This document shows positions 1-64,000 of a stretch of DNA of 64,000 nt, piece by piece. The first letter of the stretch is position 1. The number at the start of each line of letters is the position of its first letter. The notes beneath the pieces are model-generated. The model was not told the origin of the DNA. It worked only from the letters and a program-made list of their open reading frames with translations, and made no database searches. Made by a program: the position numbers and the translations under genes. The DNA comes from Promicromonospora soli (lineage in GTDB: Bacteria; Actinomycetota; Actinomycetes; Actinomycetales; Cellulomonadaceae): assembly GCF_014653785.1 (NCBI RefSeq), contig NZ_BNAS01000002.1, positions 859,128 to 923,127 of the forward strand. Direction: 5' to 3'.

Positions 1-7
1 CAAGACG

Positions 8-694
8 GTGCGGATCTATGACCATCGCACCCCGGAGGAACATGACCGCGAGTTCCTGCCAGGCATGGGCAAGCCCTGGCTGCTTCCGCTCTACGACGCG
101 TTCTCGCGCCTTTCCGGCGTGCGGCCTTTGCACGACCGCGCGGCGGCGCTCGCGGACATCGCTCCCGGTGAGTCCGTGCTCGACGTGGGCTGCGGCACCG
201 CGAACCTGTCGCTGGCGGTGCTGCGTGCGCAGCCGGCCGCGCGGGTCACCGGCCTGGACCCGGACGCCGGCGCCCTGCGCATCGCGGCCCGCAAGGCATC
301 GCGCCGCCGTGTTCCGCTCACTCTCGTCCAGGGGTTCGCCGACCGCTTGCCCACCGACGACGGCTCGCTCGACCACATAGTGTCCGCCCTCGCCCTGCAT
401 CACGTGCCCGACGAAGGACGGATCCTCTTCGGTCGCGAGACCTTTCGCGCGCTCCGCCCGGGAGGGAAGGTGACGATCGTGGACTTCGGGAGCTCGGCTG
501 GGGGCGACGGGGGCCACGGCTCGCACAAGGGGCACGGCCATTCCGCCCTGGCCGCCAACCCGCACACCGCCCGGAATTTCGCGGGCGGCCTGGTCCAGCT
601 CCTCGCGGACGCCGGGTTCACCGACGCCCGGGAGATCGAGCGCGTGGAGCACCGCTACGGGCCGATCACGTTCGTGCAGGCAACCCGTGCCTGA
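8..694 (+). CDS. class I SAM-dependent methyltransferase
   Basis: Predicted to transfer a methyl group from SAM to an unknown substrate in the cytoplasm. Motif I of the Rossmann fold is clear (VLDVGCGTANLSLA, about residues 55-68), followed by the acidic loop (GLDPD) and a post-II motif (ALHHVP, then LRPGGKVTIVDFG). About 20 residues near position 160 are rich in Gly and His (GGDGGHGSHKGHGH), which is unusual for the family and could bind metal; that is inference. The GTG at base 8 is the first available start, but the frame is open to the window edge, so the true N-terminus may lie upstream. Substrate unknown. Confidence 0.85.
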   Translation: MRIYDHRTPEEHDREFLPGMGKPWLLPLYDAFSRLSGVRPLHDRAAALADIAPGESVLDVGCGTANLSLAVLRAQPAARVTGLDPDAGALRIAARKASRRRVPLTLVQGFADRLPTDDGSLDHIVSALALHHVPDEGRILFGRETFRALRPGGKVTIVDFGSSAGGDGGHGSHKGHGHSALAANPHTARNFAGGLVQLLADAGFTDAREIERVEHRYGPITFVQATRA

Positions 695-744
695 GGGAAG
701 CTGCGCGATCGGGCCGTCACGGGGGAACTGTCACTGCCCGAGAG

Positions 745-783
745 GGGTAACGGAGAAGTAGCAATGCTCCCTCTCCGTTACCC
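745..783. terminator. bidirectional terminator hairpin
   Basis: GGGTAACGGAGA (745-756) pairs perfectly with TCTCCGTTACCC (772-783) around a 15-base loop. It lies between the convergent methyltransferase and tricorn genes, so it can end transcription from both sides. Confidence 0.75.
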
Positions 784-831
784 GTTCCCACGCGCAAACC
801 GTTCCCCGGACCGTCACTAGGCCAGGGTCGG

Positions 832-3800
832 CTACTGCCGGCGTCGCACCCTCGGCTCCGGCAGGGCCGGGGGCGCCGCCGCCGGACGCTCCGCGAGCTG
901 GCGGAACGCCTCGGCCATGCCCGCTTCGAGCTGCGGATCGACGTCGGAGAAGTAGTCAGCCGGCGTATGCCGCACCTCGATGTCGGGGTCGACACCGTGG
1001 TTCTCCACGTCGAAGCCCTTGCCGTCGAGCCAGAAGGCGTACCGCGGCTGGGTGATGCCGGTGCCGTCCACCAGCTCGAAACGGCCGTCGATGCCGACGA
1101 CACCACCCCAGGTCCGCACACCGACGACCGGCCCGACGCCGAGCGCCTGCGCTGCCGCGTTCACGATGTCGCCGTCGGACCCCGCGTACTCGTTGGTGAC
1201 GAGCACGACCGGTCCGCGCGGCGCGCGGTCCGGGTAGGAGCTCGGGCGGTCGTAGTGCCGGTTCAGGCCCCAGCCCGCGACGCGCGCTGCGAGGCGCGCG
1301 ATCACGAGCTGCGAGGTGTGCCCGCCGCCGTTGAACCGCACGTCCACGACGATGCCCTCGCAGTCCGCGGCGAGCCGCAGGTCGCGGTGCAGCTGCGCCC
1401 ACCCGGTGCTCATCATGTCCGGGACGTGCACGTACCCGAGCCGGCCGCCCGACTTCTCGGCGACGTACTGCCGGCGCGACCGCACCCAGTCCTGGTAGCG
1501 CAGGTCCGACTCGTTGGCGAGCGGCACCACGACGACGCGGCGGTCCCGGCCGGCTGTCTCGTTGCCTGCCGTATCGCCGTCCGGCTCACCCTCGGTGTTG
1601 CTCGCGGGCCTGCGCAGCGTGAGCTCGACCGGGATCTCGGCCGCACCGACCAGGTTCGCCGCCGGGCCGGCCACCGGGTCGACGGGCCGCCCGTCCACAG
1701 CGACGATCAGGTCACCGGGTCGTGCGTCGACGCCGGCCGCCCGCAGCGGCGACCGTGCCCCCGGATCGGACGACTCGCTCGGCAGCACTCGCTCGATCCG
1801 CCAGCCCTCGGGCGTACGGGTGAGGTCGGCGCCGAGCAGCCCTAGCTTGCGCGCCGTGTCGCCCGGCTCTTGCGGCCGTCGCACGTACGCGTGCGACGTG
1901 TTGAGCTCGGCGACCGTCTCCCAGAGCACGTCCTCGAGGTCGTCGTGCGTAGCGATCCGGTCGATGAGCGGACGCCACCGCGCCACCACGCCGTCCCAGT
2001 CGACGCCGTTCATGTCTGCCCGCCAGTAGTGGTCGCGCATGATGCGGGCGTTCTCGTCGAACATCTGGTGCCACTGTGCCCGCGGGTCCACCTCGTAGCG
2101 GACGCGGGACAGGTCGATGTCGAAGGCGCTCGGGTCGTCGTCGCCGGGCTTGCTCGTGGCCGACTGGGTGCTGAGGCTCGATCCGGACCGGATCACCACG
2201 CGCTCGCCGTCGCCCGACACGGCGTAGCTGCTCACCTTCTCCGCGATGTCCGTAGCCTTGCGCGCCTCGAACGACCAGAACTGCAGCGCGTTGGGCACGG
2301 GGTCGCCCTCCACCGCGGCGTGCCGTGAGCCGAGCGCACCCGCGTCGTCGGTCTCGTGCACCCAGAGCACACCGCCCTTGGCGGCGTGCAGGTCGCGGTA
2401 GCGGCCTGACGTGACCGGGAACGGCACCACGCGCTCCTCGGCGCCGTCGAAGTCGATGTCGGGTGATGACGGCTCGTCGTGCTTGTTCGCGTCCTGCTTC
2501 TTGTCGCCGGCTTCGCCGCCGTCCTTGCTGCCGTCCCTGATGTGGTCCTTGTCGTGGTCGCTGCCGTCCTTCCCGTCCGGCTTGCCCAGGCGCCAGCCGT
2601 CGGCGCTCGGCCCGAACGGTGCCGGCTCGGTCGCCGCCAGCGGGATGAGCCACGGCCGGGTGGCCGCGCTGAACGACAGGGCGAACTCGTGCGAGTCGTA
2701 GGACGGGTCGAACGTGCGGTCCGAGAGGAACACGACGTACTTGCCGTCGTCGCTGAACGCCGGCGAGAAGTCGTGGAATCGGCCTGAGGTCAGCGGGGTC
2801 GCCGTCGGGGTCTCGGCGTGCAGGTCCGCCACGAGGATCTGGTGGTGGTCGGCCTCCACGCCGGTCGGGCTGGACCAGGCGAGGTACCGCCCGTCCGGGG
2901 AGAATGTCGGGGACTCCGCCTCGCCGTTCGTGGACCGGCCGAGCAGGGTGATGGTGCCCGGCGCGACGGCGTCGGCGTTGCCGCTGGTCTCCCGGTCGGT
3001 CTCGCCGGCGGGCAGCGCGACCAGGCTGACCCGGCCGTCGTGCGAGATGGCCGCGACCTTGTCGCCGGAGGGGCTCGCGGCCAGGTGCAGCACCCGGCCG
3101 AGCTCTCCGCCCGCGAGGCGCTGCGGCGCGGCGTCCGGGGAGCCGCCGGAGACGCCCGGCAGAGCGTGGATCTCGAGCGCGTCCTCCCTGCTCTCGCCCT
3201 CCGCGGTGCTGCGCGGCGCGTCCGTCACGACGACGGCGCGACCAGTGTCGCCGAGGAGCACGGGCTCCCGGACGCGGATCGACGGGTCGGCGACGAGCGC
3301 CCTGGCTGGTCCCGCACGGTGGGTGACCCAGAACGCGGTGCCGAGCCAGCCCACGACGCTCGCGTCGCCGGCCTTGTCGACGGCGAGGCCGTCGATGCTG
3401 CTCGGCGACGAGTCCGGGTGGGTCGAGTACGGCTGCGGCAGCGCGCCCGTGAGCGTGATGTCGAGCCGGCGTGGTGTGCCGTCGAGCGCGTCGAGCAGCC
3501 AGAGGTCGCCGCGGCTGTGCCACACGATGCGCGAACCGTCCGACGCCGCATCGCGGACGTAGCCCTCGGCCTCGGTCTGGGTGGTGAGCTGTCGGGGCTC
3601 GGGCGTCTCCGCGCCCGTCGCGAGGCCGTCCCACACCCAGAGGTTCGCCTGCTCGTCGGCGTGGTCGGGGAAGGTGGCCCCGCGGTCGGACGTGAAGACC
3701 AGCGCGTCGCCGATCCAGATCGGGTCGTAGGCCCCGGCCTCGTCGTCGGGCAGGGGGCGCTGCCAGTCGTCCGTGCCTCGGTCCAGCCACAGCACCGAGG

Positions 3801-4305
3801 CCGTGCCGCCGCGGTACCGCTTCCAGTAGGCGGGGGTGCGGTAGCCGGCGGAGACGATGGCTGTCGTGCGCGCGCCGTCCGGACCGTGATGCTCGGCGAC
3901 GCCCCAGGCGGGCCCGTAGCGCGGGACCTCGACGACGCCGTCGAGCCCGACCGCGCGCACCACCGTCAGCGAGCGTTCGTGCGCGCCGGCGTTTGACGAG
4001 ACGAGTACCCGGCCGGCGTCGTCCCAACCGAGCACCATCGTGGTGGTGCCGCCGAGCCAGGTGAGGCGCCGCGTGGCGCCGTCGGCCAGCTCGATCACGT
4101 AGGCCTCGGGGTGGCCGTCCTTGTGGGACACGTAGGCGAGGCGCGTGCCGTCGGGGGAGAAGCGGGGCGTCGTCGCGGGTGCATGATCGCTGGTCAGACG
4201 CCATGCGCGGCCGCCGGACACGGGAGCGAGCCAGACGTCGTCGTCGGCTACGAAGGCCACCTGGTCGCCATGGATATGGGGGAACCGGAGATAGGGCTGG
4301 GTCAC
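832..4305 (-). CDS. tricorn protease homologue
   Basis: A large serine peptidase of the tricorn family (peptidase family S41B), expected to trim peptides released by other proteases in the cytosol. Order seen: N-terminal beta-propellers with repeated SPDG-type turns (roughly residues 1-670), the NTSHAY motif with Ser804-His805, a PDZ domain (about 840-910), and the catalytic domain with the nucleophile in YAGSDGD (Ser1043) and Glu1101 in VENHGVDPD. These match the known Ser/His/Ser/Glu tetrad. Length (1157 aa) is typical. Residues about 570-615 form a Lys/Asp-rich linker between propeller blades. The GTG at 4305 gives the family N-terminus VTQPYLRFPHIHGD; longer starts add about 60 unrelated residues. 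Confidence 0.93.
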   Translation of the reverse strand: MTQPYLRFPHIHGDQVAFVADDDVWLAPVSGGRAWRLTSDHAPATTPRFSPDGTRLAYVSHKDGHPEAYVIELADGATRRLTWLGGTTTMVLGWDDAGRVLVSSNAGAHERSLTVVRAVGLDGVVEVPRYGPAWGVAEHHGPDGARTTAIVSAGYRTPAYWKRYRGGTASVLWLDRGTDDWQRPLPDDEAGAYDPIWIGDALVFTSDRGATFPDHADEQANLWVWDGLATGAETPEPRQLTTQTEAEGYVRDAASDGSRIVWHSRGDLWLLDALDGTPRRLDITLTGALPQPYSTHPDSSPSSIDGLAVDKAGDASVVGWLGTAFWVTHRAGPARALVADPSIRVREPVLLGDTGRAVVVTDAPRSTAEGESREDALEIHALPGVSGGSPDAAPQRLAGGELGRVLHLAASPSGDKVAAISHDGRVSLVALPAGETDRETSGNADAVAPGTITLLGRSTNGEAESPTFSPDGRYLAWSSPTGVEADHHQILVADLHAETPTATPLTSGRFHDFSPAFSDDGKYVVFLSDRTFDPSYDSHEFALSFSAATRPWLIPLAATEPAPFGPSADGWRLGKPDGKDGSDHDKDHIRDGSKDGGEAGDKKQDANKHDEPSSPDIDFDGAEERVVPFPVTSGRYRDLHAAKGGVLWVHETDDAGALGSRHAAVEGDPVPNALQFWSFEARKATDIAEKVSSYAVSGDGERVVIRSGSSLSTQSATSKPGDDDPSAFDIDLSRVRYEVDPRAQWHQMFDENARIMRDHYWRADMNGVDWDGVVARWRPLIDRIATHDDLEDVLWETVAELNTSHAYVRRPQEPGDTARKLGLLGADLTRTPEGWRIERVLPSESSDPGARSPLRAAGVDARPGDLIVAVDGRPVDPVAGPAANLVGAAEIPVELTLRRPASNTEGEPDGDTAGNETAGRDRRVVVVPLANESDLRYQDWVRSRRQYVAEKSGGRLGYVHVPDMMSTGWAQLHRDLRLAADCEGIVVDVRFNGGGHTSQLVIARLAARVAGWGLNRHYDRPSSYPDRAPRGPVVLVTNEYAGSDGDIVNAAAQALGVGPVVGVRTWGGVVGIDGRFELVDGTGITQPRYAFWLDGKGFDVENHGVDPDIEVRHTPADYFSDVDPQLEAGMAEAFRQLAERPAAAPPALPEPRVRRRQ

Positions 4306-4477
4306 CGGTTCAACGTACTCGGGGCGTCTGACACCCGTCACCGGAAATCGCTCACGGCAGCGCGTCCATGGGGTGTCCATATCGTGGTCCCACATCATGA
4401 AACGGTCTGGTGCGGGCCATGTGACTTCCTGTTCCATTGGCCCATCGAGGGCGCCCGACCGGCCGGAAGGCAGGACG

Positions 4478-5854
4478 ATGACTGAGCACACCTTCGGGTT
4501 CCGTACGCGGGCCCTCCACGCCGGCGGTATCCCCGACTCGGCGACCGGGGCACGGGCGGTGCCGATCTACCAGACCACGTCGTTCGTGTTCCAGGACACC
4601 GACGACGCCGCGAGCCTCTTCGCGCTCCAGAAGTACGGCAACGTCTATTCGCGCATCGGCAACCCGACCGTCGCAGCGCTCGAGGAGCGGATGGCCTCGC
4701 TGGAGGGCGGCATCGGCGCGGTCGCGACGGCGTCGGGCATGTCGGCCGAGTTCATCACGTTCGCCGCGCTCGTCGGCGCGGGGGACCATGTGGTCGCTTC
4801 CGCTCAGCTGTACGGCGGAACGGTGACGCAGCTCGACGTCACGCTGCGCCGATTCGGGGTCCGGACGACCTTCGTGCCCGGGACGGACCCAGCGGACTAC
4901 GCCGCAGCGATCACGCCCGAGACCAAGGTCCTGTACACCGAGGTCGTGGCGAACCCGTCGGGCGAGATCGCCGACCTCGAAGGGCTCGCCGAGGTGGCCC
5001 ACGCCGCGGGCATCCCGCTCGTCGTGGACGCGACGCTAGCGACGCCCTACCTGGTGCGGCCGATCGAGCACGGTGCCGACATCGTGATCCACTCCGTGAC
5101 GAAGTTCCTCGGCGGGCACGGCACCACGCTCGGCGGCGTCGTCGTCGAGTCGGGCCGGTTCGACTGGGGCAACGGCAAGTTCCCGCAGATGACCGAGCCC
5201 GTCCCGGCCTACGGGAACGTGCGGTGGTGGGCAAACTTCGGCGAGTACGGGTTTCTCACCAAGCTGCGGTCCGAGCAGCTGCGTGACATCGGCCCCGCGC
5301 TCTCGGCGCAGTCGGCCTTCCAGCTGTTGCAGGGCATCGAGACCCTTCCGCAACGACTGGACGCGCAGCTGGCGAACGCCCGCGCTGTGGCCGAGTGGCT
5401 CGACGCCGACCCGCGCGTCTCCTACGTCCTCTGGGCGGGCCTTCCGTCGCACCCGCACCACGAGCGAGCGCAGAAATACCTGCCGCTCGGCCCGGGTGCG
5501 GTCTTCGCGTTCGGTCTACAGGTCCCGGCCGGGGACGGCGGGACCGCGGTCGGGGACGACGGGCGGGTCGGGGTGGGGCCACCGGACCACGTGCCGGTTC
5601 TCGACGGCCGCGAAGCCGGCCGGCTGTTTATCGAGTCGCTCCAGCTCGCGTCGCACCTGGCGAACGTCGGCGACTCGCGAACCCTGGTGATCCACCCGGC
5701 GTCGACCACGCACCAACAGCTGACGATCGAGCAGCTCGAGGCGGCGGGCGTGCCCGAGGACCTCGTCCGCATCTCCGTGGGCCTGGAGGACGTCGAGGAC
5801 ATCCTCTGGGATCTCGACCAGGCTCTGACCACGGCGACCGGAATGAACAGATGA
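4478..5854 (+). CDS. metY: O-acetylhomoserine sulfhydrylase (Cys/Met metabolism PLP enzyme)
   Basis: A PLP-dependent enzyme that makes homocysteine (or methionine with methanethiol) from O-acetylhomoserine. It shows the Cys/Met-metabolism fold: FxTRALHAG at the N-terminus, YSRIGNPT, and the PLP lysine in SVTKFLGGHGT (about residue 208). Near residue 350 there is a Gly/Asp-rich insertion (GDGGTAVGDDGRVGVG) that the family normally lacks. The ATG at 4478 follows a GGAAGG ribosome site and yields the standard start MTEHTFGF; the frame is open further upstream. The stop overlaps the next start by 4 bp, so the two genes are probably co-translated. Upstream (4306-4477) I see no recognisable SAM riboswitch. 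Confidence 0.92.
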   Translation: MTEHTFGFRTRALHAGGIPDSATGARAVPIYQTTSFVFQDTDDAASLFALQKYGNVYSRIGNPTVAALEERMASLEGGIGAVATASGMSAEFITFAALVGAGDHVVASAQLYGGTVTQLDVTLRRFGVRTTFVPGTDPADYAAAITPETKVLYTEVVANPSGEIADLEGLAEVAHAAGIPLVVDATLATPYLVRPIEHGADIVIHSVTKFLGGHGTTLGGVVVESGRFDWGNGKFPQMTEPVPAYGNVRWWANFGEYGFLTKLRSEQLRDIGPALSAQSAFQLLQGIETLPQRLDAQLANARAVAEWLDADPRVSYVLWAGLPSHPHHERAQKYLPLGPGAVFAFGLQVPAGDGGTAVGDDGRVGVGPPDHVPVLDGREAGRLFIESLQLASHLANVGDSRTLVIHPASTTHQQLTIEQLEAAGVPEDLVRISVGLEDVEDILWDLDQALTTATGMNR

Positions 5855-6333
5855 GCGAGACCTGGCAGGGCCCGGGCGCCCAGGACCGGTTGCGGATCCT
5901 GCGTTCGACCAGGTCGATAGCGATCGTCGGGGCGTCGCCGAACCCGGCGCGCGCGAGCTACTTCGTGGCGACATATCTGCTCTCCTCCTCTCCGTACGAC
6001 GTGTACTTCGTGAACCCGCGGGCGACCGAGATCCTGGGGCATCCCGTGTACCCGAGCCTGTCCGAGCTGCCGGTCGTCCCCGATCTCGTGGACGTCTTCC
6101 GGCGGCACGAGGACCTGCCCGGCGTGCTGGCCGAGACGCTGGCGGTGGGAGCCAGGACCCTGTGGCTGCAGCTCGGCTCGTGGCACGAGGACGTGGCGCG
6201 CGACGCTGAGGCTGCCGGGCTGAACGTAGTGATGGACCGGTGCATCAAGATCGAGCACGCGCGGTTCTATGGCGGGCTCCACCTGGCGGGTTTTGACACG
6301 GGCGTGATCAGCTCCCGCCGGGCGGACCGCTAG
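5851..6333 (+). CDS. CoA-binding domain protein (YccU-like)
   Basis: A 160-residue single-domain protein of the CoA_binding/YccU family with a Rossmann-like nucleotide site: SIAIVGASPNPARASY near the N-terminus and a conserved C-terminal half ending VMDRCIKIEHARF. Family members bind CoA in vitro but their role is not established. The start ATGA overlaps the metY stop. In many actinobacteria this gene follows O-acetylhomoserine sulfhydrylase, suggesting a link to sulfur amino-acid metabolism; that link is inference. Confidence 0.88.
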   Translation: MSETWQGPGAQDRLRILRSTRSIAIVGASPNPARASYFVATYLLSSSPYDVYFVNPRATEILGHPVYPSLSELPVVPDLVDVFRRHEDLPGVLAETLAVGARTLWLQLGSWHEDVARDAEAAGLNVVMDRCIKIEHARFYGGLHLAGFDTGVISSRRADR

Positions 6334-6389
6334 AGCCGGATCTCGCCGCTCGCGCGTACGGCGTTGCCGGAGCCCGACGAGATCAGCCA

Positions 6390-6395
6390 TAGAGT
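6390..6395 (+). promoter_or_regulatory. -10 element (TAGAGT) of a probable leaderless promoter
   Basis: TAGAGT fits TAnnnT and ends 9 bases before the ATG at 6405, with no ribosome site between, so the transcript probably starts at or next to the start codon. Confidence 0.45.
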
Positions 6396-6404
6396 CACTG
6401 CACG

Positions 6405-7049
6405 ATGAGCACACGCGTAGAACCGGTCAGTGAGGCGCTCCTCGTCGAGCGCGTCGTCGACCTCGTCCTTGCCCGTGCTGACGGGCCGGTGGGGCAGCGG
6501 CACAGCGGCACCGCGGTCCGGCTGCTCGTCGACGGCCACCCGTCCACGCACCCGGAGCGGCTGGCCGATGCGCTCGTCGCACCGTTCGAAGCTGCGGGCC
6601 GCCCCACGGCACGCGTCAGGGTCAGCGATTTTCTCCGTCCGCGGTCCCTCCGCCTCGAGCGGGGGCGCGAGGACCCGGACAGTCTGCTCGACGGCTGGAT
6701 CGACGTCGGCTCAATGAACCGCGAGGTGCTGACGCGCGTCGTCGAGCAGCAGGAGTATCTGCCCAGCCTGCGCGACCCCGAGACCGACCGCGCCACGCGT
6801 GCCGGCTATGTCCGCGCTGCACCGGGCACCGTTGTTCTGCTCGACGGTGCGCTCGCGATCGGCCGAGGGCTTGCCGTCGACATCTCGGTGCACCTCGCGC
6901 TCAAGCGTGCGACGCTCCGGCGTCGGACGCCGCCTGACGAAGCGTGGGTGCTCCCCGCCTACGAGCGGTACACCCAGGAGATCGAGAGCGCGCCCGACCT
7001 GGTGGTCCGGGTCGACCATCCGGACCACCCTGCCCTCGTGCACGCGTGA
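6405..7049 (+). CDS. uridine kinase-like protein lacking a P-loop
   Basis: Resembles actinobacterial uridine kinase/phosphoribulokinase-family proteins: a strand-turn of the form VRLLVDG, the substrate-site segment VSDFLRPRSLRLERG, and the later VLLDGALAI and ALKRATLRRR stretches. Where kinases carry GxxGxGKT this protein has VDGHPSTHPERLADALV, with no Gly-Lys-Ser/Thr, so ATP binding by the usual Walker A loop looks impossible. It may be a pseudokinase or regulatory homologue. The ATG at 6405 has a leaderless-type promoter. It ends 7 bp from the convergent VOC gene. Confidence 0.7.
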   Translation: MSTRVEPVSEALLVERVVDLVLARADGPVGQRHSGTAVRLLVDGHPSTHPERLADALVAPFEAAGRPTARVRVSDFLRPRSLRLERGREDPDSLLDGWIDVGSMNREVLTRVVEQQEYLPSLRDPETDRATRAGYVRAAPGTVVLLDGALAIGRGLAVDISVHLALKRATLRRRTPPDEAWVLPAYERYTQEIESAPDLVVRVDHPDHPALVHA

Positions 7050-7056
7050 CGCACTG

Positions 7057-7809
7057 TCAGTGAACGAGGCAGAACGGGTGCCCCACCGGGTCGGCGAACA
7101 CCCGGAACCCGCTGTTCCCGCCCGGCAGGCGGGTCGCGCCGAGCGCAAGCACTGCAGCCTCGCCGGTGTCGAGGTCGGCCACCTCGACATCGAGGTGGAC
7201 CTGCTGCGGATGCTCGGGATCCGGCCACTGCGGTGCGTTGTAGCCCTCCACGGATTGGAACAGCATCGGCTTGGAGCCGCCGATCATGGCGACCCCGTCG
7301 GCGTCATAGGTCACTGGCTCGCCCATGACGCCCGACCAGAACTGGGCGAGCGCGGACGCGTCAGGACAGTCGAAGGTGGTCCCCATGACGGTGATGCCGT
7401 CAGCGTCTTCCTTGAGACACAGGTCAAAGGGGTGCCCGGCGGGATCGGCCAGGGTGATCCACTGTTCGTTCTCCCGTAGCACGGTGGCCCCGAGCTCCAC
7501 TGCTCGGGCGCTCGCCGTCGCAAGATCTGGGACGTACAGGTCGATGTGCGCCTGCTGCGGGCGTTCCTGTCCCGGCCACCGCGGCGCCATGTGATCGGGC
7601 GCGAGCTGGAACGCGATGCCCCACTGGTCGGGGGTCACGACGGTGATCCAGTCGTCGTCCTCCGCTGACACGGTGCCGCCTGTCAGGGCCTTCCAGAAGT
7701 CCGCCTCGGCGACGATGTCCGGGGTGTCCAGGACGACGGTGTCCAGAGAACCCACCCCACCGGGGGCGGGTCGGGTGGCGTCGGATTCCGCGGGAGTTGA
7801 TTCGGTCAT
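7057..7809 (-). CDS. tandem VOC (glyoxalase-like) protein
   Basis: Two glyoxalase/bleomycin-resistance-fold domains in one chain of 250 aa: about residues 20-130 and 137-250. Each begins with a strand and ADFW/AQFW-type helix and ends with DPAGHPFDLC or DPVGHPFCLVH. The repeats QQAHIDLYV and QQVHLDVEV supply the metal- or ligand-site histidines. The duplicated layout matches the PhnB/VOC families annotated as glyoxalase-like; the substrate cannot be told. Start ATG at 7809; divergent from the APH-like gene. Confidence 0.88.
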   Translation of the reverse strand: MTESTPAESDATRPAPGGVGSLDTVVLDTPDIVAEADFWKALTGGTVSAEDDDWITVVTPDQWGIAFQLAPDHMAPRWPGQERPQQAHIDLYVPDLATASARAVELGATVLRENEQWITLADPAGHPFDLCLKEDADGITVMGTTFDCPDASALAQFWSGVMGEPVTYDADGVAMIGGSKPMLFQSVEGYNAPQWPDPEHPQQVHLDVEVADLDTGEAAVLALGATRLPGGNSGFRVFADPVGHPFCLVH

Positions 7810-7951
7810 GGTTCAGCCCTTCGAGTGGTCGTCTCACGAAGAATGCGTCGGACTAGCTACCACCTTGCACCAAGCCACTGACATTCCCCACCGGATAGTC
7901 CCCGAGCGACGCGTTTCGCGGCTGTCACCTGCGACGAGACAGTCAGCCTGG

Positions 7952-7973
7952 TTGTCCACAGGGGTTGTCCACA
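7952..7973 (+). promoter_or_regulatory. two DnaA-box sequences in the VOC/APH-like intergenic region
   Basis: TTGTCCACA occurs at 7952-7960 and again at 7965-7973 in direct repeat. This is the exact actinobacterial (Streptomyces-type) DnaA-box form. With the flanks it also makes a short palindrome (GGTTGTCCACAACC). Only two boxes are present, so an origin is unlikely; DnaA regulation of the flanking divergent genes, or titration, is possible. Confidence 0.45.
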
Positions 7974-8024
7974 ACCCTGTGAATACGTTGGTCATCGTGC
8001 ACGGACCGCAGGCACACTGGCCCG

Positions 8025-9248
8025 GTGCTCGACACCATCACCCTCGCCGAGAAGGCCCTCGCCGCGGCATGGGGCGCGGCACCACTCGACACCGCAGCTC
8101 CGACCGCGACACCGCATACCGCCGGGTTCGCCGGCGCGCGCCTCGTGGACCCCGCCGATCTTGGCGGCTCCGCCCGCTCGCGCGTGCTCCGCTGCCGGGT
8201 CGAGGCGCACGAAGAGCAACGGGCCGAGCACGCAGCCGCAGGCAAGCAGCTCCCGGCCACGGTGATCGTCAAGCGGTTCCTGTCCGACGACGGCGGGTTC
8301 GTGCGCGAGAGCACCGGCCTCGACCTGTGCCCGCGCACGCCGAGCCTGCTCGCGCTGGATCGGGAGCATCGTCTGATCGTCATGTCCGATCTCGGGGACC
8401 TGCCCACGCTTGCCGACCTGCTCCTCGGCGACGACCGGGGCGCGGCCTGGGAGGGCGCTCGGACCTGGGCGCGAGCGCTCGGGCAGGCGACGGGCGGCTC
8501 CCGCGGCCAGGTCGCCGAGGCTCGGCACCGACTGGCCGACGCCGAGCCCTGGAACGCGGAGGCCGAGCTTCGCAACGGCGTCGACCGCCTCCTCGAAGCC
8601 GCGACAGCACGCAGTGCCGGTACCAGTCCCGGCCGCAGCGCCCATGCCAGCCCCACCACCACACCACCGACCAGGTCCGAGATCGAGTCCGAGCTCGCCG
8701 CCACCCAGCACCTGCGCACCCCGGGCGCGGCCGCGATCGTCTCGCCCACCGACACCTGCCCCGACAACGCGGTGCTCGGCCCGGACGGCTGGTGGTTCCT
8801 CGACCTGGAGGGCACCGACGTGGAGCACGCCGCGTTCGCGGCTGCGTACGCAGCTCTGCCCTTCGCGACGTGCTGGTGTGTGTTCGACCCGCCGCCCGGC
8901 CTCACCGACATGCTCCTCACCGAGTTATCGGCAGGCCTCGCCGAGCAGGCGCCTGACATCGTCACTGACCCCGGCTGGGGTCTCGCCGTCCGGCAAGCGT
9001 GCGCGGTCTATCTGGTGCTCGTCACCGGCTGGCTGTGGAAAAGCACCGTGGAGGGACGCCCGCTCGTCGGGCCGGCAGGCCAGTCGCCGTCCTACCGGCA
9101 GCTCATGGTGTCCCGATGGCGATGGGGAGCCCTCAACCTGCGCCAGGACTTCCCGGCGCTCGCGGCAGCCATGGGCGACGCCGCGGCCTGGGCGCTCGAG
9201 ACGTGGGGACTTGATGTCGAGCCAACGGGCTATCGCGCCTTTCGCTGA
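8025..9248 (+). CDS. aminoglycoside-phosphotransferase-like protein of unknown substrate
   Basis: 407 residues with a faint APH/choline-kinase fold. The candidate catalytic segment is SPTDTCPDNAVLGPDGWWFLDLEG (about residues 238-262, given in parts: PTDTCPDN, then FLDLEG). It keeps the Asp and Asn of the HxDxxxxN motif and the following metal-binding Asp, but the leading His is Pro. VIVKRFL near residue 82 would be the ATP-site lysine strand. A low-complexity Thr/Pro/Ser stretch lies near residues 195-220. Start GTG at 8025. The last 116 bases overlap the convergent arsRC1 gene. No evidence that it confers resistance. Confidence 0.6.
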   Translation: MLDTITLAEKALAAAWGAAPLDTAAPTATPHTAGFAGARLVDPADLGGSARSRVLRCRVEAHEEQRAEHAAAGKQLPATVIVKRFLSDDGGFVRESTGLDLCPRTPSLLALDREHRLIVMSDLGDLPTLADLLLGDDRGAAWEGARTWARALGQATGGSRGQVAEARHRLADAEPWNAEAELRNGVDRLLEAATARSAGTSPGRSAHASPTTTPPTRSEIESELAATQHLRTPGAAAIVSPTDTCPDNAVLGPDGWWFLDLEGTDVEHAAFAAAYAALPFATCWCVFDPPPGLTDMLLTELSAGLAEQAPDIVTDPGWGLAVRQACAVYLVLVTGWLWKSTVEGRPLVGPAGQSPSYRQLMVSRWRWGALNLRQDFPALAAAMGDAAAWALETWGLDVEPTGYRAFR

Positions 9249-10341
9249 CCTTCGCGCCGAGCGCGGTCGCGACGGCGCTCCATTGACGCCAGGCCAGGCG
9301 CGGTAGCCCGCGCCGCGCTAGTCCCGCAGGAAGCGGGTCGGCCCCCGACCCCGGCGAAGCCTCCACCGCGTCGATCTCCGCGATCAGCGCCCGCACGCGC
9401 GCGGTGATGTCGTCGACGATGCGCTCGACCTCCTCGACCGAGCGGCCCGCCGGGTCGTCCAGGGGCCAGTCGAGGTACCGGCGCCCAGGGTAGACGGGGC
9501 AGGAGTCGCCGCAGCCCATCGTCACGATCACGCCGGAGGTCCGCACGATGTCGTCCGTGAGCTCGCGCGGGAACTCGATGAGCCCGTCGAGGCCGCGGCG
9601 GGCGAGGACGGTCTCCGTCATCGCGTCGGGCTCGGCCACCGGCCTGGTCCCGGCGGTGCGCACGCGGATGCGGTCGCCCGCGAGGCGCCGGGTGACCGCG
9701 GCCGCGATCTGGGACCGGCCCGTGTTGGTGATGCAGACGAACAGCACATCGTGTGGCGAGCCGTGGGTCACCTCGGCCATGGCGGCGAGACGGTCGGTAG
9801 CGAGCCACGCGGTGAGCGCCGGCAGGTGCCCGAACGACCCGCCCTGCTTGCTCAGCGCCGAATAGCACTCGCGGACCAGCCGGTCGACGGTTTCCGCGCC
9901 CGCGTTGGCGGCGAACCCGGCGGAGAGCGTCTCGGTCAGCCGGGCAAGGAGAGCGTCGTGATCGCGCACGTCGAGCGCCGCTTCGCCCGCGTGGCGTGGG
10001 GCCGCGAGGGCCGCAGCCCCGAAGCCGGCGATCCCGCGCGACGACACGCGGTACAGCGGTGCGTTCGAGCGCGAGCGCCGGCAGCGCGACCGGTCGGAGA
10101 GCGAACGGTCAGAGAGCGACCGCTCAGCCTGAGCTCCAGGCGGCATCGGCCCGACGAGGGCGACCAGCCCCACCGCGACCAGCGCCTCGAGATCCTGTCC
10201 CACGTCCGCTCCGGCCGGCGGGGCGAGATCCTCGGCGGTGGAGCGGCCCGCGGGGTGCGTGAGCATACGCGCCAGCAGACGCAACCGCTCGGGGTTCGCC
10301 ATCGTGAGCCGCTGCGCGGAGCGCAGCTCGTCGGGGTTCAT
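9133..10341 (-). CDS. ArsR-like HTH / arsenate reductase fusion (arsRC1)
   Basis: A 402-residue fusion. Residues 1-115 look like a winged helix of ArsR type but degenerate; 125-190 match the three-helix dimerisation segment common before actinobacterial ArsC; 198-325 are a thioredoxin-type arsenate reductase with the CX5R loop VCITNTGRS (Cys203, Arg209), the further cysteines in MGCGDSCP (277, 281) and the Asp-loop DWPLDDP. It would reduce arsenate to arsenite. Residues 74-84 carry a tandem SLSDR repeat. After about residue 326 an Arg/Pro-rich tail of some 75 residues runs into the opposite gene, which is not part of the family. Start ATG 10341 follows AAGGAGA; arsR lies 47 bp upstream on the same strand. 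Confidence 0.85.
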   Translation of the reverse strand: MNPDELRSAQRLTMANPERLRLLARMLTHPAGRSTAEDLAPPAGADVGQDLEALVAVGLVALVGPMPPGAQAERSLSDRSLSDRSRCRRSRSNAPLYRVSSRGIAGFGAAALAAPRHAGEAALDVRDHDALLARLTETLSAGFAANAGAETVDRLVRECYSALSKQGGSFGHLPALTAWLATDRLAAMAEVTHGSPHDVLFVCITNTGRSQIAAAVTRRLAGDRIRVRTAGTRPVAEPDAMTETVLARRGLDGLIEFPRELTDDIVRTSGVIVTMGCGDSCPVYPGRRYLDWPLDDPAGRSVEEVERIVDDITARVRALIAEIDAVEASPGSGADPLPAGLARRGLPRLAWRQWSAVATALGAKVSERRDSPLARHQVPTSRAPRPRRRPWLPRAPGSPGAG

Positions 10342-10388
10342 GGATTCTCCTTGGCCGACGGCGGTGTGGCCGAATGCCAGGAGCGAGG

Positions 10389-10793
10389 CTACCTCGCCGC
10401 TTCGCTGAGCAGCGCACCGAGCCGGTCCAGCGAGCCGGGCACCACCGAGTAGTAGGCCCACTTCCCGCGCTGCTCCCGGGCGAGCAGACCGGCGTCGACC
10501 AGGATCTTCAGGTGGTGGCTCACGGTGGGCTGGCTCAGGCCGACGGGCTCGGTGAGGTCGCACACACAGGCCTCGCCGCCCTCGTGCGCCGCGACGATCG
10601 AGAGCAGCCGCACGCGAGTGGGGTCGCCCAGCGCCTTGAAGGAGCGGGCGAGGTCGGCGGCCGCAGCCGGGTCGGCCGCCTCACGCACGATGGGGGCGCA
10701 GCAGGCGCCCGACGTCGGAGCCGCGGATGTCGCGTCGGACGTCGGATCGGGTGTCGACACGGCCGGTGAGAGCTCGAGCACGATCGTCGTCAT
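10389..10793 (-). CDS. arsR: arsenite-responsive repressor ArsR
   Basis: A 134-residue ArsR/SmtB winged-helix repressor that should release DNA when it binds arsenite. The recognition helix is GLSQPTVSHHLKIL. Cys76 and Cys78 (ACVCDL) sit in the classic metal-site position, and an N-terminal Cys31-Cys32 pair (SGACCAP) resembles the CgArsR type, in which an N-terminal CC and one later Cys bind As(III). Start ATG at 10793. It is the first gene of an operon with arsRC1 and is divergent from the ArsO-like gene. Confidence 0.92.
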   Translation of the reverse strand: MTTIVLELSPAVSTPDPTSDATSAAPTSGACCAPIVREAADPAAAADLARSFKALGDPTRVRLLSIVAAHEGGEACVCDLTEPVGLSQPTVSHHLKILVDAGLLAREQRGKWAYYSVVPGSLDRLGALLSEAAR

Positions 10794-10846
10794 GCCCCCA
10801 TCTTGCCACGCATCGAAGTTTCTGGATATGTTCGGGCTAGCAACGC

Positions 10847-10862
10847 ATCGACGATCTTCGAT
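10847..10862. promoter_or_regulatory. candidate ArsR operator
   Basis: ATCGA-N6-TCGAT is a perfect inverted repeat between arsR and the ArsO-like gene. A second ATCGAA occurs at 10812-10817 with TTCG at 10831-10834. The position, between divergent arsenic genes next to arsR, suits an ArsR operator. Confidence 0.5.
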
Positions 10863-10882
10863 CTGAAGTCGCCGAGGCACGG

Positions 10883-12463
10883 GTGACAGGGAAGACGGTG
10901 ACGGCAAAGATGACGACAGTGGGACAGACGACAGCGCAGAGCCTTCCGGTCGTGGTGATCGGCGCGGGGCCCGTGGGCCTGGCCGCTGCGGCGCACCTCG
11001 CCGAGCGTGGGCTCAAGCCCTTGGTCCTGGAGGCCGGCGACGGCGCCGGTGCCGCCATCGCACGGTGGGGCCACGTGCGCCTCTTCTCTCCGTGGCGGTA
11101 CGACGTCGACGCCGCGGCCCGCCGCCTGCTCGCGGCCGGTGCCGGGGCAGCCGCGAACCCGTGGACCGAGCCCAGCCCGGACGCGCTGCCCACCGGCGCC
11201 GAGCTCGTCGAGCAGTACCTCCAGCCCCTGGCCGAGGCGCTCGTCGACCGTGCGGGAGCGCAGGTCCGGTACGGCACGCGAGTGCTCGCCGTGACCCGGG
11301 ACGGGGCGGACCGCTCCCGTTCCCTGGGGCGCGAGCGGATGCCGTACCTGGTGCGGCTGGCCACCGACCGCGGTGCGGACGGCCCTGCAGGCCGGACCAG
11401 CACCGTCGAGGAGGTCCGCGCGCTGGCGGTGATCGACGCGTCCGGGACGTTCGACCAGCCCAACCCGCTCGGGGTCTCGGGCCTGCCGGCGCTGGGCGAG
11501 GAGGAGTCGGCGGGATTCCTCGCGGGGGCCCTGCCGGACGTGCTCGGCCGTGACCGGGAGCGGTTCGCGGGACGACACACGCTGGTGGTCGGCATGGGGC
11601 ACTCGGCGGCGAACACCCTGCTCAGCCTGGTCCAGCTTGCCGAGCAGGACGACGCAGGGCAGAAGACCCGGATCACCTGGGCGATCCGCGGCGGGTCGCC
11701 GCGCCGCCTGTACGGCGGCGGGACCGATGACGAGCTCCCGGCGCGCGGCCTGCTCGGCACCCGCCTGCGTGACGCGGTGGAGGCGGGCCGGGTCGAGCTG
11801 CTCACGCGGGTGGCGATCGACCGGCTGGAGCCCCTCTCCGGGGAGACCGACGGGGCGAGCGGGACCGGAAAGACGGTGCGCGTTCTCGGCACCGCCCGCC
11901 GCGACGGCGAGGACGGCGCGCTCGACCTGACCGTGCACAACATCGCGGCCGCCACCGGGTTCCGCCCCGACCTGACGATGCTGCGGGAGGTCCGGCTCGA
12001 CCTCGACCCCGTGGTGGAGGCGCCGCGGCAGATCGCGTCGCTCATCGACCCCAACTTCCACTCCTGCGGCACCGTCCCCGCGCACGGCGAGGCCCAGCTG
12101 ACCCACCCGGATGCCGGGTTCTACCTGGTCGGGATGAAGTCCTACGGCCGCGCCCCGACGTTCCTGCTGGCCACGGGCTACGAGCAGGTCCGCTCGATCG
12201 CGGCGGCGCTGGCCGGCGACCGCGCAGCGGCAGACGCCGTGGAGCTGAGCCTTCCGCAGACCGGCGTCTGCTCGTCCGACCTCGCGATGGCGGCCGACGA
12301 GAACGGCGTGGTCTCACCGGACGGGCTCGTCGCGGCTGCATCGGGGGAGGGCTCGTGCTGCGGCGCTCCGGCAGGCCCGCAGCAGGTATCGATCGGGGCC
12401 GCCCCGGTCGGGGCCGGTCTCGGGTTCGGCACCGGGGTCGTGCACGGCCGCTCCGGCGACTGA
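10883..12463 (+). CDS. ArsO-like FAD/NAD(P)-dependent oxidoreductase
   Basis: A 526-residue flavoprotein with a dinucleotide-binding N-terminus (VVIGAGPVGLAAAAHLAERG) and a second Rossmann motif (LVVGMGHSAANTLL, about residue 230). It matches the flavin monooxygenase-like proteins named ArsO in arsenic operons, whose chemistry is uncertain. The C-terminus carries cysteines (TGVCSSDL near 461 and GSCCGAP near 490) that could bind arsenite. The GTG at 10883 is the first start after the ArsR operator; an ATG at 10910 is an alternative. Divergent from arsR, convergent with the aquaporin. Confidence 0.82.
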   Translation: MTGKTVTAKMTTVGQTTAQSLPVVVIGAGPVGLAAAAHLAERGLKPLVLEAGDGAGAAIARWGHVRLFSPWRYDVDAAARRLLAAGAGAAANPWTEPSPDALPTGAELVEQYLQPLAEALVDRAGAQVRYGTRVLAVTRDGADRSRSLGRERMPYLVRLATDRGADGPAGRTSTVEEVRALAVIDASGTFDQPNPLGVSGLPALGEEESAGFLAGALPDVLGRDRERFAGRHTLVVGMGHSAANTLLSLVQLAEQDDAGQKTRITWAIRGGSPRRLYGGGTDDELPARGLLGTRLRDAVEAGRVELLTRVAIDRLEPLSGETDGASGTGKTVRVLGTARRDGEDGALDLTVHNIAAATGFRPDLTMLREVRLDLDPVVEAPRQIASLIDPNFHSCGTVPAHGEAQLTHPDAGFYLVGMKSYGRAPTFLLATGYEQVRSIAAALAGDRAAADAVELSLPQTGVCSSDLAMAADENGVVSPDGLVAAASGEGSCCGAPAGPQQVSIGAAPVGAGLGFGTGVVHGRSGD

Positions 12464-12476
12464 ACCTGCCGCCGGT

Positions 12477-12516
12477 CCGTTCTGCCGAGGTAGCCATGAC
12501 TACCTCGGCAGAACGG
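12477..12516. terminator. bidirectional terminator, perfect 17-bp stem
   Basis: Bases 12477-12493 pair perfectly with 12500-12516 around a 6-base loop. The hairpin fills the gap between the stop of the ArsO-like gene and the stop of the convergent aquaporin. The GCCGAGGTAG core of the stem recurs in the hairpin at 63883-63920. Confidence 0.85.
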
Positions 12517-13269
12517 TCAGGAGCGACCAGCGACACCCGCCCGGGCCGGGTACAGCACGGTGGCCAGCCCCACGCCGACCGCCCCGCCGACCAGCTGCGC
12601 CAGCACGAACGGCAGCACCGAGTCCGGGGCGATGCCCGCGAAGGTGTCGCTGAACACACGGCCAACGGTGACCGCCGGGTTGGCGAACGACGTCGAGCTG
12701 GTGAACCAGTACGCGGCGCCGATGTAGGCACCCACCGCCGGTGCGATCAGCGTGTCGCGGCCGGCGCGCAGCAGACCGAAGATCACGAGCACGAGGCCGG
12801 CGGTGGCAATCACCTCGGCGAGGAGCGTCGCGCCCGACGCCCGGTCGGTGGTCGCGATGGCCGTCGGTTCGCCGAACATCGCGTTCGCCAGCAGTGCGCC
12901 GCCGATCGCCCCCGTCACCTGCCCGGCAATGTACGCGGCCACGTCGCCGAGTCCCGCGCCCCCCGGCTGGCGCCGCCCGAGGAGCCAGTCCACCAGGGTC
13001 ACCACGGGATTGAAGTGTGCCCCGCTCAGCGGCCCGAGCACGGCGATCAGCACGGCCAGCCCGAGCGCGGTGGCTATCGAGTTCTCCAGCAGCTGCAGTC
13101 CGACGTCGTCCGGCGACAGGTTCGCCGCCGCGATCCCGGACCCGACCACTATCGCGACCAGCAGCCCCGTCCCGAGGAACTCACCAGACGTCCGCCGCCA
13201 CAACGACGCGCTCACGCTCACAGGCGCCGACACGGGGGTGCCCGGGGCCGCGCTCACCGGTGCGCTCAC
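12517..13269 (-). CDS. MIP-family aquaglyceroporin (AqpS-like)
   Basis: A 250-residue membrane channel with six predicted helices and both half-helix motifs: HFNPVVT (NPV instead of NPA) and SFANPAVT. In arsenic operons such channels (Sinorhizobium AqpS is the known example) let arsenite formed by arsenate reductase flow out. That job fits here because no ArsB or Acr3 pump is present. The start is GTG at 13269, whose GTGA overlaps the stop of the triple-fusion gene, so translation is coupled. Third gene of the operon that starts with arsRC2. Confidence 0.88.
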   Translation of the reverse strand: MSAPVSAAPGTPVSAPVSVSASLWRRTSGEFLGTGLLVAIVVGSGIAAANLSPDDVGLQLLENSIATALGLAVLIAVLGPLSGAHFNPVVTLVDWLLGRRQPGGAGLGDVAAYIAGQVTGAIGGALLANAMFGEPTAIATTDRASGATLLAEVIATAGLVLVIFGLLRAGRDTLIAPAVGAYIGAAYWFTSSTSFANPAVTVGRVFSDTFAGIAPDSVLPFVLAQLVGGAVGVGLATVLYPARAGVAGRS

Positions 13270-15497
13270 GCGACGGGCTGCACGCCGAGCTCGGCGAGGA
13301 GGCCGCGTACGCGCCGCTCGATCTCGTCGCGGATGGGGCGGATAGCCTCGATGCCCTGGCCTGCGGGGTCGTCGAGCTCCCAGTCCTGGTAGTTCTTGCC
13401 CGGGTAGTACGGGCACGCGTCGCCGCAGCCCATCGTGATGACGGCGTCCGACGCCTCGACCGCGTCGTTCGTCAGGATCTTGGGCTTCTCGTCGCGGATG
13501 TCGATGCCCACCTCGAGCATGGCCTCCACGGCGACGGGGTTGATCTGCTCGGCGGGCATGGACCCGGCGGAGCGCACCTCGACGGCGCCGGCCGACAGGG
13601 CTCGGAGGAATCCGGCGGCCATCTGGGAGCGGCCCGCGTTGTGCACGCAGACGAACAGGGCTGACGGCTTGGTCGAGCTCGAGCTGGCGCTCGACGTCTC
13701 AGGAACGGATACGGGCACGGGGCTCTCCAGTGTGGTTCGGGGGTTTCTGTTCAGCCGGTAGTTCTGCTGGTAGTTCTGGTTGCCGCCCGAGAGGTTCGCG
13801 ACGTCCGCGAACCCCAGGTTGCGCAGCACGTTCTGGCCCGCGTTCCCGGTGACTCCCTTGTTGCAGTAGGTGACCGTGGGCAGCGCCGGGTCGAGCTCGC
13901 CCGACCGTTGCCGCAGCTCCGCCAGCGGGATGTGCACCGAGTCCGGCACTGCGGACTTCGCGCGGTCCTTCGCGGAGCGCACGTCCACCACCTGGATCGG
14001 CTCGCCGTCGGCCCGGCGCCGGTCCAGCTCGGCCGGGGCGACCAGCGGCGCCTGCCCGTGGATGGCGTTGGTCAACGCCATGCCGGTGTAGTGGACCGGG
14101 TCCTTGGTGGTGGCGTACGTGGGGGAGTAGGCGAGGTCCAGGTGGAACAGGTCGGCGACGTCGGCCCCGTAGGTGATGGCGGTGGCGAGCACGTCGATGC
14201 GCTTGTCCGCGCCGGACGCCCCGATGGCCTGTGCGCCCAGCAGCCGTCCGGTCGCGCGGTCGGCGACCGCCTTGATGACCAGGGGCTTGCCGCCCAGGTA
14301 CTCCGGCCGGTCGGGCTTGATGTTGTGCAGCACCTCGACGTCGTACCCGGCGGCGCGCGCCTGCCCCTCGGTGAACCCGGTCTGGGCGACGCCCAGGTCG
14401 AAGACCCGCACGATCGACGTGCCGAGGATCCCGCGGTGCTCGAGCGGCCCGCCGGTCATCGCGTCGCCCGCGATGCGGCCCATCTTGTTCGCGGTGGAGC
14501 CGAGCGGCACCCACACGGGCTCGCCGGTGATGACGTGGAAGGACTCGGCGACGTCCCCGACCGCCCAGACATGGTCAACGCTGGTGCGCTGCCGGCGGTC
14601 GACGGCGACGGCGCCTGTCGGGCCGAGCCGCACACCCGCCTGCTCGGCAAGGTCGACGTTGGGCCGGACGCCGACGGAGATGATCACGAGCTCCGCGTCG
14701 ATGTGCGCCGTGTCTGCTCCCACCCCGCTACCGACCCCGTCGATCTCCACGCCGGCCACGCCGTCGTCGTCGGACGTGATACCGACGACCTTCGTGGCCA
14801 GCCGCAGATCCACACCGTGCTTGCGCAGCTCGGCGTCGACCCGGGCGGACATGTCCGCGTCCATGCGGGGCATGGCGTGGTCGAGCGCCTCGACGACCGT
14901 CACCGACAGGCCCCGGGCCACGAGCTGTTCCGTCATCTCGAGCCCGATGTAGCCGGCCCCGACGACGACGGCGCTCCGCACCGTCCTGCCCCTCGACTCG
15001 CTGTCCTCGATCCATGCGCGGATGGCGCCGGCGTCGCTGGGGGTACGCAGGGAGAACACGCCGGTGGCGCCCACGCCGGGGATCGGCGGAGCGACGGCGC
15101 GGACGCCGGTCGCGAGCACCAGCTCGTCGTAGCTGTCGACGAACATGCGGCCGGTGGCCAGGTCGCGGACCGTCACGGTGCGGCCGTCCGCGTCGACCGC
15201 GACGACCTCGTGCCCGGTGTGCACGTCGACGTCGTACCGGGCCTTGAACCAGGCCGGGTCGCGCGGCGTCAGGTCGTCGATGTCGGCGACCTCGCCGCCC
15301 ACGAAGTAGGGCAGGCCGCAGCCGGAGTAGGAGATGTCGTGGTCGCGCTCGTACACGGTGATCTGCGCGGTCTCGGTGTTGCGGCGCGCCTTCGCGGCGG
15401 CCGACGTACCGGCCGCCACCGACCCGACGACGACGATCTTCAGATCGGGCTGCACGGGCCGTCTCGGGTGGGGCCTCAGGTCGGGCGAGGTACTCAT
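13266..15497 (-). CDS. CoA-disulfide-reductase-like / rhodanese / arsenate reductase triple fusion
   Basis: 743 residues, three modules. About 18-475: FAD/NAD(P) disulfide reductase of the CoADR/NADH-oxidase group, with VVVGSVAAG, the redox Cys60 in SYSGCGLPYFVGG and the NADH motif GAGYIGLE. About 485-580: rhodanese with Cys545 in YCNKGVTG. About 590-611: Ser-rich linker. 612-743: arsenate reductase with FVCVHNAGRS (Cys617, Arg623) and MGCGDACP (Cys691, Cys695). I infer that the flavoprotein and rhodanese cysteines supply electrons, or a low-molecular-weight thiol, to the ArsC domain in one chain. The ATG start overlaps the arsRC2 stop and the stop overlaps the aquaporin start. The modules are certain; the electron route is hypothesis. 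Confidence 0.92.
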   Translation of the reverse strand: MSTSPDLRPHPRRPVQPDLKIVVVGSVAAGTSAAAKARRNTETAQITVYERDHDISYSGCGLPYFVGGEVADIDDLTPRDPAWFKARYDVDVHTGHEVVAVDADGRTVTVRDLATGRMFVDSYDELVLATGVRAVAPPIPGVGATGVFSLRTPSDAGAIRAWIEDSESRGRTVRSAVVVGAGYIGLEMTEQLVARGLSVTVVEALDHAMPRMDADMSARVDAELRKHGVDLRLATKVVGITSDDDGVAGVEIDGVGSGVGADTAHIDAELVIISVGVRPNVDLAEQAGVRLGPTGAVAVDRRQRTSVDHVWAVGDVAESFHVITGEPVWVPLGSTANKMGRIAGDAMTGGPLEHRGILGTSIVRVFDLGVAQTGFTEGQARAAGYDVEVLHNIKPDRPEYLGGKPLVIKAVADRATGRLLGAQAIGASGADKRIDVLATAITYGADVADLFHLDLAYSPTYATTKDPVHYTGMALTNAIHGQAPLVAPAELDRRRADGEPIQVVDVRSAKDRAKSAVPDSVHIPLAELRQRSGELDPALPTVTYCNKGVTGNAGQNVLRNLGFADVANLSGGNQNYQQNYRLNRNPRTTLESPVPVSVPETSSASSSSTKPSALFVCVHNAGRSQMAAGFLRALSAGAVEVRSAGSMPAEQINPVAVEAMLEVGIDIRDEKPKILTNDAVEASDAVITMGCGDACPYYPGKNYQDWELDDPAGQGIEAIRPIRDEIERRVRGLLAELGVQPVA

Positions 15498-16618
15498 CGG
15501 GTTCCTTCAGTCGTCGGCACAGAGGTCGGCACGGAGGTCGGCACAAAGGTCGGCGGAGGCGTCAGCAGCGATGCGAGCAGTCCGCGCACGCGCCCGTCCA
15601 GCTCGTCCCGGATGGCGGCGACCCCGGCCGGGGAGGCGAGGGCGGGGTCGCCCACTATCCAGTCCTCGTACCGCTTGCCGGGCAGCACAGGGCACGCGTC
15701 GCCGCAGCCCATGGTCACCACGACGTCGGCCGCGCGGACGGCGTCGTCGGTCAGGGGTTTGGGGTAGAAGCGGGTGACGTCGTCCACCGTGTCCGCGGCG
15801 GCCGTGTCGCCGAGCTCCTCGAGGATTGCGCGCACCGCCGCGTGCACGTCGCTCGCGGGCGCGGAACCGGCGGACCGGACCACCACCCGGTCTCCTGCAT
15901 AGTGCTGCATCAGGGCGGCGGCGAGCTGCGACCGCCCGGCGTTGGCGACGCACACGAAGAGCACCTGTGGCTTGTGCCCGGCGTCCAGCGCCCGCACCTT
16001 CTCCGCGTCGATGAGGCGCTGCCGCGCGAAGTGCTCCGTGAGCGCGACCAGGTACGCGGCGTTCCCGCCACGGCGGGCGAGCGCCGCGTACGACTCCCGG
16101 ACCACGCGGAAGCACTCGCTCTCGGGGGTGCCGGTAAAGCGCTCGGCGAGCGACGCCGCGAGCCGGTCGAGGGCCGGGTCCACGTTGCCGAGGCCGGTCA
16201 AGGTGCTCTGCCCGTCCGGGCCGCCGGGCCCGGCCTGGGTGATGTGCGCAGCGCGCGCCACCTCGATCGCGGCCGGGGCGAACCGGTCCAGCAGGGTCGT
16301 GACCGCGCCCCGATAGCCGGGCGCGATCCGGTACCAGACCCAGGTGCCGCGCCGGTCGGAGGTGATCAGGCCGACGTCGCGCAGCACCTTGAGGTGGTGC
16401 GACACGGTGGGTTGCAGGACGGCGGTCAGGGTCGCGAGCTCGCCCGCCGTAGTCTCGCCGGTGGGCGAGGTGGCGATGGCCGACAGCATGCGGAGCCGCA
16501 GCGGGTCGGCAATCGCCTTGAGCGTCGCGGCGAGATCGGCGGCGGCGTCGGCCCCGATCGCGTGCGCCTCGGCCGACGTCGCCGCAGCTATCCCGTCACT
16601 CCCGCGCTGTATCGACAT
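15494..16618 (-). CDS. ArsR / arsenate reductase fusion (arsRC2)
   Basis: 374 residues: a winged-helix ArsR domain (about 25-105; recognition helix VLQPTVSHHLKVLRD), a three-helix segment (148-212) and an arsenate reductase (218-355) with FVCVANAGRS (Cys223, Arg229) and MGCGDACP. It would both repress and reduce arsenate. The HTH domain has no cysteine, so arsenite sensing through the usual CVC site is not possible. The C-terminus is a PTSV repeat encoded by three 12-bp repeats at 15513-15548. First gene of a three-gene coupled operon; the ATG at 16618 lies inside the palindromic operator, with no strong ribosome site. Confidence 0.9.
   Translation of the reverse strand: MSIQRGSDGIAAATSAEAHAIGADAAADLAATLKAIADPLRLRMLSAIATSPTGETTAGELATLTAVLQPTVSHHLKVLRDVGLITSDRRGTWVWYRIAPGYRGAVTTLLDRFAPAAIEVARAAHITQAGPGGPDGQSTLTGLGNVDPALDRLAASLAERFTGTPESECFRVVRESYAALARRGGNAAYLVALTEHFARQRLIDAEKVRALDAGHKPQVLFVCVANAGRSQLAAALMQHYAGDRVVVRSAGSAPASDVHAAVRAILEELGDTAAADTVDDVTRFYPKPLTDDAVRAADVVVTMGCGDACPVLPGKRYEDWIVGDPALASPAGVAAIRDELDGRVRGLLASLLTPPPTFVPTSVPTSVPTTEGTR
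15513..15548. repeat. 12-bp tandem repeat in the arsRC2 tail
   Basis: Three near-identical 12-bp units (GTCGGCACxxAG) encode the repeated PTSV of the arsRC2 C-terminus. A whole-codon repeat like this can change copy number without shifting frame. Confidence 0.8.
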
Positions 16619-16646
16619 ATCTCTATGTTGACACTCGTCGATACAG
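16607..16646. promoter_or_regulatory. nested palindromic operator over the arsRC2 start
   Basis: Outer arms CTGTATCGA (16607-16615) and TCGATACAG (16638-16646) are a perfect inverted repeat. Inside them TCGACATA (16612-16619) faces TATGTTGA (16624-16631) with one mismatch. The arsRC2 start codon is inside the site. The sequence resembles ArsR/SmtB operators, so autoregulation by arsRC2 or ArsR is likely. Confidence 0.6.
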
Positions 16647-16752
16647 TCCGCAAGCGTGGGTACGCACTCGGCAGCAGGCGTTCAGCAGACCGTCATCGTG
16701 GGTCCACCCGCTGGTCGGGCGGGCGCCAGCCCGGCCTCCGATCGTCGTGGGC

Positions 16753-17994
16753 ATGAGTGAGCAGACACCCGGCGCCACGCCGAGCGAGATCATCCCCGGC
16801 GAGACGGCCGAGAGCCAAGCGGGCGGCGTCGACCGCCGGACGTTCCTGTCCCTGAGCAGCCTCGGCGCGGCGACCGTCGCGACGGCGGGCGTTGCCGCGC
16901 CGGCGTCGGGCGCCACGCTGCTGGGCCGGCACCCGCAGCGTTCGCTGCGGTTCGGGCGGGACGGCAAGTTCAAGATCGTGCAGTTCAACGACACGCAGGA
17001 CGACGAGAAGATCGACCGCCGCACGCTCGAGCTCATGCGTGCGGTGCTGGACGACGAGCGGCCGGACTTCGTGGTCCTCAACGGCGACAACATCACGGGC
17101 GGCTGCGACACCGCGCTCGAGATGCACCAGGCGATGAACAACGTGGTGCAGCCGATGGAGGAGCGGGCGGTGCCGTGGGCCATCACCTTCGGCAACCACG
17201 ACGAGGACTCGACGCCGGACAGCGGCGTCGACGAGGCCGACATGCTGGCCTTCTACCGGTCGTACCGCTACAACGTGAACGGCCCGACGGCCCGCGGCGC
17301 CGACGGCCCGATCACTGGGCAGGGCAACTCGAACCTGCTGATCGAGGGCACGAACGGTCGGCCCGCATTCAACCTCTGGCTGCTCGACTCCGGGCGGTAC
17401 GCCCCCGACCTGCTGGCCGGCCAGGACTTCGAGGGCTACCCCACGTGGGACTGGCTGCGCATGGACCAGGTCAAGTGGTACTACGACACGTCGGTGCAGC
17501 TGGAGCGCCAGTTCGGGCACGCGGTCCCGTCCCTCATGTTCATCCACATCCCGCTGTGGGAGTACCGGTTCATGTGGTTCGGCTCGGTCGACGGGCGGTC
17601 CGACGCCGACCACGAGCGCGGCAGGGCGCGGCACCGGATCGAGGGCGAGCGGAACGAGGAGGAGTGCCCCGGGCCGTTCAACTCCGGCATGTTCTCGGCG
17701 ATCCAGCACCGCGGCGACGTGCGCGGCGTGTTCTGCGGCCACGACCACGTGAACACCTACGTGGGCGACTACTACGGTGTGCAGCTCGGGTACGCGGGCA
17801 ACACGGGGTTCGGCACGTACGGCCTCGATGGTGCCGAACGGAACCGGCTGCGCGGCGCGCGCGTCTACGACCTCGACGAGTCGGCCGACGGCGTGCTGAC
17901 CGGCACGCGGATGCGGTTCGCCGGCGAGTACGGCATCGACCTCACCGCGAACGACCAGTGGATGGAGCCGCTCCCCCTGCCGGAAGGGCGCTGA
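16753..17994 (+). CDS. Tat-exported metallophosphoesterase
   Basis: A calcineurin-like phosphoesterase, 413 aa. The N-terminus has a twin-arginine signal (DRRTFLSLSSLG, about residues 27-38, then a hydrophobic Ala/Val stretch), so it is folded before export. Metal-site motifs follow: FNDTQ, VVLNGDNITGG, FGNHDE, MFIHIP and GVFCGHDHVN. This order matches purple-acid-phosphatase/Siw-type metallophosphoesterases; the substrate is unknown. ATG 16753 is preferred over a GTG two codons upstream; neither has a clear ribosome site. Divergent from the ars operon. Followed by a hairpin that reaches into the MOSC gene. Confidence 0.88.
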   Translation: MSEQTPGATPSEIIPGETAESQAGGVDRRTFLSLSSLGAATVATAGVAAPASGATLLGRHPQRSLRFGRDGKFKIVQFNDTQDDEKIDRRTLELMRAVLDDERPDFVVLNGDNITGGCDTALEMHQAMNNVVQPMEERAVPWAITFGNHDEDSTPDSGVDEADMLAFYRSYRYNVNGPTARGADGPITGQGNSNLLIEGTNGRPAFNLWLLDSGRYAPDLLAGQDFEGYPTWDWLRMDQVKWYYDTSVQLERQFGHAVPSLMFIHIPLWEYRFMWFGSVDGRSDADHERGRARHRIEGERNEEECPGPFNSGMFSAIQHRGDVRGVFCGHDHVNTYVGDYYGVQLGYAGNTGFGTYGLDGAERNRLRGARVYDLDESADGVLTGTRMRFAGEYGIDLTANDQWMEPLPLPEGR

Positions 17995-17997
17995 TCC

Positions 17998-18048
17998 CGA
18001 GGAGCTCAGCCTGCAGATGAGAGCATGGGCGCATGGCTGAGCTCCTCG
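17998..18048 (+). promoter_or_regulatory. 14-bp hairpin enclosing the MOSC start codon
   Basis: Bases 17998-18011 pair perfectly with 18035-18048. The right arm begins at the G of the ATG at 18033, and the 23-base loop holds the sequence before the start. In an mRNA from the phosphoesterase gene this would hide the MOSC start or stop transcription. Confidence 0.55.
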
Positions 18049-18809
18049 CGGTCTGCCGCGTCTACGTGCTCCATCCCGACGCGGGCACCGTGGGTGTCAC
18101 GGCGATCGACAAGCGTCCGGTCGAGGGGCGGATCAAGGTCCGTCCCCTCGGCCTGTACGCGGACGTGCAGGCCGACCGCGCGAACCACGGTGGGCGTGAC
18201 CAGGCCGTTTATGCCTACGCGCAGGAGGACGCCGACTTCTGGTCGGCCGAGCTGGGCCGGGAGATCACGCCCGGCCTGTTCGGCGAGAACCTGCGCACCC
18301 GTGGGCTGGACGTGAATCACGCGGTGATCGGCGAGCGGTGGCGGGTCGGTTCGGCGCTGCTCGAGGTGACACAGCCACGCGTGCCCTGCCAGACCTTCGG
18401 CCGCCGGCTCGGCGAGCAGCGCTGGGTCCGCCGGTTCACGCAGGCGAACCGCACCGGCGCCTACCTCCGTGTGATCGAGAACGGCGAGATCGGTGCGGGA
18501 GATGCCGTCGACGTCGTGCACACGCCCGTGCACGGGGTGACCGTCTCCGACTGGTTCGCCGGGCGGTACGGCGTCGCGCGCGGGGAGGGCCCGACGGCGG
18601 GCTTGCGGCCGGAGCGCGCGGGCGACCTGGCACCCGTCGTCGGCGACGCAGCCACACTCGTGCCCGACGAGAAGGGCGCCCCCGACCCGGACACCCTGGA
18701 GGCACTGGCGCAGCGGCTGCTGAACGCGCACGCCATGGGCGAGATCCGGCTCAGCGTCGACATGCTGCGGCGCAGCGAGCAGGCGGCGGGACGCGCCGTC
18801 GTCGACTAG
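18033..18809 (+). CDS. MOSC domain protein (YiiM-like)
   Basis: A 258-residue protein of the MOSC family, related to the molybdenum-cofactor sulfurase C-terminal domain; YiiM-type members handle N-hydroxylated compounds with Moco. Conserved features: GRDQAVYAYAQEDADFW, GLFGENLRTRGLD, the cofactor cysteine in VPCQTFGRR, and NRTGAYLRV. A C-terminal helical part (about 190-258) matches YiiM. Start ATG 18033 lies in the arm of a hairpin, with no free ribosome site. Convergent with the DUF6194 gene. Confidence 0.88.
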   Translation: MAELLAVCRVYVLHPDAGTVGVTAIDKRPVEGRIKVRPLGLYADVQADRANHGGRDQAVYAYAQEDADFWSAELGREITPGLFGENLRTRGLDVNHAVIGERWRVGSALLEVTQPRVPCQTFGRRLGEQRWVRRFTQANRTGAYLRVIENGEIGAGDAVDVVHTPVHGVTVSDWFAGRYGVARGEGPTAGLRPERAGDLAPVVGDAATLVPDEKGAPDPDTLEALAQRLLNAHAMGEIRLSVDMLRRSEQAAGRAVVD

Positions 18810-18840
18810 CCCCGCGAGCGGGAACCGGGGAGCTGACCCT

Positions 18841-18882
18841 GCGGGTGCTCCCGGATCCGACGCTCTACGCGGGAGCAACCGC
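18841..18882. terminator. bidirectional terminator hairpin
   Basis: Bases 18841-18853 pair with 18870-18882 over 13 positions with one mismatch (core TGCTCCCG/CGGGAGCA). It sits between the convergent MOSC and DUF6194 genes. Confidence 0.7.
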
Positions 18883-18886
18883 ATGC

Positions 18887-19360
18887 TCAGCTGCCGGGGT
18901 GCACCCCGCTTCGGCGGTCGAAGCGAGCTCGGGCGGCCTCGTGGGCCTCGCGCAGGAGCCGGAGCACGGTGTCCCCCGTCTCACGTCCGGGATTGACGAC
19001 GGCGATCCAGCCGGCGGACCCGTAGACCGGGTGCGGCTGCACGACGTCGGGCGTGGCGGGGTCGACGGCGACGTCGCTGGTGAGCTCGTGGAACGTGGCA
19101 CGGTCGACGTGGACGTTCACGCGCCAGCGGCCCGCCGGGTCGAGGTCCGAGGCGGTGTCGTCCGGGTAGTTCTTGGTGACGATCGTCCCGTACGGCTGGA
19201 CGGTCCTGGGCATCTGCCCGTCCGGAGCGTAGTAGAAGAACGCGTCGCCCCAGGCCAGCTCAGGAAACGCGGGGTCGCCGGCCGCCGGCGCGACGACAAG
19301 GGAGCCGTCGAGCCCCCGCACGGTGCCGATGATCTGGTCGATACTCAGGTCGGTGCTCAT
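18887..19360 (-). CDS. DUF6194 family protein
   Basis: A 157-residue cytoplasmic protein of an actinobacterial family of unknown function. Recognisable parts are GDAFFYYAPDGQMPRTVQPY, VNVHVDRATF and the C-terminal HPVYGSAGWIAVVNPG, which recall MmcQ/YjbR-like folds. It is divergent from the double-HTH MerR gene, with only 41 bp between the start codons, so MerR control is likely. No enzyme motif is visible. Confidence 0.72.
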   Translation of the reverse strand: MSTDLSIDQIIGTVRGLDGSLVVAPAAGDPAFPELAWGDAFFYYAPDGQMPRTVQPYGTIVTKNYPDDTASDLDPAGRWRVNVHVDRATFHELTSDVAVDPATPDVVQPHPVYGSAGWIAVVNPGRETGDTVLRLLREAHEAARARFDRRSGVHPGS

Positions 19361-19401
19361 AGTTCAAGCATCACCTTCAAGTGCTTATGTGGGGTTGGCG
19401 A
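19361..19401. promoter_or_regulatory. MerR/DUF6194 shared control region
   Basis: The 41-bp gap holds two direct TTCAAG units (CTTGAA on the other strand) and the inverted repeat AAGCA-N11-TGCTT. Close spacing over a divergent promoter suits a MerR-type operator. Confidence 0.4.
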
Positions 19402-20181
19402 ATGGCACAGGACGACCGGCGACCGCTCCGCACGGCCGACGTCGCGCGGGAGTCGGGCTACTCCCTGCAGCAGGTCCGGGACCTGGAGCGGCTGGGCGTC
19501 ATTCCGCCGGCCAGCCGGTCGGCTAGCGGCTACCGGTCCTACGCGCCGGCGCACGTCCAGGCGCTGCGCGCATACCGTGGGCTCGCGAGCGCGGCCGGGC
19601 CGGTGGCCGCGCGGCGACTGCTGGCCGAGCTGTTCGCCGACCGGACGACCGGGAGCCTCGCCGAGGCCGCAGCCGCGATCGGGGCCGTGCACGTCCGGCT
19701 GACGCGCGAACGCGAGGAGGCGATCCGTGCGCAGGAGGCGCTGAGCGCCATCCAGGGCGAGGTGGCCGGGACCGACGGCGGCGACCCCGACACCATGACC
19801 ATCACCGAGCTCGCCGCCGCCCTCGGCGTGCGCACGTCCACGCTCCGGTTCTGGGAGCAGGAGGGACTCGCGGTCCCCATGCGCGTGACCACCCTGCGTG
19901 CTCGCCAGTACGGGTCCGCGGCCATCCGCGAGGCGCGCATCGTGGCCGCCCTGCGTGCCAGCGGTTACGGCATCCCTGCGGTCCGGGACGTCGTCGCGAC
20001 CCTCCGCCGGCCCGACGGCGTCGTCGAAGGGATCATCGAGGCCCGTCGGATCCTCGATCGGCGGCTCGACCAGATCGCCGCCCGTACGGTCGCCCTGCTC
20101 CGCGCCGGCGCGGACCTCGCCGCCGTCCTGGAGCCTGCTCCTCCGGCCCGGCCGCCGGGGGCCCGGATCAGTCGTCGCTGA
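19402..20181 (+). CDS. MerR-family regulator with two HTH domains
   Basis: 259 residues with two MerR winged-helix domains: residues about 8-60 (TADVARESGYSLQQVRDLE...GYRSYAPAHV) and 130-185 (TITELAAALGVRTSTLRFWE...ARQYGSAAI). A helical stretch with REREEAIRAQEAL links them. Most MerR proteins have one HTH and dimerise, so one chain here may cover both half-sites. There is no cysteine-rich metal-binding tail, so metal sensing is unlikely. ATG 19402 is chosen over a GTG at 19381. Its 3' end overlaps the convergent PH-domain gene by 14 bp. Confidence 0.85.
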   Translation: MAQDDRRPLRTADVARESGYSLQQVRDLERLGVIPPASRSASGYRSYAPAHVQALRAYRGLASAAGPVAARRLLAELFADRTTGSLAEAAAAIGAVHVRLTREREEAIRAQEALSAIQGEVAGTDGGDPDTMTITELAAALGVRTSTLRFWEQEGLAVPMRVTTLRARQYGSAAIREARIVAALRASGYGIPAVRDVVATLRRPDGVVEGIIEARRILDRRLDQIAARTVALLRAGADLAAVLEPAPPARPPGARISRR

Positions 20182-20659
20182 GCTGCTTGCCCTGCTGCAC
20201 CAGGTCCTGCAGCGTGCGCTGCACCCGCTCGACGTCGGGCACGTCGTCGAGCACCATGCCCGGCTGGTCGGTGCCGTCGGAGATCACGAGGGTGCCGCAG
20301 CCCCAGAACCGGTCGCTGAGCTGCTTCTCGAACGTGACGTTGTTGATCCGGTAGAGCGGGATGTCCCGGCCGGTCTGCGTCAGGATGCCGGTGCGCAGCG
20401 CGACGCGCTGGTTGGTCACGATGTAGCGCGTGGTGCGCCAGCGCAGGAACGGTCCGATGGCGGCGGCCAGGCCCAGCACCACGAGCACGAGCGTCGCGAA
20501 CCACAGCACGATCCCGTCGACGGGCAGCGGCAGCGCCCACATGGCGACCAGGACCGCGAGCAGCAGCACGAGCAGGAGGATCGGCTTGACGACCTTCTTC
20601 GGGTGGGTGCGGAGCTGCAACACGATGGTCTCGCCGTCGGCGAGGTGCTCTTGCCTCAT
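20168..20659 (-). CDS. PH-domain (DUF304/YdbT-type) membrane protein
   Basis: 163 residues with two hydrophobic segments (about 24-43 and 51-68: PILLLVLLLAVLVAMW and LVLVVLGLAAAIGPFL), then a bacterial PH domain beginning WRTTRYIVTNQRVALRTGIL and including DIPLYRINNVTFEKQL. Such proteins sit in the membrane with the PH domain inside the cell; function unknown. It lies 15 bp downstream of the phosphatase gene on the same strand and overlaps merR tail to tail. Confidence 0.85.
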   Translation of the reverse strand: MRQEHLADGETIVLQLRTHPKKVVKPILLLVLLLAVLVAMWALPLPVDGIVLWFATLVLVVLGLAAAIGPFLRWRTTRYIVTNQRVALRTGILTQTGRDIPLYRINNVTFEKQLSDRFWGCGTLVISDGTDQPGMVLDDVPDVERVQRTLQDLVQQGKQLSDD

Positions 20660-20674
20660 TCCGCGAATACTGCC

Positions 20675-21403
20675 CTACTGGGCAGCCAGGTTCCATCCTT
20701 CTATCGTGCGGAGACTGTGTCCGTACCCCAGCAGGCAGACGGCGGCGGTGCCCAGCTCGAACCGGGCGCCGAGGCGCGGATCGACGCCGAGCCAGACGGT
20801 GGCGAGCACCCGCAGCAGGTGGCCGTGCGCGACGAGCAGCACGTCGCCGCCGGTCCCCGCTGCCGACCCTGCCTGACCGGCGAGCGTCTGCTCCGCCCGG
20901 GCCACGACGCGGGCCGCCCGCGTGGCCACCTGGTCGAGCGTCTCGCCCGGTCGGCCCCCGCCGTGCTCGACCGACGGCGGTAGCACACCGACGCCGTCGT
21001 CGAAGATGAGGAACTCGCGCCCCAGGATCTCGGAGACGTCGCGCGAGGTGCGGCCGTCGACGGGCCCGTAGTCCCACTCGGCGAGGTCCTCGTCGACGAT
21101 GGCGTCCGGGTGCCCCGCGAGCTCCGCCGTCCGCCGCGCCCGACCCAGTGGGGACGTGTAGACGGCGGCGAACTCGTAGCCGGCCAGGGTCGCCCCGGCG
21201 GACCGGGCCTGCTCCTCGCCCGCAGGGGTGAGCGGGATGTCCGTGCGGCCCGTGTGCTGCCCGCTCGCGCTCCATTCGGTCTCGCCGTGCCGGAGCAGCA
21301 CGAGCTGCGGGTCGCGCGTGGGCTTCAGTGTCGGGGGCCGGGAGGCGGGCCGAGCCGCCGGGTGGGTGGCCGAGTGGGTCGCGGGCATCGTCTCGTCCGG
21401 CAT
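20675..21403 (-). CDS. histidine phosphatase (phosphoglycerate mutase-like)
   Basis: A 242-residue histidine-phosphatase superfamily protein. The catalytic phosphohistidine motif is LVLLRHGETEW, with YTSPLGRARRTAEL and the second histidine in VLLVAHGHLLRVLA. WDYGPVDGRTS fits acid phosphatase/GpmB-like members rather than glycolytic mutase. The first 25 residues are Pro/Ala/Thr-rich and variable. The ATG at 21403 is chosen; an in-frame ATG at 21388 is possible. Divergent from the AraC gene; substrate unknown. Confidence 0.87.
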   Translation of the reverse strand: MPDETMPATHSATHPAARPASRPPTLKPTRDPQLVLLRHGETEWSASGQHTGRTDIPLTPAGEEQARSAGATLAGYEFAAVYTSPLGRARRTAELAGHPDAIVDEDLAEWDYGPVDGRTSRDVSEILGREFLIFDDGVGVLPPSVEHGGGRPGETLDQVATRAARVVARAEQTLAGQAGSAAGTGGDVLLVAHGHLLRVLATVWLGVDPRLGARFELGTAAVCLLGYGHSLRTIEGWNLAAQ

Positions 21404-21488
21404 GGCACGAGCATCCCGTGTTCGACGGCTGAGCGCACCCCTGTCGCAGTCGTTTCTCTCTTTCGCGGCCAGGCGCTCACGCTGCACC

Positions 21489-21494
21489 TACTCT
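21489..21494 (+). promoter_or_regulatory. -10 element (TACTCT) of a probable leaderless promoter
   Basis: TACTCT fits TAnnnT and ends 7 bases before the GTG start of the AraC gene, with no ribosome site between. Confidence 0.45.
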
Positions 21495-21501
21495 GATCAC
21501 C

Positions 21502-22536
21502 GTGACCCGTGCCACACCGGCGTCGCGGGGCGCCGTCGACCACTTCTCCACGCGAGGCCTGCCCACAGCGCGGCGGATCGAGCTGTGGGAGGAGCACAAC
21601 GCCGACGCCCTGGTGGCGCTGCAGTGCCGCATGCTCGAGGACGCGGTGCTCGAGGCGTCCGAGGCGAACCTCCAGCTGGACCGGCTGCACCTGGCGCACG
21701 TCGAGGCCAACCCGCACGCCGTCGAGCGCACGGCGCGCACGGTCCGCGCCCGCCCCACCGAGTCAGTGGCCCTCTACTTCACGCTCGTGGGCGAGGCGTT
21801 CTTCTATCACGACGACGGCGTGCGGATGCTGCGCCCCGGCCAGCTCCTGGTCTGCGACGCCGACCGGCCGTTCCTGCGAGGGTTCTCTCAGGGTCTGGAG
21901 GAGCTCGCGGTCAAGGTGCCCTACGACGTGTTCCGTTCCGTAGGCGGCACGATGCCGCGCACCGCCCAGGTCATCGACTTCGGTGCGCCGGGTCCAGGAC
22001 CGGCGTCGGGAGCACCGCGGGGCGCGCTGTCGGCGTCGGACACCAGGTGGGGTACCAACACGTACGCGGCGGCCCTGGCCGCCCTGGTCGCGCGCGCGGT
22101 GGGGCCCCGTGGCGACGGCGCGGCCGACGAGCGCGCGGCGCTGGACCTGATCGCAGCGGTGGTCGCGCAGCCTGCGGCGTCAGGCGCGCAGGGCGCCGGC
22201 GCGCACTTCGCCGCGGCCGAGCAGTACGTGCGGCAGTGGCTGCGCGACCCCACGCTGTCCGCGCGCCGGATCGCCGACGCGATCGGCCTGAGCGAGCGCC
22301 AGCTCTCGCGTGTGTTCGCCGAGCGGGGCACGAGCGTGCCGCGGCTCGTCGCCCGCCACCGCGTGGAGATGGCGGGTCGCATGCTGCGCATGCCGTCCTA
22401 CGCGGAACACACCGTGGAGGCCATCGGCCTGCGCTGCGGCTTCTCGTCGGCGGCGCAGTTCTCGCGCGTGTTCCGGGAGCAGGCGGGCATGTCGCCGTCG
22501 GAGGCCCGCCGGTACGCGTTCCCCGTCCGTACGTGA
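21502..22536 (+). CDS. AraC-family regulator
   Basis: 344 residues: an N-terminal AraC-binding-like domain (about 30-190, with VALYFTLVGEAFFYHDDG and MLRPGQLLVCDADRPF) and a C-terminal double HTH (about 240-340; LSARRIADAIGLSERQLSRVF and the signature GFSSAAQFSRVFREQAGMSPSEARR). This arrangement occurs in activators of aromatic catabolism. It is directly upstream of the hydroxylase and hydroxyquinol dioxygenase genes on the same strand, so it most likely controls them. GTG start with a leaderless-type promoter. Confidence 0.9.
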   Translation: MTRATPASRGAVDHFSTRGLPTARRIELWEEHNADALVALQCRMLEDAVLEASEANLQLDRLHLAHVEANPHAVERTARTVRARPTESVALYFTLVGEAFFYHDDGVRMLRPGQLLVCDADRPFLRGFSQGLEELAVKVPYDVFRSVGGTMPRTAQVIDFGAPGPGPASGAPRGALSASDTRWGTNTYAAALAALVARAVGPRGDGAADERAALDLIAAVVAQPAASGAQGAGAHFAAAEQYVRQWLRDPTLSARRIADAIGLSERQLSRVFAERGTSVPRLVARHRVEMAGRMLRMPSYAEHTVEAIGLRCGFSSAAQFSRVFREQAGMSPSEARRYAFPVRT

Positions 22537-22630
22537 GACAGGCCGCCGCGAGACACGCCACCTTGAGACTTTCCGCCGACTTCCATGGCCTGCCCTTTTC
22601 CCAGGTGGGAGGCCACGCGATCCTGTGCGC

Positions 22631-24457
22631 ATGCCTGAGTTCGACGACGGACAGACCCAGACCGCTCTCCCCAGCAACCCGGCCACCCCGGACCGCGACA
22701 TAGTCGTCGATACCGACGTGCTGGTCGTGGGATCGGGGCCTGCGGGCGCGTCCGCGGCGCTGTTCCTGTCCAGCCTGGGGGTCGGCAACATCATGATCAC
22801 CAAGTACCGCTGGACGGCGAACACGCCCCGCGCGCACATCACGAACCAGCGGACCATGGAGATCTTCCGCGACCTGGGCATCGAGGACCAGGTCCTGGCG
22901 GACGCCACGCCGCACGAGCTGGTCGGCGACACGGTGTTCTGCACGACGATCGCGGGCGAGGAGATCGGCCGCATCCTCACCTGGGAGACGCACCCCGCGC
23001 GCGAGGCGGACGCGCGGCTCGCCTCCCCGTCGCTCACGGTGGACATCCCGCAGACCTACCTCGAGCCGATCCTGGTCAAGAACGCCACCCAGCGAGGCAC
23101 GCAGTCACGGTTCTCCACGGAGTACCTGAGCCACACCCAGGACGACGACGGCGTCAGCACCCGAGTGCTCGACCGCGTCACCGGCACGGAGTACACGATC
23201 CGGTCGAAATACCTGATCGGCGGCGACGGAGCGCGCTCGCAGGTGGCCGCCGACATCGACCTCCCGTTCGAGGGCGCCATGGACATCGCGGGCTCCATGA
23301 ACATCACCTTCAAGGCCGATCTCACGCACCTCGTGGGCCACCGCCCCTCCGTCCTGTACTGGGTGCTGCAGCCGGGCTCCGACGTCGGCGGGATCGGCGC
23401 GGGCCTGGTCCGCATGGTCCGGCCGTGGAACGAGTGGCTCATCGTCTGGGGCTACGACATCGCGGGCGAGCCGCCGCAGCTCGACGACGTCGCCGCGGCC
23501 GAGATCGTGCGCCAGCTCGTCGGCGTCGACGACCTGGACGTCGAGATCACCGGCTACTCGCTGTGGGGCAACAACCAGATGTACGCGACGCACCTGCAGC
23601 GGGGCCGGGTCTTCTGTGCCGGCGACGCCGTGCACCGGCACCCGCCGAGCAACGGCCTCGGGTCCAACACGTCGGTCCAGGACTCGTACAACCTGGCGTG
23701 GAAGATCGCCGCGGTGCTGGGTGGGCAGGCGTCGCCGTCGCTGCTGGACACGTACTCGACCGAGCGCGCGCCCGTCGCCGAGCAGATCGTGCTGCGGGCC
23801 AACAAGTCTGGCGGCGAGTTCCGGTTCATGGAGGTGCTCGGTGTCCTGGAGGCCGAGACTCCCGAGGCGATGCAGGCCGCCATCGACGAGCGCAAGGCGA
23901 ACACCCCGGCGGGCGAGGCCAAGCGCAAGGCGCTCGTGGAAGCCATGGACCTCAAGAACTACGAGTTCAACGCGCACGGCGTGGACATGGGCCAGTTCTA
24001 CGAGTCTGCCGCGACCGTCTCCGACGGGTCGCCGCGGCCCGTGGACGTCCGCGACCCCGAGCTCTACTACAAGCAGTCCACCGTCCCGGGCGCGCGGTTC
24101 CCGCACGTGTGGGTGGCCGACGCCCGCGGCTACAAGCGCTCGACCCATGACCTCACCCCGTACGGGCAGTTCACGCTCGTGACCGGCATCGCGGGCGAGG
24201 CATGGGCCGACGCCGCGGCGAAGGTCGCCGAGGAGCTCGGCGTGCCGCTCGAAGCGGTGGTCATCGGGCCGGGCCGGGACGTCATCGACACCTACTACGA
24301 CTGGGCGAAGATGCGCGGCGTCGAGGAGTCGGGCGCGATCCTGGTCCGTCCGGACTCGCACGTGGCGTGGCGGGCGCCGATCCTCGCCGACGACCCGGCG
24401 CGGGAGCTGGGCGACGCGCTGAGGTCGGTGCTCGGCCGGAGCGATCAGGATGGCTGA
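22631..24457 (+). CDS. FAD-dependent aromatic hydroxylase (TfdB/phenol hydroxylase family)
   Basis: 608 residues of the class A flavoprotein monooxygenases. FAD motifs: [17 protein letters not shown] near residue 30, the DG motif in [12 protein letters not shown], and the GD motif in [17 protein letters not shown]. The thioredoxin-like C-terminal domain of phenol/2,4-dichlorophenol hydroxylases follows (about 460-600). It should hydroxylate a phenolic ring, and next to a hydroxyquinol dioxygenase resorcinol is a good guess for the substrate. ATG 22631 has no strong ribosome site; a GTG two codons earlier is in frame. The last 8 bp overlap the dioxygenase gene. Confidence 0.9.
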
Positions 24458-25340
24458 GCCAGGCCCGGGCGCGGACGAGCAGGCCGCCCGAGAGCAGGAG
24501 CTCACCGACCGGGTGGTGGCGTCGTTCGAGGGCGCCGACGACGAGCGGCTCAAGACCGTCCTGCAGGCCCTGACCCGGCACCTGCACGCGTTCCTGCGCG
24601 AGGTGCGGATCACCGAGGAGGAGTGGAACCAGGGCATCGAGTTCCTCACCGCCGCCGGCCACATCACCGATGACCGGCGACAGGAGTTCATCCTGCTCTC
24701 CGACGTGCTGGGCGCCTCGATGCAGACCATCGCCATCAACAACCAGGCGTATGCGAACGCGACGGAGGCGACGGTGTTCGGCCCGTTCTTCGTGGACGAC
24801 GCGCCGCGCATCACCAACGGCGGCGACATCGCCGGCGGCGCTCCCGGCCAGCCGTGCTGGGTGGAGGGCACGGTCACCGACACTGCGGGCAAGCCGGTGC
24901 CGGGCGCGCGCATCGAGGTGTGGGAGGCCGACGAGGACGGCTTCTACGACGTCCAGTACGGCGATGATCGCATCGCGGGCCGCGCTCACCTCTTCTCCGA
25001 GGACGACGGCGGCTACCGCTTCTGGGGAACGACGCCGACGCCGTACCCGATCCCGCACGACGGACCTGTGGGCGCGCTGCTCGCGGCGTCGGGCCGTTCA
25101 CCCATGCGCGCGGCGCACCTGCACTTCATGGTGACCGCCCCCGGGCTGCGGACGCTCGTGACCCACATCTTCGTCCGCGGCGACGAGCTGCTCGCCGCCG
25201 ACTCCGTGTTCGGGGTCAAGGAGTCGCTGGTCATGGACTTCGAGGAGCTTCCGGCGGGCACGCCGACACCGGACGGTCGTGCGGTCGAGGGCACCTGGGC
25301 CCGCACGCGGTTCGACGTCGTCCTGGCGCCCGGCGACTGA
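24450..25340 (+). CDS. intradiol dioxygenase, probably hydroxyquinol 1,2-dioxygenase
   Basis: A 296-residue non-haem Fe(III) ring-cleavage enzyme. It has the N-terminal helical dimerisation domain (about 15-100) of catechol/hydroxyquinol dioxygenases, then the beta-sandwich with ligands visible as Tyr in GFYDVQY, Tyr in TPTPYPIP and His in [23 protein letters not shown] is typical of the hydroxyquinol type, which converts 1,2,4-trihydroxybenzene to maleylacetate. It overlaps the hydroxylase gene by 8 bp, so both belong to one operon. No maleylacetate reductase gene is in the window. Confidence 0.88.
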
Positions 25341-25499
25341 GCTCCTGGCGGATCTCACGGCGGATCTGACGGATCGGTGAGGCCGATGTCACAGGTCCTT
25401 CAGTCGACGCCGTGACCAGGTATCGACAAAAATGGTTGATCCGCACAACAGCGGTGAACCACGTGCACCGTAGCCGTACGCCTGCACCGGAGGAGGACC
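25341..25499. other. intergenic region before the small ORF
   Basis: No gene. It contains GTTG-N7-CAAC (25435-25449, in GGTTGATCCGCACAAC) and TGGTT-N19-AACCA overlapping it, which look like a repressor site, and no clear terminator after the dioxygenase gene. Confidence 0.35.
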
Positions 25500-25640
25500 A
25501 TGACGGACGCCGACGACGCCCAGTACCACTCCATCGCCAACCCTCGCCGGACCACGCTCCTGCATCGGAGTGCCATCGAGGCATTCGCCCCCCAACGCGA
25601 GGAACACGAGACCTCGGCGGACGAAGCGCCTGCGGCCTGA
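25500..25640 (+). CDS. small acidic protein, 46 aa, unknown
   Basis: An ATG at 25500 directly follows GGAGGAGG, one of the strongest ribosome sites in the window, and opens 46 codons: MTDADDAQYHSIANPRR at the start, EEHETSADEAPAA at the end. It is polar and acidic with no membrane segment. A terminator hairpin begins 42 bp after its stop, so it looks like a complete small transcription unit. I do not recognise the family. Confidence 0.5.
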   Translation: MTDADDAQYHSIANPRRTTLLHRSAIEAFAPQREEHETSADEAPAA

Positions 25641-25681
25641 CCCGTACCGCGCTCGCGCCGAACAGCTGGTCCCTACAACTC

Positions 25682-25725
25682 AGGGCCCGGTCGCACGCCA
25701 CCCGGTGGCGCAGCGGCCGGGCCCT
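25682..25725 (+). terminator. terminator of the small ORF
   Basis: AGGGCCCGG (25682-25690) pairs perfectly with CCGGGCCCT (25717-25725), and CGCCACC/GGTGGCG (25696-25710) forms an inner stem. From here to 25871 I see no gene. Confidence 0.65.
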
Positions 25726-25871
25726 CTGCGTTGCCGGCTGAGCGGGATCGTCCCGCGATGCGAGATGCGCCACGTTCTTCCAAAAGTTCACCCCCTGACC
25801 GTCCATCGGCGTCGAAACAGCAGGTCCGGGGCCGTGTGGCGGCCACGTTCGATGTGACGGACCTCACTCGC

Positions 25872-25887
25872 GTTACATTTCGGAAAC
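25872..25887 (+). promoter_or_regulatory. GlnR-box-like sequence
   Basis: GTTAC-N6-GAAAC matches the unit of the actinobacterial GlnR consensus (gTnAC-N6-GaAAC). It lies 24 bp before the start of the 61-codon ORF and the lyase gene. Only one unit is clear, where GlnR sites usually have two. Confidence 0.35.
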
Positions 25888-25910
25888 ATATCCGCTAGCC
25901 TGGAGGAGGC

Positions 25911-26096
25911 ATGTTCTTCCACAATTCGGTACAGCAGGTCGATGCAGAGGCATTCGACACAGCGAGTACTGCGCGGCAAGCCGCCGGGCAAGGTCCCGCG
26001 GCGGCCGGGTATGACGTGGAGAAGGAACGTGCCGGCCGCCTGGTCCCAAGTGGGGACGGGCCGGCGAGAGCGTCCAGTCACCGCACGGCGACATGA
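25911..26096 (+). CDS. small ORF, 61 aa, upstream of the lyase gene
   Basis: ATG 25911 follows GGAGGAGG and opens 61 codons (start MFFHNSVQQVDAEAF, end ARASSHRTAT), ending 20 bp before the lyase ATG. GCGGCCGG/CCGGCCGC (26001-26039) could form a hairpin inside it. It may encode a small protein or act as a leader ORF for the lyase gene. No family recognised; codon pattern is only moderately convincing. Confidence 0.4.
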   Translation: MFFHNSVQQVDAEAFDTASTARQAAGQGPAAAGYDVEKERAGRLVPSGDGPARASSHRTAT

Positions 26097-26116
26097 ACTG
26101 AGTGGGGAAACCAGGG

Positions 26117-27619
26117 ATGAACGGCGAATCGATTCGACACTTCACTGACGGACGCGTGCCCGACGCCGGGATCGCGCACCTCTTCAGCGTCGAGAACCGA
26201 TTCCAGGCGAGGCTCGACGTGGAGGCGGCGCTGGCGCTCGCCGAGGCGGAGGTGGGCCTCATCCCGGAGCCGGCAGGCGAGACGATCGCCCGTGCCGCAC
26301 AGATCGAGAAGCTGGACCTCGTCCGCGTCGCCGCCGAGACGGTGTCGGCCAGCCACCCCCTGATGCCGCTCATCGAGGAGTTCGCCCGCGTGGTCGGGCG
26401 GGAGTACGGCGGCTGGGTGCACTGGGGCGCCACCACGCAGAACATCACCCAGACGGCGGACGTACTGGTGCTGCGTGACGCCCACCGTTCCGTCAAGGAC
26501 CTGCTCGCCAAGGTGCTGCGCGGCATGTCGAAGCAGGCCGAGGCGTCCGCCGCGGTGCCGATGGCGGGCCGTACGCACAGCCAGCACGCGGTGCCGGTCA
26601 CCTTCGGCTTCAAGGTGGCGGTCTGGATCGACGAGCTCACCGCCCACACCGACCGGCTCGAGCGCCTCGAGGACCGGCTGTTCCGCGTCCTCATGGGCGG
26701 CGCCGTCGGCACGTTCGCGTCGTTCGGGCCCGCCGGGCGCGAGGTCGAGCGCCGGGTCGCCAACCACCTCGGGCTCGGCACCATGCCGGTCCCGTCGCGC
26801 GCGATCAACGACGGCATCGTCGAGCTCGTGCTCGTCCTCGGCCAGGTCGCCGGGACTGCCGGCAAGATCGGCAAGGACATCTACTCGATGATGCAGCCGG
26901 AGTTCGGCGAGGCGTTCGAGCCCATCCCGGACGGCACCGTCGGCAGCTCGACCATGCCCCACAAGCGCAACCCGCAGCTCGCTCTCGACCTCCTGTCGAT
27001 GAGCGCTCAGCTCCGCGCCCTCGCCGCCCCCGCTCTGGAGTCGATGCAGCACGACCACGAGGCCAACGGCGGCATGACCGACCTCCTGGAGGAGACCGTC
27101 AAGCGCGCCATCGTCCTCGCGGGCGACATCCTGACCCGCCTCGACGTGATCCTGGACGGCCTCGAGCTGGACGAGCAGCGGATGCGCGCCAACCTTGCCC
27201 TGAGCGAGGGCCTCATCGGCTCGGAGTCGCTCATGATGGAGCTGGGCGAACGCATCGGCCGGCAGAAGGCGCACGAGGTCGTGTACGAGGTGGCGCAGGA
27301 GTCGGCAGTCGGCGACGCGCAGTTCCTCGACCTGCTGGTGCGGAACGCGACGGTCAGCGCGTACTTCGACCGCGACGAGATCCGCCGGCTGATCGACCCC
27401 AGCGCGTACCTCGGCGAGAGCATCACCATCGCGCACGACATGGCGCAGCACGCCCGCGCCGTCGCCGACCGGCTCGAGTTCAGCGCCCGTACGGCGAAGC
27501 CCGTGCCGCTCTTCGTCCGCGACCTGGCCAAGGAGGAGGACGCCGCCGACCCGGTCACCTCCGGGCGGATCGCCCCCGACGCGCGGACCGCGGACGAGCT
27601 GCTGCTCGTCGGCCTGTAG
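26117..27619 (+). CDS. adenylosuccinate lyase / carboxymuconate cycloisomerase family protein
   Basis: A 500-residue member of the aspartase/fumarase superfamily, all-helical and tetrameric. The signature GSSTMPHKRNP (about residues 275-285) is intact, and the other two conserved regions are GAVGTFASFGP-adjacent AGRTHSQHAVP and HWGATTQNITQT. The housekeeping PurB is a separate gene at 49799-51283, so this paralogue has another substrate. Sequence and length point to the PurB/PcaB-like group; 3-carboxymuconate is possible but no other beta-ketoadipate gene is near. ATG 26117 preferred; a GTG at 26102 is in frame. Convergent with the RNase H-like gene. Confidence 0.82.
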   Translation: MNGESIRHFTDGRVPDAGIAHLFSVENRFQARLDVEAALALAEAEVGLIPEPAGETIARAAQIEKLDLVRVAAETVSASHPLMPLIEEFARVVGREYGGWVHWGATTQNITQTADVLVLRDAHRSVKDLLAKVLRGMSKQAEASAAVPMAGRTHSQHAVPVTFGFKVAVWIDELTAHTDRLERLEDRLFRVLMGGAVGTFASFGPAGREVERRVANHLGLGTMPVPSRAINDGIVELVLVLGQVAGTAGKIGKDIYSMMQPEFGEAFEPIPDGTVGSSTMPHKRNPQLALDLLSMSAQLRALAAPALESMQHDHEANGGMTDLLEETVKRAIVLAGDILTRLDVILDGLELDEQRMRANLALSEGLIGSESLMMELGERIGRQKAHEVVYEVAQESAVGDAQFLDLLVRNATVSAYFDRDEIRRLIDPSAYLGESITIAHDMAQHARAVADRLEFSARTAKPVPLFVRDLAKEEDAADPVTSGRIAPDARTADELLLVGL

Positions 27620-27636
27620 TCCTAGGACCACAGCTC

Positions 27637-28245
27637 TCAGAAGAGGGTGCCTGACACCCACGTCCGCCCGGCCCCGGTCCCGACCGGGGCCGGCGGCGTC
27701 AGAGGCGGGGCGACCTCCCGTGCCTCCACTGTGAAGCCGCCGCCGCGCAGCTCGGCGTCGGGGATCATCCCGGCGTCGGGCACGAGCATCTCGCCGACGC
27801 CGCCGCGCCCCGCAGCCCACTCCTCTGCGGCGAAGCCGGCGAGCTGGTCGACCCGCTCGTTGTACGGGTTGCCCACGTGACCGCGTACCCAGTGGAACCG
27901 GACGGGACCGGTGCGCTCCGCGACCGCGCTGTCGATGCCCTGCACCAGGTCGAGGTTCGGGACGGGGTCGCCGGACGGGGAGCGCCAGTCGTTGCGCTTC
28001 CACCCCTCGGACCACTCCGACACGGACCGGATGGCGTACTGCGAGCTGGACTCCACGAGCAGCGGCTCGCTGCCGGGGTGCGCCTCGATCGCGCGGAGCA
28101 GGGCTGAGAGTGCGGCGACCTGGTCGTTGCCCTGGGCCGCGCCGCCCGAGTCGAACTGCCCGCCCGCGTGGTTGATCCACGCCCATCCGATCGCGCCGCT
28201 GGGTGCGGCCGACCCGTGCGTGCTGACGATGATCACGGCGTCCAT
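27637..28245 (-). CDS. RNase HI homologue with a degenerate active site
   Basis: The first 140 residues align well to RNase HI, but three of the four catalytic carboxylates are changed: TDGS is THGS (first Asp to His), the Glu in NRMEL is replaced by Val (NDQVAAL), and TDSQYV is SSSQYA (Asp to Ser). The fourth motif, WVRGHVGNPYNERVDQLA, keeps His and Asp, and the substrate-handle region (SEGWKRNDW) is also kept. It is therefore probably unable to cut RNA and may only bind nucleic acid. A Pro/Gly-rich tail of about 55 residues follows. Start ATG 28245. Confidence 0.8.
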   Translation of the reverse strand: MDAVIIVSTHGSAAPSGAIGWAWINHAGGQFDSGGAAQGNDQVAALSALLRAIEAHPGSEPLLVESSSQYAIRSVSEWSEGWKRNDWRSPSGDPVPNLDLVQGIDSAVAERTGPVRFHWVRGHVGNPYNERVDQLAGFAAEEWAAGRGGVGEMLVPDAGMIPDAELRGGGFTVEAREVAPPLTPPAPVGTGAGRTWVSGTLF

Positions 28246-28399
28246 TGTGCATCCTTCTGCCCGAGAACCCGGACGGCAGGCCGGGGAACGGGACGCCGGG
28301 AGTCGGCGGCTGAAGGTGTCGCGGAGAGTTCGGTACGGCGAAACCCGGGCCCGGGCGCCACGAAACCCACGCCCGGCGTTCCGTGGGCATGATGACGGT

Positions 28400-29602
28400 G
28401 TGCCTCACCCCTCGTCCGACCCGGCTCCTCGCTCGTCCGGCAGCACGCCCACGCCTGCCGAACGCGCGCAGGAGCTCCACCCGTCCCGCCGTCGCACGCG
28501 CTCCGACATCCGGCGGTGGCGGCGGCTGCTCGCCGACGAGCGAGCCGAGGCCGCGGTCTACCGCGACCTCGCGGGCCGGCGCACGGGCGAGGAGCGCGAG
28601 ATCCTGCTCGCGCTCGCGCGTGCGGAGAAGCGGCACGAGTCACACTGGCTCGACCTCCTGGGTCCCGACGTCGGCGCGCCGGTGCGGGGCGACCTCCGGA
28701 CCCGCGCGCTCGGGTTCCTCGCCCGCCGCTTCGGCGGCGTCTTCGTGCTGGCGCTCGCGCAGCGGGCGGAGGCCCGCTCGTCGTACGCGCACGACGCCGA
28801 CGCCACCGTGACCATGGCGGCCGACGAGCAGATCCACGAAGAGGTGGTGCGCGCGCTGGCGACCCGTGGCCGGAACCGGCTGTCGGGCACGTTCCGCGCC
28901 GCGGTGTTCGGCGCGAACGACGGGCTCGTGTCGAACCTCGCGCTCGTGCTCGGGATCGGCGCCTCCGGCGTGGCGACCAGCACGGTGCTGCTGACCGGGC
29001 TCGCGGGCCTCCTCGCGGGTGCGCTCTCGATGGCCGCCGGCGAGTTCGTGTCGGTGCGCTCGCAGCGGGAGCTGCTCGAGGCGTCGTCGCCGTCGCCGGA
29101 CGCCGACGCCGCCCTGCCGCACCTCGACGTCGACACGAACGAGCTCGCGCTCGTCTATCGGGCGCGGGGGATGAGCAGCGAGGAGGCGACGGCGCACGCC
29201 GACGCCGTGCTCGCTCGGCTCGCTGTCCCTTCCACGGAGTCCCGCGGCCCGATCCTGCAGGACTCGAGTCGCGGGTCGGCGGCCGGCGTCGACGATGTTG
29301 CCGGCGGCGATGATCTGGAGACGCACGGAACCGCGTGGGGCGCGGCGGTCTCTTCCTTCTGCTTCTTCGCGTCCGGCGCCGTGGTCCCCGTGCTGCCCTA
29401 CCTGTTCGGGCTGGACGGGCTCGTGGCGGTGGTCGCAGCGACCGCGCTCGTCGGTCTCGCGCTCCTGGTCACAGGCGCCGTCGTCGGCCTGCTGTCGGGG
29501 ACGTCTCCGCTCACCAGGGCGCTGCGCCAGATCGCCATCGGACTCGGCGCGGCGGTCGTCACATACGTGCTCGGGCTGGTTTTCGGCGCCACGGTGGGCT
29601 GA
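28400..29602 (+). CDS. VIT1/CCC1-family transporter with ferritin-like domain
   Basis: 400 residues. The N-terminal cytoplasmic part (about 25-160) is a rubrerythrin/ferritin-like helical bundle with Glu/His metal residues (ADERAEAAVYRDLA, ARAEKRHESHW, DEQIHEEVVRAL). The membrane part (about 165-400) is the VIT1/CCC1 iron-manganese transporter fold: RAAVFGANDGLVSNLALVLG, LAGALSMAAGEFVSVRSQ, and three C-terminal helices. It should move Fe(II) or Mn(II), probably out of the cytosol. The GTG at 28400 gives the family N-terminus. Divergent from the RNase H-like gene. Confidence 0.88.
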   Translation: MPHPSSDPAPRSSGSTPTPAERAQELHPSRRRTRSDIRRWRRLLADERAEAAVYRDLAGRRTGEEREILLALARAEKRHESHWLDLLGPDVGAPVRGDLRTRALGFLARRFGGVFVLALAQRAEARSSYAHDADATVTMAADEQIHEEVVRALATRGRNRLSGTFRAAVFGANDGLVSNLALVLGIGASGVATSTVLLTGLAGLLAGALSMAAGEFVSVRSQRELLEASSPSPDADAALPHLDVDTNELALVYRARGMSSEEATAHADAVLARLAVPSTESRGPILQDSSRGSAAGVDDVAGGDDLETHGTAWGAAVSSFCFFASGAVVPVLPYLFGLDGLVAVVAATALVGLALLVTGAVVGLLSGTSPLTRALRQIAIGLGAAVVTYVLGLVFGATVG

Positions 29603-29786
29603 CCCGGGGAAGTTCACCCACGGTTCTTTGGCGGCGAAAAATGGCCCGTATTGACCATGAATGCCCGAGATGTACGGCCTCTTCCGACATAGCCGGGCCC
29701 CAAGCACAATATTCTCGATCCGCAAACCGCAGGTATGTAGTTGCCGATCTCCGGGACCGCCCGCAGATTTGCTGTGTACATTTCTG

Positions 29787-29805
29787 CCGGCTCACTCGGA
29801 GCCGG
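29787..29805 (+). promoter_or_regulatory. 5' UTR hairpin before the surface-protein gene
   Basis: CCGGCTC (29787-29793) pairs with GAGCCGG (29799-29805) immediately before the GGAGAGCGGGAGA ribosome site. The rest of 29603-29786 is AT-richer than its surroundings and probably holds the promoter; no known riboswitch is recognisable. Confidence 0.4.
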
Positions 29806-29819
29806 AGAGCGGGAGACCG

Positions 29820-31160
29820 ATGTCGAAGTACGCGCGGCTGAGCACGGGGGACACCCTCCGTCGCCTCGTCGCGCGTGCCGTCGGAACCTTCGCGCTCGGC
29901 GCCGCGGGCCTCGCGCTCGGCGTCGCACTCGCCACCCCTTCGAGTGCTGCCGAATCGAGTGCTGCCGAAGGTGGGCCGCTCGCCTCGCTCGTCAGCGACA
30001 CGGTGGAGGTGACCGTCGGCACCGTCGCGAAGACGACGGGCACGCTCGGGCTGACCACGGTCGATCGGACTCAGGCAGTCGGCAACGAGTTGGAGCCGAT
30101 CGCGCCGGAGTCCGCGGCTCCCGCGTCCGAGCCCGTGACGAAGACCGTCGAGGGTGCGGTGTCGTCGGTCTCCGACGGCCCGCTCGAGCCGGTGACGAAG
30201 CCGGTCCGGACAGCGGTGACGGAGCCCGTGGGCGAGATGGTCACGGAGGTCACCGAGAAGCCCGTGGCACAGGCCGCCGAGGTCGTCGAGCAGGTCTCCG
30301 ACCCCGTGCTCGAGCCTGTCACGGAGCAGGTGGGCAAGACCCTGACACCGGTGACCGAGCCTCTTGGTGAGCAGCTCGCCCCCGCGACGGGCCTCGTCGA
30401 AGAGGTCGTCTCGCCGCTGGCGCCGGTGCTCGACTCGGTGACCGAGCCGCTGGCCCCGGTGACCGGCGGTCTGCTGGCTCCCGTGGTCGACGTCGTCGCT
30501 CCGGTGACCGACGTCGTGGGCGGCGTGGCCGCCCCGATCCTGCAGGACCTCGAGCCGGCGACGGCTCCGGTCAAAGACGCCCTTGCTCCGGTGCTCGTCC
30601 CTGTCGTCGACGTGGTCGCCCCCGTGGGTGAGGCGCTCGACCCGGTCGTGGAGCCGCTCGCCCCGCTGCCCGGCGGCCTGTTGCCGGACGGGCCCGCGAC
30701 GGTGCTCCCGACCGAGCCGGTCGAGGAGCACATCGAGCCGACGTACCCGGGGTCGCTGCAGGCCTCCGGTGACGCCGCGGGCGTCGTGGTCTGGACCTCA
30801 GCCGTCCGGCACTCGATGCTCGACCTGATGCTGGCGAACGCCCCCGTGGGCCCGACGGCCGCGGACACCGCGCGGGCGCTGAGCGCCGCGACGGCGGGCG
30901 TCGTCAACGCGAGCGGTCCAGGCCTCCTCGGCGCGGGCCTCCCGCTCGCCGCCGGTGGCGTGGGGAACGCTGTCGCCGCGGGCGCCGGCGCCCTCCTGGG
31001 CGGCGGTGCGCCGCAGCTGAAGGTACCGGGCGGCGGCGAGCTCCTCGCGGTGCTCGCGGCCCTCCTGCTCTTCCGAGCCCACTCCTGGCGAGTGTCGACC
31101 GACGAGTCGCGCGCCAAGCTGTCCAGCAGCTACACGGATATCCCTGTCTCTCCTGCCTGA
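29820..31160 (+). CDS. secreted Pro/Val-rich low-complexity protein
   Basis: 446 residues. A signal peptide is clear: charged KYARLSTGDTLRRLVAR, then a hydrophobic core (TFALGAAGLALGVALA) and a likely cut after TPSSAAESSA near residue 45. Residues about 90-330 are built from short repeats of the form EPV(T/G)xxV and APVxxVVxPV, consistent with an extended or coiled surface fibre. The C-terminus has Gly/Ala-rich then hydrophobic residues (ELLAVLAALLLFRAHSW) and a polar tail, a possible membrane anchor without LPxTG. The ATG at 29820 has a good ribosome site. Partner of the next gene; function unknown. Confidence 0.75.
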   Translation: MSKYARLSTGDTLRRLVARAVGTFALGAAGLALGVALATPSSAAESSAAEGGPLASLVSDTVEVTVGTVAKTTGTLGLTTVDRTQAVGNELEPIAPESAAPASEPVTKTVEGAVSSVSDGPLEPVTKPVRTAVTEPVGEMVTEVTEKPVAQAAEVVEQVSDPVLEPVTEQVGKTLTPVTEPLGEQLAPATGLVEEVVSPLAPVLDSVTEPLAPVTGGLLAPVVDVVAPVTDVVGGVAAPILQDLEPATAPVKDALAPVLVPVVDVVAPVGEALDPVVEPLAPLPGGLLPDGPATVLPTEPVEEHIEPTYPGSLQASGDAAGVVVWTSAVRHSMLDLMLANAPVGPTAADTARALSAATAGVVNASGPGLLGAGLPLAAGGVGNAVAAGAGALLGGGAPQLKVPGGGELLAVLAALLLFRAHSWRVSTDESRAKLSSSYTDIPVSPA

Positions 31161-31241
31161 CGTGGTTGCGCCGCGCCAACGCGCGCGGCACGACCCGACG
31201 GCGAATCTGCCGTCGGCTCCACGCCAGGCAGGGAGAGATCT

Positions 31242-32303
31242 TTGGACAAGAACTTCCGACGGGCGCTGTACATCGCGCTTGTTGCAGGCGGCCTCGTGGT
31301 CGTCGACGCCTCTTCGGCGTACGCCGCCGAGGAAGGTCTCCTGGATCCAGTCACACAGGGGGTCACGGACGGGGTCGAGGGAGCTGCTGCTGCAGGCAGC
31401 GCGCTCGATGCTGTCGTCGCTGACGCACCGCAGCCGGGCAAGGGAGTCGACGCGACGGCCGGGGATGGACCGGCCGAGGGCGCACCGAACCTAGACGACG
31501 ACTTCGCCGACGACGCAGCCCTGCTTGGCGTTCTCGGATCTCTTGCGCGCGCTGACGTCACCTGGGTCGTCGACGGGACGCAGGGCGCGGAAAGTCTGGT
31601 CGACGACCTCCTGGAGGGCGTCCTGCCGACCGATATCGAGGTCCCGGGGCCGGATCAGCCGGGGCCGGATCAGCTGGGAACGGATCAGCCGGGAACGGGT
31701 GAGCCGGGAGCGGGTGAGCCGGGAGCGGGTGAGCCGGGTACTGACCCCGGCGTCGTCGAACCCGGAACCGACGGTCCGGGTGCGGGCAGCCCTGGGAGCG
31801 GTGGTCCGGGAGCCGATCGCCCGGGAGCCAATGGTCCTGGATTCCAGACTCGCGGCGGGGAGACGCGCGGCGTCGCGATGACCGGCCGCACCGGTGCCGC
31901 CGCCGTCGGCGCTCCTGGTTACACCACCGCCGGCTATGACACCGCCGCTGTGCCTGATTCCGATGACCCGGCCGACGCTGGTGAGTCCGCCGACGGCCCG
32001 GATGCCGACCAAGACCTCCCCGTCGGAGGCGTCGACCTCAGCTGGGGCGACAAGGCGGACGTGGTTCCGGCCGCCTACGACGGAACGATCCTGCCCGGCG
32101 GCTTCAGTGACGGCCTCCGCGGCACTTTGACTGGGCTCGATGGGCAAGCGGCGCCGGTGGTTGTCCCCGGCGAAACCCTTGCCCAGACGGGCCCCCTGAT
32201 CACGGGGCAGCTCGCGCTGGTCTCGCTCCTCCTGGGGCTGGGCCTCGCGGTGCTCCGCACGCGTCGCCGTCGGATCGTGGTTTCTTCACGCATCGACGGT
32301 TGA
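31242..32303 (+). CDS. secreted LAxTG-anchored surface protein
   Basis: 353 residues starting with TTG, set by the ribosome site GGGAGAGAT before it. Signal peptide: MDKNFRRALYIALVAGGLVVVDASSAYA, cut about residue 28. Residues about 135-205 are a PG-rich repeat (units such as PGTGEPGAGEPGAGEPG, then PGADRPGANGPG), looking like a flexible stalk. The C-terminus is a sorting signal: LAQTG (about 313-317), a hydrophobic helix and RTRRRR. LAxTG is the class E sortase motif of actinobacteria, so the protein should be linked to peptidoglycan. No sortase gene is in the window. Confidence 0.82.
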   Translation: MDKNFRRALYIALVAGGLVVVDASSAYAAEEGLLDPVTQGVTDGVEGAAAAGSALDAVVADAPQPGKGVDATAGDGPAEGAPNLDDDFADDAALLGVLGSLARADVTWVVDGTQGAESLVDDLLEGVLPTDIEVPGPDQPGPDQLGTDQPGTGEPGAGEPGAGEPGTDPGVVEPGTDGPGAGSPGSGGPGADRPGANGPGFQTRGGETRGVAMTGRTGAAAVGAPGYTTAGYDTAAVPDSDDPADAGESADGPDADQDLPVGGVDLSWGDKADVVPAAYDGTILPGGFSDGLRGTLTGLDGQAAPVVVPGETLAQTGPLITGQLALVSLLLGLGLAVLRTRRRRIVVSSRIDG

Positions 32304-32369
32304 CAACGACCCGGGCTCGGTCCTGGTCGCGAGCCATCAAGGTGGATCGTGGCTGAGGGCCGCATAAGT

Positions 32370-32471
32370 CCCGGGTCGGCAGGTCCGAGGGTCGGGGCGC
32401 CGCTGGGGGGCGCCCCGGCCCCCGGGTCGGCAGGTTCGAGGGTCGGGGCGCCGCTGGGGGGCGCCCCGGCC
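32370..32471. repeat. two 51-bp direct repeats, each with a strong hairpin
   Basis: Copies at 32370-32420 and 32421-32471 differ at one base. Each contains GGGGCGCC facing GGCGCCCC, so they act as tandem terminators after the LAxTG gene. The surrounding gap 32304-32605 contains no other gene that I can support; a palindrome CGTACGCGGCGTACG follows at about 32538. Confidence 0.85.
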
Positions 32472-32590
32472 CCCGGACCGGGACCGGACAGAGCGGGGGC
32501 TCAGGACATCTGGGGGTGACCTGGGCGCCCGCTCTGTCGTACGCGGCGTACGCCACATCGGAGGTACCCGGTCGGGCGTCGAACCGGGCC

Positions 32591-32596
32591 TACGAT
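32591..32596 (+). promoter_or_regulatory. -10 element (TACGAT) of a probable leaderless promoter
   Basis: TACGAT fits TAnnnT, 9 bases before the MFS ATG at 32606. Confidence 0.4.
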
Positions 32597-32605
32597 CGGA
32601 GCACC

Positions 32606-33916
32606 ATGCGCCATCTGCTCGCCGACACGACGCCGCTGAAGGTGTCGTCCGACTACCGGCGCCTGTGGTTCGGCCTGTCGATCTCGAACATCGGCACGCA
32701 GGTGACCATCGTCGCGGTGGGCCTGCAGGTCTACGCGCTGACCGGTTCCACTCTCGCTGTGGGCGTGCTGGGGCTGTTCACGCTGGTCCCGCTGGTGGCG
32801 CTCGGTCTGTACGGCGGGGCGCTCGTGGACCACTACGACCGCCGCACGGTGTCGCTCGTGTCGTCGCTGGTGCTGTGGGTGGTCGTGGCGGGCATCGCCG
32901 CGCAGGCCTGGTTCGAGCTCGAGTCGGTCGAGCTGCTGTACGGGCTGGTCGCCGTGCAGAGCGCGGCGTTCGCGATCAACAACCCGGCCCGTTCGGCGAT
33001 CGTCCCGCGCCTGCTCCCCAAGGAGCTCATGCCCGCGGCCAACGCGCTGACGACGCTCTCGTGGAACGTCGCGATGACCGGCGGGCCGCTGATCGGCGCG
33101 CTGCTGGTGGCCCAGCTCGGCTACGCCTGGGCCTACACGCTTGACATGGTGCTGTTCCTTGCGGCTCTCTGGGCCGTGTTCCGGCTGCCGCCCGTGCCGC
33201 CGGAGGGCAGCGCCGTCGACGGCGTCAGCCGGACCGGCAGGGGCCGAGTCGGCGCCGTCGGGCTGCGGTCCGTCCTGGACGGCCTGCGCTACCTCACCAC
33301 CCAGCCCAACGTGCGCACCACGTTTCTCGTCGATATCTGCGCCATGGTCCTGTCCTTCCCGCGCGTCCTGTGGCCCGCGGCCGGCGTCATCTACCTCGGC
33401 GGTGGCGAGACGACGACGGGCGTGCTCGCCGCGGCCTTCGCGACCGGCGGCATCCTCGCGGGCGTGTTCTCCGGCGGGCTGACGCGCATGCGCAGGCAGG
33501 GGCAGGTGATCATCTGGGCGATCACCGCGTGGGGCGTGTCGATCGCCGCCTTCGGGATGGTCCTCGTGCTGGTGGGCCGAGGCTCACCGGACGGGGCGAT
33601 CGTCTGGGCGATCGTCGCGGCCGGGATCGCGCTCGCGTTCGCTGGAGGCTCCGACAGCGTCTCGTCCGTGTTCCGGCAGAGCATCCTGCAGACCGCGACC
33701 CCCGATCACATGCGCGGCCGGCTGCAGGGAGTGTTCATCGTGGTGGTGGCCGGAGGGCCGCGCCTCGGGGAGATGGTCCTCGGCGCCGAGGCGACGTGGT
33801 TCGGCGAGGGCTGGGCGGCCGTCGCCGGCGGGCTCACCTGCGTGGTGCTGCTCTGGGTGATCGTCCGGCTGACGCCTCGGTTCTGGCGGTACGACTCGCG
33901 GCACCCGGAGCCCTGA
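32606..33916 (+). CDS. MFS exporter (EntS/enterobactin-exporter-like)
   Basis: 436 residues, about 12 hydrophobic helices, of the MFS_3/EntS group that exports siderophores and drugs. The family start VSSDYRRLWFGLSISNIGTQV, the loop DHYDRRTVSL between helices 2 and 3, and NNPARSAIVPRLLPKELMPAANAL are all present. Substrate unknown. ATG 32606 gives the family N-terminus with a leaderless-type promoter. Convergent with the flotillin gene. Confidence 0.87.
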   Translation: MRHLLADTTPLKVSSDYRRLWFGLSISNIGTQVTIVAVGLQVYALTGSTLAVGVLGLFTLVPLVALGLYGGALVDHYDRRTVSLVSSLVLWVVVAGIAAQAWFELESVELLYGLVAVQSAAFAINNPARSAIVPRLLPKELMPAANALTTLSWNVAMTGGPLIGALLVAQLGYAWAYTLDMVLFLAALWAVFRLPPVPPEGSAVDGVSRTGRGRVGAVGLRSVLDGLRYLTTQPNVRTTFLVDICAMVLSFPRVLWPAAGVIYLGGGETTTGVLAAAFATGGILAGVFSGGLTRMRRQGQVIIWAITAWGVSIAAFGMVLVLVGRGSPDGAIVWAIVAAGIALAFAGGSDSVSSVFRQSILQTATPDHMRGRLQGVFIVVVAGGPRLGEMVLGAEATWFGEGWAAVAGGLTCVVLLWVIVRLTPRFWRYDSRHPEP

Positions 33917-33925
33917 GCACTGTGG

Positions 33926-33976
33926 CCCGCCGGTCGAGCTTGTCGAGGACAGGTTGCGACAAGCTCGACCAACGGG
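33926..33976. terminator. bidirectional terminator with GGTCGAG core
   Basis: GGTCGAGCTTGTCG (33932-33945) pairs perfectly with 33957-33970 around an 11-base loop, extended by CCCG/CGGG outside. It separates the convergent MFS and flotillin genes. The GGTCGAGC(T/C)TGTCGAG core recurs at 41837. Confidence 0.8.
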
Positions 33977-33982
33977 CGGGTG

Positions 33983-35452
33983 TCAGTCCTTCTTGGTGAC
34001 GTCGGTGGAGCCGGAGCTGGAGCCGTTCGTCGGGCCCGCGAGGTTCGAGATGAGCTGGTGGATGTCCACGCCGGTGAGCTGCTTGATGACGCCCTGGCCC
34101 TCGCCGAGCACGGACGCCACATTCTTCGTGACCGCGGAGGCACCGTCGGTGGAGATCACGGTCATGCCCTGGATCGAGGCGATCGGCTCGGCGGCGGCGC
34201 GGACGATGTCGGGCAGACGCTCGATGAGCTCCTGCACCAGAGCGGCCTCGCCGTACTTGCGCAGCGCCTCCGCCTTGGCGTCGATAGCGGTGGCCTCGGC
34301 GAGACCCTCGGCCTCGACGGCGATGGCCCGCGCCCGGCCCTCGGCCTCGATACCGGCCGCCAGCGCCACCTGCTTGTCGCGCTCGGCCTCACCGGCTCGG
34401 CGCACCGACTCGGCGGAGGCCTCGGCGTCCTGCAGCGCGGCGGTCTTGTTCGCCTCGGCGATGGTGGTGCGCTTGAACGCCTCGGCCTCCGTGGCCGCGT
34501 TGTTGGCGTCACGGCGGGCGTTGGCGCCCTGGACCTCCGCGTAGGCCTGGGCCTCGGCGGGCTTGCGGACCTCGATGTCGAGGCGCTCCTGCTCCACGCG
34601 GGCCTTCTCGGCCATGGCCTCACGCTCCTGCTGGGCCACGAGGCGGTCCTGCTCGGCACGGGCGAGCTGGCCGGCGGCGTCGGCCTCGGCGTTCGCCCTG
34701 TCCGTCTCGGCCTTGATGGTGGCCTTCTTGAGGTCGAGGGCCTTCTGGCGCTCGGCGATCTGCTCGGCCGCCTCGATCACGGCGAACTCCGAGGCCCGGT
34801 TGGCCTCCGCCTCCGACACCTCGGCGAGCTGCCGGGCGTTGGCGGCCTCTGCGCGGCCGAGGTTCGCGAGGTAGTCCGATCCCGGCGTCGAGATGTCGGA
34901 GATGTTCAGCAGATCGACCTGGAGGCCCTGCTCGGAGAGGTCCGTCTTGGTGGACTCCACCACGCGGTCCGACAGGCCCTTACGGTCCGAGATGATCTGC
35001 TCGATGGTCATGTCGCCGACGATCGACCGCAGCGAGCCCTCGAGCGACTCCTTGATGATCTCGGTCAGCAGGTGCTGCTGGGACAGGAAGCGCTGGGCCG
35101 CCCGCCGGACGCCCTCCTCGTCGCCGCGCACCTTGAAGTTGATCGACGCCTTGATCGCGATCTTGATGCGGTTCTTGTCGACACCCTCGACGGTGATGCC
35201 GATCTGCCGCTGCTCCAGGGAGATCGCGAAGCCCTGCTGCAGCACCGGCCACACGAACGCCCGCCCGCCGACCACCACGCGCTGGCTCGCCATCTGCGCC
35301 TCGGACTTGCCCGCGCCGCGGCCCACGATGATCAGCGCCTCGTTCGGCGGCACGCGCCGGATCCGGCTCGCAATGAACGCTAGGACGAGGAAAACAGCGA
35401 GGACGCCCGCCACGACGGCAATAACGCCCACCAGTTGTCCGGTCGTTTCCAT
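33983..35452 (-). CDS. flotillin-like protein
   Basis: A 489-residue SPFH/flotillin membrane scaffold. One N-terminal helix (VGVIAVVAGVLAVFLVLAFIA, given here in part, about residues 6-26), then the SPFH domain (PPNEALIIVGRGAG to about 200), then a long coiled coil (about 200-400) full of Ala/Glu repeats such as EAEANRASEFAVIEAAEQ. Flotillins organise membrane microdomains. The ATG at 35452 follows AGGAG; longer starts add unrelated residues. It lies 99 bp downstream of the NfeD gene, its usual partner. Confidence 0.93.
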   Translation of the reverse strand: METTGQLVGVIAVVAGVLAVFLVLAFIASRIRRVPPNEALIIVGRGAGKSEAQMASQRVVVGGRAFVWPVLQQGFAISLEQRQIGITVEGVDKNRIKIAIKASINFKVRGDEEGVRRAAQRFLSQQHLLTEIIKESLEGSLRSIVGDMTIEQIISDRKGLSDRVVESTKTDLSEQGLQVDLLNISDISTPGSDYLANLGRAEAANARQLAEVSEAEANRASEFAVIEAAEQIAERQKALDLKKATIKAETDRANAEADAAGQLARAEQDRLVAQQEREAMAEKARVEQERLDIEVRKPAEAQAYAEVQGANARRDANNAATEAEAFKRTTIAEANKTAALQDAEASAESVRRAGEAERDKQVALAAGIEAEGRARAIAVEAEGLAEATAIDAKAEALRKYGEAALVQELIERLPDIVRAAAEPIASIQGMTVISTDGASAVTKNVASVLGEGQGVIKQLTGVDIHQLISNLAGPTNGSSSGSTDVTKKD

Positions 35453-35551
35453 GTCGGCTCCTGGGGTTGGGGTTTCGGCCGGACCGACAGCGGTCCCAGC
35501 CGGATATGCGGTTATAGATGGGTTGGGGGAGATCGGCGGCAAGGGCGAGCG

Positions 35552-36025
35552 TCAGCGCACCGGCTCGACCTTTACGCGCGCTCCGTGCTGCTCGACGACG
35601 GCGATGCGGGTGCCCTGCTCGATCGGCTCGTCGGAGAACGCGAGCCGGGTCTCCAGCTCAGTGGCCGCGTCGAGGGACACCTCGCCGTGCCCGCGGTCCA
35701 CGTCGGACGTCACGGTGCCCTGCACGCCCACCAGGGAGACGTGCGCGCCGTCGTTGCCGGCATTGAGGCGCCTGATCAGCACGTTGACCATGATGATCAC
35801 CAGGACGGCGACCGCGAGACCGGCCGGATAGGCCACCCACAGTGGGAGCCCCGAGGAGAGCACCACCATGCCGGTCGCGCCGAACAGCAGCCCGCCTGCA
35901 CCCAGCGTGGTGCCCGAGAGGGCGCCGTCGGCCAGGTCGATGAAGTCGCCGAGCACGAGTGAGGCGAGTGCGAGCGCGAGCCCGAGAAGACCGATGATGA
36001 TGAAGACGAGCATCTCGGGTTCCAT
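35552..36025 (-). CDS. NfeD-like membrane protein
   Basis: 157 residues: an N-terminal helix (VFIIIGLLGLALALASLVLG), two more hydrophobic segments up to about residue 88, and a C-terminal OB-fold (GVQGTVTSDVDRGHGEVSL...GTRIAVVEQHGARVKVEPV). This is the NfeD family that works with flotillin-type SPFH proteins. Upstream of the flotillin gene on the same strand. Start ATG 36025; the ribosome site is weak. Confidence 0.88.
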   Translation of the reverse strand: MEPEMLVFIIIGLLGLALALASLVLGDFIDLADGALSGTTLGAGGLLFGATGMVVLSSGLPLWVAYPAGLAVAVLVIIMVNVLIRRLNAGNDGAHVSLVGVQGTVTSDVDRGHGEVSLDAATELETRLAFSDEPIEQGTRIAVVEQHGARVKVEPVR

Positions 36026-36104
36026 TCGTATTTGGGAAAGTCGGATGCAACGTATCAGGAAGCCTTTTGCTGCATGCGCGATAGAAGGGTGAATTCTTTC
36101 GACG

Positions 36105-37322
36105 CTAACGCTCCGACTGCCTCCGGAGTGTGCGGCTGGCGGCGAGGGTCAGCAGCGTGGCGAACCAAGCCGCGCCGACGGCGATCAGGAAGCCTGCGTG
36201 CGCACCCGCCGTGTCGACGCGCGCCCCGGCGACCGCCGCGCCGAGCGAGGCGCCCATGCCGATCGATGTGCCCACCCACGCCAGCGCCTCGGTGAGCTGG
36301 TGCTTGCCGACCATGTCCTGCACCAGGCCGTTGCCCGTGATGACAGTGGGCGCGATCGCCATCCCCGCAACGAACATCACGATCGCCAGCATCCACAGCG
36401 AGTCCGCCAGGAGAACCAGGGACACGCCGGGGCCGAACGCCGCCATCCCGATGACGAAGCGGCGCGACGCCCGGCTGGTGAAGTGCCGGGCGCCGTAGGC
36501 GAGGCCGGCGACCATCGAGCCGAGCGCGAACACCGCGAGCACCACGCCGGACAGGCCCTTGCTCCCCAGCTCCTCGGCGAACGCCACAGTGGTGACCTCC
36601 ACCGAGCCGAAGATCATGCCCATCGCCACGAAGACGAGCACCATCACCGGCATGCCGGGGATGAGGATGACCGGGCGGTGCCGCACCTCGGCGTCCGGCA
36701 CGACGACTGGGGGCTCGGTTGCGCGCTGCGCCACGAACAGGAGGCCGCCCACCACGGTTGCGAGGCCGGCGAGCACCAGGGCCGACGGCGCCGCGACGGC
36801 CGTCGCGAGCGTCGTGGCGAGCACCGGGCCCACGATGAAGACCAGCTCGTCGATCGATGACTCCAGTGAGTACGCGGTGTGCAGGCGACGCGGGTCGTCG
36901 AGCGCGTGGTTCCACCGGGCGCGGACCATGGAGCCGTACGAGCCCTGGCTCCCGCCGGCGATCGCGGCGAACGGCCACAGCACCCACTCGGGGGCTCCGA
37001 GCACGGCCGCGGTGATGAGGCCGCCTAGACCGACGGCGGACACGGCAAGGGTCGGCAGCAGTACCGTCCGCTGGCCGCGCCGGTCCACCCAGCGTGCGAT
37101 CTGCGGGGCGAGGAACGCCTGGGCCAGCCCCAGTACCGCCGCGACCCGGCCTGCCATCGCGTAGCTGTCGTAGAGACCCTGGACCATGAGCACGGCGCCG
37201 ATCCCGACCATCGACATCGGGAGGCGGGCGAGCGCGCCGGCTGCGGAAAATCTGAGTGCGCCCGGGGTGCGGAGTACTGCCGCGTACGGGTTGGAGCGGG
37301 GTGTAGCAGCGGTCTGGGGCAC
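36105..37322 (-). CDS. MFS transporter
   Basis: 405 residues, 12 predicted helices of the major facilitator superfamily. Motif-A-like sequence is WVDRRGQRTVLLPTLAVS after helix 2; the middle loop is TEPPVVVPDAEVRHRP. Helices are Ala/Val/Gly-rich. It resembles actinobacterial MFS exporters of unknown substrate. The GTG at 37322 gives a sensible cytoplasmic N-terminus. It is 79 bp upstream of nfeD on the same strand and divergent from the GNAT gene. Confidence 0.85.
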   Translation of the reverse strand: MPQTAATPRSNPYAAVLRTPGALRFSAAGALARLPMSMVGIGAVLMVQGLYDSYAMAGRVAAVLGLAQAFLAPQIARWVDRRGQRTVLLPTLAVSAVGLGGLITAAVLGAPEWVLWPFAAIAGGSQGSYGSMVRARWNHALDDPRRLHTAYSLESSIDELVFIVGPVLATTLATAVAAPSALVLAGLATVVGGLLFVAQRATEPPVVVPDAEVRHRPVILIPGMPVMVLVFVAMGMIFGSVEVTTVAFAEELGSKGLSGVVLAVFALGSMVAGLAYGARHFTSRASRRFVIGMAAFGPGVSLVLLADSLWMLAIVMFVAGMAIAPTVITGNGLVQDMVGKHQLTEALAWVGTSIGMGASLGAAVAGARVDTAGAHAGFLIAVGAAWFATLLTLAASRTLRRQSER

Positions 37323-37464
37323 GGATCGAGTGTCCCATCGACCACTGACACTGGTCCTCCTGTTTCCGCGGAGCCGGCTCACCGTCCCCGGGGCGGCGAG
37401 TGGGCGGCGGGGGGCAGATGAGCAGATGTGACACTCGGCAGCTCGGTGGCTCACGATGGGGCCC

Positions 37465-37773
37465 ATGACCGAAGAACCCCAGGTGACAGTGACCGACAAC
37501 CCCGAGAAGTCGCGGTTCGAGGTGAGCGTCGACGGCACGCTGGCCGGCTTTGCCGTCTACGAGAAGGATCCGGGTGCCGTGATCTTCGTGCACACCGAGG
37601 TGTTCCCTGAGTACGAGGGCCGCGGCCTGGCGGGGCAGCTCGCGAAGTCGGCGCTCAGCATGGTGCGCGAGTCGGGCAACAGGATCGTGCCGGTGTGCCC
37701 CTTCATCCGCAGCTATGTGCGCAAGCACGCTCCCGAGTACGACGGCCTGCTGCTGCAGCCAGCCGCGGACTGA
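37465..37773 (+). CDS. GNAT-like N-acetyltransferase (YidJ/Gtn10 type)
   Basis: A small (102 aa) acetyltransferase-fold protein: FEVSVDGTLAGFAVYE, VIFVHTEVFPEYEGRGLAGQLAKSAL (the acetyl-CoA loop is EGRGLAGQL) and VCPFIRSYVRKHAPEY. This matches the YjdJ/GCN5-related group N-acetyltransferase family, which is shorter than usual GNATs. ATG 37465 after GATGGGG; an in-frame ATG at 37456 is possible. Substrate unknown. Confidence 0.87.
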   Translation: MTEEPQVTVTDNPEKSRFEVSVDGTLAGFAVYEKDPGAVIFVHTEVFPEYEGRGLAGQLAKSALSMVRESGNRIVPVCPFIRSYVRKHAPEYDGLLLQPAAD

Positions 37774-37787
37774 GGGGCCGTACCGGT

Positions 37788-37811
37788 GTGAAAAGAAGTT
37801 TCACAACTTCT
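37788..37811. promoter_or_regulatory. overlapping inverted repeats before the glycosidase gene
   Basis: GTGAAA-N5-TTTCAC (37788-37804) overlaps AGAAGT-N6-ACTTCT (37794-37811), both perfect. They lie in the AT-richer 270-bp gap before the DigH-like gene. This may be an operator, or the end signal of the GNAT gene. The rest of 37774-38043 shows no gene. Confidence 0.4.
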
Positions 37812-38043
37812 ATCCCACCGCAAACTTCACATCCAAGGCGACATGTGCGAGAGTTTCCCCACGGCGCCGCCCGGTGGCATTGTTCGTCACCTCAGTGTTC
37901 CCGGATCGGCGCCGGCCAACTTAGCAGCAGCACGACGCAAGACGACGTGACACCACAACACGATGCACCACGGCACCAACCCCCAGCAGCCAGTACCGGA
38001 GGCCAAGTACGTGAGGCACCCCGCCCACCAAGAGGCGACACCC

Positions 38044-39711
38044 ATGCCCGCCTATGCGCGCACGGCGTCGCTTCCGCCGGCAAAGTTGTCAGGGGTGATG
38101 TCGGGCATCGGCCGCCGTGAGTTCCTCACGATGGCGACGGCGGGCACTGCGGCTGCGGCGATCAGCGTGACCATCGCGGCCCTCGACCCGGCCACGGCGC
38201 TCGGCGCACCGGCCATGACGGGGAACGCCACGCCGGAGCCGGCGTCGGACCTGAACCTCAAGCGCGAGCTGCGCGCCATGTGGATCGCGTCCGTGGTCAA
38301 CATCGACTGGCCGTCCACGAGCGGCCTCGACGCCGCCACCCAGCAGGCCGAGTTCCTGCAGTGGCTCGACGTGGCGGAGGAGAACCGGCTGAACGCCGTG
38401 TTCGTGCAGGTCCGGCCCACTGCCGACGCCTTCTACGAGAGCCCGTACGAGCCGTGGTCGCAGTACCTGATGGGCACGCAGGGGCAGCACCCGGGCTACG
38501 ACCCGCTCGCGTTCATGGTCGAGGAGGCGCACAAGCGCAACATCGAGCTGCATGCCTGGTTCAACCCGTACCGCGTCTCGATGCAGACCGACCCGGTGCA
38601 GCTCGTCCCGGACCACCCCGCGCGGCTGCACCCGGACTGGGTGTGGGCGTACGGCGGCAGGCTCTACTTCGACCCGGGCATCCCCGAGGCGCAGGAGCAC
38701 ATCCAGCAGGCGATCCTGCACGCGGTCGAGAACTACGACATCGACGGCGTGCACTTCGACGACTACTTCTACCCGTACCCGGTGGCCGGCCAGACGCTGC
38801 CCGACGCCGGGACGTACGAGCAGTACGGCGAGGGCTTCGACACCATCGAGGACTGGCGCCGCGGGAACGTGGACCGCTTCGTCGAGACGATGAGCCGCCG
38901 CATCAAGGAGACCAAGCCCTGGGTCAAGTTCGGGATCAGCCCGTTCGGCATCTGGCGCAACTCCTCCACCGACCCGCTGGGCTCGGAGACGGGCGGCTCG
39001 GAGTCCTACGACGACCAGTTCGCCGACACCCGCAAGTGGGTGCTCGAGGGCTGGCTCGACTACATCAACCCGCAGATCTACTGGCAGATCGGGCTCGCGG
39101 TCGCCGACTACTCGGCCCTCGTGCCGTGGTGGGCGGAGGTCGCCGCGCAGTCCGGCACGCAGCTCTACATCGGCGAGGCCCTCTACAAGGCGACGAGCGG
39201 GGTCTTCACCGACCCGGACGAGCTCACGAACCACCTCGACCTGTGCCGCGAGGTCAGCCGCGACGTCGGCCCGATCCACGGCAACGTCTACTACTCAGCG
39301 GTGCACGTGCCCGCTGACCCGCAGGGCGCGATGTCGAAGGTGGTCGAGGACCACTACCAGTACCCCGCCCTGGTGCCGCCCATGCCGCACCTGCCGGCGG
39401 CGCCCGTGGTCACCCCGGTCCTCGCCAAGGCGCGCAGGGTGTCCGACGGCGTCAAGATCCACCTCGCCGACATCGGCACCAGGGACGCCAGGGCGACGTC
39501 GTTCGCGGTGTACCGCGTGGCGGGTGCCGCGGACGCCGTGGACACGAACGACCCGGCGAACCTCGTGGGGGCGTTCCGGTCCGCGGGCGGGCGGATCCAG
39601 TCGTGGCTCGATACCTCGGCCGCGCCGGGCACGGATTACACCTATGCCGTCACGGCGCTGGACCGGGTCTGGAACGAGACGGACCCGAGCCAGCCGCGTG
39701 TCACGGAGTAG
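38044..39711 (+). CDS. Tat-exported GHL10/DUF187-type glycosidase (DigH-like)
   Basis: 555 residues. A twin-arginine signal GIGRREFLTMATAGTAAAA (about 20-38) ends near ATALGAPA, so the protein is exported folded. The main domain (about 75-430) is the glycosyl-hydrolase-like 10 barrel: RELRAMWIASVVNIDWPS, FVQVRPTADAFYES, ELHAWFNPYR, and the acidic catalytic strand GVHFDDYFYPY. Related DigH cuts denuded peptidoglycan strands. A C-terminal fibronectin-III-like domain (about 460-555) may bind cell wall. ATG 38044 follows AGAGGCG; an upstream in-frame ATG (37963) gives an unnaturally long leader. Confidence 0.9.
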   Translation: MPAYARTASLPPAKLSGVMSGIGRREFLTMATAGTAAAAISVTIAALDPATALGAPAMTGNATPEPASDLNLKRELRAMWIASVVNIDWPSTSGLDAATQQAEFLQWLDVAEENRLNAVFVQVRPTADAFYESPYEPWSQYLMGTQGQHPGYDPLAFMVEEAHKRNIELHAWFNPYRVSMQTDPVQLVPDHPARLHPDWVWAYGGRLYFDPGIPEAQEHIQQAILHAVENYDIDGVHFDDYFYPYPVAGQTLPDAGTYEQYGEGFDTIEDWRRGNVDRFVETMSRRIKETKPWVKFGISPFGIWRNSSTDPLGSETGGSESYDDQFADTRKWVLEGWLDYINPQIYWQIGLAVADYSALVPWWAEVAAQSGTQLYIGEALYKATSGVFTDPDELTNHLDLCREVSRDVGPIHGNVYYSAVHVPADPQGAMSKVVEDHYQYPALVPPMPHLPAAPVVTPVLAKARRVSDGVKIHLADIGTRDARATSFAVYRVAGAADAVDTNDPANLVGAFRSAGGRIQSWLDTSAAPGTDYTYAVTALDRVWNETDPSQPRVTE

Positions 39712-39714
39712 GCG

Positions 39715-40050
39715 TCAGCGCTCGACCGGGAGCCCCGCGCCCGTCCATGCGATGATGCCGCCGTCGAGGTTCGTCGCCTCGAAGCCCACCGCGTCGTTGA
39801 GCCACTGCGTTGCCCGCGCCGAGCGGCCGCCGGAGTGGCACATGACCAGGATCTGCGTGTCGGCGTCGAGCTCGCCGTACCGCGCCGGCAGGTCGCTCAG
39901 CGGGATGTGAACGGCGCCCGGGGCGTGGCCGGCTTCCCACTCGTCCTGCTCGCGCACGTCCAGGAGCGTGGACCCGGCGGGGACGGGGGAGGTCGAGTCG
40001 AGCTCGCTGGGGTGAACCGAGGGAACCTCGGGCAACATCGGCGGGAACAT
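39715..40050 (-). CDS. single-domain rhodanese
   Basis: 111 residues: a rhodanese fold (GlpE/YgaP type) with LLDVREQDEWEAGHAPGAVHIPL and the active-site Cys in MCHSGGRSARAT. It moves sulfur from a donor such as thiosulfate to a thiol acceptor. It is convergent with the glycosidase gene, 3 bp apart, and divergent from pgm. ATG 40050 preferred; a second in-frame ATG lies 12 bp downstream. Confidence 0.9.
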   Translation of the reverse strand: MFPPMLPEVPSVHPSELDSTSPVPAGSTLLDVREQDEWEAGHAPGAVHIPLSDLPARYGELDADTQILVMCHSGGRSARATQWLNDAVGFEATNLDGGIIAWTGAGLPVER

Positions 40051-40129
40051 GGGCTCCAGCCTACGACGACGTCGGCCAGGTCATGGCTGACGGCGACGGA
40101 CCCGCCCGGTACCTGGCAGTATCGGCTGC

Positions 40130-41827
40130 ATGGATGCGCGTGCCGGAACCCCTGCCCAGCCCAGCGACCTCATCGACGTCGACCAGGTGGTCGGCGCCTA
40201 CTACGACCTATCGCCGGACCCGGGCGACCCCGGCCAGCAGGTCGTGTTCGGCACGTCCGGCCACCGTGGGTCGAGCCTGGACCATGCCTTCAACGAGGCC
40301 CACATCGTCGCGATGACCGCCGCGATAGTGGAGTACCGGCGCGGGCAGGGCACGGACGGCCCGCTGTTCATCGGGCGGGACACGCACGCGCTGTCCCTCC
40401 CGGCCTGGCAGACGGCGCTCGAGGTGCTCGCCGCGGCCGACGTCGACGTGATGGTCGACGCGCGCGACTCGTGGACGCCGACGCCCGCCGTCAGCCAGTC
40501 GATCCTGCTGCACAACCAGACGCGGTTCGCCGAGGGGACCCCCGGCCTGGCGGCGCCCGGGGCGGGCCTGGCGGACGGGATAGTGGTGACGCCGTCGCAC
40601 AACCCGCCGCGCGACGGCGGCTTCAAGTACAACCCGCCGCACGGCGGCCCCGCTGACTCCGACGCGACCGGGTGGATCGCGGACCGGGCCAACGAGATCC
40701 TGCGCACCGGCGTCGGCCAGGTGAAGCGGGTGCAGCTCGAGGAGGCGCTCGCGGCCGAGAGCACGCACCGCCACGACTTCCTGTCCTCGTACGTGGACGA
40801 CCTCGCGAGCGTGCTCGACCTGGAGGCCATCCGCACGTCCGGGGTGCGCATCGGCGCTGACCCGCTGGGCGGGGCTTCGGTCGAGTACTGGGGCGCGATC
40901 GCCGAACGGTACGACCTCGACCTCACCGTCGTGAACCCTCAGGTCGACCCCCGCTGGGCGTTCATGACGCTCGACTGGGACGGCAAGATCCGCATGGACT
41001 GCAGCTCGCCGTACGCGATGGCATCGCTCGTGGAGAAGATGACCGGGCCCGACGCGGGGGCGGCCGGCGAGGCGCCGTTCGACGTCGCGACCGGCAACGA
41101 CGCCGACTCCGACCGGCACGGCATCGTCACGGCCGACGGCCTCATGAACCCCAACCACTTCCTCGCCGTGGCCATCGAGTACCTCTACGGCGGTGCGCGT
41201 CCCAGCTGGCCAACGGGCGCCGCGATCGGCAAGACGCTCGTGTCGTCCGCGCTCATCGACCGGGTGGCCGGCGGCCTGAACCGGCGCCTCGTGGAGGTGC
41301 CGGTCGGCTTCAAGTGGTTCGTCCCTGGCCTGCTCTCGGGCGAGGTGGGTTTCGGCGGCGAGGAGTCAGCGGGCGCGTCGTTCCTCCGCAAGGACGGCCG
41401 CGTCTGGTCCACCGACAAGGACGGGATCCTGCTCGCGCTGCTCGCCTCGGAGATCATGGCGACGACGGGCAGGTCGCCGTCGGAGCACCACACCTCGCAG
41501 GTCGAGCGGTACGGCGAGAGCTGGTACGCCCGCGTCGACGCCGCCGCCACGCGGGAGCAGAAGGCTCGTCTCGGCGTGCTGTCGTCGTCGGACGTCACGT
41601 CCAAGACGCTCGCCGGGCAGGACATCACGGCGACGCTCACCGAGGCGCCTGGCAACGGCGCGAAGATCGGCGGGCTCAAGGTCACGACGGCCGACGCGTG
41701 GTTCGCCGCCCGGCCGAGCGGAACCGAGGACGTCTACAAGATCTATGCGGAGTCGTTCGTGTCCGCCGAGCACCTCACCGAGGTGCAGGCCGCCGCGAAG
41801 GCGCTGGTCGACGAGGCGCTCGCCTGA
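40130..41827 (+). CDS. pgm: phosphoglucomutase (alpha-D-glucose phosphate-specific)
   Basis: 565 residues. Interconverts glucose 1-phosphate and glucose 6-phosphate. The phosphoserine loop is [11 protein letters not shown], the metal loop [10 protein letters not shown], the sugar loop GGEESAGAS and the phosphate-binding end [13 protein letters not shown]-terminal [11 protein letters not shown] is characteristic of the Pgm subfamily. Alone on its strand, ended by the hairpin at 41832. Start ATG 40130. Confidence 0.96.
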
Positions 41828-41831
41828 GCTT

Positions 41832-41878
41832 CGCTGGTCGAGCCTGTCGAGACCCTGATTTCGGCAGGTCGACCAGCG
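41832..41878. terminator. bidirectional terminator with GGTCGAG core
   Basis: CGCTGGTCGA (41832-41841) pairs with 41869-41878, and CCTG/CAGG continues inward after a one-base bulge. It is between the convergent pgm and TetR genes and carries the same GGTCGAGCCTGTCGAG core as 33932. Confidence 0.78.
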
Positions 41879-41909
41879 AGGTGCGAGCTGGTGACCGGTG
41901 CCCGACGGC

Positions 41910-42605
41910 TCAGTCGGCGGTCGTCACGAGGAGGTTGACGAGCTCGGTCAGGACGGCGGTGTCGGGCGCGGCATCGCCGTCCTCCGACGTGGGGTTCGCG
42001 GCCACGGCGGCCCGCGCGGAGGACTCGTAGATGCTGAGCAGCAGGTCGACCGCCGTGCGCTCTTCGACCGTGAACCGCAGGCCGCAGCTGTCGAGGATCC
42101 GGCGGATCGCAGCGCCGAGCTCGGCCCGGAGCCTCTCCTCCTGGGCGAGGAACGGCCGGCCGATAGCGGGGTCGCGCATCGCGAGCAGCTCGAGCTCGGC
42201 GCGCATCAGCGCCCACTGCCGCGCGTCCCCGGGGTCCGTGACCACCACCGAGAGGATGGTGCGGATCGCCTCGTAGTCCACGACGCCGCCACGGATGAGG
42301 TCCGGCTCGACCTCCTTGCCGACCGACTCCAGGGAGGCGAGCTGCCGGCGCATCGCCCGTTCGGCGAGCGCGAGGAACAGCTCCTCCTTGCTGCTGAAGT
42401 TCGAGTAGAAGGCTCCGCGGGTGAACCCGGCGGCCTCGCAGACCGCTTCGATCGACGCGCCGCGGATGCCGTGGTCCGCGAAGACGGCGAAGGCGGCGTC
42501 GAGCAGGCGCTCGCGGGTTCGTTCACGTCGCGGCGTCAGGGCCGTGGCGAGCGCTCGCTCGACCGACGACCCGGAGTCGACGTCGGTGGCGGACTCGGTG
42601 GTCAC
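41910..42605 (-). CDS. TetR-family regulator
   Basis: 231 residues. The N-terminal TetR HTH is typical (RERLLDAAFAVFADHGIRG, then EAVCEAAGFTRGAFYSNF, about 35-85), followed by an all-helical ligand domain. It faces the MMPL-YhgE export operon across two palindromes and should repress it until a toxic ligand binds. GTG 42605 has a CGAGGAGC ribosome site. Confidence 0.9.
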   Translation of the reverse strand: MTTESATDVDSGSSVERALATALTPRRERTRERLLDAAFAVFADHGIRGASIEAVCEAAGFTRGAFYSNFSSKEELFLALAERAMRRQLASLESVGKEVEPDLIRGGVVDYEAIRTILSVVVTDPGDARQWALMRAELELLAMRDPAIGRPFLAQEERLRAELGAAIRRILDSCGLRFTVEERTAVDLLLSIYESSARAAVAANPTSEDGDAAPDTAVLTELVNLLVTTAD

Positions 42606-42639
42606 AAGTAGCTCCTCGGGGTCAAGAACTGAGTCTATC

Positions 42640-42690
42640 AATACGACGCCCGTATTCGATGCACTCATGTATCGGATACAGTGGTGCATC
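42640..42690. promoter_or_regulatory. two TetR-type palindromes between tetR and the MMPL gene
   Basis: AATACG-N5-CGTATT (42640-42656) is perfect. TGTATC-G-GATACA (42668-42680) is also perfect and sits inside outer arms GATGCAC (42658-42664) and GTGCATC (42684-42690) with the same centre at 42674. The sites lie 35-63 bp from the tetR start and 41-75 bp from the MMPL start. Confidence 0.7.
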
Positions 42691-42730
42691 AAAGCGCCCT
42701 GCCGTCCCCCGCCTCGTCCCAGGAGTGTGC

Positions 42731-45565
42731 GTGTCCTCCGTTCTCTACTCGCTCGGCAGATGGGCCGTTCGTGCCCGTCGGCTCGTCCTCGTCGTCTGGG
42801 TCGTGGCGCTCGCCCTCGTGGGCGGGGCGGCCGGCCTGCTGCAGCAAGATCTCGACAACGCGGTGACCATCCCCGGCACGGAGTCCCAGGCGGCGCTCGA
42901 CCGCCTGGCGGCGACATTCCCGCAGGTCAGCGGTGCCTCGGCGCAGGTGATCGTGGTCGCGCCCGAGGGCGAGAGCATCAAGGACGAGCCCATGCGCTCG
43001 GCCATCACCGACGGCGTCGAGGCGATCAGCGACGTCTCGCAGGTCGCCGCGGTCACCTCTCCCTTCGACAAGCTGATGCCGGCCTCGGTGTCCGACGACG
43101 AGCGCGCCACGCTGCTCACGATCCAGCTCGACGGTGACCAGGGGTCCATCACCGAGGCGACCAAGGACGCGCTCGGCGAGAAGGCCGACGCGCTCGCGCA
43201 GGCTCTGCCCGACGGCGCGGAGGCGCAGCTGGGCGGCCAGCTCTTCTCCTCCGAGCTCCCCCAGATGACGCTCACCGAGGGTGTCGGCCTGCTCGTCGCG
43301 CTCGTCGTGCTGGTCCTGACCCTCGGCTCGCTCGTGGCCGCCGGCCTGCCGCTGCTCAATGCCCTGCTCGGCGTCGGAGCGTCGATGGGCCTGCTGTTCG
43401 CTGCGACGGCGCTCGGCCCGATCAACTCGACCACGCCGCTGCTGGCCGTGATGCTCGGCCTGGCGGTCGGCATCGACTACGCCCTGTTCATCGTGTCCCG
43501 GCACCGAGAACAGCTCGGCAAGGGGCTCCCCGTCGACGAGTCGATAGCGCGGGCGACCGCGACGGCAGGCTCCGCAGTGGTCTTTGCCGGACTCACCGTG
43601 ATGATCGCGCTGGTCGGCCTGGGCGTCGCGGGCATTCCGTTCCTCACCGTCATGGGCGTCGCGGCGGCGGTGACGGTCGGCATCACCGTGCTGGTGTCGC
43701 TCACGCTGCTGCCGGCACTGCTCGGGTTCGCGGGGGAGCGGCTGCGGCCCGAGCCGTCACGCCGGGCCCGCCGCGCAGCGGCCAAGGCCGCGAAGGTTCC
43801 CGCCGCGGCCTCCGACGATCCCGAGGCGACCGGCCGGCGCGGTGCCGCCGTGGCCCTGCCCGAGCACAGGCCGAACCGGTTCTTCGCCGGGTGGGTGCGG
43901 GCAGTGACGAAGATCCCGGCGCTGACCGTCGTGCTGGTCATCGCCGCCATGGGCGCGCTGAGCTACCCCGCGCTGGACCTGCGCCTAGCGCTTCCGGACG
44001 CGGGAGTGATGGGCAGGGAGGACCCTGCGCGTGTCACCTACGACCTGGTCTCGGAGCACTTCGGCGACGGCTTCAACGGCCCGCTGATCGTCACGGGGTC
44101 CATCGTGACCAGCACCGACCCGGTCGCGCTGATGGACGAGATCGGGGACGAGATCGCGGACCTGCCGGGCGTGGCCGACGTGCCGCTCGCGACGCCGAAC
44201 CAGTCGGCGGACACCGGCATCATCCAGGTCGTCCCCGAGGGTGGCCCGACGTCCGCCCAGACTGAGGACCTGGTCCGCGAGATCCGGGCGCAGCACGACC
44301 ACTTCCTCGACGAGTACGGCGTGGACCTCTCCGTCACCGGCTTCACCGCCGTAGGTATCGACGTGTCGGACAAGCTCGGCGACGCGCTGCTGCCGTTCGC
44401 CTTCGTCGTGGTGGGCCTCTCGCTGATCCTGCTGACCATGGTGTTCCGCTCGATCGCGGTGCCGATCAAGGCGACCGTCGGTTACCTGTTCTCCGTGGGC
44501 GCGGCGTTCGGTGTCGTCTCGCTCGTGTTCGAGCACGGCGTCTTCGCCGAGGCGCTCAACGTGACCCGCACGGGGCCGGTGATCAGCTTCATGCCTATCG
44601 TGCTCATGGGCATCCTGTTCGGCCTCGCGATGGACTACGAGGTGTTCCTCGTGTCCCGCATGCGCGAGGACTACGTGCACGGCCGCGACGCCAGGAAGGC
44701 GATCGCGACGGGCTTCCAGGCGTCCGCCAAGGTGGTCACCGCCGCGGCGGTCATCATGATCGCGGTCTTCGTGGCGTTCGTGCCCCACGGCGACATGAAC
44801 CTCAAGCCGATCGCCCTCGGGCTCGCCGTGGGTGTGGCCGTCGACGCGTTCGTGGTGCGCATGATCTTCGTCCCGGCGGTGCTCGCACTCCTGGGCGAGA
44901 AGGCCTGGTACATGCCGAAGAAGCTCGACGCGTTGCTGCCGTCGTTCGACGTCGAGGGTGAGGGCCTGACCCGCGAGCTGTCGCTCGCGGACTGGCCCGA
45001 GCCGGGAGCGACCGACGCGGTGGCCACCGGTGGCCTCGAGGTGCGCGGCCGGTCGGGCGTGATCGTCGGCCCGGTGAGCGTTCGGGTGCCCGACGGCGGC
45101 ACGCTGCTCGTGCACGGTGGCGCCACGGCGCCGGTCAGCGCCTTCCTGCTGGCCGTCGCGGGCCGGATCAAGCTGTCGGCCGGCGTGGCGAAGACAGCCG
45201 GGCTGGTGCTTCCCGAGCGCGCGTCGTCCGTGCGGCACAGGGTCGCGGTAGTCGACTCGGCGGCCGAGGGCGGGAATCCCGCAGAGGCGGTCCGCCGGGC
45301 GCTGCGCGACAGGCCGAGTGTGCTCGTCGTGGACGGCACCGAGACAGTGGGCGACCTGGCGGCGCGGGCCGAGCTGGCGCAGGCCGTGGCCGGCGCGCAG
45401 ACCGCGGGCGTCGCGGTGCTGCTCGGCTCGACGGGCTCCGCCGCGACCGACCTGGCGCCGTTCGGCACCCCGGTGCTGGACGTCAGCCCTGGCACCCGCA
45501 CGGAGTCCCCAGGCATAGAACGTGACCAGCAAGCAGACGTGACCGAGCAGGAGGTACGGGCATGA
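42731..45565 (+). CDS. MMPL/RND transporter with a degenerate ABC-ATPase-like C-terminus
   Basis: 944 residues. Two halves of the RND/MMPL fold, each with an extracellular loop and hydrophobic helix bundles; GLAVGIDYALFIVSRHREQ and GLAMDYEVFLVSRMREDY are the matching motifs of helices 4-5. It should export lipids or drugs with the proton gradient. Residues about 766-920 resemble an ABC nucleotide-binding domain with lost motifs: LLVHGGATAPVSAFLLAVAGRI where a Walker A would be, and PSVLVVDGTE in the Walker B position. GTG 42731 after AGGAG. The stop overlaps the next start. Confidence 0.88.
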   Translation: MSSVLYSLGRWAVRARRLVLVVWVVALALVGGAAGLLQQDLDNAVTIPGTESQAALDRLAATFPQVSGASAQVIVVAPEGESIKDEPMRSAITDGVEAISDVSQVAAVTSPFDKLMPASVSDDERATLLTIQLDGDQGSITEATKDALGEKADALAQALPDGAEAQLGGQLFSSELPQMTLTEGVGLLVALVVLVLTLGSLVAAGLPLLNALLGVGASMGLLFAATALGPINSTTPLLAVMLGLAVGIDYALFIVSRHREQLGKGLPVDESIARATATAGSAVVFAGLTVMIALVGLGVAGIPFLTVMGVAAAVTVGITVLVSLTLLPALLGFAGERLRPEPSRRARRAAAKAAKVPAAASDDPEATGRRGAAVALPEHRPNRFFAGWVRAVTKIPALTVVLVIAAMGALSYPALDLRLALPDAGVMGREDPARVTYDLVSEHFGDGFNGPLIVTGSIVTSTDPVALMDEIGDEIADLPGVADVPLATPNQSADTGIIQVVPEGGPTSAQTEDLVREIRAQHDHFLDEYGVDLSVTGFTAVGIDVSDKLGDALLPFAFVVVGLSLILLTMVFRSIAVPIKATVGYLFSVGAAFGVVSLVFEHGVFAEALNVTRTGPVISFMPIVLMGILFGLAMDYEVFLVSRMREDYVHGRDARKAIATGFQASAKVVTAAAVIMIAVFVAFVPHGDMNLKPIALGLAVGVAVDAFVVRMIFVPAVLALLGEKAWYMPKKLDALLPSFDVEGEGLTRELSLADWPEPGATDAVATGGLEVRGRSGVIVGPVSVRVPDGGTLLVHGGATAPVSAFLLAVAGRIKLSAGVAKTAGLVLPERASSVRHRVAVVDSAAEGGNPAEAVRRALRDRPSVLVVDGTETVGDLAARAELAQAVAGAQTAGVAVLLGSTGSAATDLAPFGTPVLDVSPGTRTESPGIERDQQADVTEQEVRA

Positions 45566-47793
45566 CGACCGCGACGAGATGGCTGCGGCCCGAGCCCATC
45601 CGTAACCCCTGGCGCGCCGTGGCCGTGGCGCTCCTTCCGCTGATGATCCTGGGACTGCTCATCTCGGCCCTGTGGAACCCGCAGGAGCGGCTCGACACCG
45701 TCAAGGCGGCGATCGTGAACCTCGACGAGCCGGTGAAGATCAACGGTCAGACGGTGCCGCTCGGCCGCCAGCTTGCCGCCGGCCTCGTGAGCGGTGGCGA
45801 GACGTCCGACGCAGCGGCGGGTGAAGCGGCGGCGGTTCCCGCCTCCGACGCGAGCTACGACTGGGAGATCTCCGACGCCGATAGCGCCGCCGACGGCCTC
45901 GCCGATGGCACGTACGCCGCCGTCGTGACCATCCCGGAGGGCTTCTCGGCGGCGGCGACGTCGTTCAGCGGTGAGGACCCGGCGAAGGCACGGCAGGCGA
46001 CGATCGACGTCGCCACGCCGGCCGACGGCCGCGTGCTCGACGACGCCCTCGCGCAGGTCGTGGCCCAGACGGCCACCGGCGTGCTCGGCAGCACGCTCAC
46101 CGAGACCTACGTGGACAACGTCCTGGTCGGCTTCTCCACGCTCTCGAAGGAGCTGGGCAAGGCCGCCGACGGCGCCGACCAGCTCGCCGACGGGGCCACC
46201 GAGGCGGGCAAGGGTGCGCAGGAGCTGGCCGACGGTGCGCAGCAGACCTCGGACGGTGTGGCCGGGATCGGCGACGGCGTGTCCGGGCTGGCCGGCGGCG
46301 CAGGGGAGTGGGCCGCGGGCGCGAACGACTGGGCGGCGGGCGCCGACTCGATGGCGGGCGGCGTGAGCCAGCTGGCCGACGGCGCCGGTCAGTCCGCAGC
46401 GGGTGCCGCAGACCTGGCGTCCGGCGCGGACGAGCTCGCGACGGGCACCGAGGGCATTGCGACGGGGGTGAAGGATCTCGCGGGTGGGCTCGCGGAGACC
46501 GCCAAGAAGAGTCAGCAGCTGCCGGGCAGCGCCTCGCAGCTGGCGACCGGGGCCACCGAAGTGTCGGGTGGCATCGATGAACTGGTCGGCGGCCTCGAGC
46601 AGGCATGCGCTGTCCCGTCACTCGATCCGCGGCTCACTGCCCTGTGCGGTCAGCTACCGGACCTCAAGAAGCTGCAGGCCGGCGCAGCGGAGGTTGCCGG
46701 TGGCATGACCGGCCTCGCCGGCACGGGTGGTGCCAAGCCCACGGGCCTCTACGAGCTGACCGCTGGCATCTCCGGACTCTCTCAGGGTGCCGGCGAGCTC
46801 GCCGGCCACGCAGAGCAGGTCACGGTCGGCGCCGTATTAGCGGCGGACGGTGCGCACCAGCTCTCGGGCGGCCTCGCGGAGCTGCATGCCGGCGCGGACG
46901 AGGCGGCCAACGGCGCGGCCGGCCTGGCCAGCGGCGCGCGTGAGCTCTCCGGCGGTGCCGGTGGCCTCGCGTCGGGTGCGACGGAGCTCGCCAACGGCGT
47001 CGGCGAGCTGGAGACGGGCACCAGCCAGCTCGCGACCGGCGTGGACGGCCTGGCGGACGGCGTCGGCGAGCTGGCCGGCGGCGCGAAGGACCTGTCCAAC
47101 GGTCTGGGGCAGGCCACCGAGGAGATCCCGGCGTACACCGAGCAGGAACGGCAGTCCCTGGCGTCGGTGGTCGCCGACCCGGTGGCCACGGACGGCGCGG
47201 TCACCGACCTGGACACCGGTGCGACCGGCCCGATGTTCGCCGTCCTGGCGCTCTGGCTCGGGGCGCTCGCGCTCATGAACGTGTTCACGCCGGTGCCGCT
47301 GCACGCTTGGGGCTCCACGCGCAGCGCCCTGCGGCTCACCCTGGAGACGTTCGCTGTCCCGGCCGCGGTCGGCCTGGTCACGGGCCTCGCGACGGGTGCC
47401 GTGCTGGCCGGTATCGAGGGCCTGGACGTCGGCGGATGGGCCGCGACCATGGGCTTCGGTGCGCTGGTCTCGGTCGCTTTCGTCGCGTTCAACCAGGCGC
47501 TGGCCGCGGTGCTCGGCCACGTCGGCCGGGGTCTGAGCCTGCTGGTCGCGGTGCTCGTCATCGCGACCGGCGTGGTGTCGACGGCGCCAGGCGTACTCGA
47601 AGGGCTGGCAGCGGTCCTGCCGGTCGGCGCTGGCCTCGACGGCCTCGTCGGGCTCATCGAGCCTGGTGTGGGCGGCGTCGGGATGGCGGTCGCCGCGATG
47701 GTGCTGTGGGGCATCGCGGGCCTGGCCGTGACGACGACAACGGTGGCGCGGCAGCGCACCGTCCGGGTAGCGGAGCTGCTCCGCCCGGCCTGA
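45562..47793 (+). CDS. YhgE/Pip-domain membrane protein
   Basis: 743 residues. One N-terminal helix (WRAVAVALLPLMILGLLIS), an extracytoplasmic domain (about 50-190) and a long region (about 195-510) of repeats like LADGA, GAGELA, LASGA, coiled-coil-like. Then six C-terminal helices (about 545-735). This is the YhgE/Pip family (phage infection protein/ESX-type stalk). Genes of this kind usually follow MMPL transporters. ATGA overlap with the MMPL gene means coupled translation. Ended by the 25-bp hairpin at 47831. Confidence 0.9.
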   Translation: MTTATRWLRPEPIRNPWRAVAVALLPLMILGLLISALWNPQERLDTVKAAIVNLDEPVKINGQTVPLGRQLAAGLVSGGETSDAAAGEAAAVPASDASYDWEISDADSAADGLADGTYAAVVTIPEGFSAAATSFSGEDPAKARQATIDVATPADGRVLDDALAQVVAQTATGVLGSTLTETYVDNVLVGFSTLSKELGKAADGADQLADGATEAGKGAQELADGAQQTSDGVAGIGDGVSGLAGGAGEWAAGANDWAAGADSMAGGVSQLADGAGQSAAGAADLASGADELATGTEGIATGVKDLAGGLAETAKKSQQLPGSASQLATGATEVSGGIDELVGGLEQACAVPSLDPRLTALCGQLPDLKKLQAGAAEVAGGMTGLAGTGGAKPTGLYELTAGISGLSQGAGELAGHAEQVTVGAVLAADGAHQLSGGLAELHAGADEAANGAAGLASGARELSGGAGGLASGATELANGVGELETGTSQLATGVDGLADGVGELAGGAKDLSNGLGQATEEIPAYTEQERQSLASVVADPVATDGAVTDLDTGATGPMFAVLALWLGALALMNVFTPVPLHAWGSTRSALRLTLETFAVPAAVGLVTGLATGAVLAGIEGLDVGGWAATMGFGALVSVAFVAFNQALAAVLGHVGRGLSLLVAVLVIATGVVSTAPGVLEGLAAVLPVGAGLDGLVGLIEPGVGGVGMAVAAMVLWGIAGLAVTTTTVARQRTVRVAELLRPA

Positions 47794-47830
47794 CCTAGCG
47801 CCGCGTTGGTCGCGGCACACCGGATGAGAT

Positions 47831-47886
47831 CGGTCCGTTGCCTTGAGATCGGTCCGTTGATGGACCGATCTCAAGGCAACGGACCG
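47831..47886. terminator. bidirectional terminator, perfect 25-bp stem
   Basis: Bases 47831-47855 pair perfectly with 47862-47886 around a 6-base loop; the stem itself contains GATCGGTCCGTTG twice. It separates YhgE/Pip from the convergent gene at 47920. Confidence 0.88.
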
Positions 47887-47919
47887 AAGTCGTTGAGCTC
47901 GCTCATGTCGCCCAGCAGG

Positions 47920-48285
47920 TCAGACCCGGCGCAGCCGCCCGGCGGTGTCCGGCCAGGGGACGTGCACGGACTCCAGCGGGACGAGCGCCTTCGTCAGATA
48001 CGCGTCGCGCAGCACGATGCCGGCGGGGGAGAGCTCGCTGATCGTGAGCTCGGCGCCCTCGCCGTCGAGCAGCCAGTGCTCCGCGAGCTCACGCAGACCA
48101 CGATCGAGCACGAGCTCCTCGGCCGCGTGGTAGTCGCGCACGTCGCCGACGGCGTGGCCGAGGCGGTTGCGCGGGATCACGTCGGCGTAGTCGTCGGTCA
48201 CGGGTTCGAGGTAGCCAACGGTCTCGCCGTCCTCCCGCGTGACGGCGAGCCAGGTGTCCATCGGGGCGATCTCCGGCGTCGTCAT
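47920..48285 (-). CDS. conserved hypothetical protein
   Basis: 121 residues, soluble, no recognised motif. It begins MTTPEIAPMDTWLAVTREDG and has a repeat-free beta-rich look (VGYLEPVTDDYADVIPRN, LTISELSPAGIVLRDAYLTK). Start ATG 48285 with the codon pattern of a real gene on this strand. Function unknown. Confidence 0.62.
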   Translation of the reverse strand: MTTPEIAPMDTWLAVTREDGETVGYLEPVTDDYADVIPRNRLGHAVGDVRDYHAAEELVLDRGLRELAEHWLLDGEGAELTISELSPAGIVLRDAYLTKALVPLESVHVPWPDTAGRLRRV

Positions 48286-48387
48286 GGACCGACCGTAAGG
48301 TCACCGGCTGCCCAGGGGCCTGCTGTTTTCGCCGCCCGGACCGGCCGAGCCCGCCCGGGCCGAGCCGCCCACCCCGAGCGCTACCGA

Positions 48388-49758
48388 TCAGTCGAAGTAC
48401 TTCTCCACCTCGACCGCGCCGCCCTCCTCGGCGAACTCCTCGTGGACGGCGGCGCGCAGCCCCGCGTCGTACAGATAGTCCAGGGCCGTCGCCGCGAGCC
48501 CGGCTGCGCTGTCGATCGCGGCGGACACCGCCGCCGGGGTCGCCGCGGCGGCCGCAAACTCGGCGGTGTGCAGCGCGACGTCCGGGTTCGAGACCTGCAC
48601 GAGCGGGTGGATGCCGGGGATGCGGAACGAGAAGTTACCGAAGTCCGTGGACGCAGCGAGCGTCTCCGAGAGCACTCCCGCGGGCAGCGGGTCGCGACCC
48701 CGGCGCCGCTGGGCGGCGACCCAGCGGTCGGTGAGCGTCCGGTTGGTGCGCACCGGCAGGCTCGGGTGGGCGCCGTCGTCCCAGGTGATCTCGACGTCCG
48801 TGCCGGTCATCAGGGCCGCGCCGAGCGCGATGTCGTCGAGGCGGCTGGAGAGGTCGCGCAGGGTGTCCGGGTACTTGGACCGCGCGTACAGGTGCACGAC
48901 GGCGCGCTCCGTGATGATGCTCGGCCGCGTGCCGCCCTCTGCGATCGTGGCGTGCACGCGGTCCACCGGCGGCATCTGCTGCCGCAGCAGGCCGATGCCC
49001 TGGTAGGCGAGGCTGGCGGCGTCCAACGCATTGCGGCCCATGTACGGCTGGGCGGAGGCGTGCGCGGGACGTCCGGTGAACGTCCAGGTCAGGAGGCGGC
49101 GGCCGAGCCAGACCTGGTCGGCGACGTCCAGCCCGTACGGGTGCACCATGATCGCCGCATCGATGCCCTCGAGCGCCCCGTTGCGAGCGAGCACCTCCTT
49201 GCCGGTGTGCCCCTCCTCGGCGGGCGTCCCGAGCAGGACGACGCGGCCGGCAGGGGCGTCGGCGGAGGTCATGACGTGGTGCAGGGCGAGGAACGCGCCC
49301 ACGCCGGCCGCCGCGATGACGTTGTGGCCGCAGGCATGGCCGATGCCGGGCAGCGCGTCGTACTCCGCGCAGATCGCGATGGTGGGCCCGGCGGGGTCCC
49401 CGACCTCGGCCCGGAACGCCGTCGGCACGCCGTGCGCGCCAAGCTCCGCCTCGACACCGTGCCGCGCGAGCACCTCGACCAGTGTCGCCACGCTGCGGTG
49501 CTCCTCGAAGGCCGGCTCGGGGTGCTCGTGCAGCCGCTTGACGATCTCCGCGAGCTCGGGCTCGAGCTGCTCGGCGGCCCGCTCGACGGCGGAGACCAGC
49601 GCGGCGGGCGCGCCGCCGTCGGGCAGAGACGTTCCCTGATGGCCGACGGCGCCTCGGCCGCCCGCTGCGACCGTGCCGGTCAGGGCCTCCCGCCGCCCGG
49701 AGGTCTCGGCGACCAGATGGTCGAGGTAGGCGGTGCTGGGCGGGGTAGGGCGGCTCAT
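48388..49758 (-). CDS. M20-family amidohydrolase (AbgB-like)
   Basis: 456 residues of the peptidase M20/amidohydrolase family: HEHPEPAFEEHRS, the metal motifs CAEYDALPGIGHACGHN and TPAEEGHTGKEV, and PAHASAQPYMGRNALDAA. The dimerisation domain is in the middle. Such enzymes cleave N-acylated amino acids or p-aminobenzoyl-glutamate. It lies 40 bp downstream of purB on the same strand and is probably co-transcribed. The first 45 residues are variable. Confidence 0.87.
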   Translation of the reverse strand: MSRPTPPSTAYLDHLVAETSGRREALTGTVAAGGRGAVGHQGTSLPDGGAPAALVSAVERAAEQLEPELAEIVKRLHEHPEPAFEEHRSVATLVEVLARHGVEAELGAHGVPTAFRAEVGDPAGPTIAICAEYDALPGIGHACGHNVIAAAGVGAFLALHHVMTSADAPAGRVVLLGTPAEEGHTGKEVLARNGALEGIDAAIMVHPYGLDVADQVWLGRRLLTWTFTGRPAHASAQPYMGRNALDAASLAYQGIGLLRQQMPPVDRVHATIAEGGTRPSIITERAVVHLYARSKYPDTLRDLSSRLDDIALGAALMTGTDVEITWDDGAHPSLPVRTNRTLTDRWVAAQRRRGRDPLPAGVLSETLAASTDFGNFSFRIPGIHPLVQVSNPDVALHTAEFAAAAATPAAVSAAIDSAAGLAATALDYLYDAGLRAAVHEEFAEEGGAVEVEKYFD

Positions 49759-49798
49759 GCGTCCATCGTATGGAAGGTGCCCTGAGCCGAGCCGGGGG

Positions 49799-51283
49799 TC
49801 AGTCCAGGTAGTCCTTCACCAGCTGCTCGGCGAGCCCCGTGTACGTGGCGGGGGTCAGGTCCGCGAGGCGAGCGGCGACGTCGTCGGGCAGGCCGAGGCC
49901 TGCCACGAACTCGCGCATGCGCGCGCCGTCCACACGCTGGCCGCGGGTGAGGTCCTTGAGGCGCTCGTACGGGTTCTCCATGCCGGGAACGCCCGCGACG
50001 GAGGCCGCGCGCATGGCGGACTGGACGGGCTCGCCCAGCACCTCCCAGTTGGCGTCGAGGTCCTCGCGCAGCAGGGTCTCGTTGACGGCGAGCCGGTCCA
50101 GGCCGCGCGCCACGTTGTCGATGGCGAGCAGGCTGTGCCCGAACGCCGGGCCGATGTTCCGCTGCGTCGTCGAGTCCGTGAGGTCGCGCTGCAGGCGGCT
50201 CGTCACCAGCGTCGCCGAGAGCGTGTCCAGGAGCGAGCACGAGATCTCGAGGTTGGCCTCGGCGTTCTCGAACCGGATCGGGTTCACCTTGTGCGGCATC
50301 GTGGACGAGCCGGTGGCACCCTCCACCGGGATCTGCGTGAAGAACCCGAGCGAGATGTAGGTCCACACGTCGGTCGCGAGGTTGTGCAGGATCCGGTTGA
50401 AGCGCGCGACGTCGGCATAGACCTCGGCCTGCCAGTCGTGCGACTCGATCTGCGTGGTCAGCGGGTTCCAGTCCAGGCCGAGGCCCTCGACGAACGCCTG
50501 CGACACCGCCGGCCAGTCGGCTGACGGGACGGCGACGGTGTGCGCGCCGTAGGTGCCGGTGGCGCCGTTCAGCTTGCCGAGGAACTCGGCGCCCTCTACC
50601 CGACGCAGCTGACGGCGCAGGCGGTGCGCCAGGACCGCGAGCTCCTTGCCGAGGGTCGTCGGCGTCGCCGGCTGGCCGTGCGTGCGGCTGAGCAGGGGCG
50701 CCGCGGCGTGCTCGCGCGCCATGCCGGCGAGCTGGTCGACGACGGCGGTCGCGGCCGGGAGCCACACGTCACGGACGGCGCCCCGCACCATCAGCGCGTA
50801 CGACAGGTTGTTGATGTCCTCGCTGGTGCAGGCGAAGTGCACCAGCTCGCTCGCGGCGGGGAGGCTGGTCGTCCCGAGCACCTCGGGCGCGGCGGAGATG
50901 CGGCGCTTGATGAAGTACTCGACGGCCTTGACGTCGTGCACGGTCTCGCGCTCGATCTCGGCCAGCTCGGCGATCTCGTCCGCGCCGAACGTCGCGGGGA
51001 TCGCTCGAAGGTAGTCGATCTCCTGCGGCGACAGCGTCGGAGCGCCGGGGACCACCGGTGCTTCGATGCCGGGCGCGCCGTTGCACAGCGTGATGAGCCA
51101 TTCCACCTCGACGTGGATGCGCTCGCGGTTCAGCGCGGCCTCGCTCAGGTGGTCCACGAGCGGGGCGACGGCCTTGCGGTACCGGCCGTCCAGCGGTCCG
51201 AGCGCGATGGCCGGGCTCACCTCCGCGAACGCGACGCGGGTGACGGGGCTGGCAGGGGCGGTGGTCTCAGGCACGTGCTCCAT
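49799..51283 (-). CDS. purB: adenylosuccinate lyase
   Basis: 494 residues, the E. coli-type PurB, which acts twice in purine synthesis (SAICAR to AICAR, adenylosuccinate to AMP). N-terminal ALGPLDGRYRKAVAPLVDHL, SRTHGQPATPTTLGKEL, and the signature GSSTMPHKVNP (KVNP rather than KRNP is typical of this subgroup). Start ATG 51283 after GTGGGAGA. Divergent from the WXG-like gene. Confidence 0.95.
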   Translation of the reverse strand: MEHVPETTAPASPVTRVAFAEVSPAIALGPLDGRYRKAVAPLVDHLSEAALNRERIHVEVEWLITLCNGAPGIEAPVVPGAPTLSPQEIDYLRAIPATFGADEIAELAEIERETVHDVKAVEYFIKRRISAAPEVLGTTSLPAASELVHFACTSEDINNLSYALMVRGAVRDVWLPAATAVVDQLAGMAREHAAAPLLSRTHGQPATPTTLGKELAVLAHRLRRQLRRVEGAEFLGKLNGATGTYGAHTVAVPSADWPAVSQAFVEGLGLDWNPLTTQIESHDWQAEVYADVARFNRILHNLATDVWTYISLGFFTQIPVEGATGSSTMPHKVNPIRFENAEANLEISCSLLDTLSATLVTSRLQRDLTDSTTQRNIGPAFGHSLLAIDNVARGLDRLAVNETLLREDLDANWEVLGEPVQSAMRAASVAGVPGMENPYERLKDLTRGQRVDGARMREFVAGLGLPDDVAARLADLTPATYTGLAEQLVKDYLD

Positions 51284-51523
51284 TCTCCCACGCGAGTCGC
51301 GTGAAGCCTGCTGCGGGGCCTAGCGGCGAGATTCGTCGATGGGCCCTGCAGACCCTCCCGACGGCGTTCCGCGGGTGCGAGCCCGACCACCGGCTGCCTT
51401 CTCGACGACCTGTGCACAGGCGACCGTCCCTGGCCGACGGCGGCGTCCGGCTCGCCCCTAGCGTCGTGGTCGACGAGGGACCGGACCGACGGACACGGCC
51501 GGACGAGCAGTGAGGGAGCGTCG

Positions 51524-51778
51524 ATGAACGACATGTATGCGCCGCCCGCGCGCGGAGCAGGGGACCCGACGGTGGCGTTCGCGGCCGCGGTGGAGCTCTT
51601 GATGCGGGGGATCGACCAGCTGCGGGCTGCCGTCGAGGTGGACTGGGAGGCACCCGCGGCGCAGCTGTACCGGGAGGAGGTCGCCGGGGTGGCGCTCGCC
51701 GTCGCGCGTGACCTGTTCCTCCTGAAGGAGGCCATGCGGCGGGCGGACGCCCTCCACGCGGCGGGCGGGCCGGGATGA
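51524..51778 (+). CDS. small WXG100-like helical protein
   Basis: 84 residues, nearly all predicted helix: two amphipathic helices (about 16-36 and 45-78) joined at DWEAPAAQ. The W-x-A turn stands where WXG100 (ESX) proteins have W-x-G, so this may be a distant ESAT-6-like partner. ATG 51524 follows GAGGGAGC. It overlaps the next gene by 4 bp, which couples the two. Family assignment is inference. Confidence 0.6.
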   Translation: MNDMYAPPARGAGDPTVAFAAAVELLMRGIDQLRAAVEVDWEAPAAQLYREEVAGVALAVARDLFLLKEAMRRADALHAAGGPG

Positions 51779-53310
51779 CGCCGTTCGTGACGCCGCCGGA
51801 GGGTCCGCGCGCGCCGTCGGACACCGTCACGGTTTTCGGGGGAGCGGGTGCCACCGCCGTCGAGTCGGACTCGGTGCGCCGCGCGGCCGCGCGGGTGGCG
51901 GGCGCCGCCGACGACCTGCGGGCCGCCGCCGCGCAGTGCTTGGCGGCGAGCGGCGACGTCGTCCTGCCCGGTTCGGCCTGGCGGCCCGAAGGCAGCACCG
52001 CCTGGGCCACTGCCGCGCTCGCACCAGCAGCGCGGGCGCTCGAGGAAGCCGCACAGGACGCGGCGCGGTGCCTCGGCGCGCGCGCCGACCTGTGCGATCT
52101 GCTGGGCTGGCGCCTGCTGCGGGCGGCCGGCCTGTACGAGGAGGCGGAGTCGACGGCGGAGCGGGCGGTCGGTGCCCTGGTCACCGCCGGGACGTTCGGT
52201 ACCGGGGCGGCGGTCGGCAGCCTGGGCTGGGCGGGCCTCGCGGGCGTCGGCGTCGTGGGAGCTGCGGAGGTGGCCGGGCGCCTGGCCGGGGGAATGCTCA
52301 CCGGTGGCGTCTCCTCGGCGATCACCGGCTGGGCCCTGACCGAGGCGACGCGCGGCCTCGCCCCGTTCTCGGATGAGGCGTTCGCCGGCCTGGGGAGCGG
52401 CGTCGCGCTGTCCCAGCCCGCACTCGCTCAGGGCCGCCCGGATGTCTCAGGTGGGGCCGGCGTGCTCGCGCACGTGGCCCGCGAGGTGCCGTTGCTCGGG
52501 AACGGCGACCGGGGGATCAAGGTCACGCGGCTCGGTCCCGGGGACTTCGCGGACGGCGCGGTGCCGGCCTGGTCCGACACCGGAGCCGGGTCCGTGCAGG
52601 AGGCACTGGCACGGGTCGACGATCTCTACCCGGGCAAGGGCGGCGCACCGGCGGCCACGGTCGCCGTCCAGAAGGTGACGGGCGCCGACGGCACCGTGTC
52701 GTGGACTGTGCTGGTGCCCGGAACCCAGTCGGCGCTGCCCGCGGACCACCCCTGGGACGGCCGCACCGACCTCGAGCTGGTCGCGGGCCAGGCCGACGGC
52801 GCGACAGCGGCTATCGAGCAGGTGCTGGCGGACTGCGGCGTCGGACCCGACGAGCCCGTCACCCTCGTCGGGCACAGCCTGGGCGGGATCGCGGCCGCCG
52901 CCCTCGTGTCGCGCGCGGGCTTCGCGGAGCGCTACCGGGTGGGCGGGCTGGTCACCGCCGGGTCGCCGACGGGACTGGTGCCCACGCCGCCGGGGGTGCC
53001 GGTGCTGCACCTCGAGACCCCGGAGGAGCTGGTGGCAAGCACCGACGGCCGCTCCGCCGCAGAGAATCCGCGTACCCGCGACCGGGTGACCGTCGTCCGG
53101 TCGCTGCGGGGCTCGACCGAGGCGGGCGACCGGGCGGCGTCGGGCAACGTGTCCCTGGCGCACGCGGTCACCACGCACGTCCGCACGCTGGACCTGGCTA
53201 TCGGGTCCGCCGACCCGCGCGTGACCGACGTGGCCGACAGGATCGGCGCCCGACTGGACGGAAAAGTCGCGAGCACCGTGTACTACCGGGCCGAACGGGC
53301 CGGCCCGTGA
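51775..53310 (+). CDS. alpha/beta hydrolase with N-terminal helical domain
   Basis: 511 residues. The first 200 are Ala-rich helical, beginning with another ESX-like bundle, and then a hydrophobic Gly/Ala stretch (about 135-190). The C-terminal 280 residues are an alpha/beta hydrolase: PGTQSALPADHPW, the nucleophile elbow VGHSLGGIAAA (Ser about 369) and a later Asp/His set with LAHAVTTHV. This looks like a lipase exported or presented with its small upstream partner, a layout known in actinobacterial ESX-like gene pairs. No signal peptide. Substrate and export route unknown. Confidence 0.72.
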   Translation: MTPFVTPPEGPRAPSDTVTVFGGAGATAVESDSVRRAAARVAGAADDLRAAAAQCLAASGDVVLPGSAWRPEGSTAWATAALAPAARALEEAAQDAARCLGARADLCDLLGWRLLRAAGLYEEAESTAERAVGALVTAGTFGTGAAVGSLGWAGLAGVGVVGAAEVAGRLAGGMLTGGVSSAITGWALTEATRGLAPFSDEAFAGLGSGVALSQPALAQGRPDVSGGAGVLAHVAREVPLLGNGDRGIKVTRLGPGDFADGAVPAWSDTGAGSVQEALARVDDLYPGKGGAPAATVAVQKVTGADGTVSWTVLVPGTQSALPADHPWDGRTDLELVAGQADGATAAIEQVLADCGVGPDEPVTLVGHSLGGIAAAALVSRAGFAERYRVGGLVTAGSPTGLVPTPPGVPVLHLETPEELVASTDGRSAAENPRTRDRVTVVRSLRGSTEAGDRAASGNVSLAHAVTTHVRTLDLAIGSADPRVTDVADRIGARLDGKVASTVYYRAERAGP

Positions 53311-53351
53311 CCCGGCTCAGCGGGTGGCTGCCGCTCAGCCCGTGATCCGGC

Positions 53352-53759
53352 TCAGTCCGAGACCCTGTTGGGCAACAACGCCAGCAGGACGATCTGCACT
53401 ACCGAGATCACGATAGCCGCCAGCACGTACCACCAGAAGCCGCCGGTCACCTCGAGGCCCCAGCTGGTGGTGTCGGAGAACCAGGACTGGTTCGTGATGA
53501 GCGTGGTGATCCACAGCATGAGCGCATTGACCAGCACCGACACCAGGCCGAGCGTGAGGATGTAGAGCGGCAGCGAGATGAGCTGGACTATCGGCTTCAC
53601 GATCAGGTGGACCAGGCCGTAGACGATCGCGATGACCACCGTGGCGAGGATCGTGCCAAGCACGGTGTCGTTGCTGACGATGTCCATGTGAGAGCCGAGG
53701 ATCAGGGCCGACAGCCAGATTGCGAGTGCGGAGATGAGGATGCGCGCCACGAGCTTCAT
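53352..53759 (-). CDS. phage-holin-like 4-TM membrane protein
   Basis: 135 residues with four hydrophobic helices: IWLSALILGSH, ILATVVIAIVYGLVHLIV, LYILTLGLVSVLVNAL and WWYVLAAIVISVVQIVLLAL. The sequence KPIVQLISLPLYILTLGL is the hallmark of the Mycobacterium 4-TMS phage holin superfamily IV (PF04020). In this chromosomal setting it is probably not a phage gene. Start ATG 53759; starts 14 bp from the divergent aminotransferase. Confidence 0.87.
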   Translation of the reverse strand: MKLVARILISALAIWLSALILGSHMDIVSNDTVLGTILATVVIAIVYGLVHLIVKPIVQLISLPLYILTLGLVSVLVNALMLWITTLITNQSWFSDTTSWGLEVTGGFWWYVLAAIVISVVQIVLLALLPNRVSD

Positions 53760-53773
53760 CTCGTCATCGTGGC

Positions 53774-54862
53774 ATGCTGACCCTCGTGGAAGAAGCATTC
53801 GTACCGCTCCGCCAGGCCGTGTCGGCACTCCCCGCCTACGTTCCCGGCGCGCGCGCCGGTGCGGGTGCCCCGATGTGGAAGCTGTCGTCGAACGAGAACC
53901 CGTACTCCCCGCTGCCGTCGGTCCTCGCCGCTATCACGCGGGCCGCCGCCGAGGTGAACCGGTACCCCGACATGTACGCCGAAGAGCTCGTCGGGGCGCT
54001 CGCGGCGCACAGCGGGGTGGCCGTCGAGAACGTAGTGGTCGGCAACGGTTCCGTCGCGCTGCTGTCGCACGTCCTGAACGCGGTCGTGGAGCACGGGGAC
54101 GAGATCGTGTTCCCGTGGCGCTCGTTCGAGGCCTACCCCATCGCGGCCGCGGTGTCCGGCGGCAACGCCGTGACCGTGCCGCTCGAGGAGGGCACGGGCC
54201 GCCTCGACCTGCCCGCGATGGCGGCCGCGATCACGCCGCGCACGCGCGTGGTGCTCGTCTGCTCGCCCAACAACCCGACCGGCCCCGCAGTGCACGCGGG
54301 CGAGCTGGAGACGTTCCTGGCGGCAGTGCCGAAGGACGTCCTGGTGGTGCTGGACGAGGCGTACCTCGAGTTCGTGCGTGACCCGGAAGCACCGGACGGC
54401 ATCGACGTGTTCAGGCGAAACCCGAACGTGATGCTGCTGCGCACCCTCTCCAAGGCGCACGGGCTGGCAGGGCTCCGCGTCGGCTACGCGATCGCCGAGC
54501 CGCGCCTCGCCGCCGGGATCCGCGCCGTGTCCACGCCGTTCGGCGTCTCGCACGTCGCGCAGGCCGCCGCCCTGGCGTCGCTGGAGCCGGCGACGCAGAG
54601 CCAGCTCATGGCCCAGGTCGAGGCACTGGTCGGCGAGCGCACCCGCGTCGTCGAGGGTTTGCGCGGCCAGGGCTGGGTGCTTGCGGAGACGCAGGCGAAC
54701 TTCGTGTGGTTCGACCTGGGCGAGCAGACGCTGGAGCGCGCCGCCGAGGCGAAGGCGGCCGGCGTGCTGGTGCGCCCGTTCGCCGGTCACGGCATCCGCG
54801 TGAGCATCGGCGACCCCGAGGCGAACGACGCGTTCCTGAAGGTCGCGGCGTCCTGGCGCTGA
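53774..54862 (+). CDS. aromatic/histidinol-phosphate aminotransferase (class I/II)
   Basis: 362 residues, PLP-dependent fold type I, of the HisC/Pat group. N-terminal LPAYVPGA, the substrate site SSNENPYSPLPSV, CSPNNPTG, DEAYLEF and the PLP lysine in LSKAHGLAGLRVGY. The C-terminal GVLVRPFAGHGIRVSIG is typical of the Pat branch that makes aromatic amino acids. There is no histidine operon here, so an aromatic aminotransferase is more likely than HisC. No ribosome site precedes ATG 53774, so the message may be leaderless; GTG 53786 is an alternative. Confidence 0.87.
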   Translation: MLTLVEEAFVPLRQAVSALPAYVPGARAGAGAPMWKLSSNENPYSPLPSVLAAITRAAAEVNRYPDMYAEELVGALAAHSGVAVENVVVGNGSVALLSHVLNAVVEHGDEIVFPWRSFEAYPIAAAVSGGNAVTVPLEEGTGRLDLPAMAAAITPRTRVVLVCSPNNPTGPAVHAGELETFLAAVPKDVLVVLDEAYLEFVRDPEAPDGIDVFRRNPNVMLLRTLSKAHGLAGLRVGYAIAEPRLAAGIRAVSTPFGVSHVAQAAALASLEPATQSQLMAQVEALVGERTRVVEGLRGQGWVLAETQANFVWFDLGEQTLERAAEAKAAGVLVRPFAGHGIRVSIGDPEANDAFLKVAASWR

Positions 54863-54909
54863 CCGGCCCTGGCCCGGAACGGACCAGGCGACGGGCCGCC
54901 GGTCAGCGC
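54856..54909 (+). terminator. terminator of the aminotransferase gene
   Basis: A perfect 12-bp stem (54856-54867 with 54898-54909) overlaps the stop codon. The rest of the 332-bp gap to 55195 has no gene; its main content is the palindrome array at 55033. Confidence 0.7.
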
Positions 54910-55032
54910 TCCAGGCAGCGCGCGATGTGTGCCCGGGTCGCCGCGGCGGCCCGGGCGTTGCACCACCGCGCCGCCGTTGGTGGAATCCGACAAACGGTCC
55001 CGCGAGAGATTGGGTGACATCGCGGCAGACCT

Positions 55033-55080
55033 ACCTACGGAGCCGTAGCCTACGCTTGCGTAGGCTACGAGAGCGTAGGT
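55033..55080. promoter_or_regulatory. three phased CTACG-N4-CGTAG palindromes before the dehydrogenase operon
   Basis: CTACG-N4-CGTAG occurs at 55035-55048, 55050-55063 and 55065-55078, starting exactly 15 bp apart. The whole 48 bp is itself a palindrome (ACCTACG at 55033, CGTAGGT at 55074-55080). It begins 162 bp before the E1alpha start and is the likely operator of the operon. Confidence 0.7.
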
Positions 55081-55194
55081 TGCGGATCGGCCAAATTTGC
55101 GGCTGGACCCGTGCCAGGATGGAAAGGTCCCCGGAACGGGCCGGGCGTCTCCGCAACAGCGGGCGCCTCGCGTCCGCAGTTGAAGGAGGAGAGA

Positions 55195-56361
55195 GTGACT
55201 ACCACCAACGGCTCCAACGAGGCGATCCCGACGTTGCAGCTACTCGATCCCCAAGGGAACCGCGCCACGACGCGCGGTACCAAGGGTTATCGCGACCGCG
55301 CCGCTGCCCTGACCCCGGAAGACCTCCGTGGCATGTATCGCGACATGGTCCTGACTCGCCGCTTCGACGAAGAGGCGACGTCGCTCCAGCGGCAGGGTGA
55401 GCTTGCCCTGTACGCGCCCTCTCGTGGCCAGGAGGCCGCGCAGGTCGGCAGCGCCTACGCGCTGCGGCCGCAGGACTTCGTCTTCCCGTCGTACCGGGAG
55501 CACGGCGTGCTGCAGGTCCGCGGCGTGGACCCTGTCGACCGGCTGCGGTTCTTCCGCGGATCGGACCACGGCGGGTGGGACCCGAACGAGCACAACGCGG
55601 GCGTCTACTCCGTGGTCATCGGTGCGCACACCCTGCACGCCACCGGCTACGCCATGGGCGTCCAGCGGGACGGCACCCCGCACGACAAGCGGGACGGCAC
55701 CGCCGTGATCGCGTACTTCGGCGACGGTGCCACCTCGCAGGGCGACGTCAACGAGGCGATGGTGTTCGCCGCGGTGAACAACGCGCCAGTCGTGTTCTTC
55801 CTGCAGAACAACCAGTGGGCCATCTCCGAGCCCACCATCAGGCAGACGAAGATCCCGCTCTACCAGCGGGGCGCGGCGTTCGGCCTGCCCAGCCTTCGGG
55901 TCGACGGCAACGACGTGCTCGCCGTGTACGCCGCGACCCAGGAGGCGCTCGAGCGCGCCCGGATGGGCGAGGGCCCGAGCTTCATCGAGGCGTACACGTA
56001 CCGGATGGGCGCCCACACGACGTCGGACGACCCGACCCGCTACCGCACCTCCGAGCAGGAGGAGGAGTGGCGAGGTCGCGATCCGATCGATCGCCTCGCC
56101 GCCTACCTGCGCGCCGAGGGCGAGCTCGACGAGGCCTTCGAGGCACAGGTCAAGGCAGCGGGGGACGAGATCGGCGCCCACCTGCGCACCGGCGTCCGTG
56201 CGCTCGACGGCGGCGCGCCCGTCTCGACGTTCGACCATGTCTACGCCACCCCGCACGGCGTGGTCTCCGCCGAACGGGCCTGGTACGAGGCATACGAGGC
56301 CGGTGACCCGCCGGCCCAGCAGTACGCGATCGCGGAGACGACCCAGGGAGGCGCACGATGA
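55195..56361 (+). CDS. 2-oxoacid dehydrogenase E1 alpha subunit (branched-chain/pyruvate type)
   Basis: 388 residues. E1alpha decarboxylates a 2-oxoacid using thiamin diphosphate. The TPP motif is AYFGDGATSQGDVNEAMVFA...LQNN (GDG to NN, about residues 177-207), with PSRGQEAAQVGSAYALRPQD and the phosphorylation-type loop YRMGAHTTSDDPTRYR. It resembles BkdA and actinobacterial PdhA; branched-chain oxoacids are most likely. GTG 55195 is set by AAGGAGGA. ATGA overlap with E1beta. Confidence 0.93.
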   Translation: MTTTNGSNEAIPTLQLLDPQGNRATTRGTKGYRDRAAALTPEDLRGMYRDMVLTRRFDEEATSLQRQGELALYAPSRGQEAAQVGSAYALRPQDFVFPSYREHGVLQVRGVDPVDRLRFFRGSDHGGWDPNEHNAGVYSVVIGAHTLHATGYAMGVQRDGTPHDKRDGTAVIAYFGDGATSQGDVNEAMVFAAVNNAPVVFFLQNNQWAISEPTIRQTKIPLYQRGAAFGLPSLRVDGNDVLAVYAATQEALERARMGEGPSFIEAYTYRMGAHTTSDDPTRYRTSEQEEEWRGRDPIDRLAAYLRAEGELDEAFEAQVKAAGDEIGAHLRTGVRALDGGAPVSTFDHVYATPHGVVSAERAWYEAYEAGDPPAQQYAIAETTQGGAR

Positions 56362-57401
56362 CAACCATGGCGGAGCGTACGCACACGACGTCCGGCAGCG
56401 CCCCGGAAGCGGCGTCGAGCACCAAGACCCTCACGCTCGGCAAGGCGGTCAACGAAGGCCTGCGTGCCGCGATGCGGCACGACGACAAGGTCATGCTCAT
56501 GGGCGAGGACATCGGCCCGCTGGGCGGCGTCTTCCGCGTGACCGACGGCCTGCAGGCGGAGTTCGGCGAGCAGCGGGTGGTGGACACGCCGCTGGCGGAG
56601 TCCGGCATCGTCGGCACCGCGATCGGCCTGGCGATGCGCGGCTACCGGCCGGTCTGCGAGATCCAGTTCGACGGGTTCGTCTTCCCGGCGTTCAACCAGA
56701 TCACCACGCAGCTCGCGAAGATGCACAACCGCACCCGCGGCGCGGTATCGGTGCCCGTCGTGATCCGCATCCCGTACGGCGGCGGTATCGGCGCGGTCGA
56801 GCACCACAGCGAGAGCCCGGAGGCGCTGTTCGCGCACACCGCCGGTCTTCGCGTGGTGTCGCCCAGCAGCCCGCAGGACGCGTACACGATGATCCAGGAG
56901 GCCATCGCCTGCCCGGACCCCGTGGTGTTCTTCGAGCCCAAGGGCCGCTACTGGACCAAGGGGCCGGTCGACCTGGACGCGCCCGTCGGGTCGGCCACGC
57001 TCAACTCGGCCCACGTGGTCCGGGCCGGCACCGACGTCACGCTCGTCGCGTACGGCCCCTCCGTCGAGACCGCGGTCAAGACCGCCGACGCGCTCGCGGC
57101 CGAGGGCCGCTCCGCCGAGGTGCTCGACCTGCGCGCCGTCTCGCCGATCGACACCGCCGCCGTCGTGGCGAGCGTCCGCAAGACCGGGCGTTGCATAGTC
57201 ATCCACGAGGCGCCGGTGTTCTTCGGGGCCGGCGCCGAGATCGCGGCCCGGGTCACCGAGGAGTGCTTCTACGCGCTCGAGGCGCCCGTGCTCCGTGTGG
57301 GCGGCTTCCACACCCCGTACCCGGTCGCGAAGCACGAACGCGAGTATCTGCCGAGCGTGGACCGTGTGCTCGACGCCGTCGACCGTGCCTTCGCGCACTG
57401 A
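56358..57401 (+). CDS. 2-oxoacid dehydrogenase E1 beta subunit
   Basis: 347 residues. It pairs with E1alpha to form the E1 heterotetramer: KAVNEGLRAAMRHDDKVMLMGEDIG, PLAESGIVGTAIGLAMRGYRP, RIPYGGGIGAVEHHSESPEA and the C-terminal SPIDTAAVVASVRKTGR. Its start overlaps the E1alpha stop (ATGA); E2 follows 18 bp later. Confidence 0.94.
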   Translation: MTTMAERTHTTSGSAPEAASSTKTLTLGKAVNEGLRAAMRHDDKVMLMGEDIGPLGGVFRVTDGLQAEFGEQRVVDTPLAESGIVGTAIGLAMRGYRPVCEIQFDGFVFPAFNQITTQLAKMHNRTRGAVSVPVVIRIPYGGGIGAVEHHSESPEALFAHTAGLRVVSPSSPQDAYTMIQEAIACPDPVVFFEPKGRYWTKGPVDLDAPVGSATLNSAHVVRAGTDVTLVAYGPSVETAVKTADALAAEGRSAEVLDLRAVSPIDTAAVVASVRKTGRCIVIHEAPVFFGAGAEIAARVTEECFYALEAPVLRVGGFHTPYPVAKHEREYLPSVDRVLDAVDRAFAH

Positions 57402-57419
57402 CCCAGGAGTGAACCGAGA

Positions 57420-58886
57420 GTGAGCTCGAACAAGCAGAGGTTCCCGCTCCCCGACGTCGGAGAGGGCCTCACCGAGGCCGAGATCGTCGAGTGGCGGGTC
57501 GCCGTGGGCGACGCCGTCGAGGTGAACCAGACGATCGTCGAGATCGAGACGGCGAAGTCGCTGGTCGACCTCCCGTCGCCCTGGACAGGGACAGTGTCAG
57601 CGCTGCTCGTGGAGTCGGGCACCACCGTCGACGTCGGCACCCCGATCATCGAGATCGAGGTGCCCGGCGTCGGCGGTGCCCCCGCCGGGCCGACCTCGAA
57701 CGGCGCCGTCTCGGAAGCGGGTGACGGTTCCAGCGGTGTCGCCCCGCCCGATGGTGCTCAGGACGAGGGCTCCGGGTCGGTGCTCGTCGGCTACGGCACT
57801 GCCGAGGCGACTGCGAGCGGACGGCGCCGGCGCCACCAGGCGGTTCCGGCCGCGTCGGCGCCTCCGGCCGCGCCGATCGCTACCAGGGCGCCCGAGGCGC
57901 CTGCCCCGGTGGCGGCTCCCGCACGGCCTGCGCCCGCCCCCGCGGCTCCGCCGTCGGACACCGGGACCACGACGGCCGTGCGAGCGCGTGTGCTCGCGAA
58001 GCCGCCGGTCCGCAAGCTGGCCAAGGACCTGGGGGTGGACCTGGCGGGCGTGCACGCGTCGGGCCCGGGCGGCATCGTGACGCGCGAGGACGTGGTCTCC
58101 CACGCCGAGCGCTCGTCGGTGCAGACGCTGACGAACTACGCGGACGACGAGCCGTGGCTCGCCTCGGGCGCGGTCTCGCCGGACGGCCGCCAGACGCGTG
58201 TCCCGGTGAAGTCGGTGCGCAAGCGCACCGCTGAGGCCGTGGTGGCCAGTGCCTTCACAGCTCCGCACGTGACCGTGTTCCGCACGGTGGACGTCACCAA
58301 GACGATGAAGCTGGTGGCGACGCTCAAGGAGGACCGCGACTTCGCGGACGTCCGCGTGACGCCGCTGCTGCTCGCGGCCAAGGCGGTGCTGCTCGCGGTG
58401 AAGCGGCACCCGCAGATCAACGCCTCCTGGGACGACCCGGCGCAGGAGATCGTCTACAAGCACTACGTGAACCTGGGGATCGCCGCGGCGACGCCGCGTG
58501 GGCTCGTGGTGCCGAACATCAAGGACGCGCACACGCTCGACCTGCTCGGACTCGCGAAGGCGATCGCCGGGCTGACGGCGACCGCGCGGGCCGGGCGTAC
58601 CTCGCCCACCGACATGTCGAACGGCACGATCACGATCACGAACGTGGGCGTCTTCGGCATCGACACGGGCACGCCCATCCTCAACCCGGGGGAGGCCGGG
58701 ATCCTCGCCTTCGGCGCCATCAGCAAGAAGCCCTGGGTGCACAAGGGCAAGGTGAAGCCGCGGTGGGTCACGCAGCTCGGCTTCAGCTTCGACCACCGGC
58801 TGGCCGACGGCGAGCTGGGGTCACGGTTCCTGTCCGACGTCGCGCGTGTGCTCGAGGAGCCGGCGCACGGGCTGGTGTGGAGCTGA
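57420..58886 (+). CDS. dihydrolipoamide acyltransferase E2
   Basis: 488 residues: one lipoyl domain (1-85; lipoyl Lys46 in EIETAKSLVD), an Ala/Pro-rich linker, a peripheral-subunit-binding domain (about 190-228; KPPVRKLAKDLGVDLAGV) and the catalytic core with FDHRLADG near residue 457 (catalytic His). It passes the acyl group from E1 to CoA. A second Ala/Pro linker lies between PSBD and lipoyl domain. No E3 (dihydrolipoamide dehydrogenase) gene follows, so E3 comes from elsewhere. GTG 57420 after GGAGTGAACCGAGA. Confidence 0.94.
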   Translation: MSSNKQRFPLPDVGEGLTEAEIVEWRVAVGDAVEVNQTIVEIETAKSLVDLPSPWTGTVSALLVESGTTVDVGTPIIEIEVPGVGGAPAGPTSNGAVSEAGDGSSGVAPPDGAQDEGSGSVLVGYGTAEATASGRRRRHQAVPAASAPPAAPIATRAPEAPAPVAAPARPAPAPAAPPSDTGTTTAVRARVLAKPPVRKLAKDLGVDLAGVHASGPGGIVTREDVVSHAERSSVQTLTNYADDEPWLASGAVSPDGRQTRVPVKSVRKRTAEAVVASAFTAPHVTVFRTVDVTKTMKLVATLKEDRDFADVRVTPLLLAAKAVLLAVKRHPQINASWDDPAQEIVYKHYVNLGIAAATPRGLVVPNIKDAHTLDLLGLAKAIAGLTATARAGRTSPTDMSNGTITITNVGVFGIDTGTPILNPGEAGILAFGAISKKPWVHKGKVKPRWVTQLGFSFDHRLADGELGSRFLSDVARVLEEPAHGLVWS

Positions 58887-58909
58887 CTCGTCAGACCCCC
58901 GCACGACGT

Positions 58910-58948
58910 GTCAGACCCCCAGGTCACCGAGTGACCTGGGGGTCTGAC
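58910..58948 (+). terminator. terminator, perfect 18-bp stem
   Basis: 58910-58927 pairs perfectly with 58931-58948 around a 3-base loop. An extra copy of TCAGACCCCC stands just upstream (58891-58900). It ends the E1-E2 operon and faces the convergent whiB7 gene. Confidence 0.88.
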
Positions 58949-59087
58949 GCATAGAACGACCGGGGCAGTGCGCCGGTCCGGATCGGTCTGGGAGATCCGC
59001 GGTGTGGACCTGCGCACTGCTCCGGCATCTCACGGCGGCTGGACTCGGCCGCCGTGCCTCGGGCAACGTCTGGTGGTCACGTGGCTG

Positions 59088-59369
59088 TCAGGCCACGCGC
59101 ATGCCCCCGATCGACCGCGGCCGTCCACGACGACGCTTGCGGCTCCGTACGGTGCCGTCCACGACGATCTCGCCGCCCCAGACACCCCATGGCTCGCGGC
59201 GGGCGAGCGCGCCCGCCAGACACTGCGCCTTGAGCGGGCAGACGGCGCACGCGCGCTTCGCTTCTTCAAGGTCCGCAGGATGTTCCGCGAACCAGAGCTC
59301 GGGCTGTTCCGAGCACGGCACGGAGTCGTCGGTCTCGGTGATGATGTTCGCGAGGTCCACACTGGTCAC
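59088..59369 (-). CDS. whiB7: WhiB7-type iron-sulfur regulator
   Basis: 93 residues. The four Wbl cysteines (VPCSEQP, then ACAVCPLKAQC) hold a 4Fe-4S cluster. The GVWGG turn follows, and the C-terminus RKRRRGRPRSIGG carries the AT-hook RGRPR that sets WhiB7 apart from other Wbl proteins. WhiB7 binds the sigma factor and activates intrinsic antibiotic-resistance genes. GTG 59369 (VTSVDLANII) suits family length, though the frame is open to 59432. The 157-bp gap to the divergent CopD-CtaG gene is short for a WhiB7 leader with attenuator. Confidence 0.85.
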   Translation of the reverse strand: MTSVDLANIITETDDSVPCSEQPELWFAEHPADLEEAKRACAVCPLKAQCLAGALARREPWGVWGGEIVVDGTVRSRKRRRGRPRSIGGMRVA

Positions 59370-59514
59370 AACGCAGAAGAGGGCTAAAGGGTTGGGTTTG
59401 GTGCACAATCTGGCCGAACTTTTCCTGAACATCGTCGGAATGCCAGGTTTCGGGCGCCTCGCGGCGTGGTCAGCCGCACATCTGCGTACGGTCAGGACCG
59501 CAGCGCAGCGCGCC

Positions 59515-59520
59515 TAGGCT
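59515..59520 (+). promoter_or_regulatory. -10 element (TAGGCT) of a probable leaderless promoter
   Basis: TAGGCT fits TAnnnT and ends 6 bases before the GTG start at 59527. Confidence 0.5.
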
Positions 59521-59526
59521 TGACGC

Positions 59527-61554
59527 GTGACGACCAGCAGAACTGCCCGGACGAGCACTGCGAGCGGCCCCGCGAGCCCCTCCTGGCTCGTCGCGGCGCT
59601 GCCCGCCGCGGCTCTGGTGGCGCTGGCCGCCCTCTTCGCGGCGGGCGCGTTCTCCGGTGCGTTCACCGCGTTCGCCAGCTTCACGGACCCGGGCGTCGTC
59701 GTGCGCTGGGGCATGCCCGTCGCGACGGTGACCACCGAGCTGGCCCTCGCGGTGACCATGGGCTCGCTCGCGCTGGCGGCCTGCGTCCTGCCGCGCGGGC
59801 CGCTGGTGGACCGGGCCCTCGGGGTCGCGGGCGTCTCCGCCGGGGTGTGGACCCTGGCGGCGCTGGTGCAGCTCGTACTGCGCTTCTCGTGGTCCACTTA
59901 CCTGCCCCTGGACGCGCCGACGTTCGGGCCGGCGCTGATGGAGTACGTCTCGACCATCGCCGTCGGCCGCACGTACCTGGCGATAGTGATCGTGGCCGCT
60001 CTGACGGCGGCCGTCGCGCTGCTGGTGCGCGGCCCGGTGGGCGCCCTGTGCACCATCGCGCTGCCGCTCGTCGCGCTCGGCATGCAGTCCTCGACCGGCC
60101 ACGCAGCCGGCGCCTCCAGCCACGACCTCGCGGTCTCCGCCCTGTTCCTGCACCTCGGCGGCGCGGCCCTCTGGATCGGCGGGCTGGGCGCCATCGTCCT
60201 CGTCGGCCTGCGGTACGCCGCGACCGCCGACGTGATCCGGCGGTACTCCGGGATCGCCCTCTGGTGCTTCGCAGCGGTAGCGGTCTCCGGCCTGGTCAGC
60301 GCATGGATCCGGATCGGCTCGCTCGACGGGCTGAGCACCGACTACGGGATCCTGCTGGTGGCGAAGGCAGCGCTGCTGGTAGTCCTCGGCAGCCTGGGCT
60401 GGCTGCACCGCAGCACGGTCGTCGCCCGCCTCTCCGCCGGCACCGCCACGAGGAACGAGGCGGTGGGGCTGTTCTGGCGGCTCGCCGCGGTGGAGATCGG
60501 GGTGATGGGTGCGGTGTCGGGCGTTGCGGTCGCCCTGGGCTCCACGGCACCCCCCGTGCCTGACGAAGCGATCGCCGACGCCACTCCCGCCGAGATCGTC
60601 ACCGGCCACCCGCTGCCGCCCGAACCCACCGTGCTGCGCTGGCTCACCGAGTTCCAGTGGGACGTCATAGTCGCCTTCGCGTGCGCGGCCGCCGTCATCG
60701 TGTACGTCCGATGGGCGCTGCGCCTGCGGCGTCGGGGGGACGCCTGGCCCGTGGGCCGCACCATCTCCTGGTGCCTCGGCATCCTGGTCCTCTTCTGGGC
60801 CACGAGCGGCGGGGCGGCCGCCTACGGGCACGTCCTGTTCAGCGCGCACATGGTGCAGCACATGGTCCTGGCGATGGTCGTGCCGCTGTTCCTCGTGCTG
60901 GCCGCGCCGGTCACGCTGCTCGCGCGAGCGGTCCCGGCGCGCAAGGACGACTCGCGCGGCCCCCGCGAGTGGGTCCTGCTGCTGGTCCACTCCGCCCTGG
61001 GCCGGTTCATGGCGAACCCGGTCGTGGCCGCCGTCCTGTTCGCGGGCGGGATGGTCGTCTTCTACTTCACGCCCCTGTTCGAGCTGGCGCTGACCACTTA
61101 CGCGGGCCACCTGTGGATGATCGCCCACTTCACGCTCGTGGGATACCTCTTCGCGAACGCGCTGGTCGGCGTCGACCCCGGGCCGTCCCGCCCCGGGTAC
61201 CCGCTGCGGCTCGTGCTGCTGTTCGCCACGATGGCGTTCCACGCGTTCTTCGGCGTCACGCTGACCTCGGGCACCGCGCTGCTCGTGCCCGACTGGTTCG
61301 GGCTCATGGGCCGCCCGTGGGGCCCTAGCGCCATCGAGGACCAGCAGAAGGGCGGCGCAGTCGCCTGGGGCATCGGCGAGCTGCCGACCCTGCTGCTCGC
61401 CATCGGCGTCGCGATCTCCTGGACGCGGTCCGACGAGCGCGAGGCCAGGCGGAGCGACCGCAAGGCGGAGCGCGACGGCGACGCCGAGCTCGAGGCGTAC
61501 AACAAGATGCTGGCCGAAAAGGCGGACCAGGCGGCAAAACGCGGCGAGGGCTGA
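59527..61554 (+). CDS. CopD-CtaG copper/cytochrome oxidase assembly fusion
   Basis: 675 residues, an integral membrane protein with about 15 helices. The first part (about 60-330) is a CopD-like copper resistance domain (LFLHLGGAALWIGGLGAIVL with His). The second (about 375-625) is Caa3_CtaG, the cytochrome c oxidase assembly domain (HVLFSAHMVQHMVLAMVVPLF, TTYAGHLWMIAHFTLVGYLF and FATMAFHAFFGV, all with conserved His). It likely handles copper for oxidase. Fusion of these two domains is common in actinobacteria. The C-terminal 50 residues are charged and coiled. Confidence 0.9.
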   Translation: MTTSRTARTSTASGPASPSWLVAALPAAALVALAALFAAGAFSGAFTAFASFTDPGVVVRWGMPVATVTTELALAVTMGSLALAACVLPRGPLVDRALGVAGVSAGVWTLAALVQLVLRFSWSTYLPLDAPTFGPALMEYVSTIAVGRTYLAIVIVAALTAAVALLVRGPVGALCTIALPLVALGMQSSTGHAAGASSHDLAVSALFLHLGGAALWIGGLGAIVLVGLRYAATADVIRRYSGIALWCFAAVAVSGLVSAWIRIGSLDGLSTDYGILLVAKAALLVVLGSLGWLHRSTVVARLSAGTATRNEAVGLFWRLAAVEIGVMGAVSGVAVALGSTAPPVPDEAIADATPAEIVTGHPLPPEPTVLRWLTEFQWDVIVAFACAAAVIVYVRWALRLRRRGDAWPVGRTISWCLGILVLFWATSGGAAAYGHVLFSAHMVQHMVLAMVVPLFLVLAAPVTLLARAVPARKDDSRGPREWVLLLVHSALGRFMANPVVAAVLFAGGMVVFYFTPLFELALTTYAGHLWMIAHFTLVGYLFANALVGVDPGPSRPGYPLRLVLLFATMAFHAFFGVTLTSGTALLVPDWFGLMGRPWGPSAIEDQQKGGAVAWGIGELPTLLLAIGVAISWTRSDEREARRSDRKAERDGDAELEAYNKMLAEKADQAAKRGEG

Positions 61555-61563
61555 CGGGCCCCT

Positions 61564-61626
61564 GGTTGTGGGCGGGATCATTGCGCCTAAAACGGTCTCG
61601 TAGCCGTAAAAATCGCGCCCACAACC
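61564..61626 (+). terminator. inverted repeat after CopD-CtaG
   Basis: GGTTGTGGGCG (61564-61574) pairs perfectly with CGCCCACAACC (61616-61626) with a 41-base loop. A weak terminator or a repeat; it precedes the S9 peptidase start by 26 bp. Confidence 0.45.
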
Positions 61627-61652
61627 CGGGGCGCACGTGATAGACGTGTCGC

Positions 61653-63845
61653 GTGAGCGAATCTCCGCAGACCCCGTTCCACGACCTCGACCACTACGTC
61701 GCCATCCCGCGCCTCACCGGCCTCACGGCCAGCCATGACGGCACCCGCCTCGTCGCAGGAGTCCAGACGCTCGACGGCGAGCGCACCGGGTACCGCACCG
61801 CCCTCTGGGAGGTCGACCCGGCGGGTGAGGCGCCCGCCCGGCGGCTGACCCGGTCCGCGAAGGGCGAGTCGTCGGCCGTCTTCACGCGGTCCGGCGACCT
61901 CCTGTTCACCTCCGCCCGGCCCGACCCGGACGGCAAGGAGGGCGACGACCCCAAGTCCGCCCTCTGGCTCCTGCCGGCGGGCGGCGGCGAGGCCCGCGTG
62001 ATCGCGGCCCCGCCGGGCGGCGCCTCGGGCGCGCTCACGGCGCGCGACGCCGACACGGTCAGCGTCGCCGCCGCCCTCCTGCCCTCCGCGAAGGACATGC
62101 CCCAGGACGCCGAGCTGCGCAAGGCCCGCAAGGACCAGAAGGTCTCCGCGATCCTGCACACCGGGTACCCGGTGCGGTACTGGGACCACGACCTCGGCCC
62201 CGACCAGGAGCGACGTTTCGTGGGCGACCTCGCGGCGCTCGCGGACGAGCCGGCGTCGCCGCTGCCCGGGGCCACCGGCGAAACGCCGGACGAGACGCCG
62301 GACGAGACGCCGGGTCAGCACCTCGGCCTGCGCGACCTCACCGGCGCCGGCCGGCACCTGCTGAACCACTCCGCCGACCTGTCGGCGGACGGCACGACGC
62401 TCGTCACCAGCTGGAGCGTGAACGACGGGGCGGCGGTCCGCAGCACCCTCGTCGCGTTCGACACGGCGACGGGCGAGCGCCGCACGCTCGTGGACGACCC
62501 GGACGGCGACGCCGAAGGGCCGCGCATCTCGCCGGACGGCGCCTGGGTCGCCTACGTGACCGAGTCGATCTCGTCGCCGACCGAGGCGCCGGTGATCCGC
62601 CTCGCCCTGGTGCCGACCGACGGCTCCGCTGAGCCGGTGGTGCTCGCTGACGACTGGGACCGCTGGCCCGGCCGCCCCACCTGGCTCCCCGACGGCAGCG
62701 GCCTGCTGGTCCAGGCCGACGACGACGGCCGCGGCCCGGTCTTCCTGCTCACGTTCTCGGGGGCACTCCCGGGCAGTGACGTGGCCGTCGAGAAGCTGAC
62801 CAGCGACGACGCCGTCTTCTCGGACCTCTCTGTCACGTCCGACGGCGCAACCCTGTTCGCGCTGCGCACCTCCTACCTGGCTCCGGCCGAGCCGGTGCGC
62901 ATCGACCTGGCGGCGTTCCTCGCCTCCGGCGCCGCGGGGGAGCGGACGCCGGTCGCGGCGACCGTCCTTCGTTCGCCGGTGCCCGCCCCGGAGCTGCCGG
63001 GCACGCTCACCGAGATCGAGACCACCGCCGAGGACGGCACGCGCGTGCGCGCCTGGCTCGCGCTGCCGCACTCGGTGGCGGCCCTACGGCAGTCTCAGGA
63101 CCCGTCTGTCGAGTCCCAGACGCGGGCCCCGCTCCTGCTGTGGATCCATGGCGGCCCGCTCGGCTCCTGGAACGCCTGGAGCTGGCGCTGGAACCCGTGG
63201 CTGATGGTCGCCCAGGGCTACGCCGTGCTGCTGCCGGACCCGGGACTGTCGACCGGGTACGGCCAGGAGTTCATCCAGCGCGGCTGGGGCAGCTGGGGCA
63301 AGCTGCCGTTCACCGACCTGATGGCGATCACAGATGCGGCCGAGGCGCTGCCCGAGATCGACGAGACCCGCACGGCCGCGATGGGCGGCTCGTTCGGCGG
63401 ATACATGGCGAACTGGGTGGCCGGCCACACAGACCGGTTCAAGGCCGTCGTCACGCATGCAAGCCTGTGGGCGCTGGACCAGTTCGGCCCGACCACGGAC
63501 GCCGGGTACTACTGGGCGCGCGAGATGACGCCCGAGGCGGCCCTGGAGAACAGCCCGCACCTGGCCGTCGGCGACATCCGCACCCCGATGCTCGTGATCC
63601 ACGGGGACAAGGACTATCGCGTCCCGATCGGCGAGGGCCTGCGTCTCTGGTACGAGCTGCTGACGAAGTCGGGCCTCCCGGCGTCCGACGACGGCGAGAC
63701 GGTGCACCGGTTCCTGTACTTTCCGGACGAGAACCACTGGGTGCTCACACCGCAGAACGCCAAGGTCTGGTACCAGGTGGTATCGGCGTTCCTCGCGGAG
63801 CAGGTGCTGGGCGAGACGCCGGAGCTGCCGACGACCCTCGGCTGA
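61653..63845 (+). CDS. S9-family prolyl oligopeptidase
   Basis: 730 residues: an N-terminal beta-propeller (about 1-440) and an alpha/beta hydrolase (about 450-730) with GGSFGGYMANWVAGHTD (Ser), HGDKDYRVP (Asp) and PDENHWVLTP (His). This is the acylaminoacyl-peptidase/DPP group, which cleaves short peptides in the cytosol. Residues near 210-220 repeat TPDE (ETPDETPDETPG) from a 12-bp DNA repeat. GTG 61653. It could process peptides further along with the tricorn protease earlier in the window. Confidence 0.92.
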   Translation: MSESPQTPFHDLDHYVAIPRLTGLTASHDGTRLVAGVQTLDGERTGYRTALWEVDPAGEAPARRLTRSAKGESSAVFTRSGDLLFTSARPDPDGKEGDDPKSALWLLPAGGGEARVIAAPPGGASGALTARDADTVSVAAALLPSAKDMPQDAELRKARKDQKVSAILHTGYPVRYWDHDLGPDQERRFVGDLAALADEPASPLPGATGETPDETPDETPGQHLGLRDLTGAGRHLLNHSADLSADGTTLVTSWSVNDGAAVRSTLVAFDTATGERRTLVDDPDGDAEGPRISPDGAWVAYVTESISSPTEAPVIRLALVPTDGSAEPVVLADDWDRWPGRPTWLPDGSGLLVQADDDGRGPVFLLTFSGALPGSDVAVEKLTSDDAVFSDLSVTSDGATLFALRTSYLAPAEPVRIDLAAFLASGAAGERTPVAATVLRSPVPAPELPGTLTEIETTAEDGTRVRAWLALPHSVAALRQSQDPSVESQTRAPLLLWIHGGPLGSWNAWSWRWNPWLMVAQGYAVLLPDPGLSTGYGQEFIQRGWGSWGKLPFTDLMAITDAAEALPEIDETRTAAMGGSFGGYMANWVAGHTDRFKAVVTHASLWALDQFGPTTDAGYYWAREMTPEAALENSPHLAVGDIRTPMLVIHGDKDYRVPIGEGLRLWYELLTKSGLPASDDGETVHRFLYFPDENHWVLTPQNAKVWYQVVSAFLAEQVLGETPELPTTLG

Positions 63846-63882
63846 CGGACGGTGCTCCGCGGCGATCTTCGCCGTGGTGGAG

Positions 63883-63920
63883 GCCGAGGTAGAGCGGTCG
63901 GACGGCCGCTCTACCTCGGC
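63883..63920. terminator. bidirectional terminator, perfect 15-bp stem
   Basis: 63883-63897 pairs perfectly with 63906-63920 around an 8-base loop, between the S9 peptidase and the convergent partial gene. The GCCGAGGTAG core matches the hairpin at 12477-12516. Confidence 0.85.
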
Positions 63921-63929
63921 GTGGCGCGC

Positions 63930-64000
63930 TCAGCCGGCGCGGACCGCGCCCACGACCCGCACGCGCACTGCGACGTCGTCGATCTCCTCAGGGATCTTGT
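63930..64000 (-). CDS. C-terminal end of an unidentified protein (partial)
   Basis: The last 22 codons of a gene entering from the right end of the window; they read KIPEEIDDVAVRVRVVGAVRAG and a TGA stop. Too short to identify. Placed by its clean stop next to the terminator and the codon pattern. Confidence 0.4.
   Translation of the reverse strand, partial: KIPEEIDDVAVRVRVVGAVRAG

Follow-up and report, generated by a model that had tools for sequence, protein, structure and literature searches.

Known classes of the arsenate reductase ArsC depend for electrons on a thioredoxin, glutaredoxin or mycothiol system that is separate from the enzyme, at least in the portions of two papers that were available (PMC9751042, PMC6514093). 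What, then, is the role of a gene that carries ArsC in the same chain as a CoA-disulfide-reductase (CoADR)-like flavoprotein and a rhodanese? The gene lies in a 64,000-nucleotide stretch of DNA from the soil bacterium Promicromonospora soli (the window), and an NADH module physically attached to ArsC would be a new coupling.

Read on the minus strand, the gene is one open frame that begins with ATG and has a single terminal stop; the plus-strand reading was rejected, since it contains an internal stop. The original prediction of a flavoprotein, a rhodanese and an ArsC in one 743-residue chain is borne out: all three domains are complete, with highly significant matches (Pyr_redox_2 1.3e-62, Pyr_redox_dim 1.9e-16, Rhodanese 6.7e-14, LMWPc 2.3e-19), and a CoA_CoA_reduc match of 8.9e-124 spans residues 20-469. 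The FAD and NADH motifs, likewise predicted to be intact, keep every glycine (G25/G30 for FAD, G180/G182/G185 for NAD). Among the cysteines, Cys60 (SYSGCGLPYF), Cys545 (YCNKGVTGN) and Cys617 (FVCVHNAGRS) had been placed correctly; Cys691 and Cys695, which lie in MGCGDACPYYPG, had been omitted. These two bring the total to five and decide the ArsC class of the fusion. In the AlphaFold model, a single chain of what is expected to be a dimer, the segment next to the flavin site (residues 456-478) is poorly predicted, as is the linker.

Table 1. Features of the fusion gene and its surroundings, in window positions
Feature	Position	Strand	Remarks
Triple fusion CDS, 743 aa (P0001)	13266..15497	-	ATG start overlaps stop of upstream ArsR-ArsC gene (ATGA)
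CoADR-like flavoprotein domain, residues 20-470	14088..15440	-	Cys60 codon 15318-15320
Rhodanese domain, residues 488-578	13764..14036	-	Cys545 codon 13863-13865, loop CNKGVTGN
Disordered linker, residues 586-607	13677..13742	-	pLDDT <50
Candidate ArsC ribosome site and start, GGAG + 6 bases + GTG (Val594)	13716..13728	-	Relic or still active
ArsC (LMWPc) domain, residues 614-734, three-Cys class	13296..13658	-	Codons of Cys617 13647-13649, Cys691 13425-13427, Cys695 13413-13415
ArsR HTH + three-helix bundle + ArsC, 374 aa, operon gene 1	15494..16618	-	CVANAGRS and GCGDAC kept
MIP/aquaporin channel, operon gene 3	12517..13269	-	Likely start GTG 13269; listed ORF from 13416
FAD/NAD(P) oxidoreductase	10883..12463	+	Weak ArsO-like match, 39.7 bits vs cut-off 425
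ArsR/SmtB-family regulator	10389..10907	-	
Further ArsC, LMWPc + N-terminal Phosphatase-like_N	9133..10563	-	Start position provisional

The fusion sits in an ars operon, flanked by an ArsR-ArsC gene, which also bears a Phosphatase-like_N domain, and by an aquaporin gene, whose likely GTG start overlaps the fusion stop (GTGA). A sigma-70 promoter scan of positions 12000-17000 found none, an Rfam scan of 8500-17000 gave zero matches, and the three terminator-like sites in 12000-17000 are all on the plus strand. The host genome encodes thioredoxin reductase, MshC (mycothiol) and mycoredoxin, each above its curated cut-off.

To which class of arsenate reductase does the C-terminal domain belong? 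Mycothiol-coupled enzymes of the Cg_ArsC2 type have a single Cys and lack the second Cys pair, and that assignment was rejected because the ArsC in the fusion has three. Cys617 lies in a CX5R loop (CVHNAGRS) of the kind seen in thioredoxin-coupled ArsC, and Cys691 and Cys695, with three residues between them, align with GCGDVC of 3t38, as in enzymes with an internal disulfide. The PF01451 cut-off is reached, and two ArsC models score below theirs (TIGR02691, 77.6 vs 174.3 bits; NF010053, 79.1 vs 215 bits). The best match is 3t38 (147 bits), which has its three Cys at the same places and which we take to be Cg_ArsC1'; its first 81 residues lie outside the region that aligns, whereas the ArsC of the fusion follows CoADR-Rhd. 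Cg_ArsC1' uses thioredoxin, according to the accessible part of PMC4360819.

The front of the fusion combines FAD and NAD Rossmann motifs, a dimerisation domain, a single N-terminal redox Cys and a C-terminal rhodanese with a Cys, as CoADR-RHD proteins do. Both its tree position and its CNKGVTGN loop put it inside an ars-type CoADR-Rhd clade of 71 rows (branch 100*), in a tree and alignment that omit duplicates or short-flank loci (L001-L008, L086-L144) and fragments of fewer than 380 aligned residues. Genes of this clade, found in Bacillota and Actinomycetota, mostly adjoin ars genes: usable flanks exist for 60 of 70 rows, and ars markers other than ArsR occur in 42 of the 60, versus 1 of 20 control loci (chosen, more distant relatives with flanks of at most 6 kb; 18 have 3.5 kb on both sides and two have one side below 3.5 kb). 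The genome scan retained 80 of 118 relatives and used six patterns; one of these lies within ArsC, so the scan can favour ArsC-bearing Actinomycetota loci.

Is this part a CoA disulfide reductase in the ordinary sense? Cys60 is present in 71/71 clade rows and Cys545 in all 63 rows with that column filled. Around the active site the clade reads SYSxCG and TTKDPVHYTG, versus S[FY]ANCG and AKDPVNM in ordinary CoADR-Rhd; S58, T464 and Y470 occur in 71/71 clade rows, but none of them in more than 2 of the 23 control rows. The rhodanese loop is nearly fixed: among the 63 domain-bearing rows, N546, G548, N552, Q555 and N556 are invariant, K547 is found in 59 and T550 in 60. The predicted CoADR-like label fits the FAD, NAD and dimerisation domains and the single Cys, but the name CoA disulfide reductase is unsure because the residues near Cys60 are unlike those of ordinary CoADR-Rhd, and the scores fall below the curated cut-offs (TIGR03385, 413.6 vs 578.8 bits; other models, 363.4 vs 458 and 277.2 vs 394 bits). 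A literature search for a CoA-persulfide reductase with rhodanese found no paper. Acr2, the rhodanese-fold arsenate reductase, was rejected as an identity for the middle domain: the CNKGVTG loop has no Arg, so the extended CX5R is absent. The consulted part of a 2017 genome paper reports the same mismatch for a Fusibacter relative, and describes the ars-linked CoADR-rhodanese member as a new family of unknown function (PMC5525254).

How did the fusion arise? A search for the same domain order, as the original prediction had proposed, found it in three more family genomes and in a Propionibacteriaceae lineage. Within the host family, CoADR-Rhd-ArsC is present in 4 of 221 genomes, all of one genus, and the linkers of the other joined frames (L009, L010 and L011, apparently in G483, G480 and G481) vary in length and sequence. 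This recurrence in three more genomes with differing linkers makes an assembly accident unlikely. More generally, a wrong frame or an assembly error is hardly credible: we found no point that supports an artefact, the joined frame recurs in other assemblies, and dN/dS (CoADR 0.17-0.20, Rhd 0.13-0.21, ArsC 0.09-0.21) indicates that every domain is under purifying selection. Values for the linker (residues 579-608) run from 0.36 to 2.29 and are about 1 in most pairs.

In split relatives, a single in-frame stop separates the two genes (TGA in L119/G490, TAG in L120/G486), and the fusion may have originated when the stop between two adjacent genes was lost; for the direction of change, fusion versus splitting, a 12-row DNA tree gives an AU p of 0.128. 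ArsC has retained its GGAG-N(5-7)-GTG start in each of the six forms, fused or split, that were compared, and with this ribosome site and start inside the fused gene, free ArsC may also be made. The Propionibacteriaceae fusion probably arose separately. Its ArsC is of another class, with one Cys and 3rh0 as best match (99 bits); used as a query against 394 genomes of the class, this fusion found two at E <= 1e-130, including the host genome. In the ArsC tree, a single origin of fused ArsC has an AU p of 0.061 (0.291 with the Promicromonosporaceae ArsC family), with the same result whether the truncated L074 is labelled plain ArsC or relabelled; a single ArsC origin is thus not firmly rejected, and the case for two origins comes mainly from ArsC class and Cys set. 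That the same reductase module is joined to two ArsC classes, 3t38-like and 3rh0-like, speaks for a coupling of module and ArsC.

What would such a protein do? Judging from its sequence, we tentatively favor a role in arsenic detoxification, in which an NADH-dependent flavoprotein-rhodanese, joined through a flexible linker to an ArsC of the three-Cys, thioredoxin class, would re-reduce a thiol spent in arsenic handling. As(V) would be taken by ArsC on Cys617, leaving a Cys691-Cys695 disulfide, while NADH would reduce FAD and, through it, Cys60. The route may be a small thiol, CoA or some other, moving to and fro between sites, or Cys545 as a mobile thiol. It counts against this reading that the chain has just five Cys and that its reductase part lacks a CxxC dithiol: to re-reduce a protein disulfide, Cys545 and Cys60, perhaps together with a small thiol, would have to act one after another. 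Fusion would make the reductase locally more concentrated around ArsC, of which it need not be the sole reductant, and As(III) could exit via the neighboring aquaporin.

The original prediction went further and proposed a self-contained arsenate reductase, in which electrons or persulfide sulfur would travel via the middle domain to the ArsC site. This is possible, and agrees with the complete domains, the active-site Cys, the purifying selection, the ars operon and the second fusion elsewhere. Against it, an ArsC matching that of the fusion at E <= 1e-20 occurs in 204 of 221 family genomes, of which 17 also have the flavoprotein; moreover, the host has its own thioredoxin reductase, MshC and mycoredoxin, and the internal ArsC start is kept. 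The ars-type CoADR-Rhd itself is found in 21 of the 221, and four of these (G371, G504, G505, G514) have no ArsC match at that threshold. A further point against self-containment comes from the 41 Bacillota/Fusobacteriota loci with usable flanks, where a search by LMW-PTP fold alone (glutaredoxin-type ArsC has another fold and falls outside it) places ArsC nearby in 5 and finds none in the fetched flank in 36. On the wider matter of coupling, 18 of the 21 family genomes, host included, have an ArsC either as part of that gene or in the 1-2 kb fetched around it, a count for which the query included ArsC and rows were ranked by flavoprotein too. This figure and the start/stop gene overlaps speak for coupling; the abundance of matching ArsC without the module, the four module-bearing genomes that lack an ArsC match, the scarcity of ArsC near the Bacillota/Fusobacteriota loci and the possible free ArsC speak against it.

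Perhaps, instead, two separate arsenic activities share one chain, with ArsC using thioredoxin as usual and CoADR-Rhd reducing sulfane sulfur on thiols or arsenic (persulfides, thioarsenates) or keeping As(III)-carrying thiols reduced, a task it would have in common with Bacillota in which ArsC is not nearby. We regard this as a serious but doubtful possibility. The Bacillota/Fusobacteriota gene accompanies arsD, arsA, arsB or acr3 (27 of 41 loci) far more than arsC, as in the annotated examples NC_009130 and NZ_CP088903, whose loci also include arsD, arsA and an efflux pump; and the near-fixed loop, with Arg at the place of T550 in 20 of 22 control rows, suggests a changed substrate site. That loop presumably resembles the CRKGVT loop of thiosulfate sulfurtransferase. 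Two activities alone, however, give no account of ArsC fusion in two lineages, nor of those 18 family genomes in which ArsC is part of the gene or its neighbor. A further reading, one NADH-driven enzyme for arsenate and thioarsenate, appears quite improbable: ArsC would reduce As(V), while monothioarsenate, which is analogous to thiosulfate, would lose its sulfane sulfur to Cys545 and be set free as arsenite, leaving a persulfide for the flavoprotein to reduce. The thiosulfate analogy is reportedly due to Edwardson in 2014, and a search on thioarsenate and rhodanese found no such enzyme in the partial texts available. If this were true, the ars-type family would be the missing thioarsenate-handling step in many Bacillota ars operons.

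It is also conceivable, though unlikely, that the domains are tethered and nothing passes between them, read-through of a lost stop being tolerated and ArsC, free or appended, being served by thioredoxin. The lone in-frame stop of split relatives, the conserved internal start, the near-neutral linker, the fused/split order left unsettled by the DNA tree and the host thioredoxin reductase gene all fit this. Retention of the joined frame in four genomes whose ArsC parts have pairwise dS of 0.09-0.39 argues against it, as does the fusion in Propionibacteriaceae. Re-reduction of a spent thiol by the attached module remains our preferred reading. Whichever reading holds, dozens of ars loci (the 42 above) carry an ars-type CoADR-Rhd whose role the 2017 paper left open, and the rare fusion is a clue to the function of this unexplained arsenic-resistance gene: natural ArsC fusions, which occur in two lineages and involve two ArsC classes, offer a direct way to approach it. 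Candidate targets of the module are ArsC, the thiol used by ArsC, or sulfur-bearing arsenic.

How does the fusion compare with known systems? No description of a CoADR-rhodanese-ArsC fusion, or of Promicromonospora arsenic genes, was found in the partly accessible literature, which does not prove absence. For residues 20-578, the best structural and sequence relatives are the CoADR-RHD/NADH-dependent persulfide reductases 3ntd, 3icr, 8a56 and 6pfz (34-37% identity), which share the single flavoprotein Cys and C-terminal rhodanese but lack ArsC and differ in the surroundings of Cys60 and in the rhodanese loop. Closer is the Fusibacter sp. 3D3 'Pno' (WP_069871897, locus L071), of the same clade and with the same CNKGVTGN loop, whose gene adjoins arsR, acr3 and arsC but is separate from ArsC; the portion of PMC5525254 available reports this relative for Firmicutes and mentions no ArsC fusion. 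Known ArsC fusions, as far as the excerpts of PMC6205960 and PMC6514093 go, are ArsR-ArsC, the aquaporin-ArsC of Salinispora and the Acr3-ArsC of Mycobacterium. Like the fusion described here, these join ArsC to an arsenic-resistance partner, but their partners are sensors or transporters rather than a reductase.

This gene does join two arsenic modules, a rare combination, and both modules are under selection. All three cysteines named in the original prediction are correct, and the 743-residue protein has just five in total, at residues 60, 545, 617, 691 and 695. From 24 sequences AlphaFold builds three folded parts (mean pLDDT 84.3, pTM 0.64), with pLDDT below 50 in the linker (586-607), at residues 1-14 and in parts of 396-401 and 456-478.

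Features of the fusion and of related loci (L, loci of relatives and controls; G000, the genome under study)
Feature	Position	Strand	Basis
Triple fusion CDS, 743 residues	13266-15497	minus	translation
Pyr_redox_2	residues 20-319 of fusion		Pfam
Dimerisation domain	residues 363-462 of fusion		Pfam
Rhodanese	residues 488-578 of fusion		Pfam
LMWPc	residues 614-734 of fusion		Pfam
Small gene before ars-type CoADR-Rhd	L146 5616-5888; L148 5656-5934		annotation
ArsC-like ORF	L147 9288-9617
Nine-A run	L061, L062, L064 7374-7382; L063 3151-3159
Second CoADR-Rhd copy	G000:C9:62834-64549
Rhodanese-ArsC end	L074 5377-6915

The fusion gene overlaps both neighbours at start and stop codons, with ATGA at the upstream ArsR-ArsC gene and GTGA at the downstream MIP channel gene; farther away are genes for an ArsR, one more ArsC and an ArsO-like flavoprotein. 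Since neither the Acr3 family (PF01758) nor ArsB (PF02040) has a match at E <= 0.001 in the genome, the operon's MIP/aquaporin channel is a likely arsenite exit, for which AqpS of Sinorhizobium, as presented in PMC6205960, offers a model.

This domain order occurs as an unbroken frame in four of 221 family genomes (G000 itself, G483, G480 and G481), and also in L019/L020, discussed below. Two more family genomes, G490 and G486, have the same two genes in one frame with a single stop between them, and all six linkers, fused and split, keep GGAG followed after five to seven bases by GTG (codon 594 of the present fusion). Loss of the stop between neighbouring genes is therefore the likeliest history, though the tree by itself does not decide between fusion and splitting. 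With no stop left, a ribosome that ends the rhodanese part must continue into ArsC; free ArsC could still arise from the internal start. Comparison of the four fused genes puts dN/dS at 0.17-0.20 in CoADR, 0.13-0.21 in rhodanese and 0.09-0.21 in ArsC; the linker's range, 0.36-2.29, is rough, as it comes from 20 codons.

A quick 94-row tree places the flavoprotein-rhodanese part within a 71-row clade on a 100* branch (the ars-type CoADR-Rhd). Eighteen of 20 control rows, ordinary CoADR-Rhd, lie on the other side with three other rows, and the remaining two, on a long branch, come immediately outside the clade. The alignment gives the clade its own residues, namely SYSxCG around Cys60, TTKDPVHYTG and the rhodanese loop CNKGVTGN, at whose Thr 20 of 22 control rows have Arg. 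PMC5525254 presents the Fusibacter member as a new family whose function is unknown, and leaves its role open. The genome also carries a second, ordinary CoADR-Rhd (40% identity; L171), whose flanks are free of ars markers. Four Acetobacterium-group copies (L061-L064) have a nine-A run at the flavoprotein/rhodanese border, with the flavoprotein frame ending right behind it and rhodanese in another frame; relatives in frame have nine A with a different lead-in (L051) or ten A (L057). Programmed slippage at this run is possible.

Counting rows whose two flanks each reach 3.5 kb or more, the gene is flanked by an ars marker besides ArsR (ArsA, ArsD, ArsB, Acr3 or ArsC) in 15 of 19 from Actinomycetota and 27 of 41 from Bacillota/Fusobacteriota; a marker of any kind occurs at one of 20 control loci. 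Eighteen of the 60 clade rows have none, and an ArsP permease adjoins the gene in two of these (L041, L042; nine neighbours of six loci scanned). The gene has an LMW-PTP-fold ArsC nearby in 15 of 19 Actinomycetota rows, but in only 5 of 41 Bacillota/Fusobacteriota rows. On plasmids, arsD, arsA and a transporter adjoin the gene in four of seven records inspected; of the other three, one has ArsR and a permease and one (L150) lies outside the clade. In two Bacillaceae plasmids (L146, L148) the ars-type gene comes immediately after a small gene whose annotation is 'iron-sulfur cluster biosynthesis family protein', and a staphylococcal plasmid (L147) has an ArsC-like ORF without the active-site start of the domain, absent from the incomplete gene table of PLSDB.

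How might the two modules be related in function? Our tentative best guess is that electrons would pass from NADH to FAD and Cys60, and that either a small thiol or Cys545 would then carry them to the thiols that take part in arsenate reduction; the self-contained arsenate reductase of the original prediction is a testable guess. Ordinary donors are at hand, since thioredoxin reductase (400.5 bits), MshC (549.5 bits, scored with its neighbours in frame) and mycoredoxin (104.7 bits) all exceed their curated cut-offs in the genome, where no mycothione reductase does (best 249.4 versus 635.65). An ArsC matching that of the fusion at E <= 1e-20 is found in 204 of 221 family genomes, as against 21 with an ars-type CoADR-Rhd (a row of at least 68% identity; next rows at most 47%). 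Both occur in 17, and the other four of the 21 (G371, G504, G505 and G514) lack such an ArsC match; ArsC of this kind therefore does not need the flavoprotein. In three family genomes (L126, L127, L128) the neighbour of the ars-type gene is another ArsC-like protein, joined to ArsR and sharing 33-34% identity with the ArsC of the fusion.

The main rival, only a little less likely, is that the chain combines two independent arsenic activities, in which case the substrates of the flavoprotein would be persulfides, thioarsenates or thiols that carry As(III). That the linkage is a mere tether seems unlikely. There is a second fusion. CoADR-Rhd-ArsC also stands in one frame at L019 (Actinomycetota bacterium) and L020 (Propionibacterium sp.), counted once because they share 99.8% identity across 11.7 kb, and Propioniciclava flava (L074) keeps the rhodanese-ArsC end with most of the flavoprotein replaced by unrelated sequence. 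Their ArsC has CVHNAGKS, lacks the second and third Cys, matches best 3rh0, which we take to be of mycothiol type, and stands apart on the ArsC tree; one shared origin is not strictly rejected. If the two fusions are separate, the same reductase module was joined to two ArsC classes with different electron donors, which would favour a function that both classes can share, for example small-thiol recycling, over a Cys691/Cys695 relay.

The best solved relatives of the fusion's front part are the CoADR-rhodanese persulfide reductases, at 34-37% identity. Its ArsC belongs to the three-Cys class and is closest to 3t38; according to PMC4360819, Cg_ArsC1' receives its electrons from thioredoxin, and ArsC1/C2 behave like mycothiol transferases.
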